41,145 nt of DNA from an uncultured Bacilli bacterium (GTDB lineage Bacteria > Bacillota_I > Bacilli_A > RF39 > UBA660). Numbering within the stretch: the stretch's first letter is position 1; each line of letters begins with the position of its first letter. The stretch lies in the NCBI GenBank assembly GCA_947591455.1, contig CANQDC010000005.1, forward strand, positions 1 to 41,145. The letters are read 5' to 3'. Positions 1 through 41,145 of the stretch are shown piece after piece. Position numbers and translations under genes: made by a program. The notes under the pieces are model-generated. The model was not told where the DNA came from. It saw only the letters and a list, made by a program, of their open reading frames with translations, and did not search any database.

Positions 1-72
1 ACCAGTACGAGATTCGAACTCGTGAATGCTGCCGTGAAAGGGCAGTGTGTTAAGCCACTTCACCAACTGGCC
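1..72 (-). tRNA. tRNA-Glu (anticodon TTC), 3' end cut by window edge
   Basis: On the minus strand the sequence folds as a tRNA. The acceptor stem is GGCCAGT paired with ACTGGT, the anticodon stem is CTGCC/GGCAG around loop CTTTCAC (anticodon TTC), and the T-arm reads GAGTTCGAATCTC. The last acceptor base, discriminator and CCA lie outside the window. It sits 10 bases from tRNA-Ile on the same strand, so the two are probably co-transcribed. Confidence 0.93.
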
Positions 73-82
73 AAAAACAAAA

Positions 83-159
<77 letters not shown>

Positions 160-189
160 ATTTTGTCGATTTGTCACAATGACTCTTTA

Positions 190-218
190 ATTTTATACTA
201 TTTTTGTATGTATTGCAA
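190..218 (-). promoter_or_regulatory. Likely housekeeping promoter for the tRNA-Ile/tRNA-Glu unit
   Basis: Reading the minus strand, a TTGCAA -35 (213-218) is followed after 17 bases by TAAAAT (190-195), about 30 bases upstream of tRNA-Ile. Assignment is by match to the sigma-A consensus only. Confidence 0.5.
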
Positions 219-237
219 GCTTTTTTTCGTAAAAATA

Positions 238-265
238 TTGAATAATTAAAAAAAAGTGTTATAAT
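238..265 (+). promoter_or_regulatory. Likely sigma-A promoter for tRNA-Lys, extended -10
   Basis: TTGAAT (238-243), a 16-base spacer ending in TG plus one base, then a perfect TATAAT (260-265), 15 bases before the tRNA. The extended -10 form recurs elsewhere in this window. Confidence 0.65.
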
Positions 266-280
266 TTTAATAGTTCGTAT

Positions 281-356
281 GTCTCCTTAGCTCAGTTGGT
301 AGAGCAACTGACTCTTAATCAGTGGGTCTAGGGTTCGAATCCCTAAGGGGACACCA
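281..356 (+). tRNA. tRNA-Lys (anticodon CTT)
   Basis: Cloverleaf with acceptor GTCTCCT/AGGGGAC, D-arm TAGCTCAGTTGGTAGAGCA, anticodon stem ACTGA/TCAGT around loop CTCTTAA (CTT), T-arm GGGTTCGAATCCC and an encoded CCA (354-356). Confidence 0.97.
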
Positions 357-399
357 AAATTTAAAAAAAACTCATAGAAATATGAGTAAATAAATATCT

Positions 400-427
400 G
401 CGACTTTTGATAAGTCGTTTTTCTTTT
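400..427 (+). terminator. Rho-independent terminator after tRNA-Lys
   Basis: CGACTT (401-406), loop TTGAT, AAGTCG (412-417), then a T-rich tract. A second small hairpin (CTCATA-GAAA-TATGAG, 371-386) lies just before it. Together they fill the gap between tRNA-Lys and ku. Confidence 0.7.
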
Positions 428-438
428 TTAAAAAATCA

Positions 439-469
439 AGAATAGCATCGGAAAGAATAGTTTATACTA
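439..469 (+). promoter_or_regulatory. Candidate forespore (sigma-G-like) promoter for ku-ligD
   Basis: AGAATA (439-444), 18 bases, TATACTA (463-469), ending 17 bases before the ku start. It resembles the consensus-like site at 19771-19800. In B. subtilis the ku-ligD genes are forespore-expressed under sigma-G, which fits, but TATACT could also serve sigma-A. Confidence 0.4.
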
Positions 470-485
470 AAAATGGTGAATCACA

Positions 486-1235
486 ATGGCAAATATAAAA
501 ACCTCCATCTCTTTTGGATTGGTCAATATACCTGTCCTTTTAAATCCGATTATTAAAAATAATGATACTTCTTTTAATCAATTACATAAAAAATGTGGCA
601 ACCGAGTGAAGTATATTAAATATTGTCCGGTGTGCAAAGAAGAAGTTAAACAAAAAGATATTATTAAAGGGTATGAATATGTTGATGATGAATATATCAC
701 TATTTCGGAAGAGGAATTTGATAAATTGAAAGTGGAAAATGATAAAACGATTGAAATTGTTGCTTTTGTAAAATTAAAAGATATTGATCCTCTTTATTTT
801 GAAAAAAGTTATGTGTTAAATATTGATAAACCTCAAAAAGCGTATACTTTATTTAAAAATGCTTTAAAAAAAAGTGGAAAAGTTGCTTTAGCCAAAACTG
901 TTATCAGTTCTAAGTTTTGTTATGTTATTTTACGTTTTGGGGAAAATCAAATTATTATGACTACTTTATATTTTCAAGAAGAAGTCAATTTAACAGAAAC
1001 TGTGCAGGATGCGAAAACGACGGAAAAGGAAATGGATTTGGCGATCCAATTAATTGACCAGCTAACAGGGACGTTTGAACCAGAAAAATATGTCGATGAA
1101 TATCAGAGTCGGATTAAAGAAGCTATAGAAAAAAAGGTGGAAGGCAAAACAATTAAAAAAGTAAAATCGAAAAAGAAAAAAAATATATCGAATTTATTAG
1201 AGGCTTTGGAAAAGAGTATTCAAGATGGAAAATAA
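486..1235 (+). CDS. ku: Bacterial Ku, non-homologous end-joining DNA-end-binding protein
   Basis: A 249-residue Ku-domain protein. Bacterial Ku forms a homodimeric ring that threads onto DNA double-strand ends and recruits the ligase LigD. The start MANIKTSISFGLVNIPV is the family's hallmark N-terminus. The region with residues KCGNRVKYIKYCPVC (about 36-50) and the KGYEY motif are typical. The C-terminus (about 210-240) is very Lys-rich, as in Ku proteins whose tails add DNA affinity. Length is slightly below the usual 260-290. The gene overlaps ligD by 11 bases, so the pair is translationally coupled. A sigma-G-like promoter upstream suggests use in spores. Family identity is firm; regulation is inferred. 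Confidence 0.95.
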   Translation: MANIKTSISFGLVNIPVLLNPIIKNNDTSFNQLHKKCGNRVKYIKYCPVCKEEVKQKDIIKGYEYVDDEYITISEEEFDKLKVENDKTIEIVAFVKLKDIDPLYFEKSYVLNIDKPQKAYTLFKNALKKSGKVALAKTVISSKFCYVILRFGENQIIMTTLYFQEEVNLTETVQDAKTTEKEMDLAIQLIDQLTGTFEPEKYVDEYQSRIKEAIEKKVEGKTIKKVKSKKKKNISNLLEALEKSIQDGK

Positions 1236-2115
1236 TTTATATAAAAAACGATCGTTTACACCGATGCTTTTAAGTGAAGTAAAAAAGCCTTTTGATGATC
1301 CGGATTATCTTTTTGAATTAAAATATGATGGAATTCGAGCTCTTATTTTTGCCAGCCCTAAGGAAGTAAGGATTCAAAGTAGAAATCATCATGATATTAC
1401 TTATTTGTATCCAGAATTACAGAGTATTCAAAAGATTGTTAAGAAAGAATGTATTTTTGATGGAGAGATTGTTTTGATGGAAGGTGGGGTTCCTAGTTTT
1501 TTAGCTTTACAAAAAAGGGCTCATTTAAAACAAAAAAATAAAATTTTGGAACAATCTATAAATCATCCTGTTCTTTTTATGGTTTTTGATCTTTTATATG
1601 AAAATAAAAATTTGATTGATTTCTCTTTATTAGAACGTAAAAAAATATTGGAAACTTACTCAGATACTTCTTGTTTTATAAAAAGTAAATACATGATACA
1701 AACGGGGAAAAAATTGTTTCAATTGGCTAAAAAATTTCATCTAGAGGGAATTGTTGCTAAAAAAATGAATAGTACTTATGAAATAAATACCCGGACCAAA
1801 AGTTGGCTCAAAATCAAGAATTTTAAAGAGCAAGATTTTTATATTGTCGGATACGAAAAGAAAGTAGGGGCTCTTTTGTTATATGTTGCCCAAAAGAAAA
1901 AAGAGGCGTATTTCTTTTCAGGGAAAGTTTTATTGTATGAAAATCATCCGGCTTATCAAAAGATTCTTGCCGTAAAGAAAAAAAATTATCCCATTTTGAA
2001 TACTCCGGAAGAATTTACAACCATTCTTCCTAAGTATCAAGCTACGATCATCTTTTTAGAAAAAAATAAAAATGGAAATTTACGTCATCCGGTATTTAAA
2101 AGTTTAAAAGAATAA
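1225..2115 (+). CDS. ligD: ATP-dependent DNA ligase, LigD ligase domain only
   Basis: A 296-residue ATP-dependent DNA ligase that seals ends held by Ku. The adenylation motif KYDGIR (about residues 33-38, Lys34 the likely nucleotidyl acceptor) is intact. The DGEIV motif (motif III), the EGIVAKK motif (motif IV) and the SWLKIKN motif (motif V) follow in order, then a C-terminal OB-fold-like region ending in LRHPVFK. The polymerase/primase and 3'-phosphoesterase domains found in larger LigD proteins are absent, so this is a minimal NHEJ ligase. The start lies inside the end of ku (11-base overlap). Alternative name: LigC-type ligase; the Ku linkage favours LigD function. Confidence 0.93.
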   Translation: MENNLYKKRSFTPMLLSEVKKPFDDPDYLFELKYDGIRALIFASPKEVRIQSRNHHDITYLYPELQSIQKIVKKECIFDGEIVLMEGGVPSFLALQKRAHLKQKNKILEQSINHPVLFMVFDLLYENKNLIDFSLLERKKILETYSDTSCFIKSKYMIQTGKKLFQLAKKFHLEGIVAKKMNSTYEINTRTKSWLKIKNFKEQDFYIVGYEKKVGALLLYVAQKKKEAYFFSGKVLLYENHPAYQKILAVKKKNYPILNTPEEFTTILPKYQATIIFLEKNKNGNLRHPVFKSLKE

Positions 2116-2141
2116 GTTATAATATCAATCGAGGGATGTAG

Positions 2142-2429
2142 ATGTTAAAAACAAAGTATGAGAAAATGACGAAGATAGAAAAAAAACAGTTGTTAGAGGA
2201 TTTTAAGAAAACGGAAAAAGGGAAATCAATGATGCAATTATTATATCGTTTACGAATTATTGGTGGATTGGCTAGTCTATATGTTATCATTTACTTTTTG
2301 GTTAAAAAGAATATTGGTATGGTGGATTTATTATTGCTTCTTCCCTTATCTATTGCAGCCGTTTTATTTATAATGATGTCTTTTAAATTACAAAAAAAAG
2401 TGCTTACGAATTTTGCTGTAAAAAAATAA
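2142..2429 (+). CDS. Small two-helix membrane protein of unknown function
   Basis: A 95-residue protein I do not recognise. It begins with a charged, Lys-rich cytoplasmic segment (1-40), followed by two hydrophobic segments (about 41-58 and 64-82) separated by KKNIG, and a Lys-rich tail. A GAGGGATGTAG ribosome site precedes the ATG. It lies 26 bases after ligD and could be read through from ku-ligD, though a TATAAT lies in the gap. A strong terminator follows. Nothing visible links it functionally to end joining. Confidence 0.65.
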   Translation: MLKTKYEKMTKIEKKQLLEDFKKTEKGKSMMQLLYRLRIIGGLASLYVIIYFLVKKNIGMVDLLLLLPLSIAAVLFIMMSFKLQKKVLTNFAVKK

Positions 2430-2430
2430 A

Positions 2431-2460
2431 AAAGTCTTGAAATAGAACCAAGACTTTTTT
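2431..2460 (+). terminator. Rho-independent terminator closing the ku-ligD unit
   Basis: AAAGTCTTG (2431-2439), 9-base loop, CAAGACTTT (2449-2457), then T's. This is a perfect 9-bp stem. Confidence 0.85.
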
Positions 2461-2470
2461 CAATTCTTAA

Positions 2471-2561
2471 TGGCGGAGCAGGAGAGATTTGAACTCTCGC
2501 GCCAGTTACCCGACCTATACCCTTAGCAGGGGCACCTCTTCAGCCTCTTGAGTACTGCTCC
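2471..2561 (-). tRNA. tRNA-Ser (anticodon GCT)
   Basis: A minus-strand class II tRNA with acceptor GGAGCAG/CTGCTCC, anticodon loop CTGCTAA (GCT), a long variable arm (GGTCGGGTAACTGGCGC region), T-arm AGAGTTCAAATCTCT and encoded CCA (2471-2473 on the plus strand). Confidence 0.96.
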
Positions 2562-2577
2562 AAAACGCTACTTCTTA

Positions 2578-2606
2578 ATTTTATAATAGAATGCTTCGTT
2601 AGTCAA
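2578..2606 (-). promoter_or_regulatory. Likely sigma-A promoter for tRNA-Ser
   Basis: On the minus strand TTGACT (2601-2606), 17 bases, TAAAAT (2578-2583), 16 bases before the tRNA. Confidence 0.65.
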
Positions 2607-2607
2607 C

Positions 2608-2631
2608 TAAAAAAAGGAGAATTATTCTCCC
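2608..2631 (-). terminator. Rho-independent terminator of the yidD-lipoprotein operon
   Basis: Minus-strand hairpin GGAGAA-TAA-TTCTCC (2616-2630) followed by seven or more T's. It overlaps the last codons of the lipoprotein gene. Confidence 0.8.
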
Positions 2632-3494
2632 AGCGTAGCATTTTTTATTTTTTCTAAGTAATTATGCATGATTGTTAAATAGGTTTCGTTATTTTTTTTA
2701 TCTTCATCGGATAAGGTTGTCATGGTGTTAATGGATACGACTTTTGCGTTATACTCTTTTTCTAGAGTATTGATTAAATCACTTTTCTTTTCGGTATCTT
2801 TTATAAAAATGGTTGTATAGTTGCCACTTTTAAAATTATTTTTAATATTATTTAAATTGATCGTTGATAAATTTTCTTCCTCTTCTAAAGAAATAATATG
2901 AAAACCATAATTTTCTAAATATTTAAACATATTCGAAGAAGTGACGATGGTATTTTTATTAACGCTTTTGGCATTGTTTGCTAAAGATCTTAATTCAGCA
3001 TCCATAATAGATAAAGTTTCTTCTAAATCTTTATAATTGGCTTCAATTTCTTCATTGGTATATTTACTTTCGGTAAAATCTTCTAAGTTATTTTTTATTG
3101 TTGTGGCAAGCATTAAAAAGTAATTTGGAGATAGCCATAATTCTTCCATTCCATTATTAAATTTTAATCCATAAGCAACATCGATAACTTTTATTTTTCG
3201 ATTTTTATTAATCAAATTTTTAGCAATGGTCAGTTCATTGGAAAGACCATTATATATAAAAATATCATTATTACTATATTCATTGATTTGTTTTTCAGTC
3301 AATGTATAAGAAGATATATCTGTTCCATCTGGATAAATACTGGTTAAGTTATTGGTATTATATATTTCACTTATTAAGTAATTGATTGGGTATACCGTCG
3401 TTAAAATATGCAAGCCATCGTTATTCTTAGTATCACAGGCACTCGTTGCCAGTAAGATCATGAATAGTAAAAGGAATGTTTTTATTTTTCTCAT
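2622..3494 (-). CDS. Metal-ABC-transporter-type (ZnuA/cluster 9) lipoprotein lacking the canonical His ligands
   Basis: A 290-residue secreted lipoprotein. The signal peptide ends in lipobox LATSAC, so Cys20 is the likely lipidated residue. The fold is recognisable as a zinc/manganese substrate-binding protein: VYPINYLISEIY near the N-terminus, NNDIFIYNG in the middle, LWLSPNYF, and the long central helix around residues 140-180. The three positions that normally hold metal-binding histidines do not: the family's PHDYEPT is here DISSYTLT, HVWLSP is ELWLSP, and HDAF is SNMF. No permease or ATPase gene is adjacent. It follows yidD with a 4-base overlap and ends in a terminator. It may bind another ligand or be a repurposed relative; function is uncertain. 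Confidence 0.75.
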   Translation of the reverse strand: MRKIKTFLLLFMILLATSACDTKNNDGLHILTTVYPINYLISEIYNTNNLTSIYPDGTDISSYTLTEKQINEYSNNDIFIYNGLSNELTIAKNLINKNRKIKVIDVAYGLKFNNGMEELWLSPNYFLMLATTIKNNLEDFTESKYTNEEIEANYKDLEETLSIMDAELRSLANNAKSVNKNTIVTSSNMFKYLENYGFHIISLEEEENLSTINLNNIKNNFKSGNYTTIFIKDTEKKSDLINTLEKEYNAKVVSINTMTTLSDEDKKNNETYLTIMHNYLEKIKNATLGE

Positions 3495-3715
3495 TTTTCT
3501 TCTCCTTTCGTGGGAATAGGATCATATCCATATTCTCCCTTGGGATGACATTTCATCAACCTTTTTATTCCTAATTTTGTTCCTTTTAGGACGCCAAAGC
3601 GATCAATTGCTTCAATCATATACTCACTACATGTAGGGGTAAATCGACATAATTTGTGAGAAGCAAAAGGGATCACTTGGTAGCATCTTATTAGAAAAAT
3701 AAAAATCTTTTTCAT
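3491..3715 (-). CDS. yidD: YidD, membrane protein insertion efficiency factor
   Basis: A 74-residue YidD family protein, which associates with the membrane and aids YidC-dependent insertion. The core is visible: an amphipathic start MKKIFIFLIRCYQ, then CRFTPTCSEYMIEAI, RFG, KGTKLGIKRLMKCHP and the C-terminal GYDPIP. I chose the ATG at 3715 (GGTGG upstream) because longer readings add 45 residues foreign to the family. It shares its end with the following lipoprotein gene and is divergent from rnc. Confidence 0.93.
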   Translation of the reverse strand: MKKIFIFLIRCYQVIPFASHKLCRFTPTCSEYMIEAIDRFGVLKGTKLGIKRLMKCHPKGEYGYDPIPTKGEEK

Positions 3716-3770
3716 CGGAACCACCAAGTTCATTTTACTACACTTTTTGTTTCTTGTAAAACAAGTTTTG

Positions 3771-3799
3771 TTCACAAATACTGCTTTACATGTTATAAT
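3771..3799 (+). promoter_or_regulatory. Sigma-A promoter for rnc-smc-thyX
   Basis: TTCACA (3771-3776), 17 bases, TATAAT (3794-3799) with an extended TG one base upstream. A GATAAGGTGAT ribosome site precedes the rnc ATG at 3829. Confidence 0.7.
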
Positions 3800-3828
3800 A
3801 CTTAAGAAAATCGATAAGGTGATACAAA

Positions 3829-4485
3829 ATGATAGAAAAATTAGAAGCATATGCTATTCATATTCAAAATGAAAAACTTTTAGAGGAAGCTTTAACACAT
3901 AGTTCTTATTCGAATGAACATGCTACTAAAAATTATGAACGATTAGAATTTTTAGGGGATGCGGTATTAGAATTAATTACTAGTGAATATTTCTATTTAA
4001 ATACAGATTATGATGAAGGAAATATGAGTAAGATTCGGGCAAGTTATGTTTGCGAAGAAGCTTTATTTCATTATGCAAAAGATATTGAACTCGAAAAATA
4101 TATTAAAGTGGGTCATGGTCAAGAAAAGAATATTAATAGTACGATTATAGCTGATGTGTTTGAAAGTTTACTTGCGGTCATTTATTTAGATTGTGGTTTT
4201 TTAACGGTTAAGAAATTTGTTTTAGATCTTATGTTACCTTATATTAAAAAACAAATTCAATTTATTCATGATTATAAGTCTTTATTGCAAGAAATGGTGC
4301 AAACCGATAAAAAAAGTTTGGCGTATGTTTTAACTCAAGAAAGTGGTCCAGCTCATAATAAAACATTTAAAGTTGAAGTTCGGATTAATGATATGGTTTA
4401 CGGGCGAGGGATAGGACGCAGTAAAAAGGAAGCAGAGCAAAATGCTGCTAGGGATGCCTATCAAAAATGTGCAAGTAGCAAGTAA
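3829..4485 (+). CDS. rnc: Ribonuclease III
   Basis: A 218-residue RNase III, which cuts double-stranded RNA in rRNA and mRNA processing. The N-terminal endonuclease domain has the signature ERLEFLGDAVLE (about residues 38-49) and the second acidic pair in IADVFESLLAVIY (about 105-117), giving the four Mg-binding acidic residues. The C-terminal dsRNA-binding domain starts near DYKSLLQEMVQ (about 148) and ends with GRGIGRSKKEAEQNAARDAY. Length is a little under the usual 225-250. It is 12 bases upstream of smc, the common Bacillota order rnc-smc; ftsY, which often follows, is not here. Confidence 0.97.
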   Translation: MIEKLEAYAIHIQNEKLLEEALTHSSYSNEHATKNYERLEFLGDAVLELITSEYFYLNTDYDEGNMSKIRASYVCEEALFHYAKDIELEKYIKVGHGQEKNINSTIIADVFESLLAVIYLDCGFLTVKKFVLDLMLPYIKKQIQFIHDYKSLLQEMVQTDKKSLAYVLTQESGPAHNKTFKVEVRINDMVYGRGIGRSKKEAEQNAARDAYQKCASSK

Positions 4486-4497
4486 AGGAGTATAAAG

Positions 4498-7440
4498 ATG
4501 TATTTAAAGGCAATTAAAGCAAATGGGTTTAAATCGTTTGCAGATAAAACCCATATTATACTGGATGATAATATTACCTGTATTGTTGGTCCAAACGGGA
4601 GTGGAAAAAGCAATATTGTCGATGCCGTACGTTGGGTGTTAGGAGAACAATCCGTAAAATCATTACGGGGAACGAACAATATGAGTGACATTATTTTTGC
4701 TGGATCCAAATCTCGAAATGGCGCTCCAAGAGCAGAAGTTTCCCTACTTTTTGATAATGCGGATCATTATTTAAATAGTGAATTTAAAGAAATCGAAGTA
4801 AAACGGGTTTTATATCAAAACGGGGAAGGGGAATATTTTATTAATAATTCTCGAGTTCGCTTAAAAGATATTACCGATTTATTTTTAGATAGTGGTGCGG
4901 GAATTGATTCTTTTAATATTATTAGCCAAGGAAGTATTGAATCAGTGGTAAATAGTAAACCAATAGATCGCCGAATTATTTTTGAAGAAGCCGCTGGAGT
5001 TTTAAAGTATAAAAAAAGAAAAGCAGAAAGTGTTCGAAAATTAGAAAAAACGAAAGAGAATATTAGTAAAGTTCAATTAATCATTAATGAACTGGAAACA
5101 ACGCTTAGTCCTTTGAAAGAACAAAGTGAAAATGCCAAAAAATATTTAGATTTGAAAGAAAAATTAAAAAATATTGAAATTGCTTCTATTACACATGACA
5201 TTGGGAATATCAATTTAGAATATGAAAAATTACAAGCAGAAGTTGCCGATTGTAATGAAACGTTAACTGTGATGGGTGCTTCCTCTAGTGATGAAGTGGC
5301 TAAATTGGAAACATTGAAATTAAAAAGTTTAAAATTGGACGAAAAAATCAATGAAGTCAATGCGAAATTATTAAAAGTTACCAGTCAATTTGTAAATTTA
5401 CAAAATGAAAAATTACTGTATACGGAAAGAAAAAAATATGAAGTACAACAAAAGGATATGGATCAAAATATTGTTCTTTTAAAAGAAGAGATTTTAAAAT
5501 TCGATCAAGATATTCAACGAATCAATAATGAAATCCAAACAGTAAATAAAGAAATGAAAAAAATAGATGATGATTTGCGTGAGTTGGATGAAAATATCTG
5601 TTATTTAAAGGTCAAGAAAAATGCTAGTTATAAAAAGTATCAAGACAATATGAAAGAGTTTTATGGATTAAATAGTCAAGAAGAAGTCTTGGAAAATGCG
5701 ATTCTAAATGATGAAAAAATGCCTAATGCAGTGAAAAGTGTTTTGAATAATGATCGTATTAAAGGGGTAATTCAAACGATTGGAAAATTAATTGAAGTAC
5801 CGGAAGAATATACGATGGCGATTGATACGGCCTTAGGGGCTAGTGCAAATTTTATTGTTGTTGAAGAGGAGGGTGTTGCGAAAAACGCGATTACGTATTT
5901 AAAAGAAAATCATTTAGGACGGGCGACTTTTTTACCATTAAATATTATTAAATCCAAACAAATTAATATGGAAGATCAAAAACTAGTGCGGGCAAGTCAA
6001 GGATTTATTGGAATAGCCAGTGATTTAGTTACTTATGATAAAAAGTATGAAAATATTATTCAAAATCAATTAGGAAATATTTTAGTGGTAGATACGATCG
6101 ATTCTTTGAATCAAATTGGAAAAAAATTATCCTATAAATATCGGATTGTTAGTTTAGAAGGGGATATTCTGCATACGGGAGGATCCCTAACGGGAGGATA
6201 TAAAAAAAATACCAATAGTCTTTTGCAAGATAAAAGAGAATTAGAACGGATCAGAAAAGAAAAAGAACGTTTAGAACAAGATTTGCAAAAATTCCAAAAG
6301 GAAAGTAAGGAATTTGAAGAAGAAGAGAGATTGTTACGCGAAAAAGAAGAACAAATGCATCGTACGCAAATTCAATTAAAAGAAGAAGTCAATGAAAAAG
6401 CAAAAACGGTAGAGTTTAAAAAACAAAAACAACTCGAATTAAATAAAGAATTAGATGGAACTCTTGCTTTAAAAGAAGGATGCATCGATGATAAATTAAT
6501 GGTCTTATTACAAGAAGTAAATGAAGCAGAAACCTCTAAGCTGATTTTAGAGAAGAATTTAGAAGAAATGAAAAATGAAAAAAGTGATGTTCAAACAGAA
6601 ATAGAACAATTAGAACATACTTATCGTGAAAAGAATGGTCAATATAATAAAATTCAAAATGATTTAAAAAATAAAGAAATTCAATTAGGAAAATTAGACA
6701 TTCAGTTAGATACTTTATTAAAAACTTTAAATGAAACATATAATTTAACTTATGAAAAGGCCAAAAATACTTATATTTTAGATGGGGATAGTATAGAAGC
6801 ACGTCAAAAGGTTAAAATGTTAAAAAATGATATAAGTAAATTAGGAGAAGTCAATGTTTTTGCTATTGAAGAATATGAACGAGTAAGTACTCGCTATACT
6901 TTTTTACAAAATCAAAAAGAAGATTTGGAACAAGCTAGTCTTAATTTAAAAAATGTAATTGAAGAAATGGATTCAATCATGATCGATAAATTTAAAACTA
7001 CTTTTACTAAAATTAGTGAAGAATTTAAAGTTGTTTTTAAAAAATTATTTAAAGGTGGAAATGGATTATTAAAATTAACGGAACCAGAAAATATTTTAGA
7101 AACGGGGATTGAAATTATTGCTGAACCTCCTGGTAAAAAGTTGAATTCGATTGGACTTTTAAGTGGAGGAGAAAAAACATTGACGGCTATTTCACTTTTG
7201 TTTGCTGTTTTAAATGTAAAAACGGTACCTTTTTGTATTTTAGATGAAGTAGAAGCCGCTTTAGATGAAGCCAATGTCGATGCGTTTGGTAAATATTTAC
7301 AAGAGCAAAAAGAAAATAGTCAATTTATTTTGATTACTCATAAAAAAAGAACGATGGAATATGCGGATACTTTATATGGAATTACAATGCAAGAATCAGG
7401 GGTTAGTAAAATCGTTAGTGTAAAATTAGAAAATATATAA
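4498..7440 (+). CDS. smc: Chromosome segregation ATPase SMC, short-armed
   Basis: A 980-residue SMC protein, the core of the bacterial condensin that organises and segregates the chromosome with ScpA/ScpB. The N-terminal head has Walker A GPNGSGKSNIVDA (about 32-44) and AVRWVLGEQS. A hinge occupies roughly residues 390-560 (KGVIQTIGKL, AIDTALGASANFIVVEEE, LEGDILHTGGSLTGG). The C-terminal head has the ABC signature LLSGGEKTLTAISLLFA and Walker B PFCILDEVEAALDEANV (about 885-925). Long Glu/Lys-rich coiled coils link them. At 980 residues it is about 200 shorter than B. subtilis SMC (1186), with both arms reduced. AAAGGAG precedes the ATG. Confidence 0.97.
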   Translation: MYLKAIKANGFKSFADKTHIILDDNITCIVGPNGSGKSNIVDAVRWVLGEQSVKSLRGTNNMSDIIFAGSKSRNGAPRAEVSLLFDNADHYLNSEFKEIEVKRVLYQNGEGEYFINNSRVRLKDITDLFLDSGAGIDSFNIISQGSIESVVNSKPIDRRIIFEEAAGVLKYKKRKAESVRKLEKTKENISKVQLIINELETTLSPLKEQSENAKKYLDLKEKLKNIEIASITHDIGNINLEYEKLQAEVADCNETLTVMGASSSDEVAKLETLKLKSLKLDEKINEVNAKLLKVTSQFVNLQNEKLLYTERKKYEVQQKDMDQNIVLLKEEILKFDQDIQRINNEIQTVNKEMKKIDDDLRELDENICYLKVKKNASYKKYQDNMKEFYGLNSQEEVLENAILNDEKMPNAVKSVLNNDRIKGVIQTIGKLIEVPEEYTMAIDTALGASANFIVVEEEGVAKNAITYLKENHLGRATFLPLNIIKSKQINMEDQKLVRASQGFIGIASDLVTYDKKYENIIQNQLGNILVVDTIDSLNQIGKKLSYKYRIVSLEGDILHTGGSLTGGYKKNTNSLLQDKRELERIRKEKERLEQDLQKFQKESKEFEEEERLLREKEEQMHRTQIQLKEEVNEKAKTVEFKKQKQLELNKELDGTLALKEGCIDDKLMVLLQEVNEAETSKLILEKNLEEMKNEKSDVQTEIEQLEHTYREKNGQYNKIQNDLKNKEIQLGKLDIQLDTLLKTLNETYNLTYEKAKNTYILDGDSIEARQKVKMLKNDISKLGEVNVFAIEEYERVSTRYTFLQNQKEDLEQASLNLKNVIEEMDSIMIDKFKTTFTKISEEFKVVFKKLFKGGNGLLKLTEPENILETGIEIIAEPPGKKLNSIGLLSGGEKTLTAISLLFAVLNVKTVPFCILDEVEAALDEANVDAFGKYLQEQKENSQFILITHKKRTMEYADTLYGITMQESGVSKIVSVKLENI

Positions 7441-7458
7441 TATAGGGTGGGTAAATTT

Positions 7459-8964
7459 ATGGATATTCAATTAATTGGAGCATTGGATTATAAGAAATTA
7501 CAAACATTTTTAAAGGAGAAAAAGGTTGAAAATCAAGAAGAAATTATTCAATATATAAAAGATTTAGAAAAATTTGGAAGAGTACAAAAGGTCGTTTCTT
7601 CGGGACGTATTTCGAGATTTGCTGGCAATGTTTTTGATATTTTAAATATTACAGCAGAAAATACTTTAGAAGAAAATATCGCTTTTGCCGAGCGGGTTAT
7701 TCATCTTGGCCATACTTCGATTACAGATCATGATTATTTGTTTTTTGCTATTAAAGATGTAAGTCCAGTGGTAGAACAAACGATTATTGCTGAGAGATTT
7801 TCGAGTTTTACAATCAAGTCAAGAAGATTAGTTGATTTTTCTCATGTCGGTTTTTATACGCCTGATTTTCATGATCAACAAGGGAAGTTATTACAAAATA
7901 ATGAAGAAGTGAAAAGAATTTATCAAAATTATATGAATACTTTATTTGAGCAATATAATAAACTTGTTTCTCTTGGCATTCCTATTGAAGATGCACGGTT
8001 TGTTTTACCATATTCTTACCATTCAAATATATTTATGGGAGTGGATGCTCATACTCTCATGGAAATGATTATTAAATATACCAAAACTCATTTAAGTAAA
8101 ATTCAAGAAATTCGAGTGTTTGGTGAAAAGTTATTAGCTATTGCTCAAGAGAATTGTCCTTATATTCTAAAAGAAATTGAAAAACAATCTTCAAAAGAAA
8201 CCGATGAAATCGATGATATGTTCAAAGATTTAGCTATTCCTTCTTATTCTGTTTTAGATAGAGTAAAATTATTAAATTACTCTAAAGAAGTTGATGAGAC
8301 TATTTTAGTTTCGGCGATTATGCGTCGTTATCAAACAACTCGAGAGATCGCTTTACAAATTTTACAACAAGGTATTTCTAAAAATCCTACTTTTAAAGAA
8401 GATTTAATGAAGAAAATTGTTTTTGAAGGGGATCAATTAGAATTAACGCAAGTGAATTTCCAATATCAAATTCCTATTTCTTTTGCCATTCTTACTCATT
8501 TGACAAGGCATCGAACGCAAGATATTTTAATTCCATCATTTGCTCCAAACATTGATTTGGCTCAGTATAAGATTCCTCCAACAATAAAGAAAAATGATCT
8601 TATTTTGGATTTTTATACAGAAATCTATAAGAAAAATAGGGAAATGTATACGTATTTTAAATATGAACTCGGTATCCGAGAGGAAGATTTAGTTTATTTT
8701 ACTTTATCAGGTAATATGGTAAATGTTTTAACCAATATGGATGGAAAAACTTTGGAACATATTTTGAAGTTACGAGAATGTAATCGAGCTCAATGGGAAA
8801 CGAATGAAATGGCTCATGCAATGCATAAAGAGTTGAATCAGTTAAAAGATGCCCAAATATTTTCGAGTTTATTAGGAGCTTCTTGTGATACATTGGGAAA
8901 ATGTTTGGAAGGAAAACAATCTTGTGGCAAATTATTACAATTAAAAAAGAAAACTGCTCGTTAA
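7459..8964 (+). CDS. thyX: Tandem-fused ThyX-type flavin-dependent thymidylate synthase
   Basis: A 501-residue protein with two ThyX-like halves. ThyX makes dTMP from dUMP using FAD and methylene-tetrahydrofolate, usually as a homotetramer of about 220-residue chains. The first half (about 1-240) has GHTSITDHDYLFFAI, VSPVVEQTI and AERFSSFTIKSRRLV (about 111-125), where the usual RHR is AER but the downstream Ser is kept, then DARFVLP. The second half (about 265-501) has LTRHRTQDILIPSF, with RHR and Ser seven residues later, then GNMVNVLTNMDGKTLEH and a C-terminal HILKLRECNRAQWE, matching the substrate-binding end. Start: ATG at 7459, preceded by TAGGGTGGG. The fusion suggests the two halves build a composite active site. 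It takes the place where ftsY often lies. Confidence 0.82.
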   Translation: MDIQLIGALDYKKLQTFLKEKKVENQEEIIQYIKDLEKFGRVQKVVSSGRISRFAGNVFDILNITAENTLEENIAFAERVIHLGHTSITDHDYLFFAIKDVSPVVEQTIIAERFSSFTIKSRRLVDFSHVGFYTPDFHDQQGKLLQNNEEVKRIYQNYMNTLFEQYNKLVSLGIPIEDARFVLPYSYHSNIFMGVDAHTLMEMIIKYTKTHLSKIQEIRVFGEKLLAIAQENCPYILKEIEKQSSKETDEIDDMFKDLAIPSYSVLDRVKLLNYSKEVDETILVSAIMRRYQTTREIALQILQQGISKNPTFKEDLMKKIVFEGDQLELTQVNFQYQIPISFAILTHLTRHRTQDILIPSFAPNIDLAQYKIPPTIKKNDLILDFYTEIYKKNREMYTYFKYELGIREEDLVYFTLSGNMVNVLTNMDGKTLEHILKLRECNRAQWETNEMAHAMHKELNQLKDAQIFSSLLGASCDTLGKCLEGKQSCGKLLQLKKKTAR

Positions 8965-8975
8965 AAGCAGTTTTT
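8950..8975. terminator. Bidirectional terminator between thyX and def
   Basis: AAAACTGCT (8950-8958), 7-base loop, AGCAGTTTT (8966-8974). A/T tracts on both sides let it serve both convergent genes; it overlaps the thyX stop. Confidence 0.8.
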
Positions 8976-9525
8976 ATATTTCACGCATGTTTTCTTGATT
9001 TTTATAGGGATCTTTAGGATCTATCTTGTCGGTAAATAGAATACCATTTAAATGATCGATTTCATGTTGGAAAGCCACGGATAAATCTTCGCGGACACGA
9101 ATGGTATAGGTATTACCATCTATGTCTTGGGCTTCGACAGTTACTCGGGCATATCTAGGAACAATTCCTTCTGTTTCTCGATTAATACTTAAACAACCTT
9201 CGCCTTCGCCGACATAAATTAATTCTTCACTATTACTAATTATTTTAGGATTTATGACAATATAATTTTGAAATTTTCCTTCTTCTACTTCATCGACAAT
9301 GACAAAAATTCTTTTGGCGATTCCTAGTTGAATGTAAGCAAGACCCATACCAGCTCGTAAATCATATTTTTCTCGTAATTCTTCAATTTGACTTATTTTT
9401 AAATAATCAAGCATATCTTGAATTCTTTTTTTGTCTTCCTCTTCTAGGGGAAATGTTACTTCTTTACTGATTAGGCGAAGGCGTTTATCTTTTTCATCTA
9501 AGATAGTAAGTTCAGGTAAATTCAT
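8974..9525 (-). CDS. def: Peptide deformylase
   Basis: A 183-residue peptide deformylase, which removes the formyl group from new proteins' N-terminal Met. All three metal/catalytic motifs are present: GMGLAYIQLG (motif 1), EGCLS (motif 2, Cys ligand) and QHEIDHLNGILF (motif 3, HExxH). Length fits the long Bacillota type 2 enzymes. I set the start at the ATG at 9525, which has AAAGGGA about ten bases upstream; an in-frame TTG at 9549 would add eight residues with a poorer ribosome site. Convergent with thyX. Confidence 0.96.
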   Translation of the reverse strand: MNLPELTILDEKDKRLRLISKEVTFPLEEEDKKRIQDMLDYLKISQIEELREKYDLRAGMGLAYIQLGIAKRIFVIVDEVEEGKFQNYIVINPKIISNSEELIYVGEGEGCLSINRETEGIVPRYARVTVEAQDIDGNTYTIRVREDLSVAFQHEIDHLNGILFTDKIDPKDPYKNQENMREI

Positions 9526-9568
9526 AGTAAAATCCCTTTCTTTCGACAATTAATTTACCACAAAAACC

Positions 9569-9594
9569 AAAAAAAAGGAAGTGAAAACTTCCTA
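9569..9594 (-). terminator. Rho-independent terminator of the YjcZ-like gene
   Basis: Minus-strand AGGAAGT-TTTC-ACTTCCT (9576-9593) followed by eight T's, directly at the gene's stop codon. Confidence 0.75.
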
Positions 9595-9789
9595 GTTGTT
9601 ATAATTGTTGCCCCAATTCCATCCAGCACCAATAATGATAACTAGAAGAATAAATAGGACAATCCATATAGCAGCACCTATACCATATCCTGACGTGTAT
9701 CCAGCATATCCGGTATTTCCACAACAAGGAGCGGCATATCCACCACCATAACCAGCGTTATAGTAGCCATTGTTTCCGTAATAATACAT
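9592..9789 (-). CDS. YjcZ-like small sporulation-type protein
   Basis: A 65-residue protein with a Gly/Tyr-rich N-terminal half (YYGNNGYYNAGYGGGY, paired Cys at about 22-23) and a single hydrophobic segment WIVLFILLVIIIGAGW (about 42-57). This layout, Gly/Tyr-rich followed by a VLFILLxIIxGA helix, is that of the YjcZ/SscA family of small spore-associated proteins in Bacilli. The AAAGGAGG ribosome site is strong. It is divergent from the ftsW-family gene and has its own terminator. No clear promoter consensus was identified. Confidence 0.72.
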   Translation of the reverse strand: MYYYGNNGYYNAGYGGGYAAPCCGNTGYAGYTSGYGIGAAIWIVLFILLVIIIGAGWNWGNNYNN

Positions 9790-9889
9790 ATATTATACCT
9801 CCTTTATGTATCTACTATAGTGTATTAAATGTACAAAAATTTGCTACTTTTAAATACCTAAAAATTTCTTTTTTACATATCTTTTTATT

Positions 9890-9918
9890 TTGGTTAGGTA
9901 TATTTTTAAATTTATGAT
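9890..9918 (+). promoter_or_regulatory. Sigma-A-like promoter for the ftsW/rodA-family gene
   Basis: TTGGTT (9890-9895), 17 bases, TATGAT (9913-9918), 21 bases before the ATG at 9940. Confidence 0.6.
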
Positions 9919-9939
9919 ATGATTATACTAGGTGAAAAT

Positions 9940-11097
9940 ATGAAAAAGATACTAAAATATTGTGATAAACCATTACTTTTTATGATGATTTTATATTCTA
10001 TTTTAGGATTAATTATTATTTTTAGTGCTTCGAGTGTTTCCGCAGTATTACGTTATAAAGTAGCTTCTTCTTATTTTTTTATTCGACAATTAATCTTTGT
10101 TTTATTATCCTTTTTTGTTGGTTTTTATGTTATTCTACGTATTCCTACATCAAAATATAAAATTTTAACCCCCTTATTAGTTACAGGTATTTTAGCTTCT
10201 TTAGTGGGTTTGTTCTTTTATGGTGTTATTTCTAATAATGCTCAAAGTTGGTATCGAATTGGTTTTTTTAATTTACAACCCGCCGAGTTTGCTAAATCTG
10301 TTTTAATTATTTATATGGCTGTGTTTTATCAACGAAGTTTAAAAAAGAAGAATGTTAGTTTATATTATAATTTGATTCCTTTAGCTATTGCATTAATTAT
10401 TTTTATTTTAGTAGCTATGCAACCAGATTTAGGGGGCGCCCTTATTATTGCCGGAATTGCTTTTTTGATTTTTTTAATCATCCCCATGGAAAGACAAAAT
10501 CAGTTAAAGCTTTTTAAAACTTTGGGAATTGCTGGAATTGTTTTGGTTTTCGCTTTATTATATAGTGGAAAAGATTTCTTAAATTCGCGGCAATTGAGTC
10601 GTTTGCAATTTCAAAATCCTTGTTCAAGGTATACAGAAGATACAGGGTATCAAGTATGTAATGGTTTTATTGCCATTCATAATGGAGGATTGTTTGGCGT
10701 TGGTTTAGGAAATTCGACCCAAAAATATTTGTATTTACCAGAAGCCCATACGGATTTTATTTTTCCTATTTTAGTGGAGGAATTGGGAGCGATCGCTGGA
10801 GTTTGTGTTTTAATTGGCTATGTTTATATATTGTATCGAATTTTAAAAATTGGTAATGCGGCCAAAGGAAATATTCGAAATATGATTTTGTGTTATGGTA
10901 CCTTTGCTCTTATTTTATTACATTTACTGGTTAATTTAATGGGTGTATTAGCTTTAATTCCTTTAACAGGTGTTCCGATTCCTTTCTTAACCTATGGAGG
11001 AAGTTTTACCATTAATTTAATTTTAATGTTATTTATTGTTCAAAGAGTTGCCTATGAGAATTATGAAAAAAGAGTAAAAAAAGAACTTGAATTTTAA
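9940..11097 (+). CDS. FtsW/RodA/SpoVE-family peptidoglycan polymerase (SEDS protein)
   Basis: A 385-residue multi-pass membrane protein of the SEDS family, the glycosyltransferases that polymerise peptidoglycan in division, elongation or spore cortex synthesis. About ten hydrophobic segments are visible. Family motifs include NAQSWYRIGFFNLQPAEFAK (about 103-122), AMQPDLGGALI, EAHTDFIFPILVEELG (about 268-283) and the C-terminal TGVPIPFLTYGGS. The AGGTG before the ATG at 9940 decides the start; an upstream ATG at 9919 lacks one. FtsW, RodA and SpoVE cannot be told apart by eye, so no symbol is given. It is a single-gene unit with its own promoter and terminator. Confidence 0.92.
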   Translation: MKKILKYCDKPLLFMMILYSILGLIIIFSASSVSAVLRYKVASSYFFIRQLIFVLLSFFVGFYVILRIPTSKYKILTPLLVTGILASLVGLFFYGVISNNAQSWYRIGFFNLQPAEFAKSVLIIYMAVFYQRSLKKKNVSLYYNLIPLAIALIIFILVAMQPDLGGALIIAGIAFLIFLIIPMERQNQLKLFKTLGIAGIVLVFALLYSGKDFLNSRQLSRLQFQNPCSRYTEDTGYQVCNGFIAIHNGGLFGVGLGNSTQKYLYLPEAHTDFIFPILVEELGAIAGVCVLIGYVYILYRILKIGNAAKGNIRNMILCYGTFALILLHLLVNLMGVLALIPLTGVPIPFLTYGGSFTINLILMLFIVQRVAYENYEKRVKKELEF

Positions 11098-11133
11098 AAT
11101 GATTTCAAATATCCAGTTGAAATCATTTTTTTT
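11096..11133 (+). terminator. Rho-independent terminator after the SEDS gene
   Basis: AAAATGATTTCAA (11096-11108), 8-base loop, TTGAAATCATTTT (11117-11129), more T's. Confidence 0.85.
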
Positions 11134-11182
11134 AAAGGAAATTTTAAATTTAGCGGGTATATAAAGAATGGGAGGTGAAAAA

Positions 11183-11878
11183 ATGAAATCTATAAAAAAT
11201 TGGCTTACAAATATCTATCTTTTGTATGGGGTGATTCTTTTTTTACTTTTATTAAATATTGGGTGTGGCTTTTTAATTTTTAAGAAGCAAACGGTAAAAA
11301 ATGTCGAAACAGAAGATATTCTTGCTGTAGAAGAGATCGAGCAAGAAGAAGAGCCCCAACAAGAAAAAAATATTTTGCATGTCGATATTAAAGGGTATGT
11401 GAAAAATCCAGGTGTCTATGAAGTGGAAGAAGGCGCTCGTATTAATGATGTGATTCGATTAGCGGGTGGATTGAAAAAAGACGGAACGACCGAAAATATT
11501 AATTTAAGTAAAAAAATTATTGATGAAGCAATGATTGTTATTTCTTCGAAAGCGGATTTAAAAAAAGCCACTTCTTGTCCAACAGAAGCGACGAGTAAAC
11601 AAAATAGTACGGTTGAAAACAATGAAACAAGTTTTGGTGTAGATACCCCAAGTGTTACAGAAGTAGCACCAACGACTTCGCCACAAAATACGAAAATTTC
11701 TCTTAATACTGCCACAAAAGAAGAACTTATGACCTTATCGGGGATCGGTGAAAAAACAGCGGAAAAAATTATTGAATATCGTACCAATGAAAAATTTGTA
11801 ACCATTGAAGATATTAAAAAAGTAAGTGGAATAGGGGATGCCCTTTTTGAAAAGATTAAAGATTTTATTACAATCTAA
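11183..11878 (+). CDS. comEA: ComEA, competence DNA receptor
   Basis: A 231-residue membrane-anchored DNA-binding protein of the transformation apparatus. One transmembrane helix (about 11-31) is followed by an acidic linker (EEIEQEEEPQQE), an SLBB-type domain (VDIKGYVKNPGVYEVEEGAR, about 72-91), a Ser/Thr-rich linker and a C-terminal helix-hairpin-helix pair (ISLNTATKEELMTLSGIGEK and IKKVSGIGDALFEKIKDF). The GGAGGTGAAAAA site sets the ATG at 11183. Its last 41 bases overlap comEC. comEB, present in B. subtilis, is absent between them. Confidence 0.94.
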   Translation: MKSIKNWLTNIYLLYGVILFLLLLNIGCGFLIFKKQTVKNVETEDILAVEEIEQEEEPQQEKNILHVDIKGYVKNPGVYEVEEGARINDVIRLAGGLKKDGTTENINLSKKIIDEAMIVISSKADLKKATSCPTEATSKQNSTVENNETSFGVDTPSVTEVAPTTSPQNTKISLNTATKEELMTLSGIGEKTAEKIIEYRTNEKFVTIEDIKKVSGIGDALFEKIKDFITI

Positions 11879-13931
11879 TCTTTTTTATATTGTTCTATTT
11901 TTTTTCGTCCTTACTTTTGTTTTTATCAAAACCAAAACCTGCACCTATGCTACAAAATTTACAGAGGCCGATTCAGTCATACTCGCTCAAGTTCAATCAT
12001 TTAAGATTGATGGGGATAAATTATCGCTCTATTTAAAAGAAAGAGAAACTTTTGTCGCTACCTATTATTTTAAAACGAAAGAAGAAAAAGAAGAGTTTTC
12101 CAAAAATTTATATATTGGAAGCACGGTGAAAGTGGAAGGAAACGCACAAGAAGTAGCTAATAATTCAATTCCTAATACCTTTAATTATAAAAAATATTTA
12201 GAACATAAAAAAATCTATTTTTCTTTTTTGATCCAAAAAATAGAAATAGAGCAGGAGACGTTATCTTTCTATAATAAAATCAAACAATGGGTGCAAAAAA
12301 GAATTCGAAAATTAGATAATAATCCTTATTTACAAGCTTTTATTTTAGGAGATAAAAGCTTGATGGAATTTGATGTACAACAAAAGATCCAAACCAATGG
12401 AGTGAGTCATTTATTTGCTTTATCCGGAATGCATGTTTCCTTTTTTGTTTTGTTGTTAGACAAACTATTAAAAAAATGGTCGAAAAGAAAATGGTTTATT
12501 TATTTGTTTTTAACTTTTTATCTATTTTTAACCAGTTTTCCGGTCTCTTTTGTAAGAGCAATTCTCTTAATGCTTTTTTTAGATATTAATCATAAATTTT
12601 CCTTCGGCCTTTCCAGTATAAAAATTTTATTTTTAATTGCAGCTCTTTTACTCTTTATAAATCCCTTTTTTATTTATGATTTAGGATTTTTATATTCTTT
12701 TATTGTAACTTTTTCCTTGCTTTATGCTCATAAAATATTGGAAGGGAAAGGAAAAATCAAACAACTCTTTTTAATTAGTTGTATTTCTTTTTTATTCAGT
12801 CTTCCAATTAGTATTTATAGCAATTATGAAATCAATCTTTTCTCCATTATAAATAATATTTTCTTTGTCCCTTATGTCAGTATGATTTTATTTCCTTTTA
12901 GTATCTTGACTTTTTTTATTCCACCTTGTCTATCCATTTTTTCTTTTTTACTTTTTCTATTAGAAAAAGTAAATGATCTAGCCAGTCACTTTTCTTTCTT
13001 TTTAGTCATTGGCAAAATTTCTTTTTTCGAAATTGGAATCTATTATTCTTTGCTTTTATTATTTATCCAAACTTCTTCCAAAAAAATTCTTTGTATTCTT
13101 TTGTTCTTTGTTTTCCTTCTTTATAATAAAAAATATTTTGATGCTTCTTTTTATGTGTATTTTTTTGATGTTGGTCAAGGAGATTCAATTCTTTTAACGA
13201 CTCCTAGAAAAAAGAAGGCTCTTTTAATAGATACGGGAGGAACGATTCGTTCCCAAAAAGAAGACTGGCAAATGCGGTCTCATGAATATCATCTTTCTTC
13301 TACGATTATTACATTCTTAAAAAGCCAACAAATTCGAGAACTTGATACTTTATTACTTACTCATGGTGATTATGATCATATGGGAGAATCTTTTTATTTA
13401 ATCAATCATTTTCCGATAAAAAAAGTAATCTTTAATATAAATGAATATAATGACTTAGAAAAAAAATTCATCGAACAATTAAAAAATAAAAATATTTTCT
13501 TTACTAAAAATAAAGGAACTTTAAAGATTGAAGACTATACATTTTATTTTTTAAATACTCAACAGTATACTAATGAAAATGATAATAGTAATGTGGTCTA
13601 TACGAAGCTATTTACGTATTCCTTTCTTTTTATGGGGGATGCTGGTATAGCCAAAGAAAAAGATCTTTTAGAAAAATATAATTTAAAAGATATTGATTTT
13701 TTTAAAGTGGGACATCATGGGTCAAATACAAGCAGTAGTGAAGCATTTATAAGTGCTATTCAACCGAAATATAGTTTTATTAGTGTTGGTAAAAACAATC
13801 GCTATGGTCACCCGAAAAAAGAAGTACTACATACTTTAGCTTCTTCGAAAATCTATCGAACGGATATAGATGGAACGATTGAAATAAAGTTTAACCAAAA
13901 GGGGTATACGATAAAAACCTATCCTTCTTAA
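11838..13931 (+). CDS. comEC: ComEC, competence DNA-uptake channel
   Basis: A 697-residue inner-membrane protein through which single-stranded DNA enters during transformation. An N-terminal helix and OB-fold-like region (about 20-140) precede the competence domain, with the motif GVSHLFALSGMHVSFF (about 189-204) and several membrane segments. A C-terminal metallo-beta-lactamase-like domain has FFDVGQGDSILL, LLTHGDYDHMGE and VGHHGSNTSSSEAF. This matches the full-length ComEC plan. The start overlaps comEA; the ribosome site is weak, so coupling is likely. With comEA and recombination genes nearby it suggests natural competence, though pilus genes are not in the window. Confidence 0.95.
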   Translation: MPFLKRLKILLQSNLFYIVLFFFVLTFVFIKTKTCTYATKFTEADSVILAQVQSFKIDGDKLSLYLKERETFVATYYFKTKEEKEEFSKNLYIGSTVKVEGNAQEVANNSIPNTFNYKKYLEHKKIYFSFLIQKIEIEQETLSFYNKIKQWVQKRIRKLDNNPYLQAFILGDKSLMEFDVQQKIQTNGVSHLFALSGMHVSFFVLLLDKLLKKWSKRKWFIYLFLTFYLFLTSFPVSFVRAILLMLFLDINHKFSFGLSSIKILFLIAALLLFINPFFIYDLGFLYSFIVTFSLLYAHKILEGKGKIKQLFLISCISFLFSLPISIYSNYEINLFSIINNIFFVPYVSMILFPFSILTFFIPPCLSIFSFLLFLLEKVNDLASHFSFFLVIGKISFFEIGIYYSLLLLFIQTSSKKILCILLFFVFLLYNKKYFDASFYVYFFDVGQGDSILLTTPRKKKALLIDTGGTIRSQKEDWQMRSHEYHLSSTIITFLKSQQIRELDTLLLTHGDYDHMGESFYLINHFPIKKVIFNINEYNDLEKKFIEQLKNKNIFFTKNKGTLKIEDYTFYFLNTQQYTNENDNSNVVYTKLFTYSFLFMGDAGIAKEKDLLEKYNLKDIDFFKVGHHGSNTSSSEAFISAIQPKYSFISVGKNNRYGHPKKEVLHTLASSKIYRTDIDGTIEIKFNQKGYTIKTYPS

Positions 13932-13990
13932 GAAGCACATTTTTTTCTTTTACATAAAATATAGTACACTAATTAGTGTTTAGATAGATG

Positions 13991-14014
13991 AAAGAGAGTT
14001 TTCTCTTTCGTTTT
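13991..14014 (+). terminator. Probable terminator after comEC
   Basis: AAAGAGA (13991-13997), loop GTTT, TCTCTTT (14002-14008), then CGTTTTGTTTT, an interrupted T tract. A TATAAT at 14022-14027 just after it may start holA. Confidence 0.55.
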
Positions 14015-14049
14015 GTTTTGATATAATAAAACAAAAGGAAGAGGGTACT

Positions 14050-14985
14050 ATGTATTTAATTTATAGCGACAGTTTTTGGCTTATGAAAGAAGAAATAAAT
14101 AAAATTACTGGTACAAATACAAATGTTGTTACTCTAGATTTAGCCACACTCTCTTTAGAAGAGGTTTTAAACGAAGCTTCTTATGTTTCTATGTTTCCCG
14201 AAAAAAAATATATTATTGTTAAAAATGTTTCTCTTTTTGGGACCAAAAAAGTAGATGAAAAAGAGTTAGAGCGTTTCTACGAGTATATGGAACATCCGAG
14301 TGAAATGGCCGTTTTACTATTTACTACTTATGAAAAGATTGATTTACGTAAAAAAATTACCAAAACCTTTAAAGAAAAATACACTATTATTTCAGTAGCT
14401 AATTTATCAACTGATGAATTATTTAAAAAGATGAATCAATGGATCAAAAAAAATAAATATACGATTTCTACGGAATCTTTACAATATATCATGCGAAGTT
14501 GTCGAAATAATTATGATTTAATTTATAATGAAATTAATAAAATCTTTTTATATTATCAAAATCCTCAAGAAATAAAAGAGGAAGATATTAAGGAAATTGT
14601 TTCCCGTTTTATGGAAGACAATAACTTTCGCTTTGTAGAGGCGGTCATAGAAAAAAAATATAAAACAGCTTTACATATATTAGAAGATTTATATGCTCTA
14701 AAAGTAGATCCGATTGCTTTATTACTTTTACTCGCCCGAGAATATCGTCTTATGTATAGCGTCCTTATTTTAATGGAAAATGGGTATCCAAAAGTAAAGA
14801 TATGTAAAGAATTAAACTTAGCCGACTGGCAAGTAGATAAATTAAATCGCCATAGTTTTAAATATACTAAAGATCAATTAGCTGCTTATATAAAAAAATT
14901 AAGTGAAATTGATTATAAAATAAAAAAAGGCGATCAAGATAAATTTATGGCTCTTAAAAGCTTTTTAATCTTTTTAGAAGACTAA
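14050..14985 (+). CDS. holA: DNA polymerase III delta subunit
   Basis: A 311-residue protein matching HolA, the clamp-loader subunit that opens the beta sliding clamp. Features include the N-terminal YLIYSDSFWLMKEEINKI, the central KKYIIVKNV strand, the ELFKKMNQWIKKNKYTIS segment and the C-terminal LLLLLAREYRLMYSVLIL and KLSEIDYKIKKGDQDKF motifs of the family. Length is near the usual 330-345. It follows comEA-comEC, the same order as B. subtilis (comEA-comEB-comEC-yqzM-holA). rpsT, which often follows, is missing here. Confidence 0.92.
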   Translation: MYLIYSDSFWLMKEEINKITGTNTNVVTLDLATLSLEEVLNEASYVSMFPEKKYIIVKNVSLFGTKKVDEKELERFYEYMEHPSEMAVLLFTTYEKIDLRKKITKTFKEKYTIISVANLSTDELFKKMNQWIKKNKYTISTESLQYIMRSCRNNYDLIYNEINKIFLYYQNPQEIKEEDIKEIVSRFMEDNNFRFVEAVIEKKYKTALHILEDLYALKVDPIALLLLLAREYRLMYSVLILMENGYPKVKICKELNLADWQVDKLNRHSFKYTKDQLAAYIKKLSEIDYKIKKGDQDKFMALKSFLIFLED

Positions 14986-15010
14986 GACTCTTTTTTTCGA
15001 AAACAAGCTC

Positions 15011-15040
15011 TTGCAATATAAAACACATCTGTTGTATAAT
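15011..15040 (+). promoter_or_regulatory. Sigma-A promoter of the FGE-like surface protein gene
   Basis: TTGCAA (15011-15016), 18 bases, perfect TATAAT (15035-15040). It leaves an untranslated leader of roughly 90 bases before the ATG at 15138. Confidence 0.65.
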
Positions 15041-15082
15041 AAAAATACAATAGAATAGTTGTTATGAAAGTAAGGAAATTCG

Positions 15083-15112
15083 TAATAATTTGACAGAAAA
15101 CTTTCCATACTA
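15083..15112 (+). promoter_or_regulatory. Candidate forespore-type promoter, second promoter of the surface protein gene
   Basis: TAATA (15083-15087), 18 bases, CATACTA (15106-15112), ending 25 bases before the ATG. The -10 is identical to the other CATACTA sites in this window; the -35 is partial. Confidence 0.3.
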
Positions 15113-15137
15113 ATAACAAACATTTTGGAGGAGTTTT

Positions 15138-17090
15138 ATGACAAAAGAAAAAAAGAAAACAATAATTATAGGAATCAGTCATATAGTTGCCATAATCGTA
15201 GTTATAGGAGTCAGTTATGCTTATTGGACTTCCCAAGCAAGCCAAAAAACAATCAATAGATTAAATACAAATTGCTTAGAAGTAAATATCGAGGATGAAG
15301 CAAACAATATCTCTTTATTAAAAGAATTCCCTATAACCGATAAAGAAGCAGAATCCTTGACCCCCTTTACTTTTAAAATACATAATACATGTAATGTTGA
15401 TGCTACGTATAGTGTTCAATTAGAAGTAAAAGATGAAGCAAATGTCTTAAGTGATGAATATATAGCCCTTTCTTATAATGGAAATGATAAAGAACTGTTA
15501 AATAAATATACTACTGTGGCTCCTACAGTAAAAGAAGCAGATTTTACAGCAAACAAAGCTTATCAAATAACTACAGGAACGATTAAAGCTAATGAAAAAA
15601 AAGATTTTTCTTTAAAACTATGGGTAGATGAAAGTGTAGATATCAATGATGATGCTATGAATAAGAATTTCACTAGTAAAGTAACTGTAACTTCTGAAAA
15701 TATCCATTATGCTTATTATAAAGAGGATCTATTAAATGGAGCAGATCCAGTTTTAGGAGAAAACTTAATCCCTGTAATTATAGATAATAGTAATGGAAAC
15801 GTTGTTGTAAAAAGAGCTGATTTAGAAAAAAAGTGGTATGAATACGGAAAACAAGAATGGGCAAATGCTGTTATATTAACAAAAGGAACTCCAGAACCAG
15901 ATGTGGGAGCAGTAATAGATGAAAATAACATAGAAAGTTATTTTGTATGGATCCCAAGATATAAATATAAAATATGGGATGAAGGTAATTATAGTGAACC
16001 TATAGAAAAGCAATTTGAAGATATTCAAAATATTCCAAGCAAAGTTCAACCAATTGAAATACAATTTGAAACAACCAATGATGTAGCATCAACAGGAAGT
16101 ACCAAAGAAAGTTGGCTAACTCATCCAGCCTTTACAGCATTTGGAGTCAATGGAATATGGGTAGGTAAATTTGAATCAGGATATAAAGATGCAGATTCAA
16201 CAGAAGCTGCTCAACAAAATACAAACGAATCCACAAATTTACAAATCAAGCCAAATGTCTATAGTTGGAGAGGTATACAAACAGCCAATGCTCATTTAGT
16301 AAGTTATAATTATCAAAGAGGTTTAGATAGTCATCTAATGAAGAATACAGAATGGGGAGCAGTAGCTTATCTAACCAATTCAATTTATGGAAGATGCAAA
16401 GATAATCAATGTAATGAAGTAAGAACAAATAATACAAGTGATTTCAAAACTGGATATGCGGCAGTAAATTCTCCTACTTTACTTTATGATTCTTCAGCAA
16501 CAAGTAAATCATGTAAAGAAAATGCCAATGCTTGTAATGAATTTGGAGCTTCTACAGAAAGTGAAATTACGCAGCCATGGAATACAGATACAGGAATGCT
16601 TGCAAGTACTACAGGAAATATTAGTGGTATCTATGATATGAGTGGAGGAGCACATGATCGTGTAATGGGTGTGTTAGCCGATGAGCAAGGGAATCCCATG
16701 AGTGGTGCAACAACTTCTGCTAATTCAGGCTTCAGTGGCAAAAACTATGATGGAACTATAACATCAGGAATCGATTTTCCAGATAAAAAATATTATGATG
16801 TATATAAATTAACTAATGGTTATATGAAGTATAAATTTGGTGATGCTACTAAAGAATTGGGGCCATTTTATAAAATAAATTATACATATAATAATAATCA
16901 TAATGCAAATAGATTGGTAAGTAGTTGGTATGTTGATGATGCTATTCTTAATCATAATACTATAGGTAATATATGGATTTTAAGAGGTGGAGCCACAACT
17001 ATTGGATTGAGTACGGGAATTTTCGATTTCTCTGATCGAAATGGCGATGCTACTACAAATGATTCTTTCCGTGTTGTTCTAGCACCATAA
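15138..17090 (+). CDS. Surface protein with SipW-type signal and C-terminal FGE/C-type-lectin-like domain
   Basis: A 650-residue exported protein. Residues 1-30 hold a Lys-rich start, a hydrophobic helix and GVSYAYWTS, the pattern of SipW-dependent signal peptides (TasA/CalY type). A beta-rich N-terminal region follows (about 35-190). Near residue 205 begins IPVIIDNSNGNVVVKRAD, then EYGKQEWANAV and YFVWIPRYKYKIW, leading into a domain with the composition of the formylglycine-generating-enzyme/C-type-lectin fold: TEWGAVAYLTNSIYGRC, GNISGIYDMSGG, NIWILRGG and the end NDSFRVVLAP. The last 60 residues are Asn/Asp/Ser/Thr-rich between conserved anchors, as in retroelement-diversified proteins, but no reverse transcriptase lies in the window. 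GGAGGAG precedes the ATG. Binding function is inferred. Confidence 0.72.
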   Translation: MTKEKKKTIIIGISHIVAIIVVIGVSYAYWTSQASQKTINRLNTNCLEVNIEDEANNISLLKEFPITDKEAESLTPFTFKIHNTCNVDATYSVQLEVKDEANVLSDEYIALSYNGNDKELLNKYTTVAPTVKEADFTANKAYQITTGTIKANEKKDFSLKLWVDESVDINDDAMNKNFTSKVTVTSENIHYAYYKEDLLNGADPVLGENLIPVIIDNSNGNVVVKRADLEKKWYEYGKQEWANAVILTKGTPEPDVGAVIDENNIESYFVWIPRYKYKIWDEGNYSEPIEKQFEDIQNIPSKVQPIEIQFETTNDVASTGSTKESWLTHPAFTAFGVNGIWVGKFESGYKDADSTEAAQQNTNESTNLQIKPNVYSWRGIQTANAHLVSYNYQRGLDSHLMKNTEWGAVAYLTNSIYGRCKDNQCNEVRTNNTSDFKTGYAAVNSPTLLYDSSATSKSCKENANACNEFGASTESEITQPWNTDTGMLASTTGNISGIYDMSGGAHDRVMGVLADEQGNPMSGATTSANSGFSGKNYDGTITSGIDFPDKKYYDVYKLTNGYMKYKFGDATKELGPFYKINYTYNNNHNANRLVSSWYVDDAILNHNTIGNIWILRGGATTIGLSTGIFDFSDRNGDATTNDSFRVVLAP

Positions 17091-17145
17091 AAATAATCTA
17101 GTCAAATGAAGAAAATGAGTGTATAATTTATAATAGGTGAGGTAT

Positions 17146-17532
17146 ATGTTTACGGATACTTCTTTTAAAAAATATGCTATTGATGAAAATAATCAATCGG
17201 TTGGAAAGCTAGAAGTAAATTTAGATATTATACGTTCGGAGGATTTTATTCGCCCATTTGTTCGTAGTAGTGATACTAAGGAGATTACGAAGTTTGGGAA
17301 TCGTGATTATAATCTTCTGGATCAATATATTATTCGTTCTTTAAATAATTATTATAATCGATTGATGAATGTAAGTGAGGATGAACGTTATACTATGTTA
17401 AATACGTATCGGCATTTGTATCAAATGTGGCGAGAGTTACATAATTATAAAATTAGTAAAAATATTGTAGAAATGGATAAGATGTATGATTTATTTTCGT
17501 ATGAATTATATATTTTGGGGTATATAAATTAA
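17146..17532 (+). CDS. Conserved-looking hypothetical protein
   Basis: A 128-residue soluble protein I do not recognise. It has no signal or membrane segment, is rich in Tyr, Asn, Arg and Asp, and the second half looks helical (YNRLMNVSEDERYTMLN and HLYQMWRELHNYKISKN). GGTGAGG just upstream supports the ATG at 17146 over a GTG at 17137. A TATAAT at 17122-17127 may be its -10. A terminator follows, so it is probably a single-gene unit between the surface protein and recD2. Confidence 0.65.
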   Translation: MFTDTSFKKYAIDENNQSVGKLEVNLDIIRSEDFIRPFVRSSDTKEITKFGNRDYNLLDQYIIRSLNNYYNRLMNVSEDERYTMLNTYRHLYQMWRELHNYKISKNIVEMDKMYDLFSYELYILGYIN

Positions 17533-17561
17533 AAAAAGTAAATTTGTTTTTACTTTTTTTT
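17531..17561 (+). terminator. Probable terminator before recD2
   Basis: AAAAAAAGTAAA, short loop, TTTTTACTTTTTTTT. AT-only stem with a long T run. The recD2 -10 (TG-C-TAAAAT, 17564-17572) follows immediately. Confidence 0.55.
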
Positions 17562-17591
17562 CATGCTAAAATATTTGAGGAAGTGAGATTC

Positions 17592-19784
17592 ATGAATTAT
17601 ATCAAAGGGAAAATACGAAATACTATTTATAAGAATGATAATGGTTTTTTTGTAGGGACTTTTCGTGTTAAAGAAACGAATGAAGAATTCATGAAAGAAT
17701 ATGTAACGAAAACGATTACCATTACAGGGATGATTATTGATCCGAATGAGGAAGAAACTTATTTGTTATATGGGGAATATATTAAGCATGAACGTTTTGG
17801 TTTTCAATATAAGTTTAATAGTTATGAAAAGGAAAAACCTTCGAGTATTGATGCGGTGATTGAGTTTTTATCGAGTCCTTTAATTAAAGGATGTGGGGAG
17901 AAAACAGCTCGTAAAATTGGAGAATGTTTAGGGGAGAATGCGATTGATTTAATTAAAGAAAATAAAAATAATTTGTTTTTGGTTCCTAATATGACAGAAA
18001 AAAAAGCAAATACGATCTATGCTGCGATTATTAGTCATTCTTCTAATGATGATTTAATTATAGAATTAAAAAATTATGGGTTTTCCATCGGAGAATCGAC
18101 GAAATTAATTAATAAGTTTAGAGAAAAGACAGGAATTTATTTACATGAAAATTTGTATTATTTTAAAAAAATGATTGATTTTAATAAACTGGATTTTATT
18201 TATACGAAGAATTTTGATCCGGAAAGTAAAGTAAGAAAAAAGGAATGTATTTTGGAGGCGATGCGACGTATTTCTGATACAACGGGGGATATTTATTATT
18301 TTAAAGAAGAAGTTTATTCAGCTTTAAAAAGTTATTTTAAATTAATTATTGATGATACTGAGTATGAGGATTTATTAGCGGAATTAAAAACGGATGCTTG
18401 GATTGTGATTGATAATAACCGATATTATTTAAAAGAAAATTATGAAATGGAACATGATATTGCTCATCAATTAAAAGAGATCAATGATTTACCGAATAAG
18501 GAAATTGAACAGTTTGATGATCGGATTTTGGCGTTAGAAAAAAGTTTAGGGGTTTCTTATAATTTAGAACAAAAAAGGGCGATTAAAAATGCTTTAGAGA
18601 ATCGTATTTCTATTATTTCAGGAGGACCAGGAACCGGAAAAACGACGATTATTCAAGCAATAACAAAACTTTATATTGAATATTATAAGTTGTCTCCTAT
18701 TGAAGTGTTAGCGAGTATCGCTCTTTTAGCTCCAACCGGACGGGCGAGTAAAAAGCTGGCTGAAGCGACTCACTTACCGGCGATGACGATTCATCGATAT
18801 TTAAAATGGAATAAAGATACCAATGATTTTGCCATCAATGAAACGAATAAAAATAATCATACATTAATTATTGTTGATGAAGTTAGTATGATTGATACTT
18901 ATATTTTTGATTCTCTATTAAAAGGAATTTATAAGAATATTCAACTTATTTTGGTTGGAGATACTTTTCAATTGCCCAGTGTAGGAGCGGGTTTGATTTT
19001 AAATGATTTGGTGGAATCGAATTTATTTTCGTATACTTCTTTAGAACATATTTATCGTCAAAGTAATAATTCTTATATTGCTTATTTGGCGAAAGAAATT
19101 AAAGATCATACGTTAAGTAAGAATTTTACGGAGAAAAAGGATGATTATAATTTTTTCTTAGCAGAGAGTCGGGAAATTACGAAAATTATTAAAGAAATTT
19201 GTAAAAAGAGTATTCAAAAAGGTTTGAAAGCGGATGATATTCAAATTCTGGCTCCGATGTATAAGGGAGAAAATGGTATAGATAATTTAAATTTACATTT
19301 GCAAGAGATCTTTAATCCACCGAATGATGATTTGAAGGAAATGGTTGTTGGTGATGTCGTTTATCGGGAAAAGGATAAAGTATTACAACTGATTAATAAT
19401 CCGGAATGTAATGTTTATAATGGCGATATTGGGTATATTTATAAGATTGAGACGAAATATATGCCTCGTAAAAAAGAGGTCATGACGATTGATTTTGATG
19501 GCAATTATGTTGTGTATGCCAAAGAAGATTTATATATGATTAAGCATGCCTATGCCATTACGATTCATAAGAGTCAAGGAAGTGAATTTCCTCATGTGAT
19601 TATGCCAATTAGTAAAAATTATTATAAAATGCTTTATAATAAACTTATTTATACGGGTGTCTCACGTGCTAAAAAAAGTTTGGTTTTAGTGGGAGAGAAG
19701 AATGCTTTTTTGATGGCGATGAATAATAATTATAGTAGTAATCGAAAAACTTCGTTAAAAGAAATATTAGTGAATAATCTTTAG
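17592..19784 (+). CDS. recD2: RecD2 ATP-dependent DNA helicase
   Basis: A 730-residue RecD-like 5'-3' helicase of the RecBC-independent type, involved in replication-fork and repair processes. The N-terminal region has the RecD2-specific domains (FLSSPLIKGCGEKTARKIGE and following helix-hairpin-helix). The motor has Walker A GGPGTGKTTIIQA (about 338-350), APTGRASKKLAEAT, Walker B LIIVDEVSMIDT, VGDTFQLPSVGAG and C-terminal AITIHKSQGSEF and YTGVSRAKKSLVLVG. The ATG at 17592 with GAGGAAGTGAG upstream is the start. Its 3' end contains the promoter of the next small gene. Confidence 0.95.
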   Translation: MNYIKGKIRNTIYKNDNGFFVGTFRVKETNEEFMKEYVTKTITITGMIIDPNEEETYLLYGEYIKHERFGFQYKFNSYEKEKPSSIDAVIEFLSSPLIKGCGEKTARKIGECLGENAIDLIKENKNNLFLVPNMTEKKANTIYAAIISHSSNDDLIIELKNYGFSIGESTKLINKFREKTGIYLHENLYYFKKMIDFNKLDFIYTKNFDPESKVRKKECILEAMRRISDTTGDIYYFKEEVYSALKSYFKLIIDDTEYEDLLAELKTDAWIVIDNNRYYLKENYEMEHDIAHQLKEINDLPNKEIEQFDDRILALEKSLGVSYNLEQKRAIKNALENRISIISGGPGTGKTTIIQAITKLYIEYYKLSPIEVLASIALLAPTGRASKKLAEATHLPAMTIHRYLKWNKDTNDFAINETNKNNHTLIIVDEVSMIDTYIFDSLLKGIYKNIQLILVGDTFQLPSVGAGLILNDLVESNLFSYTSLEHIYRQSNNSYIAYLAKEIKDHTLSKNFTEKKDDYNFFLAESREITKIIKEICKKSIQKGLKADDIQILAPMYKGENGIDNLNLHLQEIFNPPNDDLKEMVVGDVVYREKDKVLQLINNPECNVYNGDIGYIYKIETKYMPRKKEVMTIDFDGNYVVYAKEDLYMIKHAYAITIHKSQGSEFPHVIMPISKNYYKMLYNKLIYTGVSRAKKSLVLVGEKNAFLMAMNNNYSSNRKTSLKEILVNNL

Positions 19785-19800
19785 AATACCGTCCATACTA
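19771..19800 (+). promoter_or_regulatory. Consensus-like sigma-G/sigma-F promoter
   Basis: TGAATA (19771-19776), exactly 17 bases, CATACTA (19794-19800). Both boxes match the forespore sigma-G consensus known from B. subtilis. It starts inside the end of recD2 and ends 20 bases before the TTG start of the 51-residue gene. Confidence 0.62.
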
Positions 19801-19820
19801 AGGGTAAGGATGTGATTAAT

Positions 19821-19976
19821 TTGAAAAAAATGCTTATCGGAGCTTGTATGGGTATGGCCAGTGGAGCTGGTTTAACAGCATATTTAATGATGAATAAAAA
19901 AACGAAAAGAAATGCTGATAAACTTTTAAATAACATGATGGATGAAGCAAATCAAATGTTAGAAAAAAATAATTAA
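19821..19976 (+). CDS. Small membrane-anchored protein, probably forespore-expressed
   Basis: A 51-residue protein, starting at TTG, that is easily missed. AAGGATGTGAT, one base off a perfect Shine-Dalgarno, sits four bases before the TTG. Residues 4-24 form a Gly/Ala/Met-rich hydrophobic segment (MLIGACMGMASGAGLTAYLM), followed by a basic stretch (NKKTKRN) and an amphipathic helix with DKLLNNMMDEANQML. This resembles small YtxH/DUF3918-like proteins; in B. subtilis small genes of this kind also follow recD2 (yrrC). The upstream forespore-type promoter and the downstream terminator make it a free-standing unit. Confidence 0.65.
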   Translation: MKKMLIGACMGMASGAGLTAYLMMNKKTKRNADKLLNNMMDEANQMLEKNN

Positions 19977-19979
19977 GAG

Positions 19980-20011
19980 GAATGGATGCCATAAAATCCG
20001 TTCTTTTTTTT
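19980..20011 (+). terminator. Rho-independent terminator after the 51-residue gene
   Basis: GAATGGAT (19980-19987), 8-base loop, ATCCGTTC (19996-20003) with one G-T pair, then T8. Confidence 0.75.
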
Positions 20012-20069
20012 ATCCTTTCTGGACTTTGGTTTTACTATTTGATAAAATCATTTTAGATGGAGTGACAAA

Positions 20070-22616
20070 ATGAAACGTAGTGAAATAGATAAAGAAAAGT
20101 TAAGTCCAGGGATGCGACAATACTATGAAATTAAAGAACAATATCCAGAGGAGTTGTTATTTTTTCGCTTGGGTGATTTTTATGAGCTCTTTTTTGAAGA
20201 TGGAGAAATTGCTTCGCGGGAGTTAGAATTAACGTTAACGGGTAAAAATGCGGGATTAGAGGAGCGAGTTCCCATGTGTGGCGTTCCTTTTCATTCGGTA
20301 CAACCTTATATTGAAAAACTAGTCAATAAAGGGTATAAAGTAGCCATTTGTGAGCAATTAGAAGATCCTAAATCGACCAAAGGAATGGTAAAAAGAGGTG
20401 TTACGCAAGTAATCAGTAAAGGAACAATTGTCGATTTTGAACTATTAAATGAACATGATCATAATTATATTGCCAGTGTTTTAGATTTTTCTTACATTTA
20501 TGTTTTGTGTTATGTAGATATTTCTACAGGTAGTTTAGCCATTATGAATATTGAACATAAAAAAGAAAAATTATTAAATGAAATTTTAAATTTAAAAATA
20601 AAAGAAGTGGTTTTAAAAAATAATGAGGATACCGAACTCATTGGTGTATTAAAAGGACATTATGGGATTGAAGTTTCGATCTGTGATCAAGTTTTGGAAG
20701 ATGGCCAAAATGAAATTATTGATCGGGTAGAAGATATTCGTTTTAAAGAAGGAATTAAACATATCTTTTATTATTTAATTGTCAAAGAATTAAAAGATGT
20801 TAGTCATATCAAAGATGTTACCATCGTTCATAAAGAAGATTATTTGGATATGGATGTGCATACCATTCGAAATTTGGAATTAGTTGAAACTTTACGTTTA
20901 AAAGAAAGAACGTATTCGCTAATTTGGTTGTTGGATAAAACGAAAACTTCGATGGGAAGTCGAAAATTAAAAGAATATTTGATGCATCCTTTAAAAGATA
21001 TAGAAAGTATTAATGAGCGGTATGATAAAATTGCTAAATTGAATGATGAATTTATTTTAAAGGACGAATTAAGAGAAAATTTATATGAAATTTATGATAT
21101 TGAACGCTTGTGTGGGAAAGTTGCGTGTGGGTCTTTAAATGCTCGAGATTTATTACAATTAAAAGCCAGTTTGAAAGTTTTGCCCAATATTCAAAGAATT
21201 GTCAAAGAGTTAGGTTTTTCTTATCCAATTTCTTTACATGAATCGATTTATACTTTACTAGATGAGGCCATTTATGAAAATCCGCCCGTTACTTTAAAAG
21301 AAGGATTTTTGATTAAAGAAGGATATAATGAAGAATTGGATGAATTAAAGAAAATTCGTAGTGGTGGGAAATCTTTTATTGCGGATTTTGAAAATAAAAT
21401 TAAAACGGAAACGGGTATTAAAAATTTAAAAGTAGGATATAATCGGGTTTTTGGGTATTATATTGAAGTATCGAAAATTCAAGCGCGTGAGATACCAGAG
21501 AGTCTTAATTGGGAACGCAGGCAAACACTTACGAATTGTGAACGGTTTATTTCGCCTGAATTGAAAGAAAAAGAAGCCTTGATTTTAAATGCCGAAGAAA
21601 AGATTATTGAATTAGAATATAATTTGTTTGTGGAAATAAAAGAAATTGTCAAAAAAGAATTAATTGCTTTAAAAGATACTGCAGAAATTATTAGTGAGTT
21701 AGATGTGTTAGCTGCTCTTTCGGTATGTAGTGAAGAATACCATTTCGTCAGACCTACATTAAATAAAGATCATATTATTTCCATTAAGGATGGCTTTCAT
21801 CCAGTTATTGAACATGTTAGTAATCATACTTATGTTAAAAATGATTGTACTATGAACAGTGATATTTCTACTCTTTTAATTACAGGTCCTAATATGAGTG
21901 GAAAATCTACTTATATGCGCCAATTGGCTATTATTATCATTATGGCTCAAATGGGATCATTTGTCCCAGCAGCCAGTGCGAATTTGCCTATTATTGATAA
22001 AATTTTTACGCGTATTGGAGCGAGTGATGATTTAGTGAGTGGGGAATCTACCTTTATGGTGGAAATGAATGAGGCCAGAAATGCGATTTTGAATGCGACT
22101 GAAGATAGTTTAATTTTATTTGATGAATTAGGAAGAGGAACCGCTACTTATGATGGTATGAGTCTAGCGCAAGCCATTTTGGAATATGTAAATAAAAATA
22201 TTCAATGTAAAACTTTATTTTCGACGCATTATCATGAGTTAACCCATTTATCAGAGACAATGGCTAGTATTCAAAATATTCATGTCGCGGCCAAAGAAGA
22301 AAATGGATCCATTACTTTTTTACATAAAGTGAAAAATGGTGCGATCGATAAAAGTTATGGAATTCATGTAGCTAAGTTGGCTGGAATGCCTGAAGAATTA
22401 ACCAAAAGAGCCAGTGAGATATTAGCCAAATATGAAAATAAAAAACCAACGATGGAACAAGAAGAAACGGTGCAATTAACGATGAGTTTTGAGGAACCGA
22501 AGAAAGAGATTCAGGCAATTGAACAAAAATTAAATGAAATCGATCCCTTAAATATGACACCGATCGAAGCCATGAATCAACTTTATGAATTAAAACAAAT
22601 GATTAAATGTAAATAA
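20070..22616 (+). CDS. mutS: DNA mismatch repair protein MutS
   Basis: An 848-residue MutS, the mismatch-recognition ATPase. The N-terminal mismatch-binding motif is RLGDFYELFFEDG (about 31-43; Phe-x-Glu is in DFYELF). The connector, lever and clamp regions follow. The ATPase has Walker A TGPNMSGKSTYMRQLA (about 609-624), DDLVSGESTFMVEMNE, Walker B LILFDELGRGTATYDGMS and LFSTHYHELT. Full length for MutS1. The C-terminus has a short acidic tail ending in helices (ALEXMNQLYELK-type, here IEAMNQLYELKQM). mutL, often adjacent, is not in the window. Confidence 0.98.
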   Translation: MKRSEIDKEKLSPGMRQYYEIKEQYPEELLFFRLGDFYELFFEDGEIASRELELTLTGKNAGLEERVPMCGVPFHSVQPYIEKLVNKGYKVAICEQLEDPKSTKGMVKRGVTQVISKGTIVDFELLNEHDHNYIASVLDFSYIYVLCYVDISTGSLAIMNIEHKKEKLLNEILNLKIKEVVLKNNEDTELIGVLKGHYGIEVSICDQVLEDGQNEIIDRVEDIRFKEGIKHIFYYLIVKELKDVSHIKDVTIVHKEDYLDMDVHTIRNLELVETLRLKERTYSLIWLLDKTKTSMGSRKLKEYLMHPLKDIESINERYDKIAKLNDEFILKDELRENLYEIYDIERLCGKVACGSLNARDLLQLKASLKVLPNIQRIVKELGFSYPISLHESIYTLLDEAIYENPPVTLKEGFLIKEGYNEELDELKKIRSGGKSFIADFENKIKTETGIKNLKVGYNRVFGYYIEVSKIQAREIPESLNWERRQTLTNCERFISPELKEKEALILNAEEKIIELEYNLFVEIKEIVKKELIALKDTAEIISELDVLAALSVCSEEYHFVRPTLNKDHIISIKDGFHPVIEHVSNHTYVKNDCTMNSDISTLLITGPNMSGKSTYMRQLAIIIIMAQMGSFVPAASANLPIIDKIFTRIGASDDLVSGESTFMVEMNEARNAILNATEDSLILFDELGRGTATYDGMSLAQAILEYVNKNIQCKTLFSTHYHELTHLSETMASIQNIHVAAKEENGSITFLHKVKNGAIDKSYGIHVAKLAGMPEELTKRASEILAKYENKKPTMEQEETVQLTMSFEEPKKEIQAIEQKLNEIDPLNMTPIEAMNQLYELKQMIKCK

Positions 22617-22691
22617 TGTGTATAATTTTAATTCAAGTGGAATAATTTTATTTAAAAAGAGTATAATAGCAACAAAAAAGGAGAGAATAGT

Positions 22692-23363
22692 ATGGAAAAA
22701 ATAAATTTAGTTGAAGCGATTTCTTATGTTACAGGAAATAATCGAAATTTTACAATGGATCAAAGAATTTTAAAATATTTTATTGAAAAAGATTTAACTG
22801 AAATTTTTGGAGATGAAAAACCATATTTAGATGAGACCATTAACTGTGAAATTAGAGAAAATACGCATACAAATATGAAAATAAATATTCAAGGATGTGA
22901 ATATATCTTAGAGTATAAAGATGGCGTTTTGTCTTTGAAGAGCGATCAAGCACCGAATCGTTTTAAAATTTGTGAAAAAAATGGGGTCATGAGTAATCAA
23001 GTCGTAAGTACTAAAGAAGATACTATTGTTTTAGAAACTCAAAATGTAAGTTTAGGAAAATTAGAATTTTATGATTATCAAAAGTCAGTTACGAATCGTG
23101 ATGGTTATCGGGTTGAATATCCATACTATCGTTTAAAAGCGGCGCAAATTAAATTAAATGGAAAAGCTTATTTTGAATTATATAATTTATCTAATCCTAC
23201 AAAAGAATATAATTCTGTGTTACAAAAAATCGTTAATTCCTTAAAACAAGGAAATTTATATACAGTAAACATTGGGAATGAAATCGATGCAATTAATTAT
23301 TTAGATCAAATTTATGAAATTTTAGAAAATCAAACCCAAGAGAAAGAAGTAATCCGAAAATAA
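22692..23363 (+). CDS. Hypothetical protein, soluble
   Basis: A 223-residue protein I do not recognise. It lacks a signal peptide or membrane helices. The N-terminal third is helical (LVEAISYVTGNNRNF, ILKYFIEKDLTEIFG), the middle looks beta-rich with alternating charged strands (CEYILEYKDGVLSLKS, DTIVLETQNVSLGKLEFYDY), and the C-terminus is helical again (AINYLDQIYEILENQ). GGAGAG precedes the ATG, with TATAAT at 22662-22667 a likely -10. A terminator follows. Neighbours mutS and nusB give no clear hint. Confidence 0.7.
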   Translation: MEKINLVEAISYVTGNNRNFTMDQRILKYFIEKDLTEIFGDEKPYLDETINCEIRENTHTNMKINIQGCEYILEYKDGVLSLKSDQAPNRFKICEKNGVMSNQVVSTKEDTIVLETQNVSLGKLEFYDYQKSVTNRDGYRVEYPYYRLKAAQIKLNGKAYFELYNLSNPTKEYNSVLQKIVNSLKQGNLYTVNIGNEIDAINYLDQIYEILENQTQEKEVIRK

Positions 23364-23364
23364 T

Positions 23365-23390
23365 AAACCTGTTTCACTAGGTTTTTTTTT
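23365..23390 (+). terminator. Terminator upstream of nusB
   Basis: AAACCT (23365-23370), loop GTTTCACT, AGGTTT (23379-23384), then T's. Short stem. Confidence 0.6.
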
Positions 23391-23397
23391 GGCATCA

Positions 23398-23406
23398 TGT
23401 TATAAT
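23398..23406 (+). promoter_or_regulatory. Extended -10 promoter element for nusB-xseA-xseB-proS
   Basis: TG-T-TATAAT directly after the preceding terminator and 15 bases before the nusB ATG. No good -35 is seen, consistent with an extended -10 promoter. Confidence 0.5.
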
Positions 23407-23421
23407 GAAGATGGTGATTTT

Positions 23422-23817
23422 ATGACTTTAAAAAGAAGTGACTTAAGAGAAAAAGCAATGGTGATTTTATATCAATATGATATCATGAAGCAAAGTGATA
23501 TAAAAATCAATGTAGATGATTTAATTCAACAAAATATGGAGATTGAAAACGAGTTTGTAAAAGATATTGTCTATGGAGTACTTACGCATCAAAATGAAAT
23601 TGATGCGTTAGGAAATAAATATATAAAAGATTGGACGATTGATCGTTTGGATAAAACGGGAGCCAACATTCTAAGAATGGCCATTTTTGAATTAAAGTAT
23701 ACAGAAACACCAGAAGTTGTCGTGATTAATGAAGCCATTGAATTATCTAAAAAATATAGCGATGATGCTGTTCGTAAAATGATTAATGCGGTTTTAGATA
23801 AAATTATTAGAGAATAA
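23422..23817 (+). CDS. nusB: Transcription antitermination factor NusB
   Basis: A 131-residue NusB, an all-helical RNA-binding factor that with NusE (S10) acts in rRNA antitermination. Visible motifs are LREKAMVILYQYD near the N-terminus, DWTIDRLDKTGANILRMAIFEL (about 79-100, quoted in parts) and the end YSDDAVRKMINAVLDKI. The start is the ATG at 23422 with GGTGAT upstream. It heads an operon with xseA and xseB, as is common in Bacilli. Confidence 0.95.
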   Translation: MTLKRSDLREKAMVILYQYDIMKQSDIKINVDDLIQQNMEIENEFVKDIVYGVLTHQNEIDALGNKYIKDWTIDRLDKTGANILRMAIFELKYTETPEVVVINEAIELSKKYSDDAVRKMINAVLDKIIRE

Positions 23818-23828
23818 GCTTTTTACGG

Positions 23829-25208
23829 ATGAAAGAAGGTGTTTTAGGAATTTTGAATCAACAAACGGATGAAAAATATTTGAAAATAAGTGATTTAAAT
23901 AATTACATTAAAGCCATGTTTGATGAAAATCAATTTTTGAAAAAAATTTATTTAAAAGGGGAAATCTCTAATTTTAAAAATCATACGCGGGGACATCTTT
24001 ATTTTACGTTAAAAGATGATACGTCAAGAATTAGTGCGGTGATGTTTTATAATAATGCTTTATCTTTAGATTTTCAGCCGGAAGATGGCATGAATGTGTT
24101 AGTAGAAGGAAGAATTTCTTGCTATCCAGCCCAAGGAACCTATCAAATATATGTGGAAAAAATGAGTAAAGATGGGTTAGGGAATTTATATATCGAATAT
24201 GAAAAACTAAAGAAAAAATTGGCTTTAGAAGGGTTATTTGATGAAAAATATAAAAAGCCGATTCCTAAATATCCGAAAAAGATTGGAATTATTACGGCGA
24301 GTACCGGAGCTGCGATTCGCGATATATTAAGTACGATCAAAAGAAGATATCCAATTTGTCAAACGATTTTATTTCCTTCCTTGGTACAAGGGGCTTATGC
24401 CGCACCGGAAATTGTTAAACAAATTAATAAAGCCAATGAATATGATTTAGACTTGTTGATTTGTGGCCGTGGTGGCGGATCAATAGAAGATTTATGGGCC
24501 TTTAATGAAGAAAGTGTTGCAAGAGCTATATTTGCAAGCAAAATACCAATCATTAGTGCTGTTGGACATGAAGTAGATTTTACGATTGCTGATTTTGTTG
24601 CAGATTTACGAGCTCCTACACCAACGGGAGCGGCTGAGATGGCTGTTCCAACAAGAGTGGATGTTTTAAATCTTATTGCTGAAAAAAAGGTTCGTTTACA
24701 GGCAAGTATTCAAAATGAAGTAAAGAAAAAAATGGTTCAAGTAAACAATATTGCCAATCGTTTTGTTTTAAAAAATCCTATGTCTTTATATGAAATAAAA
24801 GAACAAAAATTGGATAATTTGATTACACAACTGCTTCAATCGATAAAAAATACGGTAGAAATAAAAAAAGGAAAGCTCACTTTATTAGAATCGAGTTTTG
24901 TTTTAAAAAATCCTTTGGCTATGTATGAACAGAAAAAACAAAATTTAGCTAATATGAATTTGAAAATGAATAATAAAATGAAAGAAATTTTAAAAGCGGC
25001 TTTTCATAAACAAGAATTGTATACGAATACCTTAAAATTATTAAATCCTTTAAATATATTAAATAAAGGATATAGTTTAGTAGAATGTGATGGAAAAATT
25101 ATTAAAAGTAGTCAAGAAGTTTCTATTCAGGATGAAATCATAATTAAAATGAGTGAAGGTAGCCTATTGGCTACGGTAAAGGAGAAAGACATATGGAAAA
25201 AGAATTAA
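23829..25208 (+). CDS. xseA: Exodeoxyribonuclease VII large subunit
   Basis: A 459-residue XseA, which with XseB degrades single-stranded DNA. The N-terminal OB fold (LKGEISNFKNHTRGHLYFTLKD quoted in part, about 48-70) is followed by the catalytic region with KIGIITASTGAAIRDIL, LICGRGGGSIEDLWAFNEE (about 214-232) and ISAVGHEVDFTIADFVADLR, then a long helical C-terminus. The first ATG (23829) has a poor ribosome site, and a downstream TTG near 23853 is possible. The gene overlaps xseB by 16 bases. Confidence 0.96.
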   Translation: MKEGVLGILNQQTDEKYLKISDLNNYIKAMFDENQFLKKIYLKGEISNFKNHTRGHLYFTLKDDTSRISAVMFYNNALSLDFQPEDGMNVLVEGRISCYPAQGTYQIYVEKMSKDGLGNLYIEYEKLKKKLALEGLFDEKYKKPIPKYPKKIGIITASTGAAIRDILSTIKRRYPICQTILFPSLVQGAYAAPEIVKQINKANEYDLDLLICGRGGGSIEDLWAFNEESVARAIFASKIPIISAVGHEVDFTIADFVADLRAPTPTGAAEMAVPTRVDVLNLIAEKKVRLQASIQNEVKKKMVQVNNIANRFVLKNPMSLYEIKEQKLDNLITQLLQSIKNTVEIKKGKLTLLESSFVLKNPLAMYEQKKQNLANMNLKMNNKMKEILKAAFHKQELYTNTLKLLNPLNILNKGYSLVECDGKIIKSSQEVSIQDEIIIKMSEGSLLATVKEKDIWKKN

Positions 25209-25414
25209 AATTTGAAGAGGCTTTAGAAAAAGTAGAAGCGATCGTAAAGGAATTAGAAAGTGGAAATACCCCTTTAGATCAAGCTATCGAAAAGTATACC
25301 GCAGCTATGAAGTTGGTTAAGTTTTGTAATGATAAATTGAATGATGCTACCGAGCATGTAAATAAAATTTTAAATGAAAATGGCGAATTGGTTGATTTTG
25401 AAATAGAGGAGTAG
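25193..25414 (+). CDS. xseB: Exodeoxyribonuclease VII small subunit
   Basis: A 73-residue XseB. The family helices FEEALEKVEAIVKELESG, LDQAIEKYTAAMKLVKFCN and the C-terminal KLNDATEHVNKIL are all visible. It overlaps the end of xseA and is followed after 9 bases by proS, so all are likely one transcript. Its many copies coat the XseA core. Confidence 0.95.
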   Translation: MEKELKFEEALEKVEAIVKELESGNTPLDQAIEKYTAAMKLVKFCNDKLNDATEHVNKILNENGELVDFEIEE

Positions 25415-25423
25415 GTGAAATTT

Positions 25424-26848
25424 ATGGCCCAATTAGTAAAAGATATTGTTTCTCGTGATGTGGACTTTGGTGCCTGGTATACATCGGTTATTAAAAAGGC
25501 GGATTTGGTTGATTATTCTACTACCAAAGGAAGTATGATTATTAGGCCGTATGGGTATGCCATATGGGAAAAAATGGTGGCGGTTTTGGATGCGGAATTT
25601 AAGAAAAGTGGACATCAAAATTTACAAATGCCTATGTTGATTCCCGAAAGTTTATTAAATGTAGAAAAAGACCATGTGGCGGGATTCGCTCCAGAAGTGG
25701 CCTGGGTAACGCAAGGGGGAGAAGAGACGCTTGAAGAGCGGTTATGTGTGCGACCAACAAGTGAAGTTTTATTTTGTGATCATTTTAAACAAATTATAAA
25801 ATCTTATCGGGATTTACCTCTTTTATATAACCAATGGTGTACGATCGTTCGTTGGGAAAAAACAACCCGTCCTTTTTTACGGAGTCGAGAAATATTATGG
25901 CAAGAAGGACACACGATGCATGAAACATCAGAAGAAGCCAAACAAGAAACGAAAAGAATGTTTCATATTTATGAAAAATTTCAAAGAGAGTATTTAGCTT
26001 TACCAGTGATTGTGGGCAAGAAAACGGAAAAAGAAAAATTTGCGGGCGCCGAATCTACTTATACGATCGAAGCCATGATGTATAATGGTTACGCTTTACA
26101 AAATGGAACGAGTCATTATTTTGGTCAAAATTTTGCTAAAGCTTTTGGGATTCAATTTTTAAATCGAGAACAAAAACTTGAATATCCATATCAAACGAGT
26201 TGGGGTGTGACCACAAGAATGATTGGGGCGGTTATCATGACGCATAGTGATGACTATGGACTGGTTTTACCACCTAAAATTGCTCCTGTTTTAGTTAATT
26301 TAATTCCGATTGGGAAAGATACCGATATTTTAGAGAAGATTCAAGAAATTGCAAAAATGCTTAGAGAAAACGATATTACCACCACGATTGATCAATCAGA
26401 GAAATCTCCAGGATTTAAATTTGCCGAATCCGAAGTAAAAGGCTATCCAATTCGATTAGAATTAGGACCTCGGGATTATGAAAATCATACGGTAACACTA
26501 GTTCGACGTGATACTTTAGAAAAAGTGACGGTTTCTTTTGAAGAGATTGTTATGGAAGTAAAAAAATTATTAGAAGAAATTCAAAATCATTTATATCAAC
26601 GTGCTCTTGAAAGGCGAAATGCCATGCTTTATGAAGCCAAAACGTATCAAGAATTTAAGCAAATTGCTCAAGAAAAACCTGGTTTTATTAAAATAAATTG
26701 GTGTGGGAAGACTTCTTGTGAGGAGAAAATTAAAGCGGATACAACTTTAAAATCTCGTTGTATTTTGGAAGATGAAGTGGCCGAAGGCACCTGTCCTTGT
26801 TGTGGAGAAAAAGCTTTATATAAAGTCTATTTTGGTAAACAATACTAA
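25424..26848 (+). CDS. proS: Prolyl-tRNA synthetase, archaeal/eukaryotic-like (type 3)
   Basis: A 474-residue class II prolyl-tRNA synthetase of the short type found in archaea, eukaryotes and many Bacillota, lacking the large editing insertion of E. coli ProS. Motif 2 is near RSREILWQEGHTMHET (about 152-167), with LCVRPTSEVLF before it and TIEAMMYNGYALQNGTSHYF (about 211-230) and TSWGVTTRMIGAVIM (motif 3) after. The anticodon-binding domain (LVNLIPIG...) precedes a C-terminal zinc-binding-like domain with Cys in WCGKTSCEEK, RCILEDE and CPCCG. AGGAGTAGGTG sets the ATG at 25424. Last gene of the nusB operon. Confidence 0.96.
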   Translation: MAQLVKDIVSRDVDFGAWYTSVIKKADLVDYSTTKGSMIIRPYGYAIWEKMVAVLDAEFKKSGHQNLQMPMLIPESLLNVEKDHVAGFAPEVAWVTQGGEETLEERLCVRPTSEVLFCDHFKQIIKSYRDLPLLYNQWCTIVRWEKTTRPFLRSREILWQEGHTMHETSEEAKQETKRMFHIYEKFQREYLALPVIVGKKTEKEKFAGAESTYTIEAMMYNGYALQNGTSHYFGQNFAKAFGIQFLNREQKLEYPYQTSWGVTTRMIGAVIMTHSDDYGLVLPPKIAPVLVNLIPIGKDTDILEKIQEIAKMLRENDITTTIDQSEKSPGFKFAESEVKGYPIRLELGPRDYENHTVTLVRRDTLEKVTVSFEEIVMEVKKLLEEIQNHLYQRALERRNAMLYEAKTYQEFKQIAQEKPGFIKINWCGKTSCEEKIKADTTLKSRCILEDEVAEGTCPCCGEKALYKVYFGKQY

Positions 26849-26886
26849 CAATATTTGGCAACATCCAAATATTGTTTTTGTTTTTT
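26849..26886 (+). terminator. Rho-independent terminator after proS
   Basis: CAATATTTGG (26849-26858), loop CAACAT, CCAAATATTG (26865-26874), then TTTTTGTTTTTT. Perfect 10-bp stem. Confidence 0.88.
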
Positions 26887-26899
26887 ATTAGAATTCGTT

Positions 26900-26906
26900 C
26901 ATACTA
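26900..26906 (+). promoter_or_regulatory. CATACTA -10 of a candidate forespore promoter for spoIVB
   Basis: CATACTA lies 19 bases before the spoIVB ATG. B. subtilis spoIVB is transcribed in the forespore by sigma-F/sigma-G, whose -10 is this sequence. No convincing -35 is seen 17-18 bases upstream. Confidence 0.45.
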
Positions 26907-26925
26907 GTAATGCAGGTGATGAAAG

Positions 26926-27900
26926 ATGAAAAAAATATGTATCCTATTCTTAACTATTATAGCCTTGAGTCCAATAAGTGTATTTGCTTATTCGGATAAA
27001 ATCATCTTAGGAGGAGAAAATATCGGCATCAATATCCAAAGTGATGGAATTTTGGTCGTCGGCTTTTATAAAGTGGATGGAAAAGATATCCATTCAGAAC
27101 CCGCTATTAAAACAGGAGATTTCATCTTGAAAGTAAAAGATGTCGAAGTGCATACGATCAATGAACTTACCAGTGCTATTGAAAATCAAATCAGTAATAA
27201 TGAAGTTGAGTTGGTAGTCAAAAGGGAAAACAAACAAATCAAATCGACCATTCATTTAATAGAAAAAGATGGTATTTATAAAACTGGTTTATATGTCAAA
27301 GACAATATCTCTGGTATTGGGACATTAACCTATATTGATCCTGAGACGAAAATTTTCGGTTCTTTAGGACATGAAATTATTGAAGCGAATACCAATAAAA
27401 AAATTGAAGTAAAAACAGGTTCTATTTTTCATAGTGTGGTTACGGGAATCACGAAAAGCACGGATGGTACCCCTGGTGAAAAAAACGCCAAGTTAGATAC
27501 AGCTAAGGTGTATGGAGAAATTAAAGAAAATACCGAATATGGTTTATTTGGTCAATATACAAATCATTTACCTGGGAAAAAATTGGTCGATGTGGTTCAA
27601 CCAGAAGATGTTAAGATTGGTAACGCTCAAATCGTGACCGTATTAGAAAATGAAGAATTAAAATACTATGATATTTATATAGATAAAATCAATGAATATA
27701 ATAAAATTAAAAATATCCATTTTGAAATTACGGATAAAGAACTTTTAGAAAAAACAGGAGGAATTGTCCAAGGAATGAGTGGTAGTCCTATTTTGCAAAA
27801 TGATAAAATTATTGGAGCTGTTACCCATGTAATTGTCGATAATGTCAAAACGGGATATGGCATATTTATTACCAAAATGTTAGAAGAAGGCGAAAATTAA
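26926..27900 (+). CDS. spoIVB: SpoIVB, forespore signalling serine peptidase
   Basis: A 324-residue S55-family peptidase. In B. subtilis it is secreted from the forespore into the intermembrane space, where it cleaves SpoIVFA and so lets SpoIVFB activate sigma-K. It starts with a signal-anchor (about 1-22), then a PDZ domain (VDGKDIHSEPAIKTGDFILK region, about 50-110). The SpoIVB domain has IFGSLGHEI (catalytic His near 146) and GIVQGMSGSPIL (nucleophile Ser near 286). Length is below B. subtilis (426). Its partners spoIVFA and spoIVFB lie 2.3 kb downstream. A GCAGGTGATG site precedes the ATG. Confidence 0.95.
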   Translation: MKKICILFLTIIALSPISVFAYSDKIILGGENIGINIQSDGILVVGFYKVDGKDIHSEPAIKTGDFILKVKDVEVHTINELTSAIENQISNNEVELVVKRENKQIKSTIHLIEKDGIYKTGLYVKDNISGIGTLTYIDPETKIFGSLGHEIIEANTNKKIEVKTGSIFHSVVTGITKSTDGTPGEKNAKLDTAKVYGEIKENTEYGLFGQYTNHLPGKKLVDVVQPEDVKIGNAQIVTVLENEELKYYDIYIDKINEYNKIKNIHFEITDKELLEKTGGIVQGMSGSPILQNDKIIGAVTHVIVDNVKTGYGIFITKMLEEGEN

Positions 27901-27972
27901 TCGCTTTTTTATTTGACTAAAAATGACATTCTTTTTATATATTGACTTGTATATTTATTTTGGTGATGAAAA

Positions 27973-28398
27973 ATGAAACAAACAATAAAAATTATTTTGA
28001 TCTCTTCTTTACTTGGAACACTACTAGCAGGTCTTTTTTTTCTATCCATTAAAAATAAAGCCGAAGCGAAAACAATCCCCACTTTATATGCTTACCAAGT
28101 CGGTGTTTATAAAAATTATGATAACGCTTTAAAAGCAGCTGAAAATTATTTTTGCTCGAAAATTGTAAAAGAAAAAGATTTATATCGTGTATTTATAGGA
28201 ATTACGAAAACGAATAAAGAGTTCTTTTCTCATTTTTATGATACGCATGGATATAACTATTATATAAAAGAAATTCCCGTGCAAGAAGATTTCGAAAAGA
28301 AAATTAAAAAATATGATGCTTTGTTATTAGAAACAAGTGAAGAGGCCCAAGAAAAAGTCATAGCCACGATGTTAGAAAGTTTCCCAGATGAATTATAA
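27973..28398 (+). CDS. SPOR-domain-like membrane-anchored protein
   Basis: A 141-residue protein with an N-terminal transmembrane helix (about 5-26) and an extracytoplasmic region. YAYQVGVYKNYDNALKAAENY followed by LYRVFIGITK (about 40-78, quoted in parts) is the beta-alpha-beta pattern of SPOR domains, which bind denuded septal or spore peptidoglycan. It lies between spoIVB and radC; its stop overlaps the radC start by 11 bases. TTGACT-17-TATATA in the gap before it (27913-27941 region) may be its promoter. Position among spore genes suggests a role in sporulation, which is inference. Confidence 0.68.
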   Translation: MKQTIKIILISSLLGTLLAGLFFLSIKNKAEAKTIPTLYAYQVGVYKNYDNALKAAENYFCSKIVKEKDLYRVFIGITKTNKEFFSHFYDTHGYNYYIKEIPVQEDFEKKIKKYDALLLETSEEAQEKVIATMLESFPDEL

Positions 28399-29068
28399 AA
28401 TTAAAGATTTGCCTTTAGATGAAAGGCCACGGGAAAAATTAAAAAGATACGGAAAAGAATTTTTATCGAATGAAGAATTAATTGCTATTATCTTAAAGAC
28501 GGGTAGTAAAGAAAAATCCGTGAAAGATTTGTCTATTGAATTAGTCAATTCATTAAAAACGATTCATGATTTAAATACTATTACCATTTCTGATTTAATT
28601 AAAATAAAAGGGATTAAAGAAGTGAAAGCCATTACTTTACTTGCTGCTATTGAACTAGGAAGAAGAGTTTCTACTGTTTTATTAGAAGAAAAACAAAAAA
28701 TTACAAATGCGGAAGATATTTTTCATTTTTTTCAACCAAAAATAATTAATTTAAAACAAGAAAAATTATTTGCTTTATTTTTGAATACGAAAAATGAAAT
28801 GATTACTTATGAGACAGTTTTTATGGGGACGCAAAATAAAAGTATTACGCATCCCCGAGAGATTTTTCACTTGGCTATTCGACATAGTGCGATGAAAATT
28901 ATTTTGATTCATAATCATCCTACGAATGATCCAACCCCAAGTCCAGAAGATATTTCTTTTACGAAAATGATGGTTGAATCTGGAGAATTATTACAAATAC
29001 CAGTGATTGATCATATTATTGTGGGAGAAACAAAATATTTTAGTTTTTTTGATCATCATTTGCTTTAA
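28388..29068 (+). CDS. radC: RadC family protein
   Basis: A 226-residue RadC/YsxA family protein. An N-terminal helix-hairpin-helix region (LPLDERPREKLKRYG, DLIKIKGIKEVKA) is followed by a JAB/MPN-type metallopeptidase-like domain with the motif HNHPTNDPTPSPEDISFT (about 175-192) and IPVIDHIIVG. Despite the name, a repair function is not established for the family. In B. subtilis radC (ysxA) likewise precedes the mre genes. The start overlaps the SPOR-like gene. Confidence 0.95.
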   Translation: MNYKIKDLPLDERPREKLKRYGKEFLSNEELIAIILKTGSKEKSVKDLSIELVNSLKTIHDLNTITISDLIKIKGIKEVKAITLLAAIELGRRVSTVLLEEKQKITNAEDIFHFFQPKIINLKQEKLFALFLNTKNEMITYETVFMGTQNKSITHPREIFHLAIRHSAMKIILIHNHPTNDPTPSPEDISFTKMMVESGELLQIPVIDHIIVGETKYFSFFDHHLL

Positions 29069-29084
29069 TTTTTAAAAAATCATC

Positions 29085-29091
29085 CATACTA
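29085..29091 (+). promoter_or_regulatory. CATACTA -10-like element upstream of mreC
   Basis: CATACTA ends 16 bases before the mreC ATG. The -35 region (TGCTTT at 29061-29066, 18-base spacer) fits forespore consensus poorly. The spacing to the start matches the other CATACTA sites. Confidence 0.35.
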
Positions 29092-29107
29092 AAAGTAGGT
29101 GGTATGT

Positions 29108-29770
29108 ATGCCAAGGAAAACATGCGTATTTTTTTTATTTCTATTTTTGCTTTTTTTATTTACGGAAACAATTGTTATAAAAAAGGGGAATACTTCTTTT
29201 CAAGTTATGAATGAAGAAATACAAAACAGTAGGGAGACTTTGTTACAAGAAAAAGAAAAGAAAATGATAGAAGCGTATCAATATGATGATTATTTACAGT
29301 ATTCACTAGCCTATAGCAAAGTTCTTTTTCGTGATATTTATCGCTTAAAAGAGGAGATTACAATTTATAAAGGAGCCAATGATCATTTACAAAAAAATTA
29401 TTTAGTCGTCAATCAAAAGGGGTTGGTTGGTGTTATTACGAAAGTGTATAAAAATCGTAGTGTCGTCCAATTGCTTCCTAATAAAAATACTCGTTTGTCG
29501 GTTAAAATAAATGATGAGTATGGCCTGTTGAAAGCAAAAGATAATCAATTAATTGTTGAAGGAATTGATAATAAGAAGAATATTGCCATAGGGTCTTTGG
29601 TATATACGAGCGATTTATCTATTTATCCGGAAAATATTTTAGTGGGAAAAGTAACAGGAATTCATTATGATAAATATGAAATTGAACAAATTCTAACCAT
29701 CGAGTCTGAAGTCAATTTTGATCAACTTTCTTATTTAGCGGTGATTACGAATTTACGAGGTGAGCAATGA
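29108..29770 (+). CDS. mreC: Rod-shape determining protein MreC
   Basis: A 220-residue MreC, the bitopic protein that links the cytoplasmic shape machinery to periplasmic wall synthases. One N-terminal transmembrane helix (about 8-24), a helical coiled-coil segment (EEIQNSRETLLQEKEKK), then the beta-barrel region with LVVNQKGLVGVITKVYKNRS (about 98-117) and LVYTSDLSIYPENILVGKV. Shorter than B. subtilis MreC (290). AGTAGGTGG favours the ATG at 29108. The start of mreD overlaps by 4 bases. mreB, expected just upstream, is absent. Confidence 0.9.
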   Translation: MPRKTCVFFLFLFLLFLFTETIVIKKGNTSFQVMNEEIQNSRETLLQEKEKKMIEAYQYDDYLQYSLAYSKVLFRDIYRLKEEITIYKGANDHLQKNYLVVNQKGLVGVITKVYKNRSVVQLLPNKNTRLSVKINDEYGLLKAKDNQLIVEGIDNKKNIAIGSLVYTSDLSIYPENILVGKVTGIHYDKYEIEQILTIESEVNFDQLSYLAVITNLRGEQ

Positions 29771-30138
29771 TTCTTGTCTATTTATTTTTGGATGTCTTTT
29801 TTTATAATTATACTTCTTTTGCGAGTTGCTTTTTCCTATTAAGCTATTTTCTTTCTTCCAATCGTTTTTTCGAGATTCTATTATTAGGAGGTTTGTTTGA
29901 TTTATTCATTTTGCATACTTCTGGTCTTTTTTTACTTCTGTTACTTCTTCTTTTTTTCGTTCGTAATACTATCAAAGATATTCATAAATGGACGCATTTT
30001 CTGATCGCTTATTTTTTCTTAGCCGGAATTTTTTTATTATATAGTTGGATCGTCTTTCATACTCATATCTTCTATCTTTTTGGATTGTTTTTAAATTTAT
30101 TGATTCTTATCCTTTTAAAAAAAGAAGTATTCAAATGA
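29767..30138 (+). CDS. mreD: MreD-like membrane protein
   Basis: A 123-residue, almost wholly hydrophobic protein with about four membrane segments. Sequence similarity to MreD is hard to judge by eye, but position directly after mreC with a 4-base overlap, size and topology support the call. It is shorter than typical MreD (about 160). minC and minD, which follow in B. subtilis, are missing; spoIVFA comes next. Confidence 0.72.
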   Translation: MILVYLFLDVFFYNYTSFASCFFLLSYFLSSNRFFEILLLGGLFDLFILHTSGLFLLLLLLLFFVRNTIKDIHKWTHFLIAYFFLAGIFLLYSWIVFHTHIFYLFGLFLNLLILILLKKEVFK

Positions 30139-30146
30139 GGTATTTT

Positions 30147-30174
30147 GAATTTTTTCATTTTATTTTCATACAAT
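30147..30174 (+). promoter_or_regulatory. Candidate sigma-E (mother-cell) promoter of spoIVFAB
   Basis: GAATTTT (30147-30153), 13 bases, CATACAAT (30167-30174). The -10 is a perfect match to the sigma-E consensus CATACAMT and the -35 fits KMATATT in six of seven positions. The spoIVF operon of B. subtilis is sigma-E dependent. The implied leader is very short, about 9 bases. Confidence 0.6.
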
Positions 30175-30189
30175 CTAGTAGGTGATAGA

Positions 30190-30807
30190 ATGGATCCAAC
30201 TATATTAGAAGCTCAAAATCGCATAAGAAATAAAAGAAATCAATATTTACATCAATGTACAAAACCCCAAACCAAGCGTTCTACTTATATCTCAAATTTA
30301 TTTACGCGGACTTTATTAAGTGCTATTTTAGTTCTTCTTTGTGCGATTTTTGTACATACAAAAGATGAAAATTTATTATTTTTTAAAGAAAAATTATTTA
30401 GTGATTCTTTAGCATTTACAAAAATGAATGAATGGTATACCAAATATTTTGGACCCATTGTTCCCGAAAGTACAAAAACAACTACTCCGGTTTTTCAAGA
30501 AGATCAGTTATATACCAATATTACCCCCTATAATGATTCGTATAAGGCAAGTGCGAGCGGTCCAGTTACTTTTTTAGAAAGTGGTCTTGTTGTGTTTTGT
30601 GGAGAAAAAGAGGGGTTTGGGAATACAGTCATTATTCAAGGAATTGATGGGGTGGATATTTGGTATTCTAATTTAGAAGAAATCAATTTATCTATGTATG
30701 ATTATGTAGAAAAAGGTACTATTTTAGGAGAAGCAAAAGAAGGGGAAGTTTTATTTACTTTCTTAAGCAACGGCAATTATATTAGTTATGAAAACTATAT
30801 TTCATAA
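30190..30807 (+). CDS. spoIVFA: SpoIVFA, regulator of the SpoIVFB protease
   Basis: A 205-residue membrane protein. One transmembrane helix (about 38-57) precedes an extracytoplasmic domain that resembles a degenerate LytM/M23 fold: SGPVTFLESGLVVFCGEKEG, GNTVIIQGIDGVDIWYSNL and DYVEKGTILGEA. The catalytic His/Asp residues of M23 peptidases are absent, as in SpoIVFA, which holds SpoIVFB inactive until SpoIVB cleaves it. AGTAGGTGATAG sets the ATG at 30190. It overlaps spoIVFB by 20 bases. Confidence 0.85.
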   Translation: MDPTILEAQNRIRNKRNQYLHQCTKPQTKRSTYISNLFTRTLLSAILVLLCAIFVHTKDENLLFFKEKLFSDSLAFTKMNEWYTKYFGPIVPESTKTTTPVFQEDQLYTNITPYNDSYKASASGPVTFLESGLVVFCGEKEGFGNTVIIQGIDGVDIWYSNLEEINLSMYDYVEKGTILGEAKEGEVLFTFLSNGNYISYENYIS

Positions 30808-31567
30808 GATAAAAATCCATGAAGCTACTTATTTCCTTTTTTTTCTTTTTTTCTTAACCGGTCATATGAAAAATATTCTGCTCATTTTTTTGATTGTTCT
30901 CTTCCATGAATTCGGTCATATTTTTTTTATCAAATATTTTCATTATTCCATTGTCTCTATTGAAATACTTCCTTTTGGAGGATTAACCAAAACTTCTAAA
31001 TTTTTAAATACTCCTATTCTCCATGATCTGATTATCTATTTGGGAGGAGTAACTTTTCAAATATTCCTTTCTTTTTTCTTTTTTATCTTGAATAAACAAA
31101 ATATCATTTATTCTTCCACTTATCAAATGTTTTGTACATATAACACCTGGATTTTCTTCTTCAACTTACTACCCATGCGTCCTTTAGATGGAGGAGAAAT
31201 TTTACGATTGCTGTTGGAAAAAAAATTACCCTTTAAAAAAGCACAAATTTATGCCAATGTTTTCTCTTTTTTTGTACTGAGTTGCTTTTTTTTCCTAAAT
31301 ATTCATTATAAATTTAATAATTATTTGATTTGTAGTTTTTTATTATTTAAATTATACGATTTAATTAAAAATCAAAGAATGCTTTTAAATCGCTTTTTTT
31401 TAGAACGTTTTTTATACAATTTTCCTTATCAAAAAATAAAGCATGAGAATCATAAAAATCTTTGTTTATTAAAAAAAGATACATGGCATTATTTTAAAGA
31501 AGGCGATAAAGTGATTTCTGAAAAAGAATTATTGCGACGAAAATTTGACATTCATCATTTTTTTTGA
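30788..31567 (+). CDS. spoIVFB: SpoIVFB, intramembrane metalloprotease
   Basis: A 259-residue site-2-type protease, which in B. subtilis cuts pro-sigma-K in the mother cell. The zinc motif HEFGH (about residues 40-44) lies in a hydrophobic segment, and the second metal motif is NLLPMRPLDGGEI (about 125-137). Some five to six membrane segments surround them, followed by a soluble C-terminal region (about 200-259). It ends in TGA. Its 3' end contains the promoter for rplU. Confidence 0.94.
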   Translation: MKTIFHKIKIHEATYFLFFLFFLTGHMKNILLIFLIVLFHEFGHIFFIKYFHYSIVSIEILPFGGLTKTSKFLNTPILHDLIIYLGGVTFQIFLSFFFFILNKQNIIYSSTYQMFCTYNTWIFFFNLLPMRPLDGGEILRLLLEKKLPFKKAQIYANVFSFFVLSCFFFLNIHYKFNNYLICSFLLFKLYDLIKNQRMLLNRFFLERFLYNFPYQKIKHENHKNLCLLKKDTWHYFKEGDKVISEKELLRRKFDIHHFF

Positions 31568-31573
31568 TAAAAT
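31545..31573 (+). promoter_or_regulatory. Strong sigma-A promoter for rplU-prp-rpmA
   Basis: Perfect TTGACA (31545-31550), 17 bases, TAAAAT (31568-31573). It lies across the spoIVFB stop, separating ribosomal expression from sporulation genes upstream. Confidence 0.78.
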
Positions 31574-31579
31574 TTTATT

Positions 31580-31674
31580 CGTTTGAAAGGGCTTTCCTTT
31601 CTAAAACCGCATGGAAAAGGTTAAAAAACAAATGTACCTTAACAGCGTGTCTTAAAAAATAAAGGAGGTATGAA
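31580..31674 (+). promoter_or_regulatory. Probable L21 leader RNA (ribosomal protein autoregulation)
   Basis: About 95 bases of structured leader between the promoter and rplU. Helix 1 is GAAAGG-GCTTT-CCTTTC; a second pairing joins AAGGT with ACCTT farther on, close to GGAGGT, the ribosome site. The position and hairpin arrangement agree with the L21 leader family of Bacillota, in which excess L21 represses its operon. Covariance-model support was not available. Confidence 0.55.
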
Positions 31675-31977
31675 ATGAAAGCTATATTCGTTACAGGTGG
31701 AAAACAATACTATGTAAGTGAAGGCGATGTTATTTATGTTGAAAAATTAAATGCAGAAGCTTCAAGTGACGTAGAATTTAATGAAGTTTTGTTTGTTGAT
31801 GGTAAAGCTGGGACTCCCTATGTTAAAGGAGCAAAAGTAATTTGTACTGTTGAAAAACATGGAAAACAAAAGAAAATTGTTGTTTTCAAATATAAACCTA
31901 AAAAGAAATATCGTAATACACAAGGTCATAGACAACCTTATACAAAGCTTGTTGTTAAAAAAATTGAAGTAAAATAA
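31675..31977 (+). CDS. rplU: 50S ribosomal protein L21
   Basis: A 100-residue L21. [18 protein letters not shown] at the start and the C-terminal [19 protein letters not shown] with KIEVK are characteristic. Strong AAAGGAGGT upstream. Heads the rplU-prp-rpmA operon with the order conserved across Bacillota. Confidence 0.98.
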
Positions 31978-31979
31978 TT

Positions 31980-32288
31980 ATGATAACCGTATACGTAAAA
32001 AAGGATCAGAATCATATTAAAAATGTCCGGATATCTGGACATGCAAATTACGAAGAATATGGAAAAGATATTGTTTGTGCTGCTACCTCTTCTATAATTA
32101 CTACAACCATTAATGGAATTTTAAGTATCCAGAGTGATGTTTTAGAAGTTATGGATGATGGCAATCTTTTAGAAATAAAAGTTTTATATGAGGAGACTAT
32201 TTCTCAAAAATTACTTTTAAATATGATTACCCTTTTAAAAGATTTAGAAACTCAATATCAAAAAAATATTAAAGTGAAAGGAGAATAA
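31980..32288 (+). CDS. prp: Ribosomal-processing cysteine protease Prp
   Basis: A 102-residue Prp (YsxB), the essential protease that trims the N-terminal extension of L27. The catalytic His lies in ISGHANYEEYGKDIVCAA and the Cys in the same segment (about His20 and Cys33). Its gene lies between rplU and rpmA, and the adjacent L27 carries the extension it cleaves, so enzyme and substrate are encoded side by side. Confidence 0.95.
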   Translation: MITVYVKKDQNHIKNVRISGHANYEEYGKDIVCAATSSIITTTINGILSIQSDVLEVMDDGNLLEIKVLYEETISQKLLLNMITLLKDLETQYQKNIKVKGE

Positions 32289-32291
32289 CAA

Positions 32292-32576
32292 ATGTTAAAT
32301 TTTGCGTTAAATATTCAAAGATTTGCTCATATTAAAGCACAAGGATCAACGAAAAATGGTCGTGATAGTGCTGGTCGTAGACTTGGAGCAAAAGCGAGTG
32401 ACGGAGAATTTGTTACCGCTGGATCTATTCTATATCGTCAAAGAGGAACGAAAATTTATCCTGGAGCAAATGTTGGCATGGGAAAAGATCATACTTTATT
32501 TGCAAAAATGGATGGGATTGTCAAATTTGAAAGAGCTGGAAGAGATAAAAAGAAAGTAAGCGTTTACGAAAAGTAA
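32292..32576 (+). CDS. rpmA: 50S ribosomal protein L27 with Prp-cleaved N-terminus
   Basis: A 94-residue L27. The core [36 protein letters not shown] and DHTLFA are typical. The N-terminus [11 protein letters not shown] precedes AHIKAQGS, the extension pattern removed by Prp in Bacillota so that L27 can reach the peptidyl-transferase centre. AAAGGAGAATAA precedes the ATG; a terminator overlaps the stop. Confidence 0.97.
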
Positions 32577-32587
32577 GCGTTTTTTTA
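32560..32587 (+). terminator. Rho-independent terminator after rpmA
   Basis: CGTTTAC (32561-32567), loop GAAAA, GTAAGCG (32573-32579, one G-T pair), then T7. It separates the ribosomal operon from the repeat-protein island. Confidence 0.8.
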
Positions 32588-32593
32588 ATGTTT

Positions 32594-32616
32594 AATTTAT
32601 TTTCCTGTGCTATAAT
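32594..32616 (+). promoter_or_regulatory. Island promoter 1 (extended -10) for repeat protein A and B
   Basis: AATTTATTTT, then TGTG plus one base and TATAAT (32611-32616). The same block recurs before repeat proteins C and D, so the three genes share a promoter design. A GATGGAGGAG ribosome site follows. Confidence 0.65.
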
Positions 32617-32642
32617 AAGTAGACAAAAGATGGAGGAGAAAT

Positions 32643-34121
32643 ATGCAATCAAATTTATATAAAAAAATATTAGAACAAGTAAAAAAATATCATTTAGTTT
32701 CTTGTTTTCGTACTATGGAAGGGTTAAATGAATGGATACTCAGTTTAGATGAAGGACAAATTCATAATTTTTTAAGTGTTGATCTACTATTTGCTAACGG
32801 AAATACCAAAATATTATGTAATAAAGATTTTTTAAGTAGTAAGTATTTTCAACATGATGTACAATTAATTGCTCGGGCAGATACAAGTGCAAAAGCTGAA
32901 GAATTAGTGCTTACTTTTTTAATTTGTCATCTCATTCACAATACGTATTATGAGAGTGATATGGAACGGATTGCTCAGGCTCAAACAAATATAAAAGTAG
33001 AACAATTAGGGAGTACGGCGAGAAGTAATTATTCTTTACAAGGGGATTATCATGAGAGGGATATGGAACTGATTGCACAAGCAGAAACTGATTTAAGAGC
33101 CAAAGAATTAGGAAAAACATCAAGAGATAAAGATTCATTGCTCCATGAATATCATGAAAAAGATATGAGATTGATCGCCAATGCACAGACAGAGGAAAAA
33201 GTCGAACAGCTAGGGATGACTTCAAGAAGTCAAGCTTCTTTACAAAGCCAGTATCACGAGATGGATATGGGTTTCATTTTTAGGGCTTCCACCGATGAAA
33301 AAGCTAGTCAATTGGGAGAAACTTCCCGAGATAAAGATTCCTTACAAAGTGAGTATCATGAGATGGATATGAGCTTCATTTTTAATGCTTCAACCAAAGA
33401 AAAGGCTAGTCAATTAGGGTTAACTTCAAGAAGTAGTCGTTTACAAGGGACTTATCATAAAGAAGATATGGAATTGATTGCCAATGCCAAAACGGATCTG
33501 CATGCGGAACAATTAGGATGGACAGCTAGAAATGATGCTTCTTTAGAAAGTCCGTATCATAACAGTGATATGGAACTCATTTCACAAACAGAAACAATTT
33601 TAAAAGTAGTACAATTAGGAATCACTTCAAGATATCGTTATTCTTTACAAAGTAAGTATCATGAGGGTGATATGAAACTAATTGCTAGAGCAGACACAGA
33701 TGAAAAAATCGATCAATTAGCGGCCACCGCCAGAGCATTCTATTCTTTAACAGGGAAATATCATGAGAATGACATGAAAAGTATTGCTGCTGCTAGAACC
33801 GATACGATAGCAGAGGAATTAGGAGATACCGCCAGACATGAGGCTTCTTTACAAAATAAAAGTCATGAACAAGATATGGAACTTATTGCTCAATCAAGTA
33901 CCAATGAAGAAGCTAGACAACTAGGATACATCGCCAGAAATAGTCAGTCTTTATTAAGCAAGACACATGAACAAGACATGGAAATGATGGTTCAATCAGA
34001 AACAAATCATCTAGATAAAAGATATTTAACGATGGAAGAAGTGATTACGCAACTGATACATGAGTTACCAGATAATGAAGAAGTCATATCCATTCGTTTA
34101 CAACGAGTATTAAAAAAATAA
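32643..34121 (+). CDS. 34-residue-repeat solenoid protein A (unrecognised family)
   Basis: A 492-residue soluble protein, no signal or membrane helix. Residues 1-67 form a cap shared with three paralogs (MQSNLYKKILEQ..., MEGLNEW, NFLSV). Residues 68-440 are eleven tandem 34-residue repeats (the sixth has 33). Residues 441-492 form a shared C-terminal cap (TMEEVITQLIHELPDNEEV). Repeat framework: Tyr1-His2-Glu3, Asp5-Met6, Ile9, Ala12, Thr14, Leu21-Gly22, Thr24-[Ser/Ala]-Arg26, Ser30-Leu31. Position 23 is different in each of repeats 2-11 (Ser, Lys, Met, Glu, Leu, Trp, Ile, Ala, Asp, Tyr). The first repeat's second half is aberrant (VLTFLICHLIHNT). Likely an alpha-helical solenoid for binding; ligand unknown. 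Gene B starts 18 bases later. Confidence 0.85.
   Translation: MQSNLYKKILEQVKKYHLVSCFRTMEGLNEWILSLDEGQIHNFLSVDLLFANGNTKILCNKDFLSSKYFQHDVQLIARADTSAKAEELVLTFLICHLIHNTYYESDMERIAQAQTNIKVEQLGSTARSNYSLQGDYHERDMELIAQAETDLRAKELGKTSRDKDSLLHEYHEKDMRLIANAQTEEKVEQLGMTSRSQASLQSQYHEMDMGFIFRASTDEKASQLGETSRDKDSLQSEYHEMDMSFIFNASTKEKASQLGLTSRSSRLQGTYHKEDMELIANAKTDLHAEQLGWTARNDASLESPYHNSDMELISQTETILKVVQLGITSRYRYSLQSKYHEGDMKLIARADTDEKIDQLAATARAFYSLTGKYHENDMKSIAAARTDTIAEELGDTARHEASLQNKSHEQDMELIAQSSTNEEARQLGYIARNSQSLLSKTHEQDMEMMVQSETNHLDKRYLTMEEVITQLIHELPDNEEVISIRLQRVLKK
32844..33962 (+). repeat. Eleven tandem 102-bp coding repeats in protein A
   Basis: Repeats are phased to the reading frame and diverged at the DNA level, with differences concentrated in codons 4, 7, 11, 13, 15-16, 19, 23 and 28-29 of the unit. 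The sixth unit has lost one codon. Confidence 0.9.
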
Positions 34122-34139
34122 GTAAGAAGGAGAATAATT

Positions 34140-35213
34140 ATGCAATCAACTAGATATAAAAAAATATTAGAACAAATCAAGAAATATAATTTAGTTACCT
34201 ATTTTTATACGATGGAAGGATTAAATGAATGGATCTTCAGTTTAAATGAAGGGCAAATTCATAATTTTTTAAGTGTTGATATTCCATTTCATTATGGAAA
34301 TACCAAAATATTATGTAATCGATATTTTTTAAATAGCCCATATTTTCAACACGATGTCAAGTTGATTGCTCAAGCAGGTATATCTGTAAAGGCTGATCAA
34401 TTAGGATACACTGCTATAGATGATAATTCCTTACAAAGTGATTACCATGAGACAGATATGGAATTGATTTCTAAAGCCGTTTCCTATAAAAAAATTGATG
34501 AGTTAGGAGAAACAGCAAGAGATCGTGATTCTTTACAAAGCCAATATCACGAGCAAGATATGAAACTTATTTTACAAGCAAAAACAGATGCTCAAGAAGA
34601 AGAATTAGGAATTACCTCAAGAGATGCAGATTCTTTGCAAAGCCAGTATCATGAGGGCGACATGGAACTCATTTTCCAAACTGACTTAGATATAAAGGTT
34701 AGACAATTAGGAGAAACAGCAAGGGATAAAGATTCTTTACAAAGTAAGTATCATAAGAGTGATATGGAGCTTATTTTTAAAGCAGATATTTCTAGAAAAG
34801 TATATGAATTAGGAGAAACCTCAAGACAGGAGGATTCTTTACAAAATGATAGTCATGAGCTAGATATGAAACTGATTGCTCAGGCAGACACAACGGAAAA
34901 AGCTAAACAATTAGGGACTACTGCAAGAGATTTTTTTTCTTTACAAAGTGATTACCATGAGAGTGATATGAAACGGATTGCCGGGGCAGACACAACTAGA
35001 ACTGTGTATGCATTAGGAGAAACTGCAAGAAATCAAAAATCGTTACAAAGTGAAAATCATGAACAAGAAATGGAAATGATTGTTCAATCAAAAATAATTG
35101 GTATCAATAAAAAATATTTGATGTTGGAAGAAAGAGTTGCTCAATTGATCCACCAATTACCAGACAATAAAGAAGTAAATTTAATCAATTTACAACGGAT
35201 ATTAAAGAAATAA
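34140..35213 (+). CDS. 34-residue-repeat solenoid protein B
   Basis: A 357-residue paralog of A with the same plan: 67-residue N-cap (MQSTRYKKILEQIKKY), seven full 34-residue repeats (68-305) and the 52-residue C-cap (RVAQLIHQLPDNKEVN). It is 18 bases after gene A with GAAGGAG between, so A and B form an operon. Position 23 is Glu in four of seven repeats (others Tyr, Ile, Thr), a different profile from A. Several repeats have Phe/Leu/Ser at position 10 instead of Ala. Followed by the island terminator. Confidence 0.85.
   Translation: MQSTRYKKILEQIKKYNLVTYFYTMEGLNEWIFSLNEGQIHNFLSVDIPFHYGNTKILCNRYFLNSPYFQHDVKLIAQAGISVKADQLGYTAIDDNSLQSDYHETDMELISKAVSYKKIDELGETARDRDSLQSQYHEQDMKLILQAKTDAQEEELGITSRDADSLQSQYHEGDMELIFQTDLDIKVRQLGETARDKDSLQSKYHKSDMELIFKADISRKVYELGETSRQEDSLQNDSHELDMKLIAQADTTEKAKQLGTTARDFFSLQSDYHESDMKRIAGADTTRTVYALGETARNQKSLQSENHEQEMEMIVQSKIIGINKKYLMLEERVAQLIHQLPDNKEVNLINLQRILKK
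34341..35054 (+). repeat. Seven tandem 102-bp coding repeats in protein B
   Basis: In-frame units, each encoding the 34-residue module; no unit is an exact copy of another. Confidence 0.9.
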
Positions 35214-35214
35214 T

Positions 35215-35239
35215 AAAATGGACTTTAGGTCCTTTTTTT
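35215..35239 (+). terminator. Island terminator 1
   Basis: AAAATGGACTTTAGGTCC then T7: stem GGACT/GGTCC with loop TTA. The same sequence follows repeat genes C and D. A GTTACACT block just after it recurs before obgE and probably belongs to the next gene's promoter. Confidence 0.65.
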
Positions 35240-35264
35240 GTTACACTTAAAACGAGGTGGAATT

Positions 35265-35903
35265 ATGCGATATAATGTGGTTAAAGGAGCTAAAGAAATA
35301 TTAGATAACAGTGATTATGTTATAAAAAATCCAGAAAATTATAAAAATAATTGGCAAAAATTATTTGGAAATAATCATCCTATTTGTTTAGAATTAGGAA
35401 TGGGTCGAGGTATATTTATCATTGAAATGGCCAAGAAAAATCCCGATATAAATTATATTGGGTTAGAGTTAGATGCTTCCCAAACAGCAACAGCTATAAA
35501 AAATATTGGAATGAAAAAATTAAATAATTTAAAAATTATTTGTAATGATGCGAATAACATCATCAATTATTTTGGTAAAGAAATCGATACTATTTATTTA
35601 ACGTTTTCAGAACCATGGCCCAAAAAACAAGATGAAAAGAAACGATTTACTTCTATTTCTTATTTAAAATTATATGATCGTATTTTTAAGAAAAATAAAC
35701 ACATTATTTTAAAAACGGATAATAAAATATTATTTGCTTCTTCACTAGAAAATTTAAGTGAATTTTGGTATACATTCGATAAGGTAAGTTTAGATTTACA
35801 TCATGATGAGCGAAATATTCCTAATATTATGACTGATTTTGAAGTGCAATATTATAAAGAACATCGTCCCATTTATTATGTTGATGCAAAATATAAAGAT
35901 TAA
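35265..35903 (+). CDS. trmB: tRNA (guanine-N7)-methyltransferase TrmB
   Basis: A 212-residue SAM-dependent enzyme that methylates guanosine 46 in the tRNA variable loop. The SAM-binding motif is LELGMGRGIFIIEMA (about 44-58), followed by YIGLELDASQTA, the family motif TFSEPWPKKQDEKKRFTS (about 117-134) and the C-terminal IMTDFEVQYY. An AACGAGGTGG site sets the ATG at 35265. It is embedded between repeat genes B and C, and a decayed copy lies between C and D, so it was carried along in a duplication. Confidence 0.95.
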   Translation: MRYNVVKGAKEILDNSDYVIKNPENYKNNWQKLFGNNHPICLELGMGRGIFIIEMAKKNPDINYIGLELDASQTATAIKNIGMKKLNNLKIICNDANNIINYFGKEIDTIYLTFSEPWPKKQDEKKRFTSISYLKLYDRIFKKNKHIILKTDNKILFASSLENLSEFWYTFDKVSLDLHHDERNIPNIMTDFEVQYYKEHRPIYYVDAKYKD

Positions 35904-35931
35904 TTTACAATTTATTTTAGTGTGATATAAT
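35904..35931 (+). promoter_or_regulatory. Island promoter 2 for repeat protein C
   Basis: TTTACA (35904-35909), 16 bases, TATAAT (35926-35931) preceded by TGTGA (extended -10). The spacer AATTTATTTT matches island promoters 1 and 3. Confidence 0.7.
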
Positions 35932-35959
35932 AATTAACCAAAAGAAAGAGGAAAAAAAT

Positions 35960-37132
35960 ATGCAATCAAATTTATATAAAAAAATATTAGAACAAATAAA
36001 AAAATATAATTTAGCGGCTAATTTTAAAACTATAGAAGAATTAAATGAGTGGATCTTCAGTTTAAATGAAGTGCAAATTAATAATTTATTAAGTGTTAAT
36101 ATGCCATTTAATACTGGTAACGAAAAAATATTATGTGATAAAGAATTTTTAAGTAGTAAATATTTTCAACATGATGTACAATTAATTGCTAGAGCAGACA
36201 CATATATGAAAGTAATACAATTAAGATACACTTCAAGAGATAAATATTCCCTACAAAGTGTTTATCATGAACAAGACATGAAGCTTATTGCTAGAGCAGA
36301 CAAAGATGAAAAAGTAATACAATTAGGAGCAACTTCAATAGATAAAGATTCCTTACAAAGTAAATATCATAAAGAAGATATGGAACATATTGCTAGAGCA
36401 GACACATATACAAAAGTAGAACAATTAGGAGCAACTTCAAGAGATAAAGATTCATTACAAAGTAAATATCATGAACAAGATATGAAACTTATTGCCAGGG
36501 CAGACACATATACAAAAGTAGAACAATTAGGATACACTTCAATAGATAGTGCCTCATTACAAAGTAAATATCATAAAGAAGATATGGAACATATTGCTAG
36601 AGCAGAAACAGATGCAAAAGCAAGACAATTAGGAACAACTTCAAGAGATAAGGATTCCTTACAAAGTGAGTGCCATAAAAAAGATATGAAGCTTATTGCT
36701 AAGGCAGAAACAGATGCAAAAGCAAATGCATCAGGAGTAACATCAAGAGATAAAGATTCCTTGCAAAGTGAGTGCCATAAAGAAGATATGGAACTTATTG
36801 CCAAAGCAGAAACAGATGAAAAAGCAAGACAATTAGGAATTACCTCAAGAGATTGGCACTCATTACGAAATAATTATCATGAACAAGATATGAAGCTTAT
36901 TGCTAAAGCAGAAACAGATGAAAAAGCAAAACAATTAGGATACACCTCAAGAGATATTGACTCATTACAAAGTAATTCTCATCAAAAAGAAATGAAAATG
37001 ATTTTTCAACTAGGAATAAATAATATAATTATAAAAAATTTAACCACAGAAGAAATAGTTGAACAATTGATAAATAATATACCAGAAAATGAAGAAGTAA
37101 ATATATTAACATTAAATCGAAAATTAAAATAA
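35960..37132 (+). CDS. 34-residue-repeat solenoid protein C
   Basis: A 390-residue paralog with the 67-residue N-cap, eight full repeats (68-339) and a 51-residue C-cap (TTEEIVEQLINNIPENEEVN). Its repeats are far more alike than those of A, B or D: repeats 2-3 and 4-5 form a duplicated pair, and 6-7 are near-copies (both begin Cys-His-Lys). This points to recent array expansion. Position 23 residues are Tyr, Ala, Ala, Tyr, Thr, Val, Ile, Tyr. Repeat 6 has lost the Gln-Leu-Gly core (Ala-Ser-Gly). The first 110 or so bases match gene D almost exactly. Confidence 0.85.
   Translation: MQSNLYKKILEQIKKYNLAANFKTIEELNEWIFSLNEVQINNLLSVNMPFNTGNEKILCDKEFLSSKYFQHDVQLIARADTYMKVIQLRYTSRDKYSLQSVYHEQDMKLIARADKDEKVIQLGATSIDKDSLQSKYHKEDMEHIARADTYTKVEQLGATSRDKDSLQSKYHEQDMKLIARADTYTKVEQLGYTSIDSASLQSKYHKEDMEHIARAETDAKARQLGTTSRDKDSLQSECHKKDMKLIAKAETDAKANASGVTSRDKDSLQSECHKEDMELIAKAETDEKARQLGITSRDWHSLRNNYHEQDMKLIAKAETDEKAKQLGYTSRDIDSLQSNSHQKEMKMIFQLGINNIIIKNLTTEEIVEQLINNIPENEEVNILTLNRKLK
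36161..36976 (+). repeat. Eight tandem 102-bp coding repeats in protein C, with 204-bp higher-order period
   Basis: Units 2-3 and 4-5 are duplicated as a pair: alternating His-Glu-Gln-Asp and His-Lys-Glu-Asp starts, with long shared DNA runs. Highest DNA identity among the four arrays. Confidence 0.88.
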
Positions 37133-37142
37133 TCAATTGGAT

Positions 37143-37167
37143 AAAATGGACTTTAGGTCCTTTTTTT
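37143..37167 (+). terminator. Island terminator 2
   Basis: Identical in stem, loop and T tract to island terminators 1 and 3. Confidence 0.65.
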
Positions 37168-37192
37168 GTTAAACTGTAAGCGATGTGTAATT

Positions 37193-37552
37193 ATGCGATA
37201 AAATAATTTATGTCAATTATTTTGGCAAAGAATATAGATATATTTATTTAACATTTTCAGAACCATGACCCAAAAAACAAGATGAAAAGAAACGAGTTAC
37301 TTCTATTTCTTATTTAAAATTCTATGATCGTATTTAAAAAAAAATAAACACATAATTTTAAAAACGGATAATAAAATATTATTTGCTTCTTCACTAGAAA
37401 ATTTCAGTGAATTTTGGTATACATTCGATAAAGTAAGTTTAGGTTTACATCATGATGAGCGAAATATGCCTAATATCATGACGGATTTTGAAGTGCAATA
37501 TTATAAAGAACATCGACCTATTTATTATGTTGATGCAAAATGTAAAGATTAA
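37193..37552 (+). pseudogene. trmB: Decayed second copy of trmB
   Basis: The stretch between genes C and D is a wrecked trmB. The 5' remnant ATG-CGA runs straight into TAA at the third codon, about 270 bases of the 5' half (counterpart roughly 35290-35560) are deleted, and the remaining 3' half matches trmB at roughly nine bases in ten. Two more nonsense changes are visible: Trp to TGA at 37266-37268 in the PWPKK motif, and Phe to TAA at 37335-37337. It cannot make TrmB. It marks the second copy of a duplicated trmB-plus-repeat-gene unit and accounts for this otherwise gene-free 470-base gap. Confidence 0.92.
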
Positions 37553-37556
37553 TTTA

Positions 37557-37573
37557 TTTTTTTGTGTTATAAT
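37557..37573 (+). promoter_or_regulatory. Island promoter 3 for repeat protein D
   Basis: TTTATTTTTTTGTG plus one base, then TATAAT (37568-37573). Same design as promoters 1 and 2, but about seven bases containing the -35 of promoter 2 are missing. Confidence 0.6.
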
Positions 37574-37602
37574 AAACAGCCGAAAGAAAAGAGGAAAAAA
37601 AT

Positions 37603-39186
37603 ATGCAATCAAATTTATATAAAAAAATATTAGAACAAATAAAAAAATATAATTTAGCGGCTAATTTTAAAACTATGGAAGAATTAAATGAGTGGATCTT
37701 CAGTTTAAATGAAGGGCAAATTCATAATTTTTTAAGTGTTCATGTGCCCTTTGATAATCATGCAACCTATATATTACGTGATAAAAAATTTTTAAATAGT
37801 AAATATTTTCAACATGATTTACCATTAATTGCCCGTGCGGATACAAGTGCAAAAATTTTACAATTATCTGTAGTTTTAAGAGATAAATATTCCTTACAAA
37901 GTAAGTATCATGAAAGTGATATGGAACTGATTGCGAAAGCAGATACTGCTGAAAAAGTATTTGAATTAGGATATACTGCCAGAGATAAAGATTCTTTACA
38001 AGGCGAATATCATGAGAGTGATATGGCACTGATCGCAGGGGCAGATACAGATGTAAAAGCGATCCAATTAGGAAAAACTTCCAGAAATTTTGCCTCTTTA
38101 AGAAATGCCTATCATGAGAATGACATGAAATTGATTACAAGAGCAGATATTAATGAAAAAATCATACAATTAGGAGTAACTTCAAGAGATAGTGATTCCT
38201 TACAAAGTAAATATCATGAAAGTGATATGGAACTGATTGCAAAAGCGAATACAGCGAAAAAAGCAGAAGCTTTAGGATACACTGCAAGAAATCATTACTC
38301 ATTGAATAATGATTGTCATGAGAGTGATATGGAACTGATTGCTAAAGCGGATACTGCTAAAAAAACAGAACAATTAGGAGTAACTTCAAGGGATAAAGAT
38401 TCTTTACAAAGCAAGTATCACAAGCAAGATATGGAATACATTGCTAAAGCAGATACAAGTGTCAAAGTAGAAGAATTAGGAGCTACTTCAAGAGATAGTG
38501 ATTCCTTACAAAGTAAGTATCATAAGAGTGATATGGAAATGATGGCCAAAGCAGATGCAGCGAAAAAAGTAGAAGGTTTAGGAGTAACTTCGAGAGATAA
38601 AACTTCTTTACAAAGTACATATCATGAGAGTGATATGCAACTTATTTTTCAAGCAGATACAACTCTAAAAGCTAAACAATTAGGCATAACTGCAGTGAAT
38701 CCTGATTCTTTACATAGTGATTATCATGAGAGTGATATGACATTGATTATGCAAGCAAATACAGCTACAAAAGCAGAACAATTAGGTTGTACTGCAAGAA
38801 ATTGGCGCTCATTTGCAAAAGATTATCATAAAATAGATATGGAACTCATTGCCAATGCAAATACGGATATAAAAGCTATACAATTAGGGTTAACTTCACG
38901 TGATGATACTTCACTTGAAGGAAATTATCATGAGAGCGATATGAAACTAATTGCTCAGGCAGAAACAGATGAAAAAGCTTCTGTTTTAGGAGACACGGCA
39001 CGAGATGAGTGGTCAGTAAATAGTAAGGATCATGAAGCAAGAATGACAATGATTTTTCAATCGGCAATCGATAATCCAATTGCAAAAAGTGCAACTATAA
39101 AAGAAAGAATTGATCAAGCGTTAAATAATGTACCAGAAAATGAAGAAGTAGATGCATTAAGCATACAACGGATATTAAAGAAATAA
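37603..39186 (+). CDS. 34-residue-repeat solenoid protein D
   Basis: A 527-residue paralog, the largest, with the 67-residue N-cap, twelve full repeats (68-475) and a 52-residue C-cap (IKERIDQALNNVPENEEVD). Position 23 is Val, Tyr, Lys, Val, Tyr, Val, Ala, Val, Ile, Cys, Leu, Asp. His-Glu-Ser-Asp starts dominate. Residues 1-50 are nearly identical to protein C, then the cap diverges (HVPFDNHATYILRDKK), suggesting a recombination boundary inside the cap. No signal peptide. Its terminator separates it from obgE. Confidence 0.85.
   Translation: MQSNLYKKILEQIKKYNLAANFKTMEELNEWIFSLNEGQIHNFLSVHVPFDNHATYILRDKKFLNSKYFQHDLPLIARADTSAKILQLSVVLRDKYSLQSKYHESDMELIAKADTAEKVFELGYTARDKDSLQGEYHESDMALIAGADTDVKAIQLGKTSRNFASLRNAYHENDMKLITRADINEKIIQLGVTSRDSDSLQSKYHESDMELIAKANTAKKAEALGYTARNHYSLNNDCHESDMELIAKADTAKKTEQLGVTSRDKDSLQSKYHKQDMEYIAKADTSVKVEELGATSRDSDSLQSKYHKSDMEMMAKADAAKKVEGLGVTSRDKTSLQSTYHESDMQLIFQADTTLKAKQLGITAVNPDSLHSDYHESDMTLIMQANTATKAEQLGCTARNWRSFAKDYHKIDMELIANANTDIKAIQLGLTSRDDTSLEGNYHESDMKLIAQAETDEKASVLGDTARDEWSVNSKDHEARMTMIFQSAIDNPIAKSATIKERIDQALNNVPENEEVDALSIQRILKK
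37804..39027 (+). repeat. Twelve tandem 102-bp coding repeats in protein D
   Basis: In-frame 34-codon units; units 2, 5 and 6 share the stretch encoding HESDMELIAKA, the others are more diverged. Confidence 0.9.
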
Positions 39187-39187
39187 T

Positions 39188-39212
39188 AAAATGGACTTTA
39201 GGTCCTTTTTTT
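39188..39212 (+). terminator. Island terminator 3
   Basis: Third copy of the GGACT-TTA-GGTCC-T7 hairpin. A TATAAA at 39220-39225 after it could be the obgE -10. Confidence 0.65.
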
Positions 39213-39224
39213 GTTACACTATAA

Positions 39225-40817
<1,593 letters not shown>

Positions 40818-40889
40818 AGCATCACCTATCTATCTATTTTAACATATTCTACCGTCAAAAAAAATTGCTCATAATGGAGTTAAAACATC

Positions 40890-40919
40890 TTGACAAAAAC
40901 TTCGGGGGGGGGGTATGAT
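40890..40919 (+). promoter_or_regulatory. Promoter with a ten-G tract in its spacer, probably phase-variable
   Basis: Perfect TTGACA (40890-40895), 18-base spacer whose last ten bases are all G (40904-40913), then TATGAT (40914-40919). In DNA this AT-rich such a tract is conspicuous. Gain or loss of one G by strand slippage would alter the -35/-10 spacing and so promoter strength. Confidence 0.7.
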
Positions 40920-40944
40920 ATAGATAATAGAAAAGGAGAAAAAA

Positions 40945-41145
40945 ATGAAAAAGAAGTTTAGAGTTTTATTAGTTATGTTAGGACTAATAATGCCATTTAT
41001 GGCAAATAATGTTTATGCCGAAGAAGATATCACGCAAGATGTAACAACTAATGATACAAGTTCCGAAAAAAATGACAGTGAAGATATTTTTACTTTAGAA
41101 GAAATAATAAGTAAAATTCCCGATGAATATACTTTGGATATAAAA
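40945..41145 (+). CDS. Secreted protein, N-terminal part (runs off the window)
   Basis: The first 67 residues of a longer protein. A clear signal peptide covers about residues 1-25 (MKKKFRVLLVMLGLIMPFMA then NNVYA before EED), with cleavage likely after Ala25. The mature start is acidic and Thr/Ser/Asn-rich (DITQDVTTNDTSSEKNDSED), typical of a surface-exposed linker, followed by LEEIISKIPDEYTLDI. AAAAGGAG precedes the ATG. Its promoter holds the G10 tract, so the surface protein is likely switched on and off. The family cannot be judged from this fragment. Confidence 0.8.
   Translation, partial: MKKKFRVLLVMLGLIMPFMANNVYAEEDITQDVTTNDTSSEKNDSEDIFTLEEIISKIPDEYTLDIK

What the first reader, a model, noticed from the sequence alone, without database searches (positions are those of the whole stretch)
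32643..39186. Island of four paralogous 34-residue-repeat proteins of an unrecognised family
Four genes share one architecture: 67-residue N-cap, then 11, 7, 8 or 12 tandem 34-residue repeats, then a 51-52-residue C-cap. The counts tile exactly to the protein lengths (492, 357, 390, 527). The repeats predict as paired helices forming a solenoid, with no signal peptide, so they should act in the cytosol. I cannot assign them to TPR, HEAT, ankyrin, Sel1, PPR or another family I know. A multi-copy, length-varying, intracellular modular binder is a plausible undescribed recognition or defence-like system; that function is inference.
Basis: partly seen in the sequence, partly recalled or inferred. 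Interest (0 to 1): 0.88.

Follow-up and report, generated by a model that had tools for sequence, protein, structure and literature searches.

The report
Undescribed gut-bacterial helical repeat proteins
Four neighbouring genes in an uncultured gut bacterium make modular rods built from a 34-residue, three-helix unit that matches no known repeat family; they look like intracellular binding proteins whose binding faces diversify by duplication and recombination, but what they bind is unknown.

Summary
Four intact paralogous genes lie between rpmA and obgE: a 67-residue N-cap, then 11, 7, 8 or 12 repeats, then a 51-52-residue C-cap. One correction: one repeat of protein A has 33 residues. Pfam, NCBIfam, PADLOC, PHROGs and PDB sequences give no credible match. 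AlphaFold2 predicts a regular solenoid (whole protein D pLDDT 88; six repeats pLDDT 98, pTM 0.92) with THREE helices per repeat, not two. Foldseek finds no significant solved match; TAL effectors and designed helical repeats lead far below significance. Relatives occur in 31 of 386 genomes sampled from the same GTDB family, with no match seen outside it, and none in phages, plasmids or viral contigs. Framework positions are frozen; positions 16, 19, 23 (one face of the middle helix) and 28 are free or mildly diversifying. A decayed trmB copy between genes C and D shows a segmental duplication in which trmB died and the solenoid gene survived. No defence gene or constant partner accompanies the family. 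Best reading: a new, lineage-restricted alpha-solenoid family of cytosolic modular binding proteins; ligand unknown, protein more likely than nucleic acid because the proteins are acidic. The defence idea is unsupported.

The parts
32643..34121 (+). Protein A, 492 aa: N-cap 32643-32843, 11 repeats 32844-33962 (one of 33 residues), C-cap 33963-34118
34140..35213 (+). Protein B, 357 aa: N-cap 34140-34340, 7 repeats 34341-35054, C-cap 35055-35210; 18 bp after A, probably co-transcribed with it
35220..35239 (+). Intrinsic-terminator-like hairpin plus T-run after B
   Evidence: the same hairpin follows B, C and D
35238..35903 (+). trmB-like tRNA methyltransferase gene inside the island (likely start at 35265); host locus, not part of the repeat family
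   Evidence: (PF02390, 1.1e-34)
35904..35931 (+). Promoter-like site for C (TTTACA-16-TATAAT with TG before the second hexamer, 11 of 12 matches)
   Evidence: extended -10-like TGTGYTATAAT also read by eye before A (about 32607-32616) and D (about 37564-37573)
35960..37132 (+). Protein C, 390 aa: N-cap 35960-36160, 8 repeats 36161-36976, C-cap 36977-37129
37148..37167 (+). Terminator-like hairpin plus T-run after C
37190..37557 (+). Decayed trmB copy: most of the 5' half deleted, stops and frameshifts in all frames, 93-95% DNA identity to the intact trmB over its 3' part
37603..39186 (+). Protein D, 527 aa: N-cap 37603-37803, 12 repeats 37804-39027, C-cap 39028-39183; AlphaFold2 model mec19b47b665f
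37906..38517 (+). Six-repeat segment of D folded alone (pLDDT 98.2, pTM 0.92): helices at repeat positions about 2-11, 15-26, 28-32
39193..39212 (+). Terminator-like hairpin plus T-run after D, before obgE

Best explanation
A, B, C and D are members of an undescribed alpha-solenoid family restricted, as far as sampled, to one GTDB family of uncultured gut Bacilli. Each 34-residue unit folds as three helices (about 10, 11 and 5 residues) and stacks into a capped rod of 7-12 units. The proteins most likely work as cytosolic modular binders, probably of protein or peptide ligands. Conserved residues (Y1 H2 D5 M6 I9 A12 L21 G22 T24 S30 L31) hold the stack; variable residues on one face of the middle helix (16, 19, 23) plus 28 and 4 would form the ligand surface. 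Gene duplication, exchange between paralogs and gain or loss of repeats would change length and specificity. The disordered linker and short C-terminal helix (in distant relatives a basic amphipathic tail) may dock the rod to a common partner or to the inner membrane face. Shown by sequence and computation: architecture, no known family match, restricted distribution, purifying framework, duplication history. Strongly predicted: the fold. Inferred: binding, ligand class, role of the tail.
For: Fold. No family match. Distribution. Constraint pattern: framework omega about 0-0.3, positions 16, 23 and 28 about 1.4-1.5, overall 0.56-0.58. Retention while the duplicated trmB decayed, and mosaic near-identity of C and D over the first 120 nt only. 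Repeats inside C (mean DNA identity 0.78) and E2 (0.84) are more alike than repeats between paralogs (0.66), which points to turnover within arrays; A and B (0.60, 0.65) do not show this. Own promoter-like and terminator-like signals. Acidic, pI 5.2-6.1, no signal peptide or TM segment. Basic C-terminal tails in the wider family.
Against: No ligand, partner gene or phenotype is known. Excess replacement at 16, 23 and 28 is only nominally significant (P 0.003-0.03 before correcting for 34 tests), and recombination violates the tree used. The basic tail is weak in the window's own proteins (charge +1 to +3). An alpha-solenoid can also be a structural spacer or a nucleic-acid binder.
Confidence: 0.6

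Rival explanations
1. Nucleic-acid recognition solenoid, working like TAL effectors (34-residue repeats) or PUF proteins (three-helix repeats, variable residues on the middle helix).
For: Same repeat length as TAL effectors, which fill most of the Foldseek PDB list for whole D; three helices with variation on the middle helix, PUF-like (PUF anatomy from general knowledge).
Against: Foldseek E is 0.06 or worse and TM about 0.2 for whole D; with the six-repeat model TALEs fall behind designed proteins, E 0.5 or worse. No hit to TAL-effector or PUF families in Pfam or to their PDB sequences. Net charge -5 to -23, pI 5.2-6.1.
Confidence: 0.12
2. Intracellular sensors or decoys in anti-phage or other defence.
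For: Multi-copy, patchy, mildly diversifying surface, different genomes holding different copies at the same slot.
Against: No PADLOC match of note; no nuclease, ATPase, NADase or toxin partner; no mobile context; housekeeping neighbours; no phage-borne relatives.
Confidence: 0.1
3. Exported effector or adhesin acting on the host or on other microbes by a leaderless route.
For: Host-associated lineage with small genomes; leaderless repeat proteins are common effectors in other lineages (general knowledge).
Against: No signal peptide, anchor or TM segment; no secretion-system gene noticed in the annotated part of the window; secretion systems elsewhere in the genome were not searched.
Confidence: 0.1
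4. Functionless lineage-specific expansion kept by duplication bias.
For: In G015 the homologous slot holds a fragmented copy; many congeners have none at this locus.
Against: Four long intact ORFs beside a decayed trmB duplicate, framework omega near 0, promoter-like and terminator-like signals.
Confidence: 0.08

Closest known systems
Designed helical repeat proteins (for example PDB 7upp, 8erw, 8v2d)
   Same: Best Foldseek matches of the six-repeat model: compact stacked helices, straight solenoid
   Different: E 0.014 at best, TM 0.45 or less; artificial proteins with no shared sequence
TAL effectors / TALE-likes (dHax3)
   Same: 34-residue repeats, helical solenoid, top of the PDB list for whole D
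   Different: E not significant, TM about 0.2; no Pfam or PDB sequence match; three helices per repeat here; acidic; variable residues inside helices rather than in an inter-helix loop (loop position from general knowledge)
PUF / Pumilio repeats
   Same: Three helices per repeat of about 36 residues; specificity residues on the middle helix (general knowledge)
   Different: No sequence hit and no PUF structure among the listed Foldseek hits
TPR / PPR / HEAT / ankyrin / Sel1 solenoids
   Same: Modular length-variable solenoids, commonly protein- or RNA-binding
   Different: No Pfam match; no structure of these families among the listed Foldseek hits
Second repeat subgroup in the same GTDB family (G530, G355, G513, G603; L099, L106, L110, L114)
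   Same: 34-residue repeats with shared NAK...A...VA...L core; hhalign E 4.5e-12
   Different: Different caps; helix-A segment lacks the YHxxDM motif; also undescribed

Membership tests
TAL effector / TALE-like | Sequence match to TAL effector repeat models or solved TALE chains | tested here: not met
   No hit in Pfam at E up to 10 or among PDB chain sequences
TAL effector / TALE-like | Same solenoid geometry | tested here: not met
   Foldseek E 0.06 or worse, TM about 0.2; E 0.5 or worse with the six-repeat model
TAL effector / TALE-like | Base-specifying residues in the inter-helix loop | tested here: not met
   Most variable positions (16, 19, 23, 28) lie in helices B and C, not in the A-B turn at 12-14
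TPR | TPR consensus, two antiparallel helices per 34 residues | tested here: not met
   No Pfam hit; three helices per repeat
PUF | Sequence match to Pumilio repeats | tested here: not met
PUF | RNA binding | not testable with these tools
   needs biochemistry
Alpha-solenoid repeat proteins (broad structural class) | Tandem, regularly stacked helical units with caps | tested here: met
   (predicted structure)
Anti-phage defence system | Match to known defence proteins or defence-island context | tested here: not met
   housekeeping neighbours
Secreted or surface protein | Signal peptide, TM segment or anchor | tested here: not met
   Hydropathy only: maximum 19-residue mean 0.98; N-termini 0.49 or less

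The most novel reading that the evidence does not exclude
A lineage-restricted repertoire of intracellular recognition proteins: a previously unseen three-helix, 34-residue solenoid code in which residues 16, 19, 23 and 28 of each repeat specify ligand contacts and paralogs are reshuffled by duplication and recombination, giving these reduced gut Bacilli a family of swappable binders.
Probability: 0.15. Interest if true: 0.85.

Novelty: new variant of a known kind. Interest (0 to 1): 0.5.

Why it matters
It adds an apparently undescribed natural alpha-solenoid family with a very regular 34-residue unit and high-confidence fold prediction. If the variable face proves to be a ligand-binding surface, it would give a naturally diversified scaffold and a handle on the biology of an uncultured, small-genome gut lineage. 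The trmB pseudogene gives a built-in neutral yardstick showing that the solenoid genes were retained after duplication.

Tried and rejected
1) Family assignment by Pfam, NCBIfam, PADLOC, PHROGs and PDB sequence searches: only weak chance matches, none consistent between paralogs; the best profile hits are designed coiled coils at E 0.002, compositional.

2) TAL-effector likeness: prompted by repeat length and the whole-D Foldseek list; it weakened with a shorter, better model.

3) Defence or phage origin: no relatives in phages, plasmids or viral contigs.

4) Partner gene: congeners carry a different orphan gene family in the trmB-obgE slot, absent from the window's genome; no constant partner found.

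5) Membrane-tail idea: strong in distant relatives (tail charge +4 to +7, often with high hydrophobic moment) but weak in A-D; kept only as a lead.

6) Positive selection: only nominal signal.

7) Literature: searches gave no description of the family.

Full report
OBSERVATION. Four open reading frames of 492, 357, 390 and 527 aa lie at the stated coordinates, all on the + strand. Anchoring on H-x-x-D-M-x-x-I shows repeats of exactly 34 residues, except one of 33 in protein A. All four share a 67-residue N-cap and a 51-52-residue C-cap. At the DNA level 30 copies of a 300-nt block lie in register at 102-nt steps.

SURROUNDINGS. The genes lie between rpmA and obgE with trmB (PF02390) between B and C. 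The rest of the annotated window is ordinary housekeeping. The window is one contig of a 1.03-Mb, 67%-complete draft genome. Small genomes and partial sporulation genes fit RF39-type Bacilli as described in PMC7301438 and PMC10868615, but that placement was not tested.

FAMILY SEARCHES. None of A-D gives a credible match in Pfam, NCBIfam, PADLOC or PHROGs or among PDB sequences, singly or as a profile. Weak matches differ from paralog to paralog and, where the library gives curated cut-offs, fall under them.

RELATIVES. With protein D as query, 10 of 60 genomes were positive, all in the same genus. With the repeat profile, 31 of 386 genomes of the same GTDB family were positive. Samples of the class (296 genomes) and phylum (344) gave no match outside that family. 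A genome-collection scan found 11 loci, mostly uncultured Bacilli. Viral contigs, phages and plasmids gave none. Members use different housekeeping slots: rpmA-trmB-obgE in G000, G001 and as a fragmented copy in G015; beside valS or hrcA in G007, G010 and G016; beside mutM in G010 and G016; beside a HAD-phosphatase/GTPase pair in G001 (gene names by eye). Two further subgroups share the repeat: a mostly single-copy 350-530-residue form with degenerate repeats (hhalign E 1.2e-15) and a form with NAKGxYQAxYGxxVA repeats (hhalign E 4.5e-12).

FOLD. AlphaFold2 on D with 13 sequences: mean pLDDT 88.4, pTM 0.77; only residues 486-500, between the repeats and the last helix, form a stretch below 50. 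A six-repeat piece with 19 sequences: pLDDT 98.2, pTM 0.92, helices at repeat positions about 2-11, 15-26 and 28-32. Each repeat therefore has three helices, not two. Foldseek against the PDB gives nothing at E <= 0.001 for either model. TAL effectors lead for whole D (E about 0.06-1, TM about 0.2); designed helical repeats lead for the piece (best E 0.014, TM 0.45 or less).

CONSTRAINT. On a tree of 60 repeats from A-D and one congener, positions 1, 2, 5, 6, 9, 12, 21, 22, 24, 30 and 31 have omega 0-0.3. Positions 16, 23 and 28 are near 1.4-1.5 and 19 near 1.1 (1.4 in A-D alone); overall omega is 0.56-0.58. Positions 16, 19 and 23 fall on one face of the middle helix. The excess is nominal only (P 0.003-0.03, 34 positions tested, recombination ignored). 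This is the pattern expected of a frozen scaffold with a free or diversifying surface.

HISTORY. Between C and D lies a decayed trmB, 93-95% identical to the intact gene over its 3' part, with most of the 5' half missing and stops in all frames. C and D are 97-100% identical over their first 120 nt, then drop to roughly 55-93%. The simplest reading is a duplication or unequal exchange carrying trmB and the start of C to a position before an older D body; trmB then decayed and D stayed open. Repeats within C and within E2 of G001 are more alike (mean DNA identity 0.78 and 0.84) than repeats between paralogs (0.66), which suggests turnover within arrays; A and B do not show it (0.60, 0.65). B, C and D are each followed by the same terminator-like hairpin; C has a strong promoter-like site, and A and D show extended -10-like motifs.

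MECHANISM. Commitment: modular cytosolic binding proteins, protein or peptide ligands more likely than nucleic acid (pI 5.2-6.1, net charge -5 to -23). The linker and C-terminal helix may dock to a common partner; distant relatives end in basic, often amphipathic tails (charge +4 to +7 in the last 13 residues), which suggests membrane or partner attachment. This is inference, and the signal is weak in A-D.

NOVELTY. Alpha-solenoids are a known kind; this family matched none of the libraries tested and the literature searches gave no description of it. It is filed as a new variant of a known kind. Defence is not excluded but has no positive support.

Noticed in passing
window 37190-37557: Decayed second copy of trmB (93-95% identical 3' part), left by a segmental duplication inside the island.
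   Followed up: yes
L117 2152-2721, L118 926-1486, L120 2164-3264, L122 439-1482, L123 935-1483, L124 2155-2739: In other congeners the slot after trmB (before obgE where that is visible) holds a different, fast-evolving orphan gene family of about 180-370 aa; it is absent from the window's genome.
   Followed up: partly
L099, L106, L110, L114: A second undescribed multi-copy family of 34-residue repeats (NAKGxYQAxYGxxVAxNxxVLAREDxxxFV), up to 783 aa, related at profile level to the window's repeats.
   Followed up: partly
L011-L014, L035-L038, L059-L070: Mostly single-copy relatives with degenerate repeats usually end in a basic, often amphipathic C-terminal tail (charge +4 to +7), a possible membrane-targeting sequence.
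   Followed up: partly
window 32880-32950 (protein A, first repeat): The second half of this repeat (ELVLTFLICHLIHNT) departs from the consensus; possibly two compensating frameshifts, but the alignment does not settle it.
   Followed up: partly
window 486-2115: Ku and ATP-dependent DNA ligase genes side by side (non-homologous end joining) in a genome of about 1 Mb.
   Followed up: no
window 7447-8964: A 505-aa protein with two stretches matching ThyX (thymidylate synthase complementing protein), twice the usual length.
   Followed up: no
window 31595-31662: L21 leader (RF00559) upstream of the rplU-like gene at 31675.
   Followed up: no
G000:C1:10475-11101: A second, divergent TrmB-like gene (45% identity); most congeners searched also have two copies.
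   Followed up: no
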